Shown here: positions 1-42,741 of the stretch, in pieces
Numbering within the stretch: position 1 is the stretch's first letter
Layout: every line of letters begins with the position of its first letter
Source: a virus
Reading direction: 5' to 3' (one strand)
IMG/VR virus record: IMGVR_UViG_3300008055_000280
Coordinates: 1-42,741 of that record
DNA: 42,741 nucleotides
The notes under the pieces: generated by a model
The model's input: only the letters and a program-made list of their open reading frames with translations
The model's database searches: none
Told to the model about the DNA's origin: nothing
Position numbers and translations under genes: made by a program

Positions 1-105
1 CGTACTTACAAGTCAGGCAAGCGGGGATGGGTAAACGAATGCTGGAAAGGCGATGCAAGCAGGGGAACCGTCTTTAAAGATTATCAATTCAAGGAGAACG
101 CATGA
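1..105 (+). CDS. C-terminal fragment of an unknown phage protein (cut by window start)
   Basis: The first reading frame is open from base 1 and ends at TGA 103-105, giving 34 residues rich in Lys, Gly and Trp and ending KENA. The stop overlaps the next start as ATGA, the coupling style used throughout the plus-strand genes, which supports a real gene end. No start codon lies inside the window. If the right end were joined directly to base 1, an in-frame TAA would immediately precede it, so the missing 5' part is not simply at the other end. Function not recognised. Confidence 0.5.
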   Translation, partial: RTYKSGKRGWVNECWKGDASRGTVFKDYQFKENA

Positions 106-254
106 AAGCTAGACAAGTATTCCACGCACTTATGTCCTCTAAGGGCTATACATATTCTGATTTATCAATGAGTGGCGACAAGTACATCAACCCTGCTATG
201 CAAGGCAGATGGAACTATTTTTTAGCTGGTTGGGAAATGCGAGGGGTCATGTGA
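102..254 (+). CDS. Small hypothetical protein, 50 aa
   Basis: The ATG at 102 follows a strong ribosome binding site (AAGGAG at 91-96) and overlaps the upstream stop as ATGA. The 50-residue product is soluble, with several aromatic residues (Tyr, Trp) in its C-terminal half, and begins MKARQVFHALM. No family is recognised. It belongs to the string of translationally coupled plus-strand mini-genes that also fills the right end of the window. The next gene starts on a GTG overlapping its stop. Confidence 0.6.
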   Translation: MKARQVFHALMSSKGYTYSDLSMSGDKYINPAMQGRWNYFLAGWEMRGVM

Positions 255-346
255 TCAGCCTGTTTTTAATGCTGTGCCTTGGAGCCGCCGTGACCATTGT
301 GGTCGCTTGGTTATTTGTGCAAATCTTACTGTGGGCTGAGGAATAA
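251..346 (+). CDS. Single-pass membrane microprotein, 31 aa
   Basis: The GTG start at 251 overlaps the upstream TGA as GTGA, and the frame ends at TAA 344-346. Nearly the whole 31-residue product is one hydrophobic helix (about residues 2-28), ending WAEE, so it should sit in the inner membrane. It is the last plus-strand gene, and its 3' end overlaps the 3' end of the minus-strand endolysin gene by about 20 bp. A role in lysis timing or superinfection exclusion is conceivable, but nothing in the sequence decides it. The GTG start and small size keep confidence moderate. Confidence 0.5.
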   Translation: MISLFLMLCLGAAVTIVVAWLFVQILLWAEE

Positions 347-808
347 CGCCCGTTCATCCTGGCGGCGTTTAACCAACCCTGGCAAGACTTTGCCACCACC
401 TTTGGTGTACTTCAGGAACTCATCCCCAGCACCCGCCTTGTCGCCTCTAAGCACTTTTTGGCGTAGCGTTGAACGCTGGGTTGTTCCCAAGCCGCAGTTA
501 AAAGAAAAAGAAACAAGACTGTCAAACATCCCTTGGCTGAGATCGACAGGAAATAAAGTGTGGACTCCACGTTCAAACCTTGTGAGATCGTTTCTGAGAA
601 TGGCGTTTACTTCTTCTGCTGAAAACGTGCGGTTATCTTCTGAACGTAGCTGATAACTATCTCTTTGATCGACTGGCATTTTGCCTTGATCTGGGTATAA
701 AACATGACCGACTCCTATTGTCCAAAGTTTTGCTGGGCAACGGTAAGGTTTGAACCTCACCCCCTCATGGTGCTTGACCATCTCAACAGCTTTAGGGCTG
801 ATGTTCAT
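326..808 (-). CDS. Endolysin, T4-type lysozyme (glycoside hydrolase family 24)
   Basis: A 160-residue muramidase-type endolysin that would cleave the glycan backbone of host peptidoglycan. The family triad is visible as E15, then eight residues to C24, then five to T30 (E-x8-C-x5-T), followed by IGVGH, the usual GH24 active-site spacing. Length matches the lambdoid/P22-like lysozymes. There is no signal peptide or SAR helix, so it needs a holin to reach the periplasm. The neighbouring holin candidate overlaps it by ATGA at 805-808. It is the last gene of the late minus-strand cassette. Confidence 0.92.
   Translation of the reverse strand: MNISPKAVEMVKHHEGVRFKPYRCPAKLWTIGVGHVLYPDQGKMPVDQRDSYQLRSEDNRTFSAEEVNAILRNDLTRFERGVHTLFPVDLSQGMFDSLVSFSFNCGLGTTQRSTLRQKVLRGDKAGAGDEFLKYTKGGGKVLPGLVKRRQDERALFLSPQ
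345..369. terminator. Inverted repeat at the convergence of the two arms
   Basis: AACGCC (345-350) and GGCGTT (364-369) can form a 6-bp stem with a 13-nt loop, exactly where plus-strand and minus-strand genes converge. On the plus strand it is followed by a short TTT. It lies inside the end of the endolysin gene, so it may be fortuitous. It is a candidate weak bidirectional terminator. Confidence 0.3.
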
Positions 809-1308
809 TTCTTAAACGCCTGACCACCAAACCAGAATGAAACAATACAAGCCCAGATGATCTGGGTTTCATCGTCCCATAGTTGATCCATTGCCACATT
901 AAAAGCAACATCGGTGTGCCATGCGTAATAAAAGCCAAACACTTCTACAAACATAAACATGGCAAACATGCCATAGGTAATAACACTACGAGTTGCTGCC
1001 CTCATATTAATGACCCAGGTGGATGCACCTTCACCAAGTGCCACATCATGGGCATATAGAGCTTGACGCTCTTGCATAGCTGTTTGGTTATTAGTAACAT
1101 CTGCATTGATCTGAATTTGTTCAGTTTGGATATGCTCAATGCGCTCTTGGGCTTCCAAGCCAGCCTTCTTGAGGGTTAGTTCCCTCTCAGTTTGCATTGC
1201 AGCCAATGCAAGTTCATGCTTTTTGTCAGACTTGTCTTGGATAAACTCAAGGATTTTTGGGAGTCCCCCCATTAGGAAGCTCACTAGGGATGAGAACAGA
1301 GTTATCAT
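805..1308 (-). CDS. Holin, GTA-type three-transmembrane family candidate
   Basis: 167 residues. There is an amphipathic or hydrophobic N-terminal segment (about 4-20), a long charged coiled-coil-like stretch (25-90), then two clear membrane helices at about 109-129 and 148-162, with a W-D-D-E turn between them and a C-terminal FGGQAFKK. This layout and the conserved tryptophan-rich C-terminus resemble the 3TM phage/GTA holin family (PF11351). It would permeabilise the inner membrane to release the endolysin encoded next. The start has an AAAGG site about 8 nt upstream and overlaps the preceding spanin-like gene. Confidence 0.72.
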   Translation of the reverse strand: MITLFSSLVSFLMGGLPKILEFIQDKSDKKHELALAAMQTERELTLKKAGLEAQERIEHIQTEQIQINADVTNNQTAMQERQALYAHDVALGEGASTWVINMRAATRSVITYGMFAMFMFVEVFGFYYAWHTDVAFNVAMDQLWDDETQIIWACIVSFWFGGQAFKK

Positions 1309-1489
1309 TTTTTAACCTTTCAAGTTGTTTGCGTTCATACTCTAATTGCTGTCGCAATCTTTCCATGCGCTCAATTTGCAGTTTACTCTCTCTTTGTACT
1401 GCTAATGTGTCATAGTAAATGGAGCCTATTAGCGGAAGCAATAAGACAAAGACCAACACCATAGCAACTAATGCAACTAAAAACCCCAT
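1247..1489 (-). CDS. Rz-like inner-membrane spanin candidate
   Basis: From the ATG at 1489 the product is 80 residues: one N-terminal membrane helix (about 2-23), then a charged coiled coil rich in Glu, Arg and Gln, then a Pro-rich tail. This is the architecture of i-spanins, which link to an outer-membrane partner and disrupt the outer membrane in the last step of lysis. The frame extends upstream to an ATG at 1612 preceded by GAGAGG, which would add 41 basic residues and overlap the previous gene by 136 bp, so I chose the shorter start. No lipoprotein (Rz1) partner is apparent. Family assignment rests on topology and lysis-cassette context. Confidence 0.55.
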   Translation of the reverse strand: MGFLVALVAMVLVFVLLLPLIGSIYYDTLAVQRESKLQIERMERLRQQLEYERKQLERLKNDNSVLIPSELPNGGTPKNP

Positions 1490-2154
1490 CTTACTTTTCG
1501 ATCCATTACTAGGAGACTGAAGAACAGGACTAGGTACAGAACGAACACTAAACAAGCTCCCACGTAGATTGCCTTGTCTTGGATTGCGCTGATTACCTTT
1601 CTGCGTTGCCATTCAACCTCTCGTTGTTTTTGTTCTTGTGCTAATCGGGCTTGTTCTTGTTCTTCTATGATTTGAACTCGCATTGTATTAACACGGGTGT
1701 ATAGATTACCCAACTCAGGGGGAGATTGGTACACCATTATCTCCCTAATTTCTTTAGCCAGCTTTTCAAACTGTGTTTTAGCAAGTTCCCTGTTTAGTGC
1801 CGACTCCATGATATTTTGGGTTGGGTCATAAACAGTCTTAGACTTCTCTTCTTCCTCTCGAATATGATCTGCAAGTTGTTGTTGAACCTTGAAGAATTGA
1901 CCAAGATTTGCTGCCAAATCAGCTACAACTGCATGTTCATCCCAAACTTGGGCTTCAGCTTTTTTTGGCTTTGGAACAACTGAAGTTGCTGTAGGCTTGG
2001 GTTTTTTCTTTTTGAAGAACCCAAAGAATCCACTAACTTCTTCTGCAATTGCTTGAACTTCTTTGACAGTCTTTTTGGCTTCAGCAACAGTTCCCTTGAC
2101 TTCTTTGTAAAGTTCACAGCCTTTACGAATTGCTGCAACACATCCGTTTGCCAT
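1477..2154 (-). CDS. Tail-anchored coiled-coil membrane protein of the lysis region
   Basis: 225 residues, not recognised by family. Residues 1-45 are helical with regularly spaced Lys and Glu, followed by a Lys/Pro-rich linker containing four lysines in a row (about 49-66). A long charged coiled coil spans 80-190, and a single hydrophobic helix lies at about 196-217 near the C-terminus, with a basic tail. This suggests a cytoplasmic protein anchored in the inner membrane. It is the first gene of the overlapping lysis group and overlaps the spanin-like gene by 13 bp. No good ribosome binding site is visible. It could be an antiholin-like or lysis-accessory protein, but that is inference from position only. 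Confidence 0.6.
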   Translation of the reverse strand: MANGCVAAIRKGCELYKEVKGTVAEAKKTVKEVQAIAEEVSGFFGFFKKKKPKPTATSVVPKPKKAEAQVWDEHAVVADLAANLGQFFKVQQQLADHIREEEEKSKTVYDPTQNIMESALNRELAKTQFEKLAKEIREIMVYQSPPELGNLYTRVNTMRVQIIEEQEQARLAQEQKQREVEWQRRKVISAIQDKAIYVGACLVFVLYLVLFFSLLVMDRKVRWGF

Positions 2155-2191
2155 TGCAAGAAGGGTAAGAGGATCAATTTTAAGCTTCCTA

Positions 2192-2710
2192 TTATTCCAA
2201 AAGCAGATTGTTGTTAGACATATACTGAGTCATCAACCAACTGGTTCCATCAGATACCAGTGTGCATTGATCCCCAGAACTAGCCAATAGAATTGATGTT
2301 CCAGCAGCACCTCCTGCAACAGCCACAACGTTACTAGTAGCAGATACAACTGTTTGAACTTGATAGTTTTGAAAAAATAGTATTCGACCAGAATAACTAG
2401 CTGGTGCTGGCAAAGTAACTGTGCAAGTTGATCCAGACTTGTTGTTGATTAACCAAACCTCAGTGGCAGCAACAGTAAAGTTAGTAGTTTTAATGACAGG
2501 CGTAGTTAAAGATAGGGCTGTAAAACGTCCTGTAGAAGCAGTTGTAGCACCAATAGATGTGCCATTAATAGTGCCACCAGTAATGCTGATAGCATTAGAG
2601 TCTTGGTTTGATATAGACCCAAAAACTCTATTGCTAAGTTTTTGAAGCCAGTCTCTCCAAGCAAAGTTTTCACCAATAGGGTTTGGTGGAATAGGAGTTT
2701 GAACAGCCAT
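2192..2710 (-). CDS. Small fibre-like or receptor-binding virion protein
   Basis: The ATG at 2710 comes 2 nt after the stop of the large virion protein gene, and a TTG five codons earlier is less likely. The 172-residue product has a short N-terminal region (PNPIGENFAWRDWLQKL) that may dock to the tail. It then has a Gly/Ser/Thr-rich stretch (SITGGTINGTSIG) typical of fibre shafts, and a beta-rich C-terminal domain. No enzymatic motif is visible. Its place after the ejection proteins and before lysis is unusual for a main fibre, so it may be an accessory tip or decoration protein. Confidence 0.6.
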   Translation of the reverse strand: MAVQTPIPPNPIGENFAWRDWLQKLSNRVFGSISNQDSNAISITGGTINGTSIGATTASTGRFTALSLTTPVIKTTNFTVAATEVWLINNKSGSTCTVTLPAPASYSGRILFFQNYQVQTVVSATSNVVAVAGGAAGTSILLASSGDQCTLVSDGTSWLMTQYMSNNNLLLE

Positions 2711-2712
2711 AT

Positions 2713-5700
2713 TTATTTTTCCCAACCCTTTAGTTTGGCTTTTTCACGATACTCTTGTGCTTGTTTCTTAAGTAGTTTTTCACGTTCTGCTCTAGCAGCT
2801 TTCTTTTGTTCTGGTGTTCCACCGTAAACAGGGAAACCAAGTGTTCCTAGTAACGCACGTTTAGCACCCTCTCCTTCAGGAGCGCCAGCAGCAGCTTGAA
2901 CTTGAAAAGGTGTAGCCATTTGAGCAACAGCTTTAAGTCTACCAAAAGCACTACGATCAACCAATTTTGGCGCATCAGGACTAGCGTACTCTAAACCACC
3001 AACACCAACAATAGCAGCTTTAGGTATAAACCCTAGTTTATTAGACAGTGTTTTACTTGGGTCCATTATCCAGTGATAAGGCTCCATAGCGTGTTTCATA
3101 GCTTGCATGGATGTACCGTCAGGATACTCAATACGAGTTGGATCTTTGTTTTCCCAAATAGGACGACCCGCAGTCATCAAGTTAATAGCATTAACTAGCG
3201 TAAGGTACGTCAAAGCAGTTTTAAATTGATACAACCTAGCATAGTCTGCTTTAGTTGTAGGAACCATCATGCCTTTAAGACCTTCAACAGGTTGCCATTT
3301 AGTAGGATTCAATCCTTTGGGAAGAGCAGCAGTAAATGCTCGCAAAGTAGATATAGTCCAATCAGGAGCAAACAAAAGAATTTGCAAAGCTCTACGACCT
3401 TCAGGACTATACGCAGCCATAGACATGCGTTTAGCAAACTCATTTTGAGTCTGCGTAGCAGCATCAAACCAGTTCAAACCACCAAAACTGTCATTAACAA
3501 ATCTAGAGATTTCTTTACGAGCAACAGCTTCATCAAAGGGTTTGCCATCTTTAGAAGCTTGTATACGAGCTTTATCTAAATAAGCATTAGCCACCATCAA
3601 CTTACCACCAGTGTGCAAGTAGTCCCAAGTATATTTGTCAAACAAACCTAGGGTGTATTTTTCAACAGCAGTTAAAGATGACTCGAGTATGCGGGTCTTA
3701 GGACCATACTTACCAATCATTGAGTCTACAAACTTACCTGTAGATGACAAAACACCTCTAACAACATCTTCTGGGATTTCAAGTACAAGACCACCATCTC
3801 TAATCCACAAGTCAACACTCTCTCCAACCCCACCTTTTCTAAACTGTTCAACAGCTTTAGAGATTGCAGATAATTGCAACTCTTTACCAGTGACAGCTTT
3901 AATACCTCTCTCAACAAGAGGTAACACAATAGCTTCTTTAAGCGGTGTGAAAATAGGAATCTGAGCACTAGACATAACTTCCATCAAAGACTTAGCATGG
4001 AAGAAAGAACCAATAACGTTAATACGTTTAGTAAGTTGAGAGACAGTTCCAAGAGCTTTCATCAGCTCACCAGGACCAGCATCAAAGACAAACTTCAAGG
4101 CTGGCATCATGTCAGGATGTACAGCATAACCAGCAAACTGAGGACTATCCATCATCTGCCAACCAGGTGGCATTGGATTGTCTTTAGAAACTTCTTTGAT
4201 TAAAGTCTCACCATTGACGTTGCGAATCTGTTTAAGACTATCTACAAGATTTTTGTTTTCAATTGCCTTTTCCATTGACAAGGCATACTCTTTATAGATT
4301 TCAGCGATGTCTTTGGTCTTAATCTGAATGCGATAGTCAGACTTACCAGCAGCAGCAATACGAGTATTAGCTTCGTTTATATACCACTCTAAGTCTGCAA
4401 AGGTTTTGAACTTACGTTCTTTACCAAATTTAGACTCAGTGCTCATACCTCTCATAGAAGGATCACGAGCAGCTGTTCCTAGTAACGCTTGGACAAACTC
4501 TTCACGAGCACCCTTGGGAGCACCTTTCCAATCAATGATGTGGGTAACGTAATCTTCCAATAGACCTTTAACAACACCAGCATCGACAGCACGATTGCCA
4601 ATATCCTTGACAAGAGCTTCATACTTCTTAGCAAGAACAACTTCTTCAGGACTTAGTTTAGATAGATCACCCTTGTCAACAGCTTCAGCAATAGCTTCAC
4701 GCCTAGCAGGATCAGAGATATCCTTCATCATGTCACTTGCTTCATTGTGAATGATGCGCTCATTGGCAAGTTTGTTTTGGATGTTCATTCCAACAAACTT
4801 TTCAGTTTCTTTGATGGGTTCTAACCAAGTTTTTTTGTAGTTTTTATAGCCTTCATAGAACTCAACAGCAGCTACCTTGCCATGTTTTTCAAAGATTTCA
4901 GCAGCAATATCGTAGAACTCTTCCTCACTTTTAACATCACGAGGATCAGTTTTAGTCTTGTCAACGGGAAGCTCATCTGGTGAGCTTATGGCTTTAGAAG
5001 GAACACCTGTTGCAAAATCAGCACGAGGAGTAAACTGCTCGGACTGCTTAATCATTGAGATGCCACTGTCCATGACCTCATCAAAGGCTGTACGAGCACC
5101 TTCAGGAATGCCGTTGCTTATACGAACAACTTCTTTGAAAGCACCCCATAAGTTATTAAGAACACCTTTAGGTTGTTGACCAACACTAATGCCACTCAAT
5201 AACTTTTGAAATCTTTTGCTAGTAAAAGCTTCAGCAGCAAACTCATGTACATCTTCAAATCCGTAATATGGTTCACTTGTAGCAGGATCAATGTCTTTAC
5301 CACGAGTAGCTTTATAAGTATCAAACAACTCCTGCATCTTAATAGCAGCAGCACTACCCTTTTCATTTAATAATCTTTGTGTACCAGCATGAATAGCTTC
5401 GTGCAAGAGTGTGCCTACATTACCACCTTCACCTAGTTCTACCAAATGCCTATCGCCACCTGTGTATACACCCCTAGCATCTTGTTGTTCAAAACCATTC
5501 TTGTCTACATACTTAATAAGGTTGTTTGAGAACTCAAGCCTAGCACTGTTAATGAAACTAGATTTGTTAAGAGCTTTAGCAAGTATGCGTTGACTAACAG
5601 TACCCAAACTTGGTGTTTGAATAATACGCTCTAGGGCTTCACCTACACTCTTAGTGCCCCACAAATGGTCGTGCAACTCTACCCAGGTAGGTTTGTTAAT

Positions 5701-7239
5701 GTCAGCAAACTTAACAGCAGGTATGTCTTTACGCAACTGTTCAAGTTCAGCAGTAAGCCTAGCGTCTTCTGCTTTAAGTTCTTCAAGAGCTTTAGTATCT
5801 CCAAGTCGCTGAGCTTCTATCCTGTCTATTTCAAGACTAATGCCTTGGCGCTCCTCTCTATCATTAATAGCTTTTTTGTAATCGTTACGAGTAATAGGCG
5901 TTCCTTCTGTAAAATCTCTGGGTGTACCAGCAGACTGTTCATCAGTAATCTCAAAACGTTTATCACCAGCTTTACGCAAGTCGTCACTACGCAACCCTAC
6001 TTCAGGAACTTCTGGCACATAGTCTTTAGGAAGTTGTCCAGTATTTTTAGCACGATCAGCAGCTTCTTGACGAGTTAAGAAGTTACCACGCTCATCCATA
6101 AAGCCTTGTTCGTGGGTATCAAAAGTCTCAAGCTTACGTTGTTCGTCATGCTTTGGTCCCATGCGTTCAATGTTGCCAGTCTCTTTGTTCCTAATAGCAG
6201 CTTCAACAAGAGGAGCTTTAGAGTCACGTTCAACTTTAATAGCTTCAAGTTTTGTTATATAAGCATCTACTTCTTCTGGGGGAGAACCTTCAGGAGGTTT
6301 GGGGGGCAGATCACTAATAGTAGGAGTAACTGGCTTAACACCACCAGGTAAGACACTAGAAATCTTTTCACCAACCTTTTGACCAGCAACAAAAGGAATC
6401 CTACCTGCTACGTTAAACCCAGGCATAGCTGCACCAGCAGCCGTAGCTGCTGCTACTTTCAAAGGTTCAATTGTTCCTGTTTCAGCGAATTCAGTACCAG
6501 CTTCAATACCACCCTGTAAACCACCAGACACAGTACGTTGACCTATGGGACTAGCAACAAACCGAGCAGCTCTACTAGCGCCTTCAGACACAGCACTAAC
6601 AGCAGTTCTGGGAGACATGCCAGCCATACCTACACCTAATTCAGTTAAGAATGTAGATGTTGGATATGCTTCTTTTTCTATTTGACGTTGTGCATAATCT
6701 TCGGGAGCAAATGTTTTGTGCATCAAGTCTTGAACTTTTTTAGCAGCACCAGATGCAACCATTGCTCCACCAAATCCACCACCAAGCATAACAGCTCCCC
6801 CAACAACAGGAGCAAATGGAGCACCAATACCCGTGGCTGCTGTAGCAGCAGTAGCACTAGCAGCATATGGAGCAGCTATAGCCATACCAGCACCAAAACC
6901 AGCTAAACCAGCACCAGTAGGAACAATTGCTTCTCCACCAGTACGATATATGTTTCTTCCGAGCCTACTTGCAGAGTCGCTTGTAGAGCCTGATCGCAAA
7001 CCAGGTTTAGAGTACATACCAAAAGCAGCACCACCCTCACCCTCAATAATAGGAGTAGTTGAAGGTCTAGCTTCTGGTTCTTTAGGTATCAAATCATCAA
7101 AAGAAATATTAGCTTCTTTGGAAGAACTTGCTTTGCTTGGGATTAAATCATCAAAAGAAATGTTTGTCCCTTTACTTGGAGTTGATAATCCTCGTTGTTT
7201 GGTTGGGATAAGATCGTCAAAAGAAATGTCAGTAGCCAT
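2713..7239 (-). CDS. Giant internal virion/ejection protein with zincin-like HEXXH motif
   Basis: At 1508 residues this is the largest gene in the window, with a clear AGGAG site before the ATG. The N-terminus carries three copies of ISFDDLIP (residues 5-12, 27-34, 45-52) separated by Ser/Lys linkers. A Gly/Ala-rich hydrophobic region follows (about 105-170). At 613-617 lies HEAIH, a metallopeptidase-type HEXXH, followed by HEFAAEAF at 665-672 whose E670 could be the third zinc ligand. The C-terminal half is mostly helical. Position after two other candidate ejection proteins and size match the T7 gp16/P22 gp16 type of DNA-ejection protein. The ISFDDLIP repeats may be interaction or packaging tags. 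Enzymatic activity is unproven. Confidence 0.8.
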   Translation of the reverse strand: MATDISFDDLIPTKQRGLSTPSKGTNISFDDLIPSKASSSKEANISFDDLIPKEPEARPSTTPIIEGEGGAAFGMYSKPGLRSGSTSDSASRLGRNIYRTGGEAIVPTGAGLAGFGAGMAIAAPYAASATAATAATGIGAPFAPVVGGAVMLGGGFGGAMVASGAAKKVQDLMHKTFAPEDYAQRQIEKEAYPTSTFLTELGVGMAGMSPRTAVSAVSEGASRAARFVASPIGQRTVSGGLQGGIEAGTEFAETGTIEPLKVAAATAAGAAMPGFNVAGRIPFVAGQKVGEKISSVLPGGVKPVTPTISDLPPKPPEGSPPEEVDAYITKLEAIKVERDSKAPLVEAAIRNKETGNIERMGPKHDEQRKLETFDTHEQGFMDERGNFLTRQEAADRAKNTGQLPKDYVPEVPEVGLRSDDLRKAGDKRFEITDEQSAGTPRDFTEGTPITRNDYKKAINDREERQGISLEIDRIEAQRLGDTKALEELKAEDARLTAELEQLRKDIPAVKFADINKPTWVELHDHLWGTKSVGEALERIIQTPSLGTVSQRILAKALNKSSFINSARLEFSNNLIKYVDKNGFEQQDARGVYTGGDRHLVELGEGGNVGTLLHEAIHAGTQRLLNEKGSAAAIKMQELFDTYKATRGKDIDPATSEPYYGFEDVHEFAAEAFTSKRFQKLLSGISVGQQPKGVLNNLWGAFKEVVRISNGIPEGARTAFDEVMDSGISMIKQSEQFTPRADFATGVPSKAISSPDELPVDKTKTDPRDVKSEEEFYDIAAEIFEKHGKVAAVEFYEGYKNYKKTWLEPIKETEKFVGMNIQNKLANERIIHNEASDMMKDISDPARREAIAEAVDKGDLSKLSPEEVVLAKKYEALVKDIGNRAVDAGVVKGLLEDYVTHIIDWKGAPKGAREEFVQALLGTAARDPSMRGMSTESKFGKERKFKTFADLEWYINEANTRIAAAGKSDYRIQIKTKDIAEIYKEYALSMEKAIENKNLVDSLKQIRNVNGETLIKEVSKDNPMPPGWQMMDSPQFAGYAVHPDMMPALKFVFDAGPGELMKALGTVSQLTKRINVIGSFFHAKSLMEVMSSAQIPIFTPLKEAIVLPLVERGIKAVTGKELQLSAISKAVEQFRKGGVGESVDLWIRDGGLVLEIPEDVVRGVLSSTGKFVDSMIGKYGPKTRILESSLTAVEKYTLGLFDKYTWDYLHTGGKLMVANAYLDKARIQASKDGKPFDEAVARKEISRFVNDSFGGLNWFDAATQTQNEFAKRMSMAAYSPEGRRALQILLFAPDWTISTLRAFTAALPKGLNPTKWQPVEGLKGMMVPTTKADYARLYQFKTALTYLTLVNAINLMTAGRPIWENKDPTRIEYPDGTSMQAMKHAMEPYHWIMDPSKTLSNKLGFIPKAAIVGVGGLEYASPDAPKLVDRSAFGRLKAVAQMATPFQVQAAAGAPEGEGAKRALLGTLGFPVYGGTPEQKKAARAEREKLLKKQAQEYREKAKLKGWEK

Positions 7240-7242
7240 ACA

Positions 7243-8850
7243 TTACTCCTGGAACTTGAACTTAACACCAGCTGCTTTAAGCCGTTCTAGAACTTTTTCA
7301 CGAGGAGCCCCATCCTTAATAGCTTTGTTAGCCCTATCAATAGCCGCTTGATTTTGCTCTGGAGTTAGTTGGGGAGGTTGGTTGTTACTAGTAGCAGCAG
7401 CGCCACCCCCCTTAGATTTTTCTTTAGCAGCACTTACAGCTTCAGGAATGGTAGAAAAACTATCGTACTTAGCACCAGAAGCTAAAGCATTTGCAACAGC
7501 AGTTTCTTCATTAACCTCTTTACCTTTCCACAAAGATGGAATGTTAGTAGGTTTGCCCCCATTTAGTTTTGGGTTGGTAACTGTGATGGTTAGTTCAGTA
7601 GAGTAACTACCATCAGCATTTTTCTTAGCGGGATACCCATCATGGGTTTTAGCATTAGTAGGCATCCCACCTTTAGCAGAAGGAATCTTTCCTTCAACTG
7701 CTTTGCTACCAGTAGATTTATCTTCAATGTCAATGGGTGTTGCTCCTCCGTACAACTCAAGTTCTTTTTTAAGATTGTCTAAGATGCTATCCTTACCTGG
7801 AAAGTTAGGAGCAGTGGTAGTTAAAGTAATTTCTTTTTTAATTTGGTCACGTTTAAAATTATCACGCTCTGTAACAGCTTTTTGATAGTTAGCTTTTTCA
7901 GCAGCATCAAAGAACCAAGTTCTATCAAGCTTAGCTTCAGCATCAGATACATTTTTATCTAAAAGTTCTAGAGGTTTTTTAGCAGATTTTGAAACAGATT
8001 CTATAGCCCTGTTGTAAGCAGTCCAAGCTAAACGATCTTCTTTGCTATCACTATCAGTAGAATCACTGCCAATCATCCTGCGATTAAGCATACCATTTTG
8101 ACGAATAGTTTCTATGCGTTCACGAGATGCAGCAAGAACTTTAGCTTTTTCAATCTCAATATTTTTTAGTTGTGTAGCCATCTGCCCCTTGGCATTAAGC
8201 ATAAGATTCTTGGCTGCTTCTTTCTTTTCAGCACCAGTCATGTTGCTCCAGTTTGCTTCTCCAATCTGAGAGACAAGAGCTTTTTTATTGGCTTCTGGAA
8301 GACGATCTACAAACTCTTGTACCCTATCATCAGCCAGTGCAGCAATAACACCATAAGCATTGCCTACTTCTTGAGCTTGTTGATCTAGTTGTTTTTGTTT
8401 AACAGCTATTTGTCTTGCTTCAAGTAACTCAGCAGCAGCTAAGTTTGTTTTTAAATTTTCAACATTTCCAGACTGAGCATCAAGCATGGCTGCCATACGC
8501 AGCTTTTCAGGATCACTAGCATTTTTAAATTCAACAGTCTCTGATAAAGTTTTGAGACTAGCTTTAGATGCTTCAGAAGATTTAAAATTAGTATCAGTAA
8601 CCAAGTTACTTAACCTAATTTTTTCTAAAGTCTGTTGGTCTTGTTGAGCTTGTAAAGCTAATGCTTCTGGAGCATAGAAAGCTTTAAGACGATCTTGTTC
8701 TAGTTTAAGACGATCTTGCTGTAGCTTGAGTTGTGTTTGTTCAACAGCAGCATCAGTTTGTTGTTGCACATAAGGTGCAGCAGCCATACTTTGCTGAAGC
8801 TGTAAAGCTGCTTGTCCGCCAGCAGCTGCATCGGTCATTAGGTATGCCAT
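7243..8850 (-). CDS. Internal virion/ejection protein, coiled-coil rich
   Basis: 535 residues. Residues 10-110 and much of 110-330 are predicted coiled coil (repeated Lys/Leu/Gln heptads such as QDRLKLEQDRLKA). Near 390-475 is a compact domain with NGGKPTNIPSLWKGK followed by a SF-x-TIPEAVSAAKEKS tail, a module I recall from large phage internal proteins. The C-terminus is Gln/Pro-rich then charged. It lies between the 207-aa and 1508-aa candidate ejection proteins with 3-10 nt spacing, the relative place of T7 gp15 or P22 gp20. It likely enters the virion and helps carry DNA across the envelope. Start ATG has AAGGA upstream. Confidence 0.65.
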   Translation of the reverse strand: MAYLMTDAAAGGQAALQLQQSMAAAPYVQQQTDAAVEQTQLKLQQDRLKLEQDRLKAFYAPEALALQAQQDQQTLEKIRLSNLVTDTNFKSSEASKASLKTLSETVEFKNASDPEKLRMAAMLDAQSGNVENLKTNLAAAELLEARQIAVKQKQLDQQAQEVGNAYGVIAALADDRVQEFVDRLPEANKKALVSQIGEANWSNMTGAEKKEAAKNLMLNAKGQMATQLKNIEIEKAKVLAASRERIETIRQNGMLNRRMIGSDSTDSDSKEDRLAWTAYNRAIESVSKSAKKPLELLDKNVSDAEAKLDRTWFFDAAEKANYQKAVTERDNFKRDQIKKEITLTTTAPNFPGKDSILDNLKKELELYGGATPIDIEDKSTGSKAVEGKIPSAKGGMPTNAKTHDGYPAKKNADGSYSTELTITVTNPKLNGGKPTNIPSLWKGKEVNEETAVANALASGAKYDSFSTIPEAVSAAKEKSKGGGAAATSNNQPPQLTPEQNQAAIDRANKAIKDGAPREKVLERLKAAGVKFKFQE

Positions 8851-8860
8851 ATATTAGTCC

Positions 8861-9484
8861 TTAACCATACCAAGAATCAGTTGGTGTGCCACCCCAAGTC
8901 TGTCCACCATATGAATAACTACTTTGAGGTTGTCCAGTACCACCATATTGACCAGCAAGACCAGAAAGACCTGTAGAAAGAGCGCCCAAACCTTGCATAA
9001 AGCCTTGTTGATTTTGACCAGCTTGAACTAAACCAAGCCTAGCTGCTTCAGATGGTGCAGTCCCTGCACCAGAACCCACAGCAAGTCGATTGAGATAGTC
9101 GGTCATAAAGCCATAGTAGCCTCTTTGTCCAATACCTTGAAGATCTATTTGCTCATTACCAGAGTACAACATTCCAGACTTTGATGCAGAACGTTTAGAA
9201 GCTTCCATAGCAGGATCTAACACACCGCTTTCAAACTGACTGTATCCTGGCATTTTGGTGGGGTCTAATGTGCCACCAGTAGTTAAAGCACCACTATACA
9301 AAGAAGCAAGATTAGCTCTATACGGAGCAAAGGGATCAGCAGCAGTTTGTGCTTCAGTACCAGTAGCACTAGACCCTGGACCAACTCCTAAAACTCTACT
9401 TACTCCACCACCAGTGAGTGCGTTAACACCTGCGGCAATACCTACAGTAGTAGCAACAGTTGCTAATGAGATTCCAGCAGACAT
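8861..9484 (-). CDS. Small internal virion/ejection protein candidate
   Basis: 207 residues, Gly/Ala/Ser-rich. It starts with a hydrophobic segment (about 4-30) and ends in a Gly/Tyr/Ser-rich tail with several YGG-type repeats. The first of three consecutive candidate ejection genes, it is placed like T7 gp14 or P22 gp7 and has the same membrane-active composition. The ATG is preceded by GGAGAGGGG, a strong ribosome site that lies inside the end of the upstream SET gene (22-bp overlap). No enzyme motif. Assignment is from composition and order, not from a recognised sequence family. Confidence 0.6.
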   Translation of the reverse strand: MSAGISLATVATTVGIAAGVNALTGGGVSRVLGVGPGSSATGTEAQTAADPFAPYRANLASLYSGALTTGGTLDPTKMPGYSQFESGVLDPAMEASKRSASKSGMLYSGNEQIDLQGIGQRGYYGFMTDYLNRLAVGSGAGTAPSEAARLGLVQAGQNQQGFMQGLGALSTGLSGLAGQYGGTGQPQSSYSYGGQTWGGTPTDSWYG

Positions 9485-10365
9485 TTTTTATCCCCTCTCC
9501 AAAGATTATTTACTTGCATAGCTTGTCGATAGTCTAGAGTTATTTCTTCACCTAGATCACCGCCTACCATGCCACTTATATCTCGTAATGCTACTAAGAA
9601 CATATCTCCAAGACTGTTTGTAAAAGCTACTGCATTAGGAGTCTTAGAGTGGTTAATTAAATACCCCGCAGGGGTTCTACAACCACCAAGTCTCATAGGT
9701 GCAATGATGCTGTTTTGTTTAATCACAGCAGTAGAAAACATTCCTTTACCTTCTATAGGTGAGTCTCCAGTACATATACTGTAACTACCATCTGGAAAAG
9801 GAATGCAATCTTCTCTGTGTTTAGAAGCTAACTCAATGTCTTCTAGAGTCCACCCAGACTCTTCAACCATTAGCAAGAAGTCTTGTCGATCTTCTTCATG
9901 CAGCGGATATTCTTTAAGCAGTTTTTCTTGTTGATGTTGCTTAAAAATATCTGGAGACTTGAACAACACAGACTCAAGGTATTGAACATCTGTGTTATTA
10001 GTAACATAGATATTTTGCCACACAACGTCCTCTAAAGTAAAGCCAACTTTACTACCAGCTTTAGCAACAAACATGTGTGGAGCTACCAAAGTTTGAACTT
10101 GACCATCTCCATCAACAATATTGATGCTACCTTTAAGCAGCACATTCATATGCTCTGAGAGATGTTCCTGACCCACAATCATTGTGTTTTTAGGATAGTG
10201 GGCTTCTCGAATATATAAACCTCCACCAAATCTGTGGACAATAGAATTAGGAGTTTGCTCCTCATTCATCAACGCTTTAGCCAAAGCTAGTTTACTATCT
10301 GTAGTACGGAGGTCAAAGCCTTCTTTAGTAGCAACAGAATTAATAGCTTCTACAATTTGGTCCAA
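9463..10365 (-). CDS. Cupin + SET-domain fusion protein (putative protein lysine methyltransferase)
   Basis: 300 residues. Residues about 45-135 look like a cupin-type beta barrel with H68 and H72 followed by VLLKGS. Residues about 192-285 carry the SET hallmarks in order: GKGMF (206-210, AdoMet-binding GxG region), NHSKTPN (238-244) and EEITLDY (273-279, with the catalytic tyrosine). Known SET proteins transfer methyl groups from AdoMet to protein lysines, so a virion or host protein may be the substrate. The start is a TTG, decided by AGGAG 8 nt upstream, 2 nt after the stop of the gp10-like gene. It is embedded between tail and ejection genes, so it is expressed late and may be packaged. 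The family call is strong; substrate and role are unknown. Confidence 0.85.
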   Translation of the reverse strand: MDQIVEAINSVATKEGFDLRTTDSKLALAKALMNEEQTPNSIVHRFGGGLYIREAHYPKNTMIVGQEHLSEHMNVLLKGSINIVDGDGQVQTLVAPHMFVAKAGSKVGFTLEDVVWQNIYVTNNTDVQYLESVLFKSPDIFKQHQQEKLLKEYPLHEEDRQDFLLMVEESGWTLEDIELASKHREDCIPFPDGSYSICTGDSPIEGKGMFSTAVIKQNSIIAPMRLGGCRTPAGYLINHSKTPNAVAFTNSLGDMFLVALRDISGMVGGDLGEEITLDYRQAMQVNNLWRGDKKCLLESH

Positions 10366-10367
10366 GA

Positions 10368-11837
10368 TTATCTCCTGTAACGTCCACCACCAACTTCTTG
10401 CTCTTGGTCCATTTCACCTATCCTAAAGTCTATTTCAGCAGTATCTAAACGAAGAGCAACATTACTGCTACACAAGAACTCCCAGGCTCTACGCCTATCA
10501 GCACCACTTAAATAAACTTCTGATCTAGAAGCATTAAGATCAATAGACCTATAGTTTGACCAAGTGTTGTAGTCATCCCCAGTGTGACGTACTTGCATAG
10601 TACCAGCAACTTTATCACCAAGGATCTCTAACCTTCCATAGAACTTACGTTTAGTAGTCCCGTTGTCTATGATGTCTGTGACTGTTCTGCAATAAATTGG
10701 TTGCCCATTATCTTGGTATGTATCTACACCTAGAGTGTACAAAGTTGCAGTATCATCGTCTAGAATATATGGGACATTTAAAGTTTCTGCATAAAATGCA
10801 GGACGAAAATAAGATTCTTGATATGTACCAGGATTAGCTTGGTTACTACTTTGTATAGAGTATTGAGTCCAGGTATACCACATCTTTTCATTGATGTCGT
10901 ATACAAGAGTTTGGTTAGTGGTATATAAAGTTAATATATAAAGACTATGCCCACTAATAGTGTAGCAATAGGCAGATACTTGGCTAAGTCCATCAGCTGC
11001 TAGGTGTCGGTCAACGTTAGCTGTAGAAATTCTAACGGGAGACACACCATCCATAATGTATACAGAGCGTCCATAAGATTTGCCAGAGCCTACCCACAAC
11101 ACGGTATTACTAGTAGCAACAATACTGTCTCCATTAACACAACCAACTTCAGAAGAATAACTTGAAGCTACTCCCAAAGGAGAACCAGTAGCATTAGCAA
11201 CATCATAAAAAAATTGAATACTAGAATTGCCAAAAGCCACAAGATAATTTAAGTGCCTAACAATGCCAACAAGTGTGTCTGCTGTTTGTTCAAAGCTTAT
11301 GTAGTTTAAAGAATTCCAAGTAGTTGGATCACCAACATCACAGTTGTATATACGATTGGTAGTTGTACCAAGAAATATATAGTTATCTAAAAATACAACT
11401 CCAGGCACATAGGGTGCTGTAGGTAAAGTAGTTGTGGCTACAAATGAACCTGCTTGATTTAACAGGTAGCCAGTTACTTTGTTATGAAAGAATAGGTTAG
11501 CATCTAAAAATGTCTTGGCAAAATAACTTTGGCTAGTTGATGTTGACGTAGTTCCTAAATTTGTTACTGCAAAAGAACTGCTAGGATTAATCTGATATAC
11601 CGTGTTATTAATAACAGCAATAAGTTTGTCGTTAAATTCTACTAGCCCTTGACTTGGGGTATATGCAGGGGGTGTAACAGACACAATCTGTTTAATAGGT
11701 ACAAGACCAGGGCGTTTAACAAACTCTCGTTTTTGATCTCTTGTTTCAAAAAAACAGTTAGAAGAATACGAGTCTTTAGCAAACGTCCCATTGCGAGATT
11801 CTATTGGTTGAGTAAGAGGAATACGCAAGGTAGCCAT
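10368..11837 (-). CDS. P22 gp10-like tail accessory / packaged-DNA stabilisation protein
   Basis: 489 residues. An N-terminal region with KRPGLVPI is followed by repeated beta-rich segments consistent with a propeller-like fold, then a C-terminal domain with RHTGDDYNTWSNYRSIDL and RRRAWEF, typical of the P22 gp10-like plug protein family. In P22 this protein sits under gp4 and keeps packaged DNA from leaking. Here it follows the gp4-like gene with 2-nt spacing, and the same module order (gp4, gp10, then ejection proteins) supports the call. The product ends in a Gly/Arg-rich tail (GGGRYRR). Confidence 0.82.
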   Translation of the reverse strand: MATLRIPLTQPIESRNGTFAKDSYSSNCFFETRDQKREFVKRPGLVPIKQIVSVTPPAYTPSQGLVEFNDKLIAVINNTVYQINPSSSFAVTNLGTTSTSTSQSYFAKTFLDANLFFHNKVTGYLLNQAGSFVATTTLPTAPYVPGVVFLDNYIFLGTTTNRIYNCDVGDPTTWNSLNYISFEQTADTLVGIVRHLNYLVAFGNSSIQFFYDVANATGSPLGVASSYSSEVGCVNGDSIVATSNTVLWVGSGKSYGRSVYIMDGVSPVRISTANVDRHLAADGLSQVSAYCYTISGHSLYILTLYTTNQTLVYDINEKMWYTWTQYSIQSSNQANPGTYQESYFRPAFYAETLNVPYILDDDTATLYTLGVDTYQDNGQPIYCRTVTDIIDNGTTKRKFYGRLEILGDKVAGTMQVRHTGDDYNTWSNYRSIDLNASRSEVYLSGADRRRAWEFLCSSNVALRLDTAEIDFRIGEMDQEQEVGGGRYRR

Positions 11838-11839
11838 AA

Positions 11840-12604
11840 TTACTGCCCATAGGAGTTGTTGTTTGTAGATCTAAAATCAGGAGAAAAGAATGTGCTAGAA
11901 GATTCTACATCCCAATCAGACAGCAGGGTTTTATATGTGCTTGCTCGTTGAGCAATCTCTTGTCTAGCATTCATAGGAACACCGTACTCAAGAGATAGTT
12001 GGTCAGCAAGATTCCACATTAAACAGTTCATCCACTCATTAGGAAAGTCTGGAACTCCTAACGCAGTAGTCAAATCATCTAGAGGCATTTGAGCAACAAT
12101 GTGCAACTCTAAGTTAGTCTGAGCATTTAAATCAGGAGTTAGATACACATACAGTACGCCGTTTAACTTTCTAGGATCATAGAAAATAGTGTTGGCTGTA
12201 CCTGTAGAAAACTTAGAACCTAAAACGTTGTACTCTTGTTTAGATAGCACCATTACTGGTATGTCAATATACGGGGTAACCTGCTTATTGCGATAGAACC
12301 CTTGAATAACTTTTAAAGGTTTGTCGGTAATAGCTACAGTAGGATTCAAAGAATCGTACATCAAAGTAGAACTAGCGCCACCTAGGGTATAACTAGTTTG
12401 GTTGTTAGTCAGAGGAATAATGATCTCTGAAATCTTCCACAGCTTTAATCCGTCTGTACTAAATTGCTTGATAAGCAAGTTTAAAGACATAGATGCATTG
12501 CTAATAGTAGCAGCATCAGGTGAGCTACCAATCTCAAGAACACCTAGCTTACGAAGAGCTATAGTAATAATTTCATCCCGAGTGACTGTGAAAGTAGAAC
12601 TCAT
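11840..12604 (-). CDS. P22 gp4-like tail accessory factor (head-to-tail adaptor)
   Basis: 254 residues from the ATG at 12604; a TTG four codons upstream is an unlikely alternative. The N-terminus (TVTRDEIITIALRKLGVL) and the segment FPNEWMNCLMWNLADQLSLEYG match the pattern of the gp4/adaptor family that binds the portal ring after packaging. It directly precedes the gp10-like gene. The C-terminus is Ser/Asn-rich. It starts 4 nt after the preceding stop, so translation is probably coupled. Confidence 0.8.
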   Translation of the reverse strand: MSSTFTVTRDEIITIALRKLGVLEIGSSPDAATISNASMSLNLLIKQFSTDGLKLWKISEIIIPLTNNQTSYTLGGASSTLMYDSLNPTVAITDKPLKVIQGFYRNKQVTPYIDIPVMVLSKQEYNVLGSKFSTGTANTIFYDPRKLNGVLYVYLTPDLNAQTNLELHIVAQMPLDDLTTALGVPDFPNEWMNCLMWNLADQLSLEYGVPMNARQEIAQRASTYKTLLSDWDVESSSTFFSPDFRSTNNNSYGQ

Positions 12605-12608
12605 AGTT

Positions 12609-13019
12609 TTATCCAATTAAAAAGTCGTTTAAACCAGGAGCTTGTTTGTTTGTTATAGCACATCCTGCTACAGCAGTTGGAGGAATAGCTATAGACCCTT
12701 CAAGAGTACACACAGGAAGGTTGCCATAGTTTACATCTGCTTTAGCACAGTCTGCTTGCCCATAGTCTGCTATACCTTGGGTGGTAATGGGAGTACAAAC
12801 AACAGCAAAAACATCTGCTTGTTCTGGTCTAGTAAAGGGAGGAACTTGTTTGTCAGCTACACCATGTACAAAATCTTGTGGTTGTCTTGGTTCCCAGTCT
12901 CCAGAACAGACCATAAGTCCGTCCCAACGAAGTTGTAAATCATTGTTTTTAAATTCACGACCACAAACATCGCAAACAACTTTCCAAGCTCCGTTATCCC
13001 ATCTAGATCTATACGACAT
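12609..13019 (-). CDS. Zinc-ribbon virion-region protein, 136 aa
   Basis: The N-terminal 45 residues contain CDVCG (C16, C19), a tryptophan-rich RWDGLMVC and then WEPRQPQDFV. This cysteine pattern recurs in small podophage proteins encoded next to tail genes and suggests a zinc-binding knuckle. The remaining 90 residues contain further scattered cysteines and a Pro-rich beta part. It lies between a short fibre-like gene and the gp4-like adaptor with 2-4 nt gaps, so it is probably a minor virion or assembly protein. Biochemical role unknown. Confidence 0.65.
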   Translation of the reverse strand: MSYRSRWDNGAWKVVCDVCGREFKNNDLQLRWDGLMVCSGDWEPRQPQDFVHGVADKQVPPFTRPEQADVFAVVCTPITTQGIADYGQADCAKADVNYGNLPVCTLEGSIAIPPTAVAGCAITNKQAPGLNDFLIG

Positions 13020-13021
13020 AG

Positions 13022-13309
13022 TTAGCCTATAAATTCTACAACAGCAGTAACAGGAACAGCCTCAGTAAAAGTAACTGTAGTAGTAGTAGTTTCTGTATAG
13101 CTAGAAGTTAAAATTTGTCGCACACCATTAATATACACATCAAGAGTTTTAGCTCCCACACTATAAGTAAAGGGAACTATAAACACAGTTTGTCCTGATG
13201 TAGCAGTCACAGTACCTCGTTGACGGCCTTGATAGACGTAGTTGTTTACATCGTTAAGCCACGCAGCAACTATAGGAGTACTGTTGTCAATAAAATAAGT
13301 GCTTGCCAT
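13022..13309 (-). CDS. Short fibre-like protein with WLNDVN motif
   Basis: 95 residues. The N-terminus reads TPIVAAWLNDVNNYVYQ, a motif found at the start of podovirus tail fibre/spike proteins and also present in the 267-aa fibre gene at 16526-17329. The rest is a small beta-rich domain with many threonines. It may be a tail-attachment adaptor or the trimerising base of a fibre. The ATG is preceded by AGGA about 11 nt upstream. No catalytic residues are visible. Confidence 0.65.
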   Translation of the reverse strand: MASTYFIDNSTPIVAAWLNDVNNYVYQGRQRGTVTATSGQTVFIVPFTYSVGAKTLDVYINGVRQILTSSYTETTTTTVTFTEAVPVTAVVEFIG

Positions 13310-13336
13310 GTTCTGTTCCTAGTAACAAGTAGATTG

Positions 13337-13561
13337 TTATTTTGTATGAAGAATGAATGTCCAGATTACTCCAAACATTCCAACTAACAACGCACCACAA
13401 GCTTTGATGATAATACCTTCTAACCGTTTAAGTCTAGCGTTGATTTGTTCATATCTAAACGCACAAACTTCTTCGTGGCTAGATAGTCTTGTTTGGATTG
13501 AAGGTTGAGCCACAATAATTATCTGTTTTAGTTTTGGTTTAACAATCGGTTGCGTCAGCAA
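13337..13561 (-). CDS. Small membrane protein, XhlA-like (possible second holin)
   Basis: 74 residues from TTG 13561; a GTG at 13513 is an alternative, and neither has a convincing ribosome site. The segment HEEVCAFRYEQINARLKRLE is a short amphipathic/coiled helix, followed by a single hydrophobic helix of about 20 residues ending HTK. This order resembles XhlA-type haemolysin/holin accessory proteins. It sits among fibre genes far from the lysis cassette. It could be a holin component or an unrelated membrane anchor. It overlaps the preceding gene by 23 bp. Confidence 0.5.
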   Translation of the reverse strand: MLTQPIVKPKLKQIIIVAQPSIQTRLSSHEEVCAFRYEQINARLKRLEGIIIKACGALLVGMFGVIWTFILHTK

Positions 13562-13793
13562 ATTCTGGCAAGGTTTTTAAATGTGCGTAGGCTTGGGCAA
13601 TTGGGTTGTCACCTGCAATGTTGTAGGCGCAGCCAAAAGACGCATCGGCAAAGTGCGGAAACCCAGAATTGTTTTTGTAAGACCTAACCTGAAAGGTCAT
13701 TGTGTCTTTGCTGATTTGGGTTCCTTCAACTCGGTGGTATGCGTTAGATGCTGAAAATCCGTGAGGTGTGGTCGTTGTTTTTTCGAGTGCCAT
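13539..13793 (-). CDS. Small hypothetical protein, 84 aa
   Basis: The ATG at 13793 was chosen because AAAGGA lies just upstream; the frame could extend 19 codons further into the tailspike gene. The product starts MALEKTTTTPHGF, is polar with aromatic residues, and ends with cysteine after FADATD. No family recognised. Position immediately after the tailspike gene suggests a virion-associated or spike-assembly protein, by context only. Confidence 0.6.
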   Translation of the reverse strand: MALEKTTTTPHGFSASNAYHRVEGTQISKDTMTFQVRSYKNNSGFPHFADASFGCAYNIAGDNPIAQAYAHLKTLPEFADATDC

Positions 13794-13803
13794 GATTTTT
13801 CCT

Positions 13804-15186
13804 TTAAGCCAAGTTTGCCATTGGTTTCCAAGTTCCAGGGGTTCCCGCAACGGTGCAGACCCAGCCAGCAGGCTGCCCCGTAGCTGGCGCAGAGTTCATC
13901 ACAACGTCTGTCACCCGCCATGTGCCTGTTGTGGGTGCTGCTGATTGTTTTAATGCTTGGAATGTGTCGTTTTCTACGTTGTTTTGCAAAATCAATTTGC
14001 CAGATGTGTAGTCAGCAGCCACATCAACGTACAGCGCTTTACGGCAATAGTTGTTTGTTACGATAACTGGTGACCCAAGAACCTGGGCAATAGAAATACT
14101 ATTACTTGGTCCAGTAGACATACACCGATTGTTGTCAACAAGAGATTTTCCTGGGCTATACAACAAAATGTCCTGTGACGCAAACCCAGTGAATGTATTG
14201 TCTCGTATAGTGGCGTTCCATTGATGGGTTGCAACAGCAGTATTCAATTGGATTCCGATAGCAGCAGTAGCTGTACCGATAAAATAATTGCTTAAAATGT
14301 TTGTTCTAGTATTTGGCGTTTCAACGCTTTGCGCCGCCCCAAATATACCCGTGCCCGTACCAGAAACTTCAATGTAATTGTTGAGAATGTTATATCCACC
14401 AGCAGAGGTAGTAAAAGCTATGGCTATAACTGAAGCTGATAGATCATTGTCAACTATATTGACATAAGTAGCTTGGGCTACGTTAATGCATCTTTGAAAA
14501 CCATAAAATCCATTTTGTAGAAGCTGAACAGATTCGGTAAATGAAGTTGTGCCAAAAATGTCAATGGCGTATTGATTTGCTGACCCCCTACCGCCAGCAG
14601 CATAAACGACCATGTTATTTGTTAATTTAACTATAACTGCTTGACCATTACTTTGCGCTATGCTAACAAAGTTATTAATGTTTTCAGCTCTACAGTAAGA
14701 TATATTTGTGTTCCATGTGGTGGCTAAAATAAAACATTGATTCCAACCGTAAAATCGCATTCGGTTAAAATTTAAACCATCTTGAGTTACTAATGCTGGA
14801 ACATTTATAGATTCAATAGCGGCCCAGTTTGTTCCTGTTGCAGCAGTTAACCCAAAATCCTCATAAAACATACTTCCAATGGAATATCCAAAGGTTGTAA
14901 AGTTAAGCCCGTTGCAACCCTCGCAATGCAAAACAGATGCTGCGCCGCCATCCCCAAAAATTGAAACCCCATACGGCACATTGATTGCCGTTAAAATCTT
15001 GTAAGCGCCAGCAGGGATGTATACAGCGCCATTCGCTGATCTTGAATTAACAGCCGCTTGAATAGCTGCTGAGTTATCAGTGCCAGACCCAGGAATATTT
15101 TCGTTGTAATCAGCTACTGCGCCATAATCCAAGATATTGGCAACAGAGCCAGTTATCATTGAATACGAAACTTTTGTAAGTGCCAC
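13804..15186 (-). CDS. Tailspike with right-handed beta-helix (pectate-lyase-like) domain
   Basis: 460 residues. The N-terminal segment NILDYGAVAD, then DNSAAIQAAVN and GAVYIPAGAYKI, is the entry signature of the pectate lyase 3-type beta-helix fold. The following 300 residues are a ladder of short beta repeats rich in Asn (NNY, NNR, DNT). The C-terminal part (residues about 415-460) has GTWRVTDVV and a compact Trp/Gly domain, as in spike capping domains. Such proteins bind and often cleave host surface polysaccharide. Catalytic residues cannot be assigned. The start is GTG with AAGGAAATATT before it. Confidence 0.82.
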   Translation of the reverse strand: MALTKVSYSMITGSVANILDYGAVADYNENIPGSGTDNSAAIQAAVNSRSANGAVYIPAGAYKILTAINVPYGVSIFGDGGAASVLHCEGCNGLNFTTFGYSIGSMFYEDFGLTAATGTNWAAIESINVPALVTQDGLNFNRMRFYGWNQCFILATTWNTNISYCRAENINNFVSIAQSNGQAVIVKLTNNMVVYAAGGRGSANQYAIDIFGTTSFTESVQLLQNGFYGFQRCINVAQATYVNIVDNDLSASVIAIAFTTSAGGYNILNNYIEVSGTGTGIFGAAQSVETPNTRTNILSNYFIGTATAAIGIQLNTAVATHQWNATIRDNTFTGFASQDILLYSPGKSLVDNNRCMSTGPSNSISIAQVLGSPVIVTNNYCRKALYVDVAADYTSGKLILQNNVENDTFQALKQSAAPTTGTWRVTDVVMNSAPATGQPAGWVCTVAGTPGTWKPMANLA

Positions 15187-15195
15187 AATATTTCC

Positions 15196-15438
15196 TTACG
15201 CAAGCGTTGGGGTTTTAGAGCTAAGCAAAGTTTCATCAAGTTGCGGTGCAAGACTTTCACCAATAGCATCAATCTCAGCTTGTGACCATTGGTCACGGGG
15301 TTTTTGTTCGTCAGCGCCAGGAACATACACAGCAGAGGTTTGTGAAATTTTGCCTTCTGAATTTATGCCTTCACGAGTAAAAGTGATTGTTTCAACCACA
15401 TCCATACCGCGACAAATTTTAGATTTCCAAGTTGACAT
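15196..15438 (-). CDS. Small hypothetical protein in fibre cluster, 80 aa
   Basis: ATG at 15438 with AAAAGGAAAA upstream. The product starts MSTWKSKICRGMDVVETITF and has a C-terminal stretch with RDQWSQAEIDAIGESLAPQLDE, a helical pattern. No recognised domain. It sits between a fibre and the tailspike with about 10-nt gaps on each side. It may be a fibre chaperone or accessory subunit, inferred from position. Confidence 0.6.
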   Translation of the reverse strand: MSTWKSKICRGMDVVETITFTREGINSEGKISQTSAVYVPGADEQKPRDQWSQAEIDAIGESLAPQLDETLLSSKTPTLA

Positions 15439-15450
15439 TTTGTTTTCCTT

Positions 15451-16458
15451 TTAATTTAGACCAAACGTAATAGATGAATAAACCTCATAAGTGCCACTAG
15501 CCATTGCTAATTGCAAAATACTTGACCCAGACATTGAATACGTTCTTGCCGCTGGTGCGCCACTTACAGTTTTTGCTGACAATACGGTTGGCCCTGCGGT
15601 TGCACTTGAAAACACAAGGTCTGTAAAGTAATTGCCGCCAGTGGTGCTAAGGCCAGTAACAATTGCAAGATGACCCCATGTTCCATCGAATTCAGAAATT
15701 GCAACTGGAGTTGTTGATATAGAAGCCACATAATATGCAGCAAGTCTTCCATTACCGGTAAGGTTATTTGAACGAAATTGAAGACTGTTTGTTACACGAA
15801 CTTTACCAGTGCCAGTTGGAGTTAAATCAATTGTTCCATTAGTGTCTGTGCTACTAATGATATTGCCATCAAGTTGCAAATTATCAACGTTTAGTTGAGT
15901 CCCCTTAATAGTTCCGGCAACATCCAACTTTACTGTTGGTGTTATCGTGCCAATACCTATACGGCTATTTGTTGCATCGGTGTAAAACAAGTTGGCATCT
16001 GTATCGCCTTCAATCCGCACGTTAAACACTGCACCGATCTCGTTAATCACAAGATTGGTCGTGCCGATAATCATCTTTTCAGTCAACGCGCCAGCAGTTG
16101 CAGTTTCAAAGTGAAGCTGACCCTGTTCGGCAGTTGAAGTTGGACTAAGAATAGATGCGTGAATTAAACCGTAGGCTTGTTTGTTACCCGCTGAGTCTTC
16201 ACCATTAAATTCAATTTTACCCAATGTGTCGGAAACTGCTGGACTTGCTGAGTCTCGATATAGATCGAGTGTTGGTGCGGCGGCGGCTCCAGCATCCGTA
16301 GATGTCAGGGTCATGCCTAATGCATCAAAAGATCGACCAGCAGTCAAGTTAGCAACAGACACTTGTTTTGTAGTGCTGCTTTGAACAATAGGCAATACTT
16401 CAGTCCCCGCAAGTGGGGTTGTTGACGCAGGTAACGCTGAAATTTTACTATCTGCCAT
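15451..16458 (-). CDS. Tail fibre protein, 335 aa
   Basis: The N-terminus KISALPASTTPLAGTEVLP is a recurrent start of phage fibre and shaft proteins. Middle segments such as NSRIGIGTITPTVKLDVAG and GTIDLTPTGTGKVRV are the Gly/Thr-rich repeats typical of trimeric fibre shafts. The C-terminal 100 residues are beta-rich and may be the receptor tip. No intramolecular chaperone domain with catalytic residues is visible. ATG is preceded by AAGGAATAAATC. Confidence 0.75.
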   Translation of the reverse strand: MADSKISALPASTTPLAGTEVLPIVQSSTTKQVSVANLTAGRSFDALGMTLTSTDAGAAAAPTLDLYRDSASPAVSDTLGKIEFNGEDSAGNKQAYGLIHASILSPTSTAEQGQLHFETATAGALTEKMIIGTTNLVINEIGAVFNVRIEGDTDANLFYTDATNSRIGIGTITPTVKLDVAGTIKGTQLNVDNLQLDGNIISSTDTNGTIDLTPTGTGKVRVTNSLQFRSNNLTGNGRLAAYYVASISTTPVAISEFDGTWGHLAIVTGLSTTGGNYFTDLVFSSATAGPTVLSAKTVSGAPAARTYSMSGSSILQLAMASGTYEVYSSITFGLN

Positions 16459-16525
16459 GATTTATTCCTTTATACATTGTGTAGATTGACAACTGCATTG
16501 ACAGATGACTTGGGCTTGGTTGCCA

Positions 16526-17329
16526 TTACGCACTCACAGCCTTAATCACAGCAAAGGCAATCACAATTGCCTCAGATAAAGAACCCAAGGAAATGTTACG
16601 CACGTTAATGCTTGCTGACCCTGCCGCTGATTGAGCATTCAATAAGTATGAACCAGCCGTGCCGCCACTGATATGGTTCATTATCAAAATATCGCCAGCT
16701 TCAATTACTGTGTTAGTCAACGTAAAACTTACAGTTGTGGATGCAGCCAATGCCGCAGCAGCTAATGTAATTTGTCCTGTGGATTTGCTTAGTGTCACTG
16801 CTGTTGTTTTGTCAGTGAGTTGAGTTACAACACCACCAGAACCTGTTGCATAACCATGTTTTCCAGTGCTTGTAATAACTTGATTTCCAGTGGTTGATAG
16901 ACTTGTGCCAGTAGCCGCACCGATGACTGGCGTGACCAATGTTGGGGTATTAGCAAATACATTTGCCCCTGTGCCTGTTTCATCAGTTAAAGCTGCCAAC
17001 AAGTTTGCACTTGATGGAGTTGTCAAAAATGTTGCTACGCCTGTACCTAAATTAGATACACCACTTGCAATAGGCAAACCAGTGCAGTTTGTCAATGTTC
17101 CAGAGGTTGGTGTCCCTAATATAGGATCAACTAACGTTTTATTAGTTAACGTTTGTGTTGTATTCTGCGTAGCTAATCCACCAGCTTGACTAAGGTTTGT
17201 TACTACTTGTGCAGTAGTATTTGGTGGACTACCACTTGTATTTGCAATAGCTGTATAAATAGCAGCATTAACGTCATTAAGCCAATTAGACTCAATAACA
17301 GTCCCACTAGTAAAAACAGTTGTAGTCAT
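16526..17329 (-). CDS. Tail fibre protein with WLNDVN N-terminus, 267 aa
   Basis: Begins with FTSGTVIESNWLNDVNAAIY, the same WLNDVN docking motif as the 95-aa protein at 13022-13309. It continues with the classic fibre repeats LTNKTLVDPILGTPTSGTL and ANVFANTPTLVTPVIG. The C-terminal 80 residues form a hydrophobic beta-rich domain (residues about 185-267). Probably an elongated trimer attached to the tail hub. Start ATG with AAGGATACCT upstream. Confidence 0.75.
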   Translation of the reverse strand: MTTTVFTSGTVIESNWLNDVNAAIYTAIANTSGSPPNTTAQVVTNLSQAGGLATQNTTQTLTNKTLVDPILGTPTSGTLTNCTGLPIASGVSNLGTGVATFLTTPSSANLLAALTDETGTGANVFANTPTLVTPVIGAATGTSLSTTGNQVITSTGKHGYATGSGGVVTQLTDKTTAVTLSKSTGQITLAAAALAASTTVSFTLTNTVIEAGDILIMNHISGGTAGSYLLNAQSAAGSASINVRNISLGSLSEAIVIAFAVIKAVSA

Positions 17330-17341
17330 AGGTATCCTTGG

Positions 17342-17524
17342 TTACAACAAGATGTTGCTACTAGATTCTTGCAGCAGCAGATCATTTGTTTCTAGTAACA
17401 AAAGTGAGGCTGTAAATGGATCAGAGGTTACACCATATAAGTCTGTAGCTACACCATACTGTGTAATAGTAGTTGGTCTAGGTTCTTCAAAACCCCCATA
17501 GGTGCTGTCTGCTACAACTGACAT
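17342..17524 (-). CDS. Small hypothetical protein, 60 aa
   Basis: ATG at 17524, three bases after the stop of the upstream 120-aa gene. The product is acidic, starts MSVVADSTYGGFEEPRP, and has a leucine-rich C-terminal half (SLLLLETNDLLLQE). No family recognised. It lies in the tightly packed structural cluster between two virion proteins and has the same spacing style, which supports it being real. Confidence 0.55.
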   Translation of the reverse strand: MSVVADSTYGGFEEPRPTTITQYGVATDLYGVTSDPFTASLLLLETNDLLLQESSSNILL

Positions 17525-17526
17525 GA

Positions 17527-17889
17527 TTACACACCCATGATAATTTCAACAGTAGCCGAGGTTCCAGAACGAGCAGTTACATTAGCTCGAACATATCTCC
17601 AAGGACACACTGTTGTAAAGCCATCCGTAGCAGTTGTAGTACCAGACAAACTAATAGTACCAATAGTTATCCAATTGGCTTTAACACCATTGAATGTGTC
17701 TGTTTCATTAGATACTTGAATATCAATAGCAGCAGTTACAGCACCTGTGCCAGTAACAATAGCCTGAAAAGAACTGTAAGGACTCTCTTTATAAATAGAA
17801 GAAGAAGCAGCAACAGCAGTTGTTGAGGTTACTCCGCTAAAAGCAAAGTAGCGAGGTTGCTCACCACTCTTAAGAAACATGTCAGCCAT
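17527..17889 (-). CDS. Beta-rich virion protein candidate, 120 aa
   Basis: ATG at 17889 with GGGAG upstream. The product is an almost pure beta pattern with many Thr, Ser and Ala, including an ITIGTISLSGTTTATDGF region and a C-terminal WRYVRANVTARSGTSATVEI. This looks like a small jelly-roll or Ig-like decoration domain. No motif fixes a function. Position next to the beta-helix protein favours a surface decoration role. Confidence 0.6.
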   Translation of the reverse strand: MADMFLKSGEQPRYFAFSGVTSTTAVAASSSIYKESPYSSFQAIVTGTGAVTAAIDIQVSNETDTFNGVKANWITIGTISLSGTTTATDGFTTVCPWRYVRANVTARSGTSATVEIIMGV

Positions 17890-17913
17890 AGTAGACTCCC
17901 GTTTTGCTAGTGT

Positions 17914-18024
17914 TTAACACGATAAAAAATTAACTACTAAGAAGACAGCATCCTTACTTCTTTTAGTTACAAAAGAAATATGAATGCTGCCACTAGTGTT
18001 TTTGTGTACCAATTTAATTGGCAT
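17914..18024 (-). CDS. Possible 36-aa microprotein
   Basis: ATG at 18024, TAA at 17914-17916. The product is basic, starts MPIKLVHKNTSGSIHI and ends FLSC. The ribosome site is weak (GTGAGT directly upstream). It would fill the gap between the 327-aa beta-helix protein and the 120-aa protein. Codon usage resembles its neighbours, but a frame this short could be chance. Confidence 0.35.
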   Translation of the reverse strand: MPIKLVHKNTSGSIHISFVTKRSKDAVFLVVNFLSC

Positions 18025-18036
18025 ACTCACTAGTTA

Positions 18037-19020
18037 TTAGTCAGTGCCAATAGCAGGAAGTACAAACCCAGAAAAACCTACATCTCCAATATAGAGGTTA
18101 TTAAACAATCCATATTGAACAGCAGCAGCGGTAATCATCAAAGCACCAGCAACATCTAGACCACGAACTACATTGTTTTGAATAATACCTGAGCCAGTAG
18201 TAGCAGAAGTAGTAACCAAGAAAGCACCAGTAGCACTATCAGTATTAACGCTATATATCTTGTTACCTGTAATTAAAGCAGCAGTCATTACTAGTGCTGC
18301 ATGACTCAAGAATTGAGATACGTTGTTTTGAGCAACAGTTTGAATTACAACGTTATCAGTCAATGTTAGACCAGTCATTGTGTTGAGCACAACAATAGGA
18401 GCAACAGCTTTGGTTGTAGCATCAGATTTAATGAAACAATTAGATACTTGCAAGAAGTCTGAATTGGTAGACACAGTAGTTTTAACTGCTGACAAGAAGC
18501 CAAGGATGGCACTTGTATCAGTAAACGAACAGTTGTAAATGGTGAAATACGCAGCAGCACCAACTGTAAAAGCAGAAGTGATACCTAAGAAATTACCAAT
18601 AAAGCGACAATTAGAAATTGATATGTTATCAGCAGAAACAGCGATAGTGGTTGTGGCTGCTGTACCAAGAGTAAACGTGGGACGTTTAGTACCAGCACCT
18701 AGACCAACAATTGCTACACCAGCAACATCAAAAGCTAGAGCAGTGGCGCTAGAAATAGTTTCAGCGTGACCTGGTTTAATAAAGATGATGTCTCCACGAT
18801 TAGCAGTACAGCTAGTAATAGCATACTCTAGAGTGCTAAATGGAGCATTAAAAGTACCTGGGTTACCATCAGAACCACCGATTTGTCCAGGCAAAGTTGG
18901 GGTAGCGTTAGATACCCAATATACTTGACCAGGGTGAGACTGAGTGATTGGAACACCACGGATAGTTACGTTGTTAAAACCACCTGGGAAATTAGATGCG
19001 GGAGATTGGGGCAGAGCCAT
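18037..19020 (-). CDS. Right-handed beta-helix virion protein, 327 aa
   Basis: After an N-terminal arm (about 1-50) the segment NPGTFNAPFSTLEYAI, then GDIIFIKPGHAETIS, marks entry into a parallel beta-helix. Repeats of ISNCRF, IYNCSF and VSNCFI and then NNVV/NNLY turns continue to the C-terminus. Such proteins occur near capsid genes of podoviruses and may decorate the head or serve as a short spike. No catalytic residues are recognisable. ATG with AGGA upstream. Confidence 0.72.
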   Translation of the reverse strand: MALPQSPASNFPGGFNNVTIRGVPITQSHPGQVYWVSNATPTLPGQIGGSDGNPGTFNAPFSTLEYAITSCTANRGDIIFIKPGHAETISSATALAFDVAGVAIVGLGAGTKRPTFTLGTAATTTIAVSADNISISNCRFIGNFLGITSAFTVGAAAYFTIYNCSFTDTSAILGFLSAVKTTVSTNSDFLQVSNCFIKSDATTKAVAPIVVLNTMTGLTLTDNVVIQTVAQNNVSQFLSHAALVMTAALITGNKIYSVNTDSATGAFLVTTSATTGSGIIQNNVVRGLDVAGALMITAAAVQYGLFNNLYIGDVGFSGFVLPAIGTD

Positions 19021-19060
19021 TTTGAAATCCTATGTTGACATAAGTGTTACACAAACAACA

Positions 19061-19108
19061 CTACCTACTAGGTAGCGTCATCATTAGGGACAGCACAAGT
19101 GTTGTGCT
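19061..19108. repeat. Two adjacent small inverted repeats
   Basis: CTACCT (19061-19066) pairs with AGGTAG (19070-19075) across a 3-nt loop, and AGCACAA (19092-19098) pairs with TTGTGCT (19102-19108) across GTG. They occupy the untranslated gap between the Lys/Met-rich gene and the beta-helix gene. There is no U-run after either on the minus strand, so they are more likely mRNA processing or stability elements than intrinsic terminators. Confidence 0.45.
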
Positions 19109-19122
19109 AACTACATTCTACG

Positions 19123-19278
19123 TTACATTTTCTTTTTGTACATAGTTTTTTTAGCAGTCATAGTTTTTTTAGCACCCATCATTTTGGCATCCATCATTTT
19201 TTTGACTGGGGCCATCTTGGATGCAGACATTTTGGGTTCAGGTTTCTGACCCATTTCTTTACGTTTTTCGTATGCCAT
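19123..19278 (-). CDS. Lysine/methionine-rich 51-aa protein
   Basis: ATG at 19278, TAA at 19123-19125, with AAAGGAAATTT upstream. About one third of residues are lysine and another fifth methionine. The C-terminal half is built of near-repeats (KKMMDAKMMGAKK, then TMTAKKTM). It is strongly basic and has no fold I recognise. It lies directly after the terminator that follows the capsid gene. It may bind nucleic acid or the inner capsid surface, inferred from charge and place only. Confidence 0.65.
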   Translation of the reverse strand: MAYEKRKEMGQKPEPKMSASKMAPVKKMMDAKMMGAKKTMTAKKTMYKKKM

Positions 19279-19295
19279 GATAAATTTCCTTTTGA

Positions 19296-19327
19296 TAAAA
19301 AGAACTCCCTCTTTTTAGGGAGGGAGT
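19296..19327 (-). terminator. Intrinsic terminator after the major capsid gene
   Basis: Read on the minus strand, ACTCCCT (19327-19321) pairs with AGGGAGT (19310-19304) and is followed by TCTTTTTAT, a classic stem plus U-run. It starts 17 nt after the capsid stop codon. It would reduce transcription of downstream fibre genes relative to capsid. Confidence 0.75.
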
Positions 19328-19343
19328 GTGTTACTAATAACAA

Positions 19344-20264
19344 TTACGGACCGTTACTACCCCAGACAGCACGGGAATCAGACCAGCCAAAGCTGTAACG
19401 CTCATAGCCTTTAGCTTTGACGTTCATGGTGTCAAAGTCATTGTCTTGATCAAACGTAATGGCATGGCGCTCATAGTACTTCATACCGCTACCACCAGGG
19501 ATAGTATTACGAATAAACCAAGCATGTGGGCTTGAGAAGTAGTGATTTACTTTGAAACCTCCAGGCAAATAGTTACTACTAGCAATAACGTTAATGTCAT
19601 TGTTAGCATTACCTGTTTGGTACTTAGAGTGAAGAATGCGTTGAGCATTAAACACTTCTTGACGAGCAATGTGCAAGCAGTAAGGTTGAATAGCGATCAT
19701 CAAACCACGATCATTTTGTAGACCCATGATTGCAATCACTGCATCTTCCAAAGCAGCTTCAGACAAATCTACATCAACTGTAGGCTTGTTAGCCCAAGTT
19801 CCACCAGTGGTGTTGGGGTGGTCTGTAGCACAAAGTGATTTGCCATCACCACCAGCATAAGTAGAATTAAAAGCACGGTTGTAAACGTTAGCAGCTACGT
19901 TTTCTTTCGTTTGACGGAAAGACATAGCAAGTGCTGCTGCACGTTTTTTGGACACTACTTCATACAAGTTGTCGTCCATCTCTTCTTTGGTAACAATATA
20001 ACCCATTGCATATGCAACGTGCGTATAACGAGTTACGTAGCCTTGCACTTCAGAATCATACTGAACACCAGAGCCTTGTGACTTAACTGGTACAAGACCA
20101 AATCCAGTCAGTTGGACATCTTCTTCGTAGTTTTGAGTAGAAGTGTCTTTGTCAAACAAATCTACATACTCTTCAGGATGCTCGTCATAAGTCTGTCCCC
20201 ACCAAGCCTTGATACCAGGCCATAGTGCTTTCGGGTGGGAACTGGTTGTGATAATGCCAGCCAT
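19344..20264 (-). CDS. Major capsid protein
   Basis: 306 residues. Placed after scaffold and head accessory genes, with a strong AGGAG site and a terminator right behind it, as expected for the most abundant virion protein. It contains GYIVTKEEMDDNLYEVVSKK and a following helix with SFRQTKENVAANVYNRAF, like the spine helix of HK97-fold capsids of the Mu gpT-like group. LCATDHPNTTGGTWAN and the terminal SFGWSDSRAVWGSNGP fit that group as I recall it. No protease gene is apparent, so maturation by cleavage is not indicated. Confidence 0.85.
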   Translation of the reverse strand: MAGIITTSSHPKALWPGIKAWWGQTYDEHPEEYVDLFDKDTSTQNYEEDVQLTGFGLVPVKSQGSGVQYDSEVQGYVTRYTHVAYAMGYIVTKEEMDDNLYEVVSKKRAAALAMSFRQTKENVAANVYNRAFNSTYAGGDGKSLCATDHPNTTGGTWANKPTVDVDLSEAALEDAVIAIMGLQNDRGLMIAIQPYCLHIARQEVFNAQRILHSKYQTGNANNDINVIASSNYLPGGFKVNHYFSSPHAWFIRNTIPGGSGMKYYERHAITFDQDNDFDTMNVKAKGYERYSFGWSDSRAVWGSNGP

Positions 20265-20279
20265 AATCTATTCTCCTAT

Positions 20280-20885
20280 TTAAATGCCAGCAGTGCCAGT
20301 ACTGGCAGCGTAAGCGTGATTGTTAATCTTAACCAACAGCTTTGCGTAAGCAGTGGCAGGGGTGTTGTCAACTCGTTGGGCAAAACCCATGAGTTTCAAG
20401 TTAGCTGTGTCAGTAGCAGTAAGAGTGGCAGCAGTTACAGTACCTGAGTCGCTGTAATCAGTAGCACCAGCAGCAATAAGAAAGTTAGTATTTTGACCAA
20501 TGTTAGCAGTTGATGTGGGAACTGTTTGACCATCTTGGATTTCAAAAATCAAGTTTGGATCATCAGCAACTAAAGCATACTGAACAACAGTAGCACTAGC
20601 TTGAATGCTGCGGATAGTCAAATCAATGTTGGTAGCAACCAAGCTAACTCCAGGGGGAGCAACAAGGAAACCAACTACAACACCAATAATTGCAGAACCA
20701 GCAACACCAATAGCAATACCAGCAAGACCATTGACATCAGCATTACCACTCAAGGTAACGGGATCACCAATGTACAAGTCGGCACTATTAACGGGAACAG
20801 AGTACAACCGAGCTTGACCTGAATAGGGTGCTCCGTTGAGATAGCTGACAGGTTTTAGACCGCCAGGACGATTTGCGTTTGCCAT
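20280..20885 (-). CDS. Head decoration / minor capsid protein candidate
   Basis: 201 residues from ATG 20885, chosen because GGAG lies 8 nt upstream; a TTG four codons earlier is less likely. The product begins MANANRPGGLKPVSYLNGAPY, a start I associate with proteins encoded just before podovirus capsids. A hydrophobic Gly/Val-rich beta stretch follows at about 50-75. No enzymatic motifs. Likely a structural partner of the capsid. Confidence 0.65.
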   Translation of the reverse strand: MANANRPGGLKPVSYLNGAPYSGQARLYSVPVNSADLYIGDPVTLSGNADVNGLAGIAIGVAGSAIIGVVVGFLVAPPGVSLVATNIDLTIRSIQASATVVQYALVADDPNLIFEIQDGQTVPTSTANIGQNTNFLIAAGATDYSDSGTVTAATLTATDTANLKLMGFAQRVDNTPATAYAKLLVKINNHAYAASTGTAGI

Positions 20886-20902
20886 AAAAAACTCCAAATA
20901 AG

Positions 20903-21427
20903 TTAAGTGAGTTTGATGCCATCCCTAGGAGTATAGAACGCTGGATTGTTTCCAGTAATCTTACCACCACGAATTGATTCATCAATAAGATTGTTTTTAC
21001 CTTGAAGCTCAGCTTGATCTTGCTCGTACCATTCTTGCCGAATCTTCATTAAGTACCCGTATTGTTCCGTACCTTCAGCACGAGGATTTACAAGATACCT
21101 AATTCTTTCTCCGAGGTCGCCATTACGACTAACCACATTTTCACTCACACCTCCTACTTCAGTAGGGGTAACAAACTCATAGCCACTATCTACAGCTTCT
21201 TGAATTCGACTCCCTGCATCTGTGAAGACATGGAGATGATACCCTGGAATCTGGTTTCGGACGCTTAGTTTAACTTCTGTGCCATTAAAGACATTTCTTC
21301 GTTTTCGAGTTGCAACCGTAGTTGTATCTGTGCTTGTGTCAGTATCACCCTCTTGAGGGATAAGTCTACTTGCAGCTTTTTCCAACATACGTTCACGTTT
21401 TTCAAACTCATTTAGTGCGCGGGGCAT
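20903..21427 (-). CDS. Conserved head-module protein between scaffold and capsid, 174 aa
   Basis: ATG at 21427 chosen for the AAGGAAATTAAT just before it; upstream in-frame starts would overlap the scaffold gene. The N-terminal 25 residues form a charged helix (EFEKRERMLEKAA). A Thr/Asp-rich linker follows, then a folded domain with RNQIPGYHLHVFTDAG and VGGVSENVVSR. The C-terminus is polar. It probably takes part in head assembly. No enzymatic function is visible. Confidence 0.65.
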   Translation of the reverse strand: MPRALNEFEKRERMLEKAASRLIPQEGDTDTSTDTTTVATRKRRNVFNGTEVKLSVRNQIPGYHLHVFTDAGSRIQEAVDSGYEFVTPTEVGGVSENVVSRNGDLGERIRYLVNPRAEGTEQYGYLMKIRQEWYEQDQAELQGKNNLIDESIRGGKITGNNPAFYTPRDGIKLT

Positions 21428-21453
21428 ATTAATTTCCTTTAAGTTTATAGAGA

Positions 21454-22281
21454 TCAAGACCAATCAAAGTCTGCAACATATTGTTCACGGGTCATAAGTT
21501 TTTGCTTAACAAACCGATCACATGCTGACTTTGCTTCAGGCGGGAGGTTGTCATAAGATTGGGTATTGCCACCACTGCGGCTTTGTCTACCTGATCCAGA
21601 TTCAACCCGACTACTTGGAGATTGCTTTTTACCAAACTTATTTGGAAACTCTTCTGCTAACACTTCATCAAGCTTATCTAGGAATGCTTGGCCTTTAAGC
21701 AAAGGGAACTCTAGTCGAAGGCTTTCACCAATACCGTTAACCATACCTGTCAGCCGCTTGTCTTGACCAAACCATGTATTGCGATCTAACCAAGCTTGTA
21801 AACCTGGATCAATAGCCTCTGGTATTGGCTCTGGGTCTTTAGCACTGACAACATCTTTAACAGATTGTTTAGCTTCTTTAAAGTTTTCTTTAGCTTGGTC
21901 CAATGCATCATCTAGCGCATTGACTTTCTGTCCGTCACCATCGCTAATAGCTTGGGCACGGCTTTCTTTAATCTCTTGGATTTGACTCTCGTACTCTTGA
22001 GCTTTACGCTCGTAAGACTCTCTTTGGAACTTTTTAAATTCCTCTGCTGCTTCACGAAATTCTTTAAGCTGGTCCTTTGTAGCTTGTAGATCTTTAATGA
22101 GGTTCTCATTATTCTTACGCAGAATAGGGAGAATCTCTCGACCACGCTTTACAAAAGTATCAGCATCAACCCAATCAGACTCATTGCCTCGAAACCGTTC
22201 TTTAGGAACCCATCCTTGTGACTCGGCTTCATGCTGAACTTCAGGAGATACTTCGTTACTAGTAACACTTTCTTCACTCAT
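21454..22281 (-). CDS. Scaffolding protein
   Basis: 275 residues with strong AGGAG. The N-terminus is acidic and flexible and contains SQGWVPKERFRG. Residues 55-145 form a long highly charged coiled coil. A short segment with WLDRNTWFGQDKRLTGMVN follows, then a basic Ser/Gly/Gln linker and a helical C-terminus ending ADFDWS. Location just upstream of the capsid genes and this composition match phage scaffolds that template procapsid assembly and are then removed. Confidence 0.82.
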   Translation of the reverse strand: MSEESVTSNEVSPEVQHEAESQGWVPKERFRGNESDWVDADTFVKRGREILPILRKNNENLIKDLQATKDQLKEFREAAEEFKKFQRESYERKAQEYESQIQEIKESRAQAISDGDGQKVNALDDALDQAKENFKEAKQSVKDVVSAKDPEPIPEAIDPGLQAWLDRNTWFGQDKRLTGMVNGIGESLRLEFPLLKGQAFLDKLDEVLAEEFPNKFGKKQSPSSRVESGSGRQSRSGGNTQSYDNLPPEAKSACDRFVKQKLMTREQYVADFDWS

Positions 22282-22330
22282 ATCTTACTCCTACTTTTTA
22301 AAAGATGTCAACACAACTAATAGCCAAAGT

Positions 22331-22678
22331 TTAAGTTCTAGCTAAATACGGATCAACAAGATCTACATCTGCATCTAAAGTGCCAGTTATATCCTTGTCA
22401 TTAACCATTCGGTACTGCTTTCCATCTTTTCCAAGATAAAGCAAGCCAGCATATTTAGCAAAAATAACTTTGTCTCCGACCTTACACCAAGGTGCAGGTT
22501 CGTCAGCATAGCAATCGTCACCCATCGAAATGACAATGCCAGTAGTGTTTCCCATCTGTTCTCGATTTTTAGAAACCTCTGTAGTTAGAATAATTCCACC
22601 TTCAGACATCTCTCTTACTTCTTGAGGCTTAATAAGCACTCTCCACCCAACAGGGTTGATTCCTGATTGATTACTCAT
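22331..22678 (-). CDS. GroES-like co-chaperonin (Cpn10 family)
   Basis: 115 residues from ATG 22678 with AAGAGAGAG upstream. The order INPVGWRVLIKPQE, then GGIILTTE (mobile-loop position), then GTVIS-like GIVISMGD, KVGDKVIFAKYAG and a C-terminal YRMVNDKDITGTLD follows the GroES fold. It would cap host GroEL during folding of phage proteins, most likely the capsid, as T4 gp31 does. It sits inside the head module between portal and scaffold. A 20-residue C-terminal extension (DADVDLVDPYLART region) goes beyond the usual end. Confidence 0.88.
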   Translation of the reverse strand: MSNQSGINPVGWRVLIKPQEVREMSEGGIILTTEVSKNREQMGNTTGIVISMGDDCYADEPAPWCKVGDKVIFAKYAGLLYLGKDGKQYRMVNDKDITGTLDADVDLVDPYLART

Positions 22679-22691
22679 TGATCTCTCTCTT

Positions 22692-22901
22692 TTAGATAGT
22701 ATTGAACAAATCTTCATATTCAAGGTTCAGAATAATTGCGATTGCTCGACACCGACCCTTTACTTCTACCTCATCATCAAATGCATTGTTGATAAGACCC
22801 TCTTTCATAGCTTCCCTATCATTCTGCAACATCTTCATCAGATGTTTAGTAACAGGATGAAAAGTCCACTCTTCAAAGTTTTCACGACTTACTGGTTCCA
22901 T
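22692..22901 (-). CDS. Small hypothetical protein upstream of groES-like gene, 69 aa
   Basis: ATG at 22901 with AAGGAGAGAGA directly upstream, a very strong ribosome site. The product is helical and charged, starting MEPVSRENFEEWTFHPVTK, with a central LMKMLQNDREAMKEGL helix. No known domain. It lies between portal and co-chaperonin genes with short gaps, so it is co-transcribed with the head module. Function unknown. Confidence 0.6.
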   Translation of the reverse strand: MEPVSRENFEEWTFHPVTKHLMKMLQNDREAMKEGLINNAFDDEVEVKGRCRAIAIILNLEYEDLFNTI

Positions 22902-22921
22902 TCTCTCTCCTTAAAAAACTT

Positions 22922-25012
22922 TTACTGCACCATTGTTTGTGGCATATCCATAGGCAACTGCAATTGTTCCATATTTTGTTGCGGTTGTTGTTGTTCTAAA
23001 ATCATTCGATCATAAACGTCGTTCATTGTTCTGATGGAAGCAAGAACACCTTCTCTACGCTCTCGCTGTAAACCAATCTGCATGTTGATCTCTTGAATAC
23101 GCATTCGTTCGCCTTCAGTAGCAATGCCAATCTTAATAGACTCTGCTTCTGCTGTTAGTTTTTGAATCTGTGCTTGATTAAGCTCTGCTTCACTCATTAG
23201 TTTAAGCAAAGCCATCTTCATGTTTAATTGATCCGAAGCTTGTTTGGCTTGAATTTTAAGTTGTTCAATTTGCAACTTAGGATTAGGAGGAACTTGTACA
23301 GCATTAGGACCACTAGGATTAGGAAGAATCTTATCAATATTAGTAATCTTCATTGCTTTTAAGAAGGTGTACTCAGCTTCATAGCGGTTGTACAAACCAG
23401 GAGTAGCTTGCACTCTAGCAGCAATAGCAGCAGCTTGGTTCAAACGCTGAGTATCAGAAGTAATACTTGGATCAGCAGTAGGCATCACATCCGTAACTGG
23501 ACCCTCATAATCTGAAACCAAAACAAGTCCTGTGTTCTTTGCATTTGAAACATAGGGAGTGTTCTCAGTAACAAATATTTGATTAAGACGGTACAACTTA
23601 CGAAACTCTTGCTTAAGACTGCGGTGGGTGCGTTTAAAGATACCGTTAAATATCTTCATGCCTTGTTCAGCCATTGTGCGAGAAGTTTCAGCAGGAGTGT
23701 TCTGACCAGGATTCTGACCAGAAAGAATGTCTACTGAACCACCAATACGTTCACCATAGTTAATCATTAGATTTAATAGAGTAAACAAAACTTGAGAAGG
23801 TTCACGAACTGGCAAAGGAACAATGCCTTTACGCAGATCATCTCCAGTTGTATCTACGTGCTTCCACTCCATAGGATTGAAAGAGTAGTTACCACCACGA
23901 AGTTTAATACCACGACTAAGGAAGCCACCAGCAGTATTAGCCATAGTACCAGCATCAACTAGCTGATTAATGATAGTGTTGATAGATTCATTTAAAGGAC
24001 CAAGAAGAACTCCAAATCCAAGGTCATAGAATCCACCATCAGGAGATGGAATAAATGGGTATTTAGTAAAGTACTGTTCAGCTTTGATACTAAGAATTAC
24101 GCCACTATCATTTTGTTCAACATCTTGTTGGGTATACCTAGCAACAATACGAGCAACTTGTTTGTTGTCTCTACGCACATAAACAATATAAGGTTCAGCA
24201 TAACCATCATCATCAAAATCTATGTGGCAATGTTGTTCTAAAATTTCAACAGGAGTGCTTGAGTCAGTTGGTTCTGGTGGACTCATTCCTTGTGCTTTAT
24301 CTTGGGCTTCTTGTAGCCCACTTCCCATAGCAGTAGAAGCATACTGCTGTTGACGACCCTCAGATATTTCACACCACAATCCACGAGCTACACGCTCATA
24401 GATTTCATTTGTAGTCATCTGGAGAACATGAGTAACACGGTGAGCTGTTTCTAAACTCTTAGTCCAGTAGTTAACAACCAGATCTTTGGCTAGTACATTT
24501 TCAGAAATATTGTGCTTACGAATAGGATCATAGTAGGTTTTCTTAAAAGCACAACCAACAATAGGTTGGGTAATAAGAACCTTATCCATCTCAGATTCCC
24601 AGTCTTCATCTTCTTCTAGAAGCTGGTAACTCATATGTTGTTCAACACGGGTAGAACGAGCAGCACGAATACCGTCTTTATCTTCCCCAACAACACGACA
24701 CTTTACAGGCATATCGCTATCAACTAAAACAGGATAACTACGAGCATGGTATTGAAGTGCAGCAATAGTAATGAGAGGAAACTTAACATTACTAGAATTA
24801 GCCCAAGGAAAGTTTTTAGTCTCTGCAACTTGTAAAGCAAGTTTTAGAGAAGTCTCTGTACGTTTTTCCCAACTGCTACGAGACATAAGATCGTTGTCAA
24901 AATCTTTGGAGATTTGACCGCCAATTGTTGCTAAGTCTTCTTTGCAAAGCAAGTCAGCAATGTTGGCCTCATACATAAGGTCATTGATGTTAAATTTGTC
25001 TTTGAGCTTCAT
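22922..25012 (-). CDS. Portal protein (P22-like podovirus type)
   Basis: 696 residues, in the range of P22-like portals. The N-terminal part has FPWANSSNVKFPLITIAALQYHARSYP, followed by the clip/stem/wing regions with GDDLRKGIVPLPVREPSQVLF and SGQNPGQNTPAETSRTM, both characteristic portal-family segments. The C-terminal 150 residues are a Gln-rich coiled coil that could form the barrel. It forms the dodecameric DNA channel at one capsid vertex. It follows the large terminase with a 3-nt gap. Confidence 0.88.
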   Translation of the reverse strand: MKLKDKFNINDLMYEANIADLLCKEDLATIGGQISKDFDNDLMSRSSWEKRTETSLKLALQVAETKNFPWANSSNVKFPLITIAALQYHARSYPVLVDSDMPVKCRVVGEDKDGIRAARSTRVEQHMSYQLLEEDEDWESEMDKVLITQPIVGCAFKKTYYDPIRKHNISENVLAKDLVVNYWTKSLETAHRVTHVLQMTTNEIYERVARGLWCEISEGRQQQYASTAMGSGLQEAQDKAQGMSPPEPTDSSTPVEILEQHCHIDFDDDGYAEPYIVYVRRDNKQVARIVARYTQQDVEQNDSGVILSIKAEQYFTKYPFIPSPDGGFYDLGFGVLLGPLNESINTIINQLVDAGTMANTAGGFLSRGIKLRGGNYSFNPMEWKHVDTTGDDLRKGIVPLPVREPSQVLFTLLNLMINYGERIGGSVDILSGQNPGQNTPAETSRTMAEQGMKIFNGIFKRTHRSLKQEFRKLYRLNQIFVTENTPYVSNAKNTGLVLVSDYEGPVTDVMPTADPSITSDTQRLNQAAAIAARVQATPGLYNRYEAEYTFLKAMKITNIDKILPNPSGPNAVQVPPNPKLQIEQLKIQAKQASDQLNMKMALLKLMSEAELNQAQIQKLTAEAESIKIGIATEGERMRIQEINMQIGLQRERREGVLASIRTMNDVYDRMILEQQQPQQNMEQLQLPMDMPQTMVQ

Positions 25013-25015
25013 ATA

Positions 25016-26536
25016 TTAATACCCACAAATAGCGGAGCGACCTACATGTGCTCCATTGTTATCTTGAATATAAGCCGCATACTCTTCTTCTTCAAGTTCT
25101 TTTTCAGTTGGAGCTTCCCACATCCTATCAAGCATTAGTCCCAAGTATGCCCAAGCATCTACCTGGTCGTCATGTTTATCTCTGGGGAATCTAAGAAGCT
25201 CATCTTCAAAGTTTTGATACCAATCAGCGTCTTTATCAAACTTGCAAGCTCCACTTCTCATACGAGCTTGAATGCTTCTAGCACGAGTAAGTTTGTCACC
25301 ACTGGGCTTGAGTAAAATAGTGTTGATAAACTCACCACGCTTAAGCATTTCTTCATTGAGATATGGACCAATTGCTTTCTGAATAGTACCTTGTTCAAGT
25401 CCAAAGAGTACGGGCTTATAAATCTTTTGAATCATTAGAATTGTATCCACAATTTCCAAAGCATCCATACGTTCTTTAATGACATGTTTGCAGTATAGTC
25501 GTCCATCCTCATCCATGCCACCCACAACAAAAGCTGAGTAATCTGCCCGTTGTGATTGAGATACAGCTAAGTCACAAGTCGCATAGTACACCAAAGTTTT
25601 CTTCTGGTCCTCTGGTTTCATGGGGTTAAAGTCAGACTTCTTAAAAAAGGTAGAGGTTATATCCAGAGGAATGTTGAGCATCTCTTGGGAATAGACATCT
25701 GCCAACCCCTGTCTAACGTAATCATCTTTTTGAAGCCTAAACTCTTGAGCAGACTTCATTTCAGGCCATAGTAACTTTTTAAAATCATCAGTATGAGCAC
25801 GATACTTTATAGAGTTCCAAGGTAGCACATTGAGGGAATACTCTCGCAAATCTTCTTGCACCAAGTGTTTGACTCCTCTGTGGGAAGACAGAAGCGAGCT
25901 AGGCATTAAGTTTTCTAACAAACTGTCTAGATGAAGAATTGTCCCAACAATCCTAATCTTTCCAGAAGAAGATACACAAGGAATTAAAGCACCATAAAAC
26001 CAACGCTTAAACTTTTGACGACGATCCTTGTTCATTACGATCTCGTCATTTTCCATGTCGTCCCCAATAATTAAATCGGGACGAAGGTTAGCCCACTTTA
26101 AACCACGGAGCTTTTGTTCTGAACCTTTGGCTTGGATACGGAAGGTATGTCCATCTTGCATCTCAACAATGAGGTCATCTTCAGTATCCTTGGGGAAGGG
26201 TCCATCTTTAAGACCAAACAAAGAATGTAAGTCATCATTGTCTAGCAACTCCTTTTTTATGTCGCCTAAAAATTGAACAGCTTGAGTAACTGTATCGCTA
26301 ACAATTAAGACGTATCTAGCTTCTCTAAATAAAACTGAGGCTAGAGTATACGCATGAGTTACAGCTGTAGACTTAGCATGGTAACGGGGAGCAGCTATAG
26401 CTACTTGTTTGCTGTTACTAGTAACAAGTTCCCAGATTTCTTTGTGGAAGTCTGGGGTAGCAGCGGGTTTGTCAAAGTTTTTGCGGAGGACTGAGTTAAC
26501 AAATCCTTCCATAACTTCGGCATTAAGTTTAGACAT
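25016..26536 (-). CDS. Terminase large subunit
   Basis: 506 residues. The ATPase part shows a variant Walker A, APRYHAKST (49-57), and Walker B LIIGDD (155-160). The RNase H-like nuclease shows D322 in CDLAVSQSQRADYS and HDDQVDA at 455-461. Together these are the motor and cutting domains that drive packaging into the portal. The start overlaps the small terminase gene by 8 bp. Packaging strategy (headful or otherwise) cannot be read from the sequence. Confidence 0.92.
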   Translation of the reverse strand: MSKLNAEVMEGFVNSVLRKNFDKPAATPDFHKEIWELVTSNSKQVAIAAPRYHAKSTAVTHAYTLASVLFREARYVLIVSDTVTQAVQFLGDIKKELLDNDDLHSLFGLKDGPFPKDTEDDLIVEMQDGHTFRIQAKGSEQKLRGLKWANLRPDLIIGDDMENDEIVMNKDRRQKFKRWFYGALIPCVSSSGKIRIVGTILHLDSLLENLMPSSLLSSHRGVKHLVQEDLREYSLNVLPWNSIKYRAHTDDFKKLLWPEMKSAQEFRLQKDDYVRQGLADVYSQEMLNIPLDITSTFFKKSDFNPMKPEDQKKTLVYYATCDLAVSQSQRADYSAFVVGGMDEDGRLYCKHVIKERMDALEIVDTILMIQKIYKPVLFGLEQGTIQKAIGPYLNEEMLKRGEFINTILLKPSGDKLTRARSIQARMRSGACKFDKDADWYQNFEDELLRFPRDKHDDQVDAWAYLGLMLDRMWEAPTEKELEEEEYAAYIQDNNGAHVGRSAICGY

Positions 26537-27059
26537 TTATGACTTTAACTTCAACGTCTACAGCTTTTTCGTTCTTAACTTTGTTACTGGCAAACTTAGC
26601 AAACTCTTCGCTGAGCTTAAGTAGCCTGTCATCAATAGTTTTTTCAACTTCTTCCCTAACTGGATTTTCATACAGCTTTTGCTGCTTAGTCAGTAGTTCA
26701 GTACTGATCTTTAGAGCTACATGAGCTTTGACTGGAATGCGGATAATGTCCCCAGTCTTTTGATCAAACTGAGCATCTCCTAAATCTAAACGATCTTCAG
26801 TAGCTTTGAGTGCTTTACCTATGATCCTCTTTAGATTAGCGTCCATCTGTTGGACATCTTCAGATTGAAGTTGGAGAGAGTACTCCTTAAACCAATCTGT
26901 GGTTTTCCACAGTCTTAGAGTAGCTATTGGGATACCAGTAACAATGGCTGTTTCAGCCATATTGCCTAGCATCAGATAGGTGCTGACAGCTTGGAGTCTT
27001 TGGTTTTGGCTCCAAACAGATTTCTTGTATCTGCGATCATGGGAATTTTTTCTTTGCAT
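26529..27059 (-). CDS. Terminase small subunit
   Basis: 176 residues. The N-terminal 70 residues look like a helix-turn-helix DNA-binding region (LMLGNMAETAIVTGIPIATLRLWKTTDWF). The central helix pair and IPVKAHVALKISTELLTKQQKLYE are the family's oligomerisation part. The C-terminal tail is charged with repeated VEVKV. It would recognise packaging sites and load the large subunit, encoded immediately downstream. The start codon shares its first base with the upstream stop (TAATG). Confidence 0.8.
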   Translation of the reverse strand: MQRKNSHDRRYKKSVWSQNQRLQAVSTYLMLGNMAETAIVTGIPIATLRLWKTTDWFKEYSLQLQSEDVQQMDANLKRIIGKALKATEDRLDLGDAQFDQKTGDIIRIPVKAHVALKISTELLTKQQKLYENPVREEVEKTIDDRLLKLSEEFAKFASNKVKNEKAVDVEVKVINV

Positions 27060-27253
27060 TACTTAGCCATCTTCTTAAGAGTTTGTGCCAATCGGGCACG
27101 TTGGCCCATCTTTCCAGGTTTCTTAGAAGCAGCCTCTAGTTTGGCAGCAGGAATAGTTTCACCCTTCTTGATACCCAAAGATTCACGTAAAGCACCTGGT
27201 TTTTTAATAGCACTAGCAATCCAGTTCTTTGTAGAAGTAGTTTTGGCAACCAT
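27059..27253 (-). CDS. Small lysine-rich basic protein, 64 aa
   Basis: ATG at 27253 with AAAGG upstream. The product is strongly basic, begins MVAKTTSTKNWIASAIKKPGAL and contains ESLGIKKGETIPAAKLE followed by a Lys/Arg-rich helix. Its terminal TAATG joins the small terminase gene. This pattern (KPGALRESLGIKKGE-like) recurs in small phage proteins of unknown role. It is one of five tandem tiny basic genes at the head of the late operon. Confidence 0.65.
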   Translation of the reverse strand: MVAKTTSTKNWIASAIKKPGALRESLGIKKGETIPAAKLEAASKKPGKMGQRARLAQTLKKMAK

Positions 27254-27270
27254 AGAAACCTTTAGTAGGG

Positions 27271-27504
27271 TTAACGATACTTTGCAGTTTTAGCAGCAAT
27301 TTTTTTAGGTTGGGCTACAAACTGTTTACCTTGAGATTTACCTGCTCTTTTGGCTTTAGTTGTTGCAGCATATTCAGCAGGACTCAACGATTTGATAGCA
27401 GCTTCTGGTAAATAACGCTCACCTGTTTTAGATGAGGGTTTACCTGACTTGGTACGCCACTTCTGATTGCCCCAATCTTTTAAAGATTGTTGAGGATTCT
27501 TCAT
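27271..27504 (-). CDS. Small basic protein, 77 aa, DUF5872-like
   Basis: ATG at 27504 overlaps the preceding TGA by ATGA. The core TKSGKPSSKTGERYLPEAA followed by LSPAEYAATTKAKR is a conserved small-protein signature that I recall as DUF5872-like. The C-terminus is Lys/Gln-rich (KKIAAKTAKYR). No enzyme motif. Probably a nucleic-acid-binding protein, judging by charge. Confidence 0.65.
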   Translation of the reverse strand: MKNPQQSLKDWGNQKWRTKSGKPSSKTGERYLPEAAIKSLSPAEYAATTKAKRAGKSQGKQFVAQPKKIAAKTAKYR

Positions 27505-27650
27505 TTCTTTGGCTTTTTAGGTGGCGTATGGCTTAACACTTTACTTGCAGGGGTGTGTTTAGCACCTGTCATCAAGGTTGTTCCTGCTTTATGCATTGGA
27601 CCTTTGTAGATTTTGCCATCTGGTAGGTAGTGAGTTGCGGTTTTACTCAT
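27501..27650 (-). CDS. Small basic protein, 49 aa
   Basis: ATG at 27650 and TGA at 27501-27503, joined by ATGA overlaps to both neighbours, which strongly supports a real gene. The product begins MSKTATHYLPDGKIYKG and ends PPKKPKK. It has several His residues and no hydrophobic core to speak of. No family recognised. Confidence 0.65.
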   Translation of the reverse strand: MSKTATHYLPDGKIYKGPMHKAGTTLMTGAKHTPASKVLSHTPPKKPKK

Positions 27651-27841
27651 GATTTGTATCCTCCTCCTGCTGCTTTGTACTTTTTAGCCACTAGTTGTGC
27701 CTTACGAGCTGACCATTGACCAGCATTTGTGCCTTGGGTTGCTGCTGCTTTTACTTGAGACACAATCTTTTTACGAAGAGTTGGTTTAGTGTAGTTACCA
27801 GCAGCGTTTACTGTGGATTTAGATGCAGTTTTAGTAGCCAT
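27647..27841 (-). CDS. Small basic protein, 64 aa, with WSARKAQLVAKKYK motif
   Basis: ATG at 27841, one base after the preceding stop; the stop overlaps the next start as ATGA. Two halves are visible: a Lys/Thr N-terminus, then YTKPTLRKKIVSQVKAAA and GQWSARKAQLVAKKYKAAG near the C-terminus. This second motif is common in tiny phage and environmental bacterial proteins of unknown function. Strongly basic. Likely DNA- or RNA-binding by charge only. Confidence 0.7.
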   Translation of the reverse strand: MATKTASKSTVNAAGNYTKPTLRKKIVSQVKAAATQGTNAGQWSARKAQLVAKKYKAAGGGYKS

Positions 27842-27842
27842 A

Positions 27843-28106
27843 TCAGCACTTCCAAACTCTTAAAGACTTGTTAATACGACTGTTGGGGTCTTTAGCAGTC
27901 TTAGCAGAGGTTAATTTCTTTTTCATACCTTCCATCCTTGCACAGAAAGAATCTTTACGAGATCCACCTTCAGGTTGCGGAGGTTTTAAACCTGGTTTAC
28001 CAGGGTTAGCTGCGTTATAAGAAGCTCTACCTTTAGCATTGAGTCCACCACTGGGATTCTTACCTTCTTTACGTTGCCAAGCAGGACTCTTTTTACCAGT
28101 AGCCAT
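27843..28106 (-). CDS. Small basic protein, 87 aa, DUF6321-like
   Basis: The first gene of the minus-strand late operon. It carries PAWQRKEGKNPSGGLNAKGR near the start and SFCARMEGMKKKLTSAKTA with DPNSRINKSLRVWKC at the end, the arrangement I recall for the DUF6321 family of small phage proteins. Two cysteines lie in the second half. It may be a virion or DNA-associated protein. Function is not known for the family. Confidence 0.7.
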   Translation of the reverse strand: MATGKKSPAWQRKEGKNPSGGLNAKGRASYNAANPGKPGLKPPQPEGGSRKDSFCARMEGMKKKLTSAKTAKDPNSRINKSLRVWKC

Positions 28107-28168
28107 ATCTTTACCCTATGCGTGTTGATACTGCATCGAACTATAACAGCTTTCTTAGTAGGTGTGTC

Positions 28169-28211
28169 TGTCACATAGGTGACAATAAACTAAGAAATGA
28201 GTACTTGACAA
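28169..28211 (-). promoter_or_regulatory. Candidate late promoter with palindromic operator
   Basis: On the minus strand, TTGTCA (28211-28206) and TTTATT (28189-28184) are spaced by 16 bp, a 5/6 and 4/6 match to sigma-70 hexamers. The perfect inverted repeat TGTCAC-ATAG-GTGACA (28169-28184) lies just downstream, touching the -10 hexamer, where a bound protein would block initiation. This is inference from sequence only. Confidence 0.35.
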
Positions 28212-28569
28212 GGTTTTTGAAATTGAAGACACTAGGGGCTTCTTTCTTTTACTCTTTTCTTTCTTAAGGTCAGGTATAAGAATACTATTAACAGAAACAT
28301 GTGAGTCCCTGTCGGGACGAGCATTCAGTTCTTCTCTAGCCCTACGGGTGTACATAGTTTTAAGAACCCCCTCTTGTTTAAAAGTATGTGGCAGCGTTAC
28401 GTGTCTCCATAATATATTATTTCTTAAAACTAATTTGCCCCCTCCTACCCCTATAACTTCAGCTACTACCTGCTACTAGTAACAGCAACATACTTATTAC
28501 ATATATAGTAGTGTTAGTATAGTACTACTGATGTACATGTACTACACATAAGTATTGTTTAGTCTGTAC

Positions 28570-28589
28570 TTATCCACAGGTTATCCACA
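28570..28589 (+). promoter_or_regulatory. Two tandem perfect DnaA boxes (candidate replication origin)
   Basis: TTATCCACA occurs at 28570-28578 and again at 28581-28589, separated by GG, so the 11-bp unit TTATCCACAGG is directly repeated. This is the consensus binding site of bacterial DnaA. The boxes lie in the only long non-coding region, with AT-rich DNA on the left. Host DnaA may help open the phage origin or regulate the early promoter. Confidence 0.6.
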
Positions 28590-28890
28590 GGGGTGTATGT
28601 CTATACATGTGTAGCATATTGCACACTCATACATATCAACAACTTACGATGATCTACTGCCCACTAATCTAGGTGCTAAGTTGTTTGGTGTCTGATGATA
28701 CGTTGAGGTTGATCTACGTTATATCGTTGCGACATACGCTCCTATACATTAAGTACCAGTGCGAGTCTCACCGCCCCCAGCTTCTTGTTCGGGTTGGCAG
28801 CGCAGAAACCACGCCAGTCGTCCTTCGTTCGCAAGCTCACTCCGTCCTTTGTGGCATGGCTGCGGGGCTTCGCCCTTTCTGCATTGCCAA

Positions 28891-28960
28891 TTTCGCCTTA
28901 CGGCGAAACTGCGTGCCGCCTGTGGGCGGCCCTAGCCCTCACTCCCAGCTTTGGTGAGGG
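28891..28960 (+). other. GC-rich cluster of three hairpins in the early leader (island A)
   Basis: Three perfect stems lie in a row: TTTCGCC/GGCGAAA (28891-28897 with 28902-28908), GCCGCC/GGCGGC (28915-28920 with 28925-28930) and CCCTCAC/GTGAGGG (28936-28942 with 28954-28960). A further GGGC-TTC-GCCC hairpin lies at about 28865-28875. Base composition contrasts sharply with the AT-rich surroundings. The element ends about 40 bp before the first early start codon, so it would be part of the mRNA leader. Confidence 0.55.
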
Positions 28961-29001
28961 GGCGGTTCCCCTCTACCTTCAACTTAACAAGGAGCTCCCA
29001 A

Positions 29002-29226
29002 ATGTCACAGCAATCCAACTTCGATTTCAACTCTTTCAACAATCTTACAGAACGCAAACCTGCTGGCTTGCAAATCTATCTCGCTCAGCAGTTGCTCTCC
29101 AACGCTCTTTGGAGCTTCGAGAAATACGACAATCCTCGTCAAACTGAGGTGCGTGACGCTCTCAATGCTCTCAAAACTCTCCGTGCTCAACTCAAGTCGG
29201 ACGCTGCTGCCCGTGCTATCGAGTAA
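29002..29226 (+). CDS. First early protein, 74 aa, unknown function
   Basis: ATG at 29002 follows AAGGAG (about 28989-28994); an in-frame upstream start inside the hairpin leader is rejected. The product begins MSQQSNFDFNSFNNL and then forms helices with LQIYLAQQLLSNALWSFEKY and a C-terminal Ala/Arg/Leu helix. It is soluble with no known domain. It is bracketed by a structured leader and a strong terminator, so it forms its own short transcription unit. That fits a highly expressed host-takeover factor, by inference. Confidence 0.7.
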   Translation: MSQQSNFDFNSFNNLTERKPAGLQIYLAQQLLSNALWSFEKYDNPRQTEVRDALNALKTLRAQLKSDAAARAIE

Positions 29227-29236
29227 TCTTTCCAAC

Positions 29237-29267
29237 AAGGTAGTGGTTAATTCCACTACCTTTTTTT
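29237..29267 (+). terminator. Strong intrinsic terminator after the first early gene
   Basis: AAGGTAGTGG (29237-29246) pairs perfectly with CCACTACCTT (29253-29262) across the loop TTAATT, followed directly by a run ending at 29267 (seven T in total). A 10-bp stem plus U-tract is a textbook rho-independent terminator. Downstream genes need read-through or another promoter. Confidence 0.88.
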
Positions 29268-29305
29268 ATGTCCAGCATTTGTTCTTAATAACACTGGAGA
29301 TTCAC

Positions 29306-29437
29306 ATGAAACTTATCCACAAAGTAATGATCCTTAACGTAATCATCTTGGTTATCCTTAGTGCTCTGGTAATACATACTTATCAGGCTGATGATCTTGG
29401 TTGTATCACTGACACTGAGTGTGAAGCACAAGACTAA
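29306..29437 (+). CDS. Small membrane-anchored or secreted protein with Cys pair, 43 aa
   Basis: ATG at 29306 with CTGGAG upstream. The N-terminal hydrophobic helix (about 7-24) may be a signal anchor. It is followed by a short domain with ADDLGCITDTECEAQD, whose two cysteines could form a disulfide in the periplasm. Proteins of this pattern occur in other phage early regions. Function unknown. The next gene starts 2 nt after its stop. Confidence 0.6.
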   Translation: MKLIHKVMILNVIILVILSALVIHTYQADDLGCITDTECEAQD

Positions 29438-29439
29438 TC

Positions 29440-29739
29440 ATGTACCACGCTCTAAAACTTCACAACAATCTGGTCGTAAGGCCAGTTGTTGATGGCATCA
29501 CAGACATCGAGTGGCAGCATGGCTGTCGTCTGTTTGAGATGTCTTCGTCTAGGTATGAACTAGAGACTCGTATCCGTGACTCAGACCAGGTAATTACTGG
29601 AGATGTGGATCTGCTTTCCATCGAACAGTGGAGAGAGTTCGTAAGCTCACTGGATGAGCCTACCAATGTTCCTAATAACTTCTTTGTCAGTACGTTCAAA
29701 CGCTACGACAAATGGGATACCAATCGACCTATCTACTAA
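29440..29739 (+). CDS. Hypothetical early protein, 99 aa
   Basis: ATG at 29440. The product is soluble and acidic, starting MYHALKLHNNLVVRPVVDG, with a helical middle (SSRYELETRIRDS) and a C-terminal FVSTFKRYDKW. No known motif. Its TAA stop is part of the repeated ribosome-site sequence TAACTGGAGATC used by the next gene. Confidence 0.6.
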   Translation: MYHALKLHNNLVVRPVVDGITDIEWQHGCRLFEMSSSRYELETRIRDSDQVITGDVDLLSIEQWREFVSSLDEPTNVPNNFFVSTFKRYDKWDTNRPIY

Positions 29740-29748
29740 CTGGAGATC
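29737..29748 (+). promoter_or_regulatory. Repeated 12-nt ribosome-site element (copy 1)
   Basis: TAACTGGAGATC lies 2 nt before the ATG of the next gene. An identical 12-mer is at 31732-31743, and near matches precede the genes at 29306 and 31026. The core GGAG is a Shine-Dalgarno sequence; conservation extends beyond it. Confidence 0.6.
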
Positions 29749-29750
29749 GT

Positions 29751-29963
29751 ATGAACGAAAACTATCTACCCATCTGCACACATTGCTACGCTGTTCGTGT
29801 CGAACCACAGCGAGCTAAAGCCATGCGTCCAACCTGTGCAGCTTGTGGCGAGGAAATTGCTAAACAAGTAAAGCATACGATTGTTCCAATGAATAAGAGC
29901 AATTACATGCTGGTCACTGACAAGTCCATCCTTTCTCAACTCAACCCTAAGAGGACAACATGA
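29751..29963 (+). CDS. Small zinc-ribbon protein, 70 aa
   Basis: ATG at 29751 decided by the GGAG of the repeated element. Two CxxC knuckles are visible: CTHC (C9, C12) and CAAC (C29, C32), a four-cysteine zinc ribbon. The C-terminal half is helical or extended without cysteines. Such proteins can bind nucleic acid or a host enzyme such as RNA polymerase, but no target is indicated. The stop overlaps the next start (ATGA). Confidence 0.65.
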   Translation: MNENYLPICTHCYAVRVEPQRAKAMRPTCAACGEEIAKQVKHTIVPMNKSNYMLVTDKSILSQLNPKRTT

Positions 29964-30169
29964 AAGTTAAATCATTTAGAGAAGAAATTAGAAGTAACCT
30001 AATGGGTTCTTCAACAGAGTACTGCTGCTATTGCTACACCGTAAGAGGGTGTTCAATTAGTTGCTGTCAAGAGAATCATTTTGTAATGTTCCAAGACTTG
30101 GACGATGAAACACAAAATGAAATGATCAACATAGAAGTAGAGGAGTATGAAGCATGGAGCAAGACATGA
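29960..30169 (+). CDS. Cysteine-rich small protein, 69 aa
   Basis: ATG at 29960, overlapping the upstream TGA. The first half contains YCCYCYTVRGCSISCCQE, six cysteines in 17 residues, then an acidic helix rich in Glu. Likely a metal-binding mini-domain with an acidic tail. Family not recognised. Its stop overlaps the next start as ATGA. Confidence 0.6.
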   Translation: MKVKSFREEIRSNLMGSSTEYCCYCYTVRGCSISCCQENHFVMFQDLDDETQNEMINIEVEEYEAWSKT

Positions 30170-30276
30170 AAAACAAACAATTGAGTGACAGAGCAGAAGC
30201 TGCCCTGTCCTTTGTATTGGCAATTATTATTGGTATTTCATTGGCATTAGCTTTAGTTTATTGGTGGACAACATGA
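30166..30276 (+). CDS. Single-pass membrane microprotein, 36 aa
   Basis: ATG at 30166 with GGAG 6 nt upstream, joined by ATGA overlaps at both ends (30166-30169 and 30273-30276), which is good evidence for translation. Residues about 13-33 form one hydrophobic helix ending YWWTT; the N-terminus is charged. An in-frame ATG at 30154 is less well placed. Possibly an inner-membrane effector; no homologue recognised. Confidence 0.6.
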   Translation: MKNKQLSDRAEAALSFVLAIIIGISLALALVYWWTT

Positions 30277-30509
30277 CTAGGGTGTATGAATTTACAGCTA
30301 CCAGTTTGGACTACGGACAGTTGCTAATTCGTTATGAATACAGTGAGCCTGATCCATCAGTAGGTCTTGACGAGACATATGACTGGTTTGCTTTTGAAGA
30401 AAACACTAAGAAAGATGTCACCTACGAACTTGACAGAGATGAGCAGAAGTACATCTTTAGACAAGTCAAGCAACATTACAAAGAAGTCTGTGAAGACTTT
30501 GGTCAATGA
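30273..30509 (+). CDS. Hypothetical acidic early protein, 78 aa
   Basis: ATG at 30273 overlaps the previous stop. The product begins MTRVYEFTATSLDYGQLLI, is acidic with many aromatic residues (WFAFEE), and ends with a charged helix (YIFRQVKQHYKEVCEDFGQ). No recognised family. It is the last gene before the second GC-rich island. Confidence 0.6.
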   Translation: MTRVYEFTATSLDYGQLLIRYEYSEPDPSVGLDETYDWFAFEENTKKDVTYELDRDEQKYIFRQVKQHYKEVCEDFGQ

Positions 30510-30666
30510 TGTCGCTCAACCCTGCAAGCCGAGATGCCAACCGCCAAGCGGCTTGGCATACGGCTGTGCCTGGGCTTCGCTCCCTATGGTAAGCGGGACT
30601 TGTCGTCTGCCCGCCTGAAGCGGGGGCAGCCGCCTTCGCCCTTTGTTCTTTAACTTGGAGAAAGTC
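30510..30666 (+). other. GC-rich non-coding hairpin island (island B)
   Basis: About 157 bp without a gene. A long hairpin spans 30534-30559: ATGCCAA with TTGGCAT outside and CCGC with GCGG inside, one bulged C, loop CAA. A second stem uses GCCCGC (30609-30614) with GCGGG from 30620. The element ends with CTTCGCCCTTT, an 11-mer also present in island A, and then TTGGAG before the next gene. Composition differs strongly from flanking DNA. It may be an inserted palindromic element or a structured leader RNA. Confidence 0.55.
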
Positions 30667-30861
30667 ATGGAATTAGATTTAGTTGATGAAATGGAATGGG
30701 AAGACAGTGACAAGATTGAAAAGCTGTCTTTAGAAGATGCTGCGTTGGAAGAACCTGCATTGGAAGAAGAAACACATCGTCATGGCAAAGTATTTCGTAA
30801 TGGAATTCATGCCTATTTGGATTGGTTCTACGATGGGTCAATAGAAAATGATGATTACTAA
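30667..30861 (+). CDS. Very acidic small protein, 64 aa
   Basis: ATG at 30667 with TTGGAG upstream. More than a third of residues are Glu or Asp, with repeats of LEE and the segment LEDAALEEPALEEETH. The C-terminal 25 residues have a folded look (GKVFRNGIHAYLDWFYDGS). DNA-mimic proteins are often this acidic, so inhibition of a host DNA-binding protein is possible; this is inference. Confidence 0.6.
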   Translation: MELDLVDEMEWEDSDKIEKLSLEDAALEEPALEEETHRHGKVFRNGIHAYLDWFYDGSIENDDY

Positions 30862-31006
30862 GCACTGGTTCATAGAATCAAATGACTATGACGATGTTCT
30901 GGTCAGCGTTAACATCGACACCCCCCTTGAAGAAGAAGGGGATAGCCACAAGCAATTGGAGCTATTCACAACTGAAGACCTCATGCTTGAAGATGTGAGT
31001 TATTAG
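30848..31006 (+). CDS. Small acidic protein, 52 aa
   Basis: ATG at 30848 (or 30851), overlapping the previous gene by 14 bp; TAG at 31004-31006. The product begins MMITKHWFIESNDYDD and is rich in Asp, Glu and Leu toward the end (LEDVSY). The ribosome site is weak, so translation is probably coupled. No family recognised. Confidence 0.5.
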   Translation: MMITKHWFIESNDYDDVLVSVNIDTPLEEEGDSHKQLELFTTEDLMLEDVSY

Positions 31007-31025
31007 TAACACAACGGAGATCAAA

Positions 31026-31550
31026 ATGCCTAATTGGTGTAATAACACAATGACTATTTCTCATCCAGATCCAAACATGATTGTCAAAGCACTAGATGCT
31101 TGGAACTCTGGTCAGTTTTTGCAAACACTTGTTCCTTGTCCACAGGATCTGATTGACACAGTTTCAGGATGTTTTGGAGATGAAGAAAAACAAAAAGCTT
31201 TAGAAAAAAAGCAAAAAGACAATTTTGAAAAGTATGGCTATCCAACATGGTGGGAATATTGTGTAGCTGAATGGGGAACTAAATGGGATGTGGGACACGA
31301 CCAATACAGAGATCCACCTATTCTTCATAACAATGGGTTTTCTGTTGCTTTTGAGAGTGCTTGGTCACCGCCTTGTGATGCTTATGCCAAACTTAAAGAA
31401 TTGGGCTACACCATAAAAGCTTATTACTACGAACCTGGATGTGATTTTTGTGGTCGATGGCTTGATGGTGAAGATGAATGCTACCAACTTTCTGCTGGCG
31501 ACATTCCAGAAGATATTGTTGAAGAAATGGCTATTGAATCAGTTGAGTAA
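31026..31550 (+). CDS. Api92-like protein (ferredoxin-like fold, YubB/DUF1281 relatives)
   Basis: 174 residues. The N-terminal PNWCNNTMTISHPD and the downstream WGTKWDVG with FESAWSPPCDAY are the recognisable signatures of the Api92-like/YubB family found in phages and plasmids. The C-terminal CDFCGRWLDGEDECY adds a cysteine-rich segment. The biochemical role of the family is not known. ATG has CGGAG about 6 nt upstream in a copy of the early ribosome-site motif. Confidence 0.78.
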   Translation: MPNWCNNTMTISHPDPNMIVKALDAWNSGQFLQTLVPCPQDLIDTVSGCFGDEEKQKALEKKQKDNFEKYGYPTWWEYCVAEWGTKWDVGHDQYRDPPILHNNGFSVAFESAWSPPCDAYAKLKELGYTIKAYYYEPGCDFCGRWLDGEDECYQLSAGDIPEDIVEEMAIESVE

Positions 31551-31570
31551 CAAACTTGAAAGGAAATTTT

Positions 31571-31678
31571 ATGTTTCGTGTATATCTTTCTCAATTCAAA
31601 CGATGGATCGAAAACGTTCCTGTTGAAGAAGCCTTAGTTTATAAAGAAGAAGGTTATCTTGTAGAACGTATGAACTAA
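31571..31678 (+). CDS. Microprotein, 35 aa
   Basis: ATG at 31571 with AAAGGAAATTTT directly upstream, a very good ribosome site. The product starts MFRVYLSQFKRWIENVP and is amphipathic, with a charged second half (EEALVYKEEGY). No family recognised. The strong site is the main evidence that it is real. Confidence 0.55.
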   Translation: MFRVYLSQFKRWIENVPVEEALVYKEEGYLVERMN

Positions 31679-31690
31679 CAGCATTCTTCT

Positions 31691-31715
31691 ACAGTACTTT
31701 CATAAAAAGTACTGT
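31691..31715. repeat. Perfect 10-bp inverted repeat
   Basis: ACAGTACTTT (31691-31700) pairs perfectly with AAAGTACTGT (31706-31715) across CATAA. It lies in the 68-bp gap before the 147-aa gene. There is no U-run behind it on the plus strand, so it is more likely an operator, RNase III site or mRNA-stabilising hairpin than a terminator. Confidence 0.6.
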
Positions 31716-31731
31716 GTAGGCAATGTTGCCG

Positions 31732-31743
31732 TAACTGGAGATC
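31732..31743 (+). promoter_or_regulatory. Repeated 12-nt ribosome-site element (copy 2)
   Basis: TAACTGGAGATC, identical to 29737-29748, lies 3 nt before the ATG of the 147-aa gene. It contains the GGAG ribosome site; the extended identity suggests a shared translational or regulatory signal. Confidence 0.55.
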
Positions 31744-31746
31744 AAT

Positions 31747-32190
31747 ATGGATGCAATGATGTCCACTTTGTACGCAGCAGCTACTGAAGCCTTGGTTTCA
31801 GAAACTTCTGCTACGAGTACGTTTGAGAAGATGATTCAGGTTGCTTTTACGCATAGCTCCATTGAGACTTTTGCTAAAGAAGTACGGGAGACTGAACGTC
31901 AGATCAAGAAAGAGTTTGAGATTGGTTCTATGCCTGGACCCTGGCGTTCTGCTAAGTCTGTCATCCACTCTGCTATGAAGCTCAGCCTTGGTTTGGTTGA
32001 CGACAATGGTGGGTTCTATGGTAAGACTTATCTCCAAAACAAAATCAAAGAGATGAAGACTGAAACAAAAGAAGATGTCACACCAGATGCTTATGTGAAC
32101 AAAATCTGTAAACTTCTAGCTGAAGTTCCAGAGCACATTGATGCAAAGAGTGTCCATCGTGAAGTACTTACGTTTATGAAAGGACTTTGA
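31747..32190 (+). CDS. Hypothetical protein upstream of the VWA/AAA+ pair, 147 aa
   Basis: Entirely helical by composition, starting MDAMMSTLYAAATEALVS. A central segment with PGPWRSAKSVIHSAMKLSLGL is followed by YGKTYLQNKIKEMKTETKED. No known domain. Its TGA directly abuts the ATG of the VWA gene, so the three genes (this, VWA, AAA+) look like one translationally linked unit and it may be a partner or substrate adaptor of that pair. Confidence 0.65.
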   Translation: MDAMMSTLYAAATEALVSETSATSTFEKMIQVAFTHSSIETFAKEVRETERQIKKEFEIGSMPGPWRSAKSVIHSAMKLSLGLVDDNGGFYGKTYLQNKIKEMKTETKEDVTPDAYVNKICKLLAEVPEHIDAKSVHREVLTFMKGL

Positions 32191-33954
32191 ATGCTGACTA
32201 AAAGCATTGAGGTAATGAAATATGTTAGGGCAAGTGCTGGCAGAGCCAATCTTGCTATAGCATTTGAGGATAGGAATGAGCCTAGACATGATGGTAAAAC
32301 TATCTATCTGCCTAGAATTACCTACCACACCACAGATTTAGAACTCAAACAACTACAAGCGTCTGTTGACCACGAGGTTGCACATGATCTGTACAGTTCG
32401 TTTGATGTTCTAAAAGACAAGAAACTTAATCCCAAAGGTCTATTGATGTTTGTTTGGAACTTCTTGGAAGATTCCAGAGTTAACAATATCGAAGCTAAGC
32501 AATATCTTGGCTTCAGAGAAAACTGGGATGAGTGTGCATCTGTTTTGATACAAAAGATTTTGGCTAAATCTAAACATGATGCCAAAACAATCTCAAAGAT
32601 AACCAAGGCTCTTATTTGTTGGGATGCTGCTGTATCAGCAAGTCACTTTCCAATGATAGAACTTATTGCAAGCAAGGTGACTCCCAACAAAAAGATTTTT
32701 GATGTTCTTAATAACTACACTGACCGTCTTGTGTCTTGTTATTCAATACTAGATAAAGAAGTAGGCACAAGAGCTACTTATGATTTAGCAGTTGACATCT
32801 TGAATGAGTTGGATGAAAAGTGCAAAGAAGAACTTAAAAACCCTGAAGAAGTTAAAAAAGACTCACCAAAAGAAACAAAAGTTAGTGGAGATGCGCCAAA
32901 AGAATCTTCAAAAGATGAGGGAGAAACTAAAACAAAAGAAGATGAATACAAGATCATCAAAGTTGAACTCACTGAAGAAGATTTAGCTGCGATGTCTTTA
33001 ACAATGCCCGAACACGGTGAAGAGATGGGCAAAGTAGGAATCAACTTTGATCCTGTCAAATGTGATGACGACTGGGACTTGACTGATTACAGCGAATTTG
33101 TCGTTGTCAACTATCCTAAAAATATTGGAGATGAAAGATACTTTCAATCTGCAAAAAAATTTCTTGAAGGATATGAAGAACAAGTTGGTTCTAAACTTAT
33201 TTCTCAAGAAAATTTTGCACAACAAGTTCGTAGACTAATCCAAATCAGAGCTAAAGTGCAAATGCAATATGGAACAAAAAAAGGCAAACTAGATCAATCT
33301 AGATTGTCTCGCATCTGTTTCAATGCTCCAGGTTTCAATGAGCGTGTTTTTAAGAACAAAATTGAAAACAAGTTGCTTGATGCTGCAATCACTGTTCTAG
33401 TTGATATGTCTGGATCAATGGGTGGTCAAAAAGTATTCAACGCTTTAGCTTCAACATTGTTGGTCAATGAAGTTTGTTCCACGCTAAACATTCCTCTAGA
33501 AATCATTGGTTTTACTGATGGCTACTCTAGTACCTTTGGTGGAATAAAACCAATTATGTATATTTACAAAAGTTTTTCTGATTTAAAAGTAAGTTCAGAT
33601 TCTTTACGTGAATATTTTGCATATAGTAGTAACCACATGAGTGGTAATCCTGATGGTGAAAACATTCTTTGGGCTTATGATCGTTTGGCTAAGCGTAAAG
33701 AAAGAAAAAAGTTATTGATAGTTATGTCTGATGGCAGTCCTGCTGCAAGTAAATCTTGTATGGGCATAGGAGAGTTCACACACAAAGTAATTGAAGAGAT
33801 AGAAGCTTCCAAGTCTGTAGACATCTATGGTCTAGGTTTGTGTAGCGACTCAGTGCAGTATTACTACAAAGCACATAGTGTGGTTAGTAAACCAGAAGAA
33901 ATCCCAAGTAAGTTGATTGAGTTAATAGAAAGGAAGATTGTCAATGGCAGCTAG
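32191..33954 (+). CDS. CobT-like VWA protein with N-terminal zincin-like motif
   Basis: 587 residues. The N-terminal domain has HEVAH (61-65) and, 27 residues on, FLEDSRVN (E93), the same order as in CobT-like proteins and reminiscent of a metallopeptidase site. Residues about 215-250 are a Lys/Glu-rich linker. The C-terminal VWA domain has the MIDAS DMSGS (405-409), then FTDGYSS and VMSDGSPA for metal coordination. Such VWA proteins work with a MoxR/CobS AAA+ ATPase, encoded next with an 11-bp overlap. No cobalamin genes are present, so a chaperone or remodelling role is more plausible than cobalt insertion. Confidence 0.82.
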   Translation: MLTKSIEVMKYVRASAGRANLAIAFEDRNEPRHDGKTIYLPRITYHTTDLELKQLQASVDHEVAHDLYSSFDVLKDKKLNPKGLLMFVWNFLEDSRVNNIEAKQYLGFRENWDECASVLIQKILAKSKHDAKTISKITKALICWDAAVSASHFPMIELIASKVTPNKKIFDVLNNYTDRLVSCYSILDKEVGTRATYDLAVDILNELDEKCKEELKNPEEVKKDSPKETKVSGDAPKESSKDEGETKTKEDEYKIIKVELTEEDLAAMSLTMPEHGEEMGKVGINFDPVKCDDDWDLTDYSEFVVVNYPKNIGDERYFQSAKKFLEGYEEQVGSKLISQENFAQQVRRLIQIRAKVQMQYGTKKGKLDQSRLSRICFNAPGFNERVFKNKIENKLLDAAITVLVDMSGSMGGQKVFNALASTLLVNEVCSTLNIPLEIIGFTDGYSSTFGGIKPIMYIYKSFSDLKVSSDSLREYFAYSSNHMSGNPDGENILWAYDRLAKRKERKKLLIVMSDGSPAASKSCMGIGEFTHKVIEEIEASKSVDIYGLGLCSDSVQYYYKAHSVVSKPEEIPSKLIELIERKIVNGS

Positions 33955-35083
33955 TGAAAAAATTGAAGATCTTGTTACCAAGGCTCTTAAAGAAGCATTG
34001 GACAAACGCAAGAAGTCTGAAGTGCTAATCAAAGAAGCTGAAAAGCTTATTAGTGATGTAGACATGCTCGACAAGATGGCTGGGAGTACTCCTCCAGCAG
34101 TAGCAACAAGTGCTGTCGGCAAAAAAGCTTTGGGATCAAATCAAGTTTGGTTGTCTAAGCTAATCAATGACTCATCAATTCCAACTGATGATGATTTTGG
34201 TGTTACAACATTCCACGACTACGATTGGGATGAGCGAGTTGCTTCATTTGTTCCTATGATCAACGAGCACTATGTTCTTGACAAAGAAATTGCAAGCAAC
34301 ATTCTGATGGCTTGGGAACTTAAAGAGAAAGTTCTTTGCTATGGTCCAACAGGTGCTGGCAAATCAACTACTATTGAACAGCTTTGTGCTCTTACTTGTC
34401 GTCCTTTTATCCGTGTAAATTGTACGGGTGACATGGACTCTTCTATGATCTTTGGTCAACTGACAGCCAAGGATGCATCAACAGTTTGGGTCGATGGTGT
34501 TGTAACAGATGCAGTTAAGTATGGTGCTGTGTTTGCTTGGGATGAGTGGGATGTAACTCCTCCAGAGATTTCTATGGGTCTGCAATGGCTCTTAGAAGAC
34601 GATGGCAAGCTTTTCTTGAAAGAAATGCCTGGTAGTACCAGAGATAAACAAATCGTGCCACACGAACATTTCAGAATCGTAGCTATTGGCAACACCCAAG
34701 GTCAAGGTGATGACACAGGTGCTCATGCAGGTACTAATGTTCAGAACTCAGCAACTCTTGATCGTTTTGGTACAGCAGTGTATGTGGACTACCTACACCC
34801 TCTAGTTGAGGAAAGGATGCTTAGAAATAAGTTTCCTGATACTGTGACTTCAAAGTCAGCTAAAGAGCTTATAAAGCTGGCTAACTTGATTCGTCAAGGT
34901 TACAAAGCCAGCCAGTTCAATTTGACTGTCTCTCCACGTTCTTTGTTTAGTATTTGTAGGAAGGTTTCTTCAGGGTGTTCTTTGAAGAAAGCTTTTACAT
35001 TGGTATACCTTAACAAGCTTAACGACACACAACGCAAAGTTGCTGATGAGTTGTTTAGCAAGGTCTACGGCAAAGACGCATAA
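33944..35083 (+). CDS. MoxR/CobS-type AAA+ ATPase
   Basis: 379 residues from ATG 33944, chosen for AAAGGAAG upstream. A charged N-terminal coiled coil (1-45) precedes the ATPase. It shows Walker A GPTGAGKS (134-141), Walker B AVFAWDE (195-201), sensor N250 in VAIGNTQG, and a likely arginine finger R274 in ATLDRFG. This is the CobS/MoxR branch, which forms rings and acts with VWA partners to remodel proteins or insert metals. The partner is the gene just upstream. A terminator-like hairpin follows its stop. Confidence 0.88.
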   Translation: MAASEKIEDLVTKALKEALDKRKKSEVLIKEAEKLISDVDMLDKMAGSTPPAVATSAVGKKALGSNQVWLSKLINDSSIPTDDDFGVTTFHDYDWDERVASFVPMINEHYVLDKEIASNILMAWELKEKVLCYGPTGAGKSTTIEQLCALTCRPFIRVNCTGDMDSSMIFGQLTAKDASTVWVDGVVTDAVKYGAVFAWDEWDVTPPEISMGLQWLLEDDGKLFLKEMPGSTRDKQIVPHEHFRIVAIGNTQGQGDDTGAHAGTNVQNSATLDRFGTAVYVDYLHPLVEERMLRNKFPDTVTSKSAKELIKLANLIRQGYKASQFNLTVSPRSLFSICRKVSSGCSLKKAFTLVYLNKLNDTQRKVADELFSKVYGKDA

Positions 35084-35100
35084 ACCAAAACTACAAAACC

Positions 35101-35131
35101 ATATAGCCTTTTTAGGAGGGCTATATATTTT
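35101..35131 (+). terminator. Terminator-like hairpin after the AAA+ gene
   Basis: ATATAGCC (35101-35108) pairs with GGCTATAT (35119-35126), followed by ATTTTG. The stem is AU-rich and the U-run short, so termination is probably partial. It separates the VWA/AAA+ unit from the replication genes. Confidence 0.55.
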
Positions 35132-35148
35132 GAGCTTTAAAAAACAAT

Positions 35149-35946
35149 ATGATTGATCGTAAACTAATCTTAGCTAATGCTCCATCTGCAACAGGAGATC
35201 AAATCCATGTCAACCACATTGGCTGCGAAGCAGGTGAAGACATTAAACGTAGACTATATGTCAAACGTACAGAAACAGGATTAGTAGCCTATTGTCACCA
35301 TTGCAATGAGTCTGGGTTTGTTTCAGATGGAAGTGGTAGATTGTCTACATGGGTCAACAAAAAAGAATCTAGCGCAGCTAGTAGCAACGAGAAACCTGTG
35401 CTTGCTTCTCTTGCGGTTGAAGGTAAGTTGTGGCTGCATAAGTATTACTGCAACACATCTGACAAAGTGTTTAGTGGCGTAGCAGGAGAGCGACACAAGG
35501 TAGCTCTTACACTGCATAACCCAGAACAACAGCCGATAGGCTGGCAAGTTAGGAATGTAGCGCCTAACGCTACACCAAAATACATAACATACTACATCGA
35601 CAACAACTCCAAAGGAGATGCAAGTTGGTTTCACAAAAGCAGTAAAACGCTAGTCATAACTGAAGACTACCTCAGTGCTTACAGAGTTCACAATGACACA
35701 GGCTTTAGTTCTGTGGCGTTACTAAGAACAATAGTCTCGGATAAAACACTAAGACAAATAGACGAACTCGAATTTGAGTACGTAGTTATTTGGCTTGATC
35801 CCGATGAGGCTGGTATAGAAGGAGCAACAAAAGCATACAAGAAACTAAACCACTTTCTTCCATCAAAAACAAAGCTTGTCTTGCTAGGCATAGACAAAGA
35901 ACCTAAACAATGCAGACCAGAAGAACTGGACAGCATACTTACCTAA
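35149..35946 (+). CDS. DNA primase, zinc-binding + TOPRIM (T7 gp4 primase-like)
   Basis: 265 residues. An N-terminal zinc module is suggested by H20/H23, C26 and the pair C49/C52 (CHHC). The TOPRIM core shows E170 in LVITEDYLSAY and D215-x-D217 in WLDPDEAG, the acidic residues that bind metal for RNA primer synthesis. Unlike T7 gp4 it is not fused to the helicase; the helicase is the next gene. No obvious ribosome site precedes the ATG, which lies just after the preceding terminator-like hairpin. Confidence 0.82.
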   Translation: MIDRKLILANAPSATGDQIHVNHIGCEAGEDIKRRLYVKRTETGLVAYCHHCNESGFVSDGSGRLSTWVNKKESSAASSNEKPVLASLAVEGKLWLHKYYCNTSDKVFSGVAGERHKVALTLHNPEQQPIGWQVRNVAPNATPKYITYYIDNNSKGDASWFHKSSKTLVITEDYLSAYRVHNDTGFSSVALLRTIVSDKTLRQIDELEFEYVVIWLDPDEAGIEGATKAYKKLNHFLPSKTKLVLLGIDKEPKQCRPEELDSILT

Positions 35947-35955
35947 AGGACATAG

Positions 35956-37221
35956 ATGGACTATGACGTTCTCTATCTTTGCGCTAAAAGCAAAGAGAGC
36001 TTGATGAAATACAGGCGGTATATCAAACCGCATGTAGTGACCAAAGAAACTAACATCATTCTTGATGGTATGGATAAATACTACAAGACGTTTCCAGGTG
36101 TTACAACTTTCAATTGGTCTTCTTTCACTGCATATCTGATAGCAGATCAAAGCAAACGACTAACTGATGATTCTATTGTCAAGCTACGGATGACTCTCAC
36201 AAAAGCAAAAGACTTTGAGCCACATCATGCACACGAAGAAGTGATCAAAACTCTTATTGAGCTAGATTACTTAGCACTAATCATGGAAGAATGTGAGAAG
36301 GTCAAAGAAGGTTCTAGTGACCTTGAACATGTGCATATCCTAGCAACCAATGCGTTAAAAGATGTGGAGAGATACATTGAAAAAGATGAATTGTTTGTCT
36401 CGGCTGACCTTAGTGCTATTGCTGATCGAATCACTAGTTCTGGCTATGAGTGGAGACTTGATGCTCTCAATCGTTCTCTTGGTCCTCTCAGGACAGGCAA
36501 TTTTATTATTGTTGCTGCACGAGTCGAAGTAGGTAAGACAACGTTTCTAGCAAGCGAAGTAAGCTACCTAGCACAACAACTGCCTATAGATAGACCTGTT
36601 GTATGGGTTAACAACGAAGAAGAATCTTCTGTTGTGTTCTTTAGGATTGTTCAGGCTGCTCTTGGTCAAGAATCTAAAGTAATTATTGCTTGCTCTAAAT
36701 CAGCAATGGAAGCCTATACAACATTGATGGGTGGAAACAAAGACAAGATACGTGTTACTAAAGACATGAATCATATTCGTGACTTAGAAACATTGTTTCG
36801 AGAAATCAATCCAGGTTTGATTGTGTTTGACCAGCTAGATAAAGTAGATGGCTTTAACAAATCTGACGAGCGTGAGGACATCAAACTTGGCAAGATCTAC
36901 AAATGGGCACGGGAACTTGCAAGAACCTATGGCCCAGTTATTGCTGCTTCACAGTTAAGCGCAACAGCAGTGGATATGAAAGATCCTCCGTTTATTGGTT
37001 TAGATGCTCTTCGTGGCTCTAAGACTGACAAACCAGGTGAAGCTGATGCTGTGATCACACTAGGCAAGTACAAAGACCCAAAGACACCAGAAGAAGAAAT
37101 GATTCGCACAATCAATGTTCCTAAGAACAAGCTTCCAGGTGGAGGATCAAAGCACATGGAGTCACAACGGCATGGGCAGTATCTTGTAACCATTGATCCA
37201 ATTAGAGCAAGATTTGAGTAA
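35956..37221 (+). CDS. Replicative DNA helicase (RecA-fold, DnaB/T7 gp4-like)
   Basis: 421 residues, AAAGGA upstream of the ATG. The N-terminal 150 residues are helical. The RecA-like core has Walker A ARVEVGKT (188-195), in which the usual first Gly is Ala, then NNEEESSVV, and Walker B LIVFDQLD (288-295, D292). A later stretch VIAASQLSATA followed by RGSKTDKPGEADAVI matches the family's DNA-contact loop and motif 4 region. It should unwind the template ahead of the polymerase, with the primase encoded just before. The Walker A change is worth noting but common in this group. Confidence 0.85.
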   Translation: MDYDVLYLCAKSKESLMKYRRYIKPHVVTKETNIILDGMDKYYKTFPGVTTFNWSSFTAYLIADQSKRLTDDSIVKLRMTLTKAKDFEPHHAHEEVIKTLIELDYLALIMEECEKVKEGSSDLEHVHILATNALKDVERYIEKDELFVSADLSAIADRITSSGYEWRLDALNRSLGPLRTGNFIIVAARVEVGKTTFLASEVSYLAQQLPIDRPVVWVNNEEESSVVFFRIVQAALGQESKVIIACSKSAMEAYTTLMGGNKDKIRVTKDMNHIRDLETLFREINPGLIVFDQLDKVDGFNKSDEREDIKLGKIYKWARELARTYGPVIAASQLSATAVDMKDPPFIGLDALRGSKTDKPGEADAVITLGKYKDPKTPEEEMIRTINVPKNKLPGGGSKHMESQRHGQYLVTIDPIRARFE

Positions 37222-37224
37222 ACC

Positions 37225-39162
37225 ATGACCATACCCTCATTTGTAGCTATTGATGTTGAGACAACACTCAACGGAAATGAAGACATAGGACTAGCCCATC
37301 CTATGCACCCTGACAATAGAGTTGTAGCGTTTGGAATCCAACACAAAGCTAAACATGTAGTTGGTTACGATCAAGAAATGTTTGAACATTCTTTAAGATT
37401 AGCTTCACCAGAAGCAATCTTTTGTGGGCACAACATTTCTTTTGATTTGATGTATTTGTATAAAACAAGTACTGATCTGAAGTATCAATTGCAAAGACAT
37501 CGCATTTGGGATACACAGTTAGCTGAGTACATCTTGAGTGCTCAACAAACTAAATTCTCTAGCCTTGATGAGCTGTCTGTAAAGTATGGGTTGCCAGTCA
37601 AAGACGACACCATTAAGAAATACTTCCAAGCAGGGTTAGGTTCTGAAAAAATTCCCGCAGAAGAGTTACTTCCATACCTACACCAAGATGTAGCTAACAC
37701 ACAAACAATTGCTGTGTTGCAGTACGAACAGGCTGTTAAACAAAACCAGTTAACTCTAATCATGTCCCAAATGGAAGCATTACATGCAACCACAGAGATG
37801 ATGTTCAATGGTCTGCACATTGATCACGACAGATTAAACAAGTACACAGTTGAGGTTGTTGACGAATACGTAGAAGTAAAAATCAAGTTAGAAGACTTGG
37901 TTACTTACGATGGTCTTGTTGAGGACATCAACAGCCCTAAGCAATGGAGCCAATTCTTTTTTGGTGGAACTAAGAAAGTAAAAGTCAAGGAAGAAGTAGG
38001 TGTTTACAAGAACGGCAACACTAAGTACAGGCTAGTAGAAAAGAAAGTTGCAATCCCCCCATTCATCAAGTATGTGCCTGATCCAGACAAAGTTTCAGAA
38101 AAGACTGGTCAAATATCAGTCGATGATTCTGTGCTCAATGACATGCTTAGACACACGTTTGATCCAAAAGCCATAGCCATCATCAATGCCTTGCTAAAGT
38201 ACCGTGAGCTATCTAAGCAGCTTTCTACGTATGTACAAGGTCTTAGTAAGCACACAATCGGTAAATTTATTCATGGCAAACTAAATCACACATCTACTGT
38301 TACTGGTAGATTGTCGTCAACTAATCCTAATTTGCAAAATATTAGTAATAACCCTATTAAACAAATCTTTAATTCGAGGTTTAATGATGGTCTGATTGTT
38401 GAGGTTGACTTCAACCAACTAGAAGTAGTTGCCCTTGCTCATGTTACTAGAGACAAACAATTGATTGCAGATATTTCTAAAGGCATCGACATACACAGTG
38501 CTCTGTACAAAGACATGTTTGGCAGGATGCCAACAAAGGAAGAACGCAAGCCGTTCAAGTCAAGGACATTCCAATTGATCTATGGTGCTGGAGCTAAAGC
38601 AATTAGCAAACAAGCTGGCTGTAGTTTTGAAGAAGCTAAGAAGTTTATTGATGTGTTCTACACACGCTACCCTGATGTAGCTAAGTGGCACAAAGACTTT
38701 GCTGTAAGGGCAGAGCTTGAGAGCTTGTACCAACTTGATGATGATGGTTTCCGTGAAAAAATAAAAACATTTGTATTTCAAACAGAGACAGGAAGAAAGT
38801 TTTGTTTCAGGGAATACTTCAGTGACAGCACATGGTCACCAAGAACATACAACTTCAGTCCAACAGAACTGAAGAATTATCCCATTCAAGGATTAGCTAC
38901 TGGAGATATTGTTCCAATGATGTTGGGCATTATCTTTAGAAAGCTGGTAGGCAGAGATGATGTGAAGATGGTTAACACTATCCACGATTCTCTAATGTTC
39001 GATGTTGACAAGGACTCAGTAGTTGACTTTATTTTGGAGATCACAGACATACTAAAAGACACACACAAATATTTTGAAAAGATTTTTAAAGCACCATTGG
39101 CCCTGAAGCTCAATGCAGGGGCATCCTATGGACTAAATTGGTTTGACATGAAAGAAATGTGA
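37225..39162 (+). CDS. Family-A DNA polymerase with 3'-5' exonuclease domain
   Basis: 645 residues, T7-type. Exonuclease motifs: D10/E12 in IDVETT, D74 in NISFDLMY, and Y151/D155 in YLHQDVANT. Polymerase motif A is VEVDFNQLEV with D395; motif B (O-helix) has R441, K445, F449, Y453; motif C is HDS with H587/D588. F449 corresponds to position 762 of E. coli Pol I. There is no 5'-3' exonuclease domain; that activity is encoded separately at 40185-40907. It starts 3 nt after the helicase stop and is the replicative enzyme of this phage. Confidence 0.94.
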   Translation: MTIPSFVAIDVETTLNGNEDIGLAHPMHPDNRVVAFGIQHKAKHVVGYDQEMFEHSLRLASPEAIFCGHNISFDLMYLYKTSTDLKYQLQRHRIWDTQLAEYILSAQQTKFSSLDELSVKYGLPVKDDTIKKYFQAGLGSEKIPAEELLPYLHQDVANTQTIAVLQYEQAVKQNQLTLIMSQMEALHATTEMMFNGLHIDHDRLNKYTVEVVDEYVEVKIKLEDLVTYDGLVEDINSPKQWSQFFFGGTKKVKVKEEVGVYKNGNTKYRLVEKKVAIPPFIKYVPDPDKVSEKTGQISVDDSVLNDMLRHTFDPKAIAIINALLKYRELSKQLSTYVQGLSKHTIGKFIHGKLNHTSTVTGRLSSTNPNLQNISNNPIKQIFNSRFNDGLIVEVDFNQLEVVALAHVTRDKQLIADISKGIDIHSALYKDMFGRMPTKEERKPFKSRTFQLIYGAGAKAISKQAGCSFEEAKKFIDVFYTRYPDVAKWHKDFAVRAELESLYQLDDDGFREKIKTFVFQTETGRKFCFREYFSDSTWSPRTYNFSPTELKNYPIQGLATGDIVPMMLGIIFRKLVGRDDVKMVNTIHDSLMFDVDKDSVVDFILEITDILKDTHKYFEKIFKAPLALKLNAGASYGLNWFDMKEM

Positions 39163-39163
39163 T

Positions 39164-39712
39164 ATGGCAATGATGACAGGCATCGTAGAGTCCACCTCTA
39201 CAAAAGACGTAAACACCAAGTTTGGCACTAAGCCAACTTACTCAATGAAAGTAAACGGCACTTGGATTAAGTGTGGGTTTAAAAACCCCAATGTCGAAGC
39301 TGGTTACGAAATTCAGTTTGATGGTGTTACAGGTACGTATGGCGTTGAAACTAAATCTGTAGAAATCTTACGAAAAGTTGTTAGTAGTTCTGCACCTGAA
39401 TCAACAGCAGTTGCAGCACCGACTTCTGTAGCAGTTTCAAAAACATCTTATGGTGGTTACAAAGACAAAGTTTTTCCTGTACCCCCTCTTCATGGTGATA
39501 GAGCAATTGTTCGTCAGAACGCTCTTGCTCGGGCTACTGATATTTATATTGCTGCTCGTGGGGGCAAGCCATTTGATTTGGAAGCCTCTACGCTTGACCT
39601 TATTATTCAATTTGCTCGTAAGTTCGAAGCTTATACAGCAGGTGATCTTGACATGGCAGAAGCTATGAAAGAAGATGGAGGTACTGGACAAACAGAGTTG
39701 CAGTTGTCGTAA
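39164..39712 (+). CDS. Single-stranded DNA-binding-like protein (OB-fold candidate)
   Basis: 182 residues starting 1 nt after the polymerase stop. The first 70 residues read like an OB-fold strand series (KFGTKPTYSMKVNGTWIKCGF, then GYEIQFDGVTG). A Ser/Ala/Thr-rich linker follows, then a helical segment and an acidic C-terminus (EDGGTGQTELQLS), as in phage SSBs. It would coat ssDNA during replication. Sequence identity to named SSBs is not something I can establish by eye. Confidence 0.65.
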   Translation: MAMMTGIVESTSTKDVNTKFGTKPTYSMKVNGTWIKCGFKNPNVEAGYEIQFDGVTGTYGVETKSVEILRKVVSSSAPESTAVAAPTSVAVSKTSYGGYKDKVFPVPPLHGDRAIVRQNALARATDIYIAARGGKPFDLEASTLDLIIQFARKFEAYTAGDLDMAEAMKEDGGTGQTELQLS

Positions 39713-39718
39713 CTTTAT

Positions 39719-39816
39719 GGGGGCTATTAAGCCAGTATTCGAGGATGTTGACATGTATAGTTTTCTGGCTTTCATATACATCTAGTTGAAAACAAAATCG
39801 AAGCCCTCTTTTTTTT
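39719..39816 (+). terminator. Extended stem structure ending in an eight-T run
   Basis: This gap before the AT-hook gene has GGGCT (39721-39725) able to pair with AGCCC (39802-39806), and an inner AGCCAG (39730-39735) with CTGGCT (39765-39770), followed by eight T (39809-39816). It looks like a branched terminator or attenuator. A 22-codon frame (ATG at 39717) lies inside but has no ribosome site. Confidence 0.45.
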
Positions 39817-39836
39817 AATCAATCCCAGGAGTTAGT

Positions 39837-40073
39837 ATGAAAGAAGTTGTCCAAGTTAAACGTGGTCGTGGTCGTCCTAAAAAAGTAGTTGCACCAGTAG
39901 TACCAAAAATTAAAACAATAAAATCAACTTACATCTATAAATCTATAGGTCTAGACCAGAATGTGATTCAAAAAATAGATGCTATAAGAACCAAATTGTC
40001 TGAACAGCTTGGTTTTAAAGTCTCGTACTCTGATGCTGTAGGACATCTACTAAAGATTGCGGAGAGCAAATGA
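39837..40073 (+). CDS. AT-hook DNA-binding protein with RHH-like C-terminus, 78 aa
   Basis: ATG at 39837 with AGGAG about 8 nt upstream. Residues 8-16 are KRGRGRPKK, a textbook AT-hook that binds the minor groove of AT-rich DNA. A Pro/Val/Lys linker follows. Residues about 37-76 have a helix-strand pattern (IGLDQNVIQKIDAIRTKL) resembling ribbon-helix-helix regulators. It may bind the AT-rich phage DNA or regulate transcription. The stop overlaps the next start (ATGA). Confidence 0.72.
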   Translation: MKEVVQVKRGRGRPKKVVAPVVPKIKTIKSTYIYKSIGLDQNVIQKIDAIRTKLSEQLGFKVSYSDAVGHLLKIAESK

Positions 40074-40201
40074 CACCTATGGAACTGTACGAACTGCTAA
40101 ACAATGCAGCAGTTAAATTTGAAGTCATTGAAATCTTTGATGGTGCAAGAGTTCTTAACATCCATGTGGAAGAGGAGGATGTAGATGAAGGCACTGATTG
40201 A
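40070..40201 (+). CDS. Small hypothetical protein, 43 aa
   Basis: ATG at 40070 overlaps the preceding TGA; TGA at 40199-40201 lies 17 bp inside the exonuclease gene. The product begins MTPMELYELLNNAAVKFEV and ends with an acidic tail (EEEDVDEGTD). Overlaps at both ends support translation. No family recognised. Confidence 0.6.
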   Translation: MTPMELYELLNNAAVKFEVIEIFDGARVLNIHVEEEDVDEGTD

Positions 40202-40907
40202 TGGTGACATAGTTGTCTATCGTGGTGCTGCATCAGCAGAGAAAGAAGAACAATGGGTAGCCCTAGCAAGGGCTGACCAGATGATTCAAGACATTCTTGA
40301 AGACACAAAGGCTACGTCTTACAGCGTGTATCTAACAGGCACGGGCAATTTCCGAAGGGAGATTGCTCCTAGTTACAAAGCTAATCGACCTGATGAAAGG
40401 CCAGCACACTGGCAAGCTGTGCGGGAGTTCCTAGTAACACACCACAAAGCTCAAATGTGTGATGGCTATGAAGCAGATGATGAAATGGGTGTCCAACAAG
40501 ACAAGGTAGGTGGAACTACTGTAATTTGTAGCATAGACAAGGACTTGCTTCAGATACCAGGAAAACACTATAACTTTGTAAAAAAGGTCACCCAAGAAGT
40601 TACTCCAGATCAAGGTTTAAAGTTTCTTTATATGCAGAGTCTCATAGGTGACAGGAGCGATAACATCATTGGTGTGGCTGGCTTAGGCCCAGTAAAGGCA
40701 GAAAGAGCTTTAGCAGAGTTGTTGCCTGAAGAGTGGTATGACAAATGCCGTGAACTCTATAACGATGATGAGCGATTCCATCTCAACATGAAGCTGTTGT
40801 ACATCTGGCAAAAGCCCAACGACAGTTGGGAGCCACCGCAGGTGGGCACAACAACAACCGACTCGCCCCAAGGCGGGGAGGCAACACAACAGCAGGAACA
40901 ACAATGA
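40185..40907 (+). CDS. 5'-3' exonuclease / flap endonuclease
   Basis: 240 residues of the FEN family. Metal ligands are visible as D6/D8, GYEADD (94-99), SIDKD (D118, D120) and GDRSDN (155-160). A helix-hairpin-helix follows (GVAGLGPVKA, about 163-172). It would remove RNA primers and process DNA ends, supplying the activity missing from the polymerase. The last 25 residues are a low-complexity Thr/Gln/Pro tail encoded by a GC-rich hairpin-forming stretch (40815-40880), likely a later addition. Start precedes the upstream stop by 17 bp. Confidence 0.88.
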   Translation: MKALIDGDIVVYRGAASAEKEEQWVALARADQMIQDILEDTKATSYSVYLTGTGNFRREIAPSYKANRPDERPAHWQAVREFLVTHHKAQMCDGYEADDEMGVQQDKVGGTTVICSIDKDLLQIPGKHYNFVKKVTQEVTPDQGLKFLYMQSLIGDRSDNIIGVAGLGPVKAERALAELLPEEWYDKCRELYNDDERFHLNMKLLYIWQKPNDSWEPPQVGTTTTDSPQGGEATQQQEQQ

Positions 40908-41095
40908 ATGCAGACTACCTCATTGCTAACGCAAAACAAACAAGCGATGTCATGTATAGAGATGGAGTAGCAGAAGATCGTTTAGCTTACCGAGTAGGTT
41001 TGTTGGAAGTCTACATAAAGCAACTTTGTATCACTATTAAAGATCGTGAAGAAGAAATCATAAAACTAAGCACCAAAAGCAATGCCAAGACCTAA
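40904..41095 (+). CDS. Small helical protein, 63 aa
   Basis: ATG at 40904 overlaps the exonuclease stop as ATGA; the last 14 bp overlap the endonuclease gene. The product begins MNADYLIANAKQTSDVMY and has a leucine-rich coiled stretch with LLEVYIKQLCITIKDREEEI. No known family. Position between two nucleases suggests a replication or recombination accessory, by context only. Confidence 0.6.
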   Translation: MNADYLIANAKQTSDVMYRDGVAEDRLAYRVGLLEVYIKQLCITIKDREEEIIKLSTKSNAKT

Positions 41096-41483
41096 ACAAC
41101 ACAATCCTTCAGGGTATCGCAGCGGCTTAGAAGTTAAATTCCAAGCTGCTTGCGAAGCAAAAGGGTGGAAGCTGGGGTACGAACAAGACAAGATTAAGTA
41201 CGTAATACCTGCAAGCAACCACACCTACACACCAGACTTCACTGTTATTAATAACGTGTACATAGAAACCAAGGGTCTATGGACAGGAACTGACAGAAAA
41301 AAAGCAGTGCTTATCAAAGAACAGCACCCAGAAATTACGATTCTGTACGTGTTACAACGCAATCAAGGGCTGTCTAAAAAAAGCAATACAACTTACTTGG
41401 ATTGGGCAGCTAAACATGGCCTTGATGCTTGTGTGTTCTCAGATACTAAACACTGGACTGAATACATCATGAGGCACATATGA
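41082..41483 (+). CDS. Endonuclease I / Holliday-junction resolvase (T7 gp3 family)
   Basis: 133 residues with clear similarity to T7 endonuclease I: YRSGLE (12-17), then YVIPASNHTYTPDF (40-53), then ETKGLW (62-67) and KEQHPEI. The catalytic residues are at E17, D52, E62 and K64 (T7 E20, D55, E65, K67). It resolves branched DNA during recombination and packaging and may help degrade host DNA. The T7 protein is slightly longer at its C-terminus. Confidence 0.93.
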   Translation: MPRPKQHNPSGYRSGLEVKFQAACEAKGWKLGYEQDKIKYVIPASNHTYTPDFTVINNVYIETKGLWTGTDRKKAVLIKEQHPEITILYVLQRNQGLSKKSNTTYLDWAAKHGLDACVFSDTKHWTEYIMRHI

Positions 41484-41710
41484 AAATCTCTTCAAAAACA
41501 GCAGGTAAAAACATAAAGACTCCATTGTGTTACTTTAAAGAGATCAAAGAAGTGACTGAGGAATCTTTTGAAATTGGCAGTTATCCTACTAACAACATCT
41601 TTGAAAGGGGTGTGTATACGCTTGGTTACGGAGATCAAGTTCAACCACTGCGCCCTGGCAGTCAAGATTTTTTAAAACACAAGTCTAAAGGACTAGGAGA
41701 CAAAACATGA
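41480..41710 (+). CDS. Hypothetical protein after endonuclease I, 76 aa
   Basis: ATG at 41480 overlaps the endonuclease stop as ATGA. The product begins MKISSKTAGKNIKTPLCYF, has an acidic middle (KEVTEESFEIG), and ends RPGSQDFLKHKSKGLGDKT. No recognised domain. The stop overlaps the next start. Part of the second string of coupled mini-genes. Confidence 0.6.
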   Translation: MKISSKTAGKNIKTPLCYFKEIKEVTEESFEIGSYPTNNIFERGVYTLGYGDQVQPLRPGSQDFLKHKSKGLGDKT

Positions 41711-41883
41711 ACATACAAGCTCTAACGGCTGTAAGAAAGATGTACAACGTTGATTACGTACCTGCAAGCACCAACCGATATAACCAACGTCAGTGGGTAA
41801 AAGCCTTGCGTATTTTGGGCGACAACTGGTTGCTCAAAAAACAAGTAAGTCGTAAAGAAGAATTAAAAGAATGTCTAAAGTAA
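41707..41883 (+). CDS. Small basic hypothetical protein, 58 aa
   Basis: ATG at 41707 in an ATGA overlap; TAA at 41881-41883, overlapping the next gene by 13 bp. Begins MNIQALTAVRKMYNVDYVP; the middle has RYNQRQWVKALRILGDNW, an amphipathic helix pattern, and the C-terminus is Lys/Glu-rich. No family recognised. Confidence 0.6.
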   Translation: MNIQALTAVRKMYNVDYVPASTNRYNQRQWVKALRILGDNWLLKKQVSRKEELKECLK

Positions 41884-42065
41884 ACGCTACACACCTTTCA
41901 GGTATGAAGTGTTTTAAATGTGGAGCAACAACATTTGTAAAAGCAACCAGATCAGAGGACAACAATGTTACTAGGATCAGGGAATGCTACAACAACCACA
42001 GGTTTTACACCCAAGAAACTGTTGTGAGAATGATTAAACGTTATTCTGTAGGAAGAGATAAATGA
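41871..42065 (+). CDS. NrdR-like zinc-ribbon protein, 64 aa
   Basis: Residues 12-47 (MKCFKCGA ... RIRECYNNHRFYTQE) resemble the zinc ribbon at the N-terminus of NrdR, the repressor of ribonucleotide reductase genes. C14 and C17 are present, but the second knuckle is C39 and H43 instead of CxxC. The ATP-cone half of NrdR is absent. It may interfere with a host regulator or simply be a nucleic-acid-binding ribbon. Overlaps both neighbours. Confidence 0.62.
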   Translation: MSKVNATHLSGMKCFKCGATTFVKATRSEDNNVTRIRECYNNHRFYTQETVVRMIKRYSVGRDK

Positions 42066-42244
42066 AAGACCCCCAAGACTGTACTTACCCACACACTCAA
42101 CTTTGTTTGCATAACTGCAAAGAAAACTGCGTTAAACGTAGCACCGGCAATCGTAAGAAACAAATAGAAGATGCAGAAGAAGAAGCTTGGCAAGAGCTAA
42201 GTGCTAAGCAAGGTATGCCCCCTATCTACGGAAAACAAGCATGA
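42062..42244 (+). CDS. Cysteine-containing small protein, 60 aa
   Basis: ATG at 42062 overlaps the upstream stop. Contains C7, C15, C19 and C23 in CTYPHTQLCLHNCKENC, a compact possible metal site, followed by a charged helix (QIEDAEEEAWQELSAK). Ends PPIYGKQA. No family recognised; stop overlaps next start. Confidence 0.58.
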   Translation: MKDPQDCTYPHTQLCLHNCKENCVKRSTGNRKKQIEDAEEEAWQELSAKQGMPPIYGKQA

Positions 42245-42357
42245 TGTACAGATGCAGCAAGTGCTCTCGGGTAATGTCGCGTAATAGTGAAAAGATGTGG
42301 ATTAAAAGCTATTGCGGGGCAACAGATCAATTTAGTCGTTTAATGAGGCAAGCATGA
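42241..42357 (+). CDS. Microprotein with CxxC motif, 38 aa
   Basis: ATG at 42241 in an ATGA overlap; TGA at 42355-42357 overlapping the next ATG. Starts MMYRCSKCSRVMSR (C5, C8) with one more cysteine at about residue 24. Basic. Coupling at both ends is the main evidence. Function unknown. Confidence 0.55.
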   Translation: MMYRCSKCSRVMSRNSEKMWIKSYCGATDQFSRLMRQA

Positions 42358-42566
42358 CACAAGATGAAATCATTGAGATGGCACAAGAATGCAAGTTGAT
42401 TGGTATGCGTCCACACCTTGATGGCATTTACTCTGAGGCACTTGAAGCCTTTGCCAAACTGGTAGCACAGCATGAGCGTGAGGAGTGTGCAAATATAGTA
42501 GACCACATTCTTAAAGAAGGTGGTGGCACATACGGCGATGCAATCAGAGCAAGGGGACAGGCATGA
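42354..42566 (+). CDS. Conserved phage-type small protein, 70 aa
   Basis: ATG at 42354 in an ATGA overlap. Begins MTQDEIIEMAQECKLIGM, with a helix EALEAFAKLVAQHEREECA and the C-terminal DAIRARGQA. The LEAFAKLVAxxEREECA pattern is frequent in small phage early genes; no biochemical role is known. The stop overlaps the last gene's start. Confidence 0.68.
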   Translation: MTQDEIIEMAQECKLIGMRPHLDGIYSEALEAFAKLVAQHEREECANIVDHILKEGGGTYGDAIRARGQA

Positions 42567-42741
42567 TTAAAGACGCACTGAAATATCTGCAACCCACCGC
42601 AGCTATTCCTGTTGACATGGAGACCACAATCATGCTGGTCAACGCACTCAAAGAACGATTGGCACAGCCAGCACAGCGCACATGGGTAGGGCTGACGGAT
42701 GAGGATATTGGTGATGCTTATGTCGCATGGGATGACACTAA
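42563..42741 (+). CDS. Hypothetical phage protein, N-terminal 59 aa (cut by window end)
   Basis: ATG at 42563 in an ATGA overlap; the frame is open to the last base. The N-terminus is MIKDALKYLQPTAAIPVDM; a segment TWVGLTDEDIGDAYVAW follows, a pattern common in small phage proteins of unknown function. If the right end were joined directly to base 1 the frame would end after 12 more residues, within the first 40 bases, which looks too short, so sequence may be missing at the junction. Confidence 0.6.
   Translation, partial: MIKDALKYLQPTAAIPVDMETTIMLVNALKERLAQPAQRTWVGLTDEDIGDAYVAWDDT

Follow-up and report, generated by a model that had tools for sequence, protein, structure and literature searches.

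What role could a SET domain play among the virion genes of a phage? To our knowledge, SET methyltransferases have been studied almost wholly as chromatin enzymes. The question is raised by one gene in the IMG/VR virus record IMGVR_UViG_3300008055_000280, all 42,741 nucleotides of which were analyzed (hereafter, the window). A preliminary description, made from the letters of the window, read this gene as a cupin-like barrel fused to a putative lysine methyltransferase, and suggested that the product might methylate virion proteins, might be injected to modify host proteins, or might be a tail component with a vestigial fold. An apparently active enzyme of this kind, conserved among the tail/ejection genes of podophages from aquatic settings, would imply that phages methylate either the ejection apparatus they carry or a host target early in infection; our literature search found no description of either.

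The fusion gene and its neighbors

The fusion gene (9463–10365) encodes 300 amino acids and begins with a TTG codon at position 10365; it and the neighbors and domains described below all lie on the minus strand. Directly upstream is a gene for a P22 gp10-like head-closure (Hc3) protein (10368–11837; PHROG 578, E-value 1.3e-44), in keeping with the virion-module location proposed earlier. The start region of the fusion gene reads AGGAG-ATAATC-TTG, with AGGAG 6 nt ahead of the TTG and the TAA of the gp10-like gene 2 nt ahead of it, so Shine-Dalgarno-driven coupling to the gp10-like gene, as first suggested, is plausible. Homologues start at the equivalent site with TTG, GTG, or ATG.

Downstream, a gene for a 207-aa protein (8861–9484) overlaps the 3′ end of the fusion gene by 22 bases and is followed by genes for a 535-aa protein (7243–8850) and a 1508-aa protein (2713–7239), a probable ejection protein and a probable large ejection protein, respectively, to judge from position and conserved gene order. 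A PHROG search returned no family match for the 207-aa protein itself. It is probably the first DNA-ejection protein, given a position shared with annotated DNA-ejection genes in other phages and with a PHROG 598 gene in a reversed form of the fusion (see below). The gene was originally placed between a gp10-like protein and the first ejection protein; the upstream half of that placement holds by family match, and the downstream half by synteny only.

A C-terminal Cys motif (KCL/LCQ) looks conserved but was set aside in the case of the window, where the codons for its Lys and Cys run into the start codon of the gene that follows (AAAAAATGTCT). Separately, the early region of the window (32191–35083) contains adjacent CobT-like and CobS-like (cobaltochelatase/AAA ATPase) genes.

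Identity of the SET domain

Could the resemblance to SET be due to chance, or the reading frame be mis-called? The TTG start might suggest as much, as might a single-sequence phmmer search against the PDB, which gave chance matches only; an alignment profile was required. An NCBIfam search with the protein also returned no match. Against this, Pfam SET (PF00856) matches with an E-value of 3.9e-5 (24.5 bits, above the curated cut-off of 22.4; model positions 63–104 of 105), and a profile built from 43 homologues finds MLL1 (E-value 4e-7, in two separate motif blocks) and vSET (1n3j) in the PDB. Moreover, a search of IMG/VR for the same fusion in other phage genomes, as proposed in the preliminary description, recovered 31 loci with near matches and up to 444 matched stretches with a profile. 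Homologues in such numbers exclude a chance resemblance, and with the profile matches, the predicted folds, and the synteny they leave this explanation a negligible probability.

The AF2 model of the full-length protein (38 homologues; mean pLDDT 92.2, pTM 0.88) consists of a beta barrel (residues 39–121), long helices (139–181), and a second beta-rich domain (193–285). Combined with the profile matches, it divides the protein into an N-terminal cupin-type jelly-roll barrel (residues 34–136; 9958–10266), a helical linker (residues 139–181, with helices at 139–170 and 174–181; 9823–9951), and a compact SET domain (residues ∼186–286; 9508–9810). Foldseek searches with the full model return cupins in the PDB and SET proteins of phages and giant viruses in BFVD. 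When the SET part is modeled separately (pLDDT 88.7), the top match is vSET (3kma, E-value 2.2e-5), followed by MLL1, EZH2, and SETD8. Thus the structure prediction and profile search suggested earlier yield a SET-like fold, and by profile and motifs the window protein is a member of the SET-domain family.

The three sequence hallmarks first noticed do occur in the order given: GKGMF at residues 206–210 (9736–9750), the AdoMet motif NHSKTPN at residues 238–244 (9634–9654), and the catalytic motif EEITLDY at residues 273–279 (9529–9549), which ends in Tyr279. GxGxF, the NH pair (N238, H239) of NHxxPN, E274, T276, D278, and the Tyr279 of E(I/L)TxDY do not vary among 63 fusion homologues. For EITxDY, this conservation is partly built in where the profile search was used, since its pattern contained that motif; the near search, with patterns that lacked EITxDY, had the same outcome. 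The spacing from GxGxF to NH is exactly 27 residues in all 63. In an alignment that includes the reversed, split, and SET-only proteins described below, Tyr, NH, and GxG are invariant in 46 of 46 SET regions, as is an RTP motif, and the catalytic tyrosine is kept in every homologue examined. Ratios of pN/pS in the SET domain are low, similar to those of the cupin and mostly lower than in the linker—the least conserved portion of the protein—and indicate purifying selection.

These observations bear on whether the SET domain might be catalytically dead and serve a tail protein as a structural or peptide-binding module. Non-catalytic roles are known for some SET proteins, and the gene neighborhood here is structural, as that reading would have it. 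GxG, NH, E274, and Tyr279, however, remain invariant down to 25–45% identity, SET-only proteins included, and the domain is under purifying selection. The invariant catalytic set makes a dead module the less likely reading, one that we consider improbable on the present sequences, and the idea of a vestigial fold loses favor on the same grounds.

Two features of the phage domain are distinctive: the stretch from GxGxF to NH is short, and a glycine-rich insertion (G265xxGGxxG272; 9550–9573), which adds six residues relative to MLL1, lies directly ahead of the catalytic motif. The insertion is missing in Pseudoalteromonas phage PH1 and in two of the variant loci described below (L114 and L116). 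With so short a GxGxF-to-NH region, the domain may have an incomplete lysine channel.

The cupin half

The N-terminal half of the protein matches PHROG 12032 (E-value 1.6e-23) and PHROG 24280 (E-value 6.1e-21), families labeled ‘short tail fiber’ and ‘tail fiber adhesin’. Together with the Pfam SET match and the AF2 and Foldseek results, this bears out the proposed cupin-SET fusion. Cupins of this kind are widespread without a SET domain, in phages of Vibrio, Shewanella, Thalassomonas, Alteromonas, Sphaerotilus, Variovorax, Dickeya, and Bordetella. The lone cupin gene usually lies directly ahead of the first ejection gene. It comes after the head-closure genes in P22-like phages and, in two T7-like phages, between tail tubular B and a homologue of T7 gp14; in T7, the slot ahead of gene 14 is presumably occupied by gp13. 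In Alteromonas phage R8W the cupin is upstream of the portal, and in Bordetella phage BPP-1 the cupin gene (bbp23) lies on the portal side, between the GNAT acetyltransferase gene bbp24 and bbp22. The gene directly preceding the BPP-1 cupin (6480–7399 of locus L126) thus encodes another type of protein-modifying enzyme. The annotation labels and gene positions suggest that the cupin is a virion protein; we found no mass spectrometry or proteomics showing it in virions in the open-licence literature.

The barrel had also been proposed to be a sensor or the remnant of a demethylase-like oxygenase. A methyltransferase partnered by an oxygenase-type cupin enzyme or a cupin that senses metal would fit the Foldseek neighbors, which include metal cupins and thiol dioxygenases, and a few polar residues are conserved (H44, E54, H72, and E112). 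Strict cupin metal motifs 1 and 2, however, are missing from all 63 homologues, which makes an oxygenase or demethylase role unlikely, and even the relaxed HxH..E pattern occurs in only one of the 63. As the cupin is, in addition, common without SET, we give the metal-dependent reading very little weight.

A conserved slot and a modular SET domain

In most IMG/VR loci with enough flanking sequence, the order gp10-like gene, cupin-SET gene, 207-aa-type gene, 535-aa-type gene is kept. The fusion is often better conserved than its neighbors; at locus L011, for instance, it shares 83% identity, vs 75%, 53%, and 30% for the neighboring proteins. Cultured or complete relatives include Rhodoferax phage P26218, Pseudoalteromonas phage PH1, and phage zth2-2, and in P26218 and PH1 the fusion is flanked by closure/tail genes on one side and a DNA-ejection gene on the other.

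On a tree of the cupin half, the presence of SET requires two changes or more, and none of the bootstrap trees allows a single change, for a sample gathered with the fusion as query. SET has therefore joined or left the cupin at least twice. The two domains are also found in other arrangements. On a contig from a Methylobacter bin (L114, 5995–6852) the order is reversed—SET, then cupin—and a DNA-ejection gene (PHROG 598) follows. In Paraburkholderia ferrariae NBRC 106233 the cupin and SET genes are separate neighbors that overlap by 4 bases (L117, 5674–7121); next to them are genes for an O-like replication protein, a DnaB-like helicase, and two integrases, with a tmRNA gene just past an integrase. 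SET-only genes occur near integrase and primase genes in a Comamonadaceae genome (L116) and a Rhodocyclales genome (L115). The Rhodocyclales element (G003:C3, 255118–264728) spans 9.6 kb between 50-bp perfect repeats of a tRNA-Met end and carries an integrase, a primase-helicase, an SSB, the SET gene, and small unknown genes; this SET gene is related to the phage SET, and no virion genes were recognized within the element. This att-flanked element is satellite-like. Flanking att repeats were looked for around the L117 and L116 elements and none were found.

The Comamonadaceae element (L116, 5860–10042), which shares one gene with the Rhodocyclales element, also includes an integrase and a primase, and its SET-only gene lies directly ahead of three genes. 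The product of the second matches an ejection-module protein of a Vibrio phage (E-value 4.5e-12); that of the third is an SLT transglycosylase and matches the large protein encoded downstream of the fusion in a cupin-SET phage (E-value 6.6e-10). SET therefore accompanies ejection genes in the absence of a cupin as well. The substrate is not a virion protein in every case, because the Rhodocyclales element has no recognized virion genes and the SET gene of P. ferrariae lies beside replication genes and integrases.

Proposed role

An intact-looking SET domain, fused to a cupin that in many related phages stands alone in this slot, suggests that these phages methylate their own tail/ejection proteins or proteins of the host. 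Our preferred reading, held tentatively and at slightly less than even confidence, is that the protein is an active AdoMet-dependent lysine methyltransferase, docked by its cupin at the tail/ejection apparatus, that modifies a neighboring virion protein during assembly. The cupin-SET protein would be produced alongside the gp10-like closure protein and the proteins for ejection. Its cupin half, as a phage tail/ejection-module protein, would serve in docking or oligomerization and would bring the small SET domain to the portal/nozzle/ejection assembly. There, at least one lysine of an ejection protein, of the nozzle/closure protein, or of the enzyme itself would be methylated as the particle forms. 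This proposal builds on the intact SET motifs, the conserved slot, and the modular gain and loss that the sequences show and on the two folds that the models predict; the methyltransferase activity, the docking role, the substrate, and the timing we infer.

The main rival to methylation during assembly is that the protein is packaged, leaves the particle along with the internal virion proteins, and methylates a protein of the host at an early stage of infection, in takeover or counter-defence. The gene does sit directly ahead of ejection-type genes, and in satellite-like elements the SET-only and split forms lie away from virion genes, where a role directed at host or helper would be natural. 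On the other hand, the occurrence of a lone cupin in this slot points to a structural or assembly role for the N-terminal half, and an enzyme directed at the host needs no fixed position in the late module. We regard delivery into the host as somewhat unlikely, though a serious alternative to modification during assembly.

More broadly, SET may be a mobile module, fused to the cupin in phages and found alone or paired with a cupin gene in satellite-like elements. It would then constitute a phage lysine-methylation system that acts on the DNA-ejection machinery of podophages or is ejected into the host, and satellites could use it to modify the ejection proteins of a helper phage. This wider picture is possible but doubtful. 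The satellite-like carriers suggest a part for SET in phage-satellite conflict, and the cultured relatives P26218 and PH1 make the role of the cupin-SET protein directly testable.

Comparison with known systems

The fusion is already catalogued as PHROG 34170, with the label ‘unknown function’ (E-value 3.2e-65 to the window protein). Its members P26218 gp30 and PH1 gp49 resemble the window protein in cupin-SET architecture and slot, at 26–39% identity. The preliminary description mentioned neither this family nor the known phage ‘short tail fiber/adhesin’ family to which the cupin half belongs. One record, MW202744, names its product after the structure of the PBCV-1 methyltransferase. Open-licence full text on phage SET proteins, PHA00672, Bbp23, cupin podophage proteomics, and virion lysine methylation yielded nothing on a cupin-SET protein, and the papers on P26218 and X14 mention neither a SET nor a cupin domain. 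The family is thus catalogued yet undescribed, as far as the searchable open-licence literature shows.

Among known proteins, the phage cupins of PHROG 12032/24280, PHA00672, and BPP-1 Bbp23 share the barrel and, in many phages, the slot; unlike the window protein, they have no SET domain. The histone H3K27 methyltransferase vSET (PBCV-1 A612L) resembles the phage domain in its compact viral SET fold and shares its NH pair and catalytic tyrosine, but it is a lone domain from a virus of eukaryotes, whereas the phage form has an N-terminal cupin and the glycine-rich insertion. The region between GxGxF and NH is also longer in vSET than in the phage domain. The SET domains of MLL1/KMT2 are the best profile matches to the phage family, which is without their pre/post-SET zinc clusters and chromatin domains.
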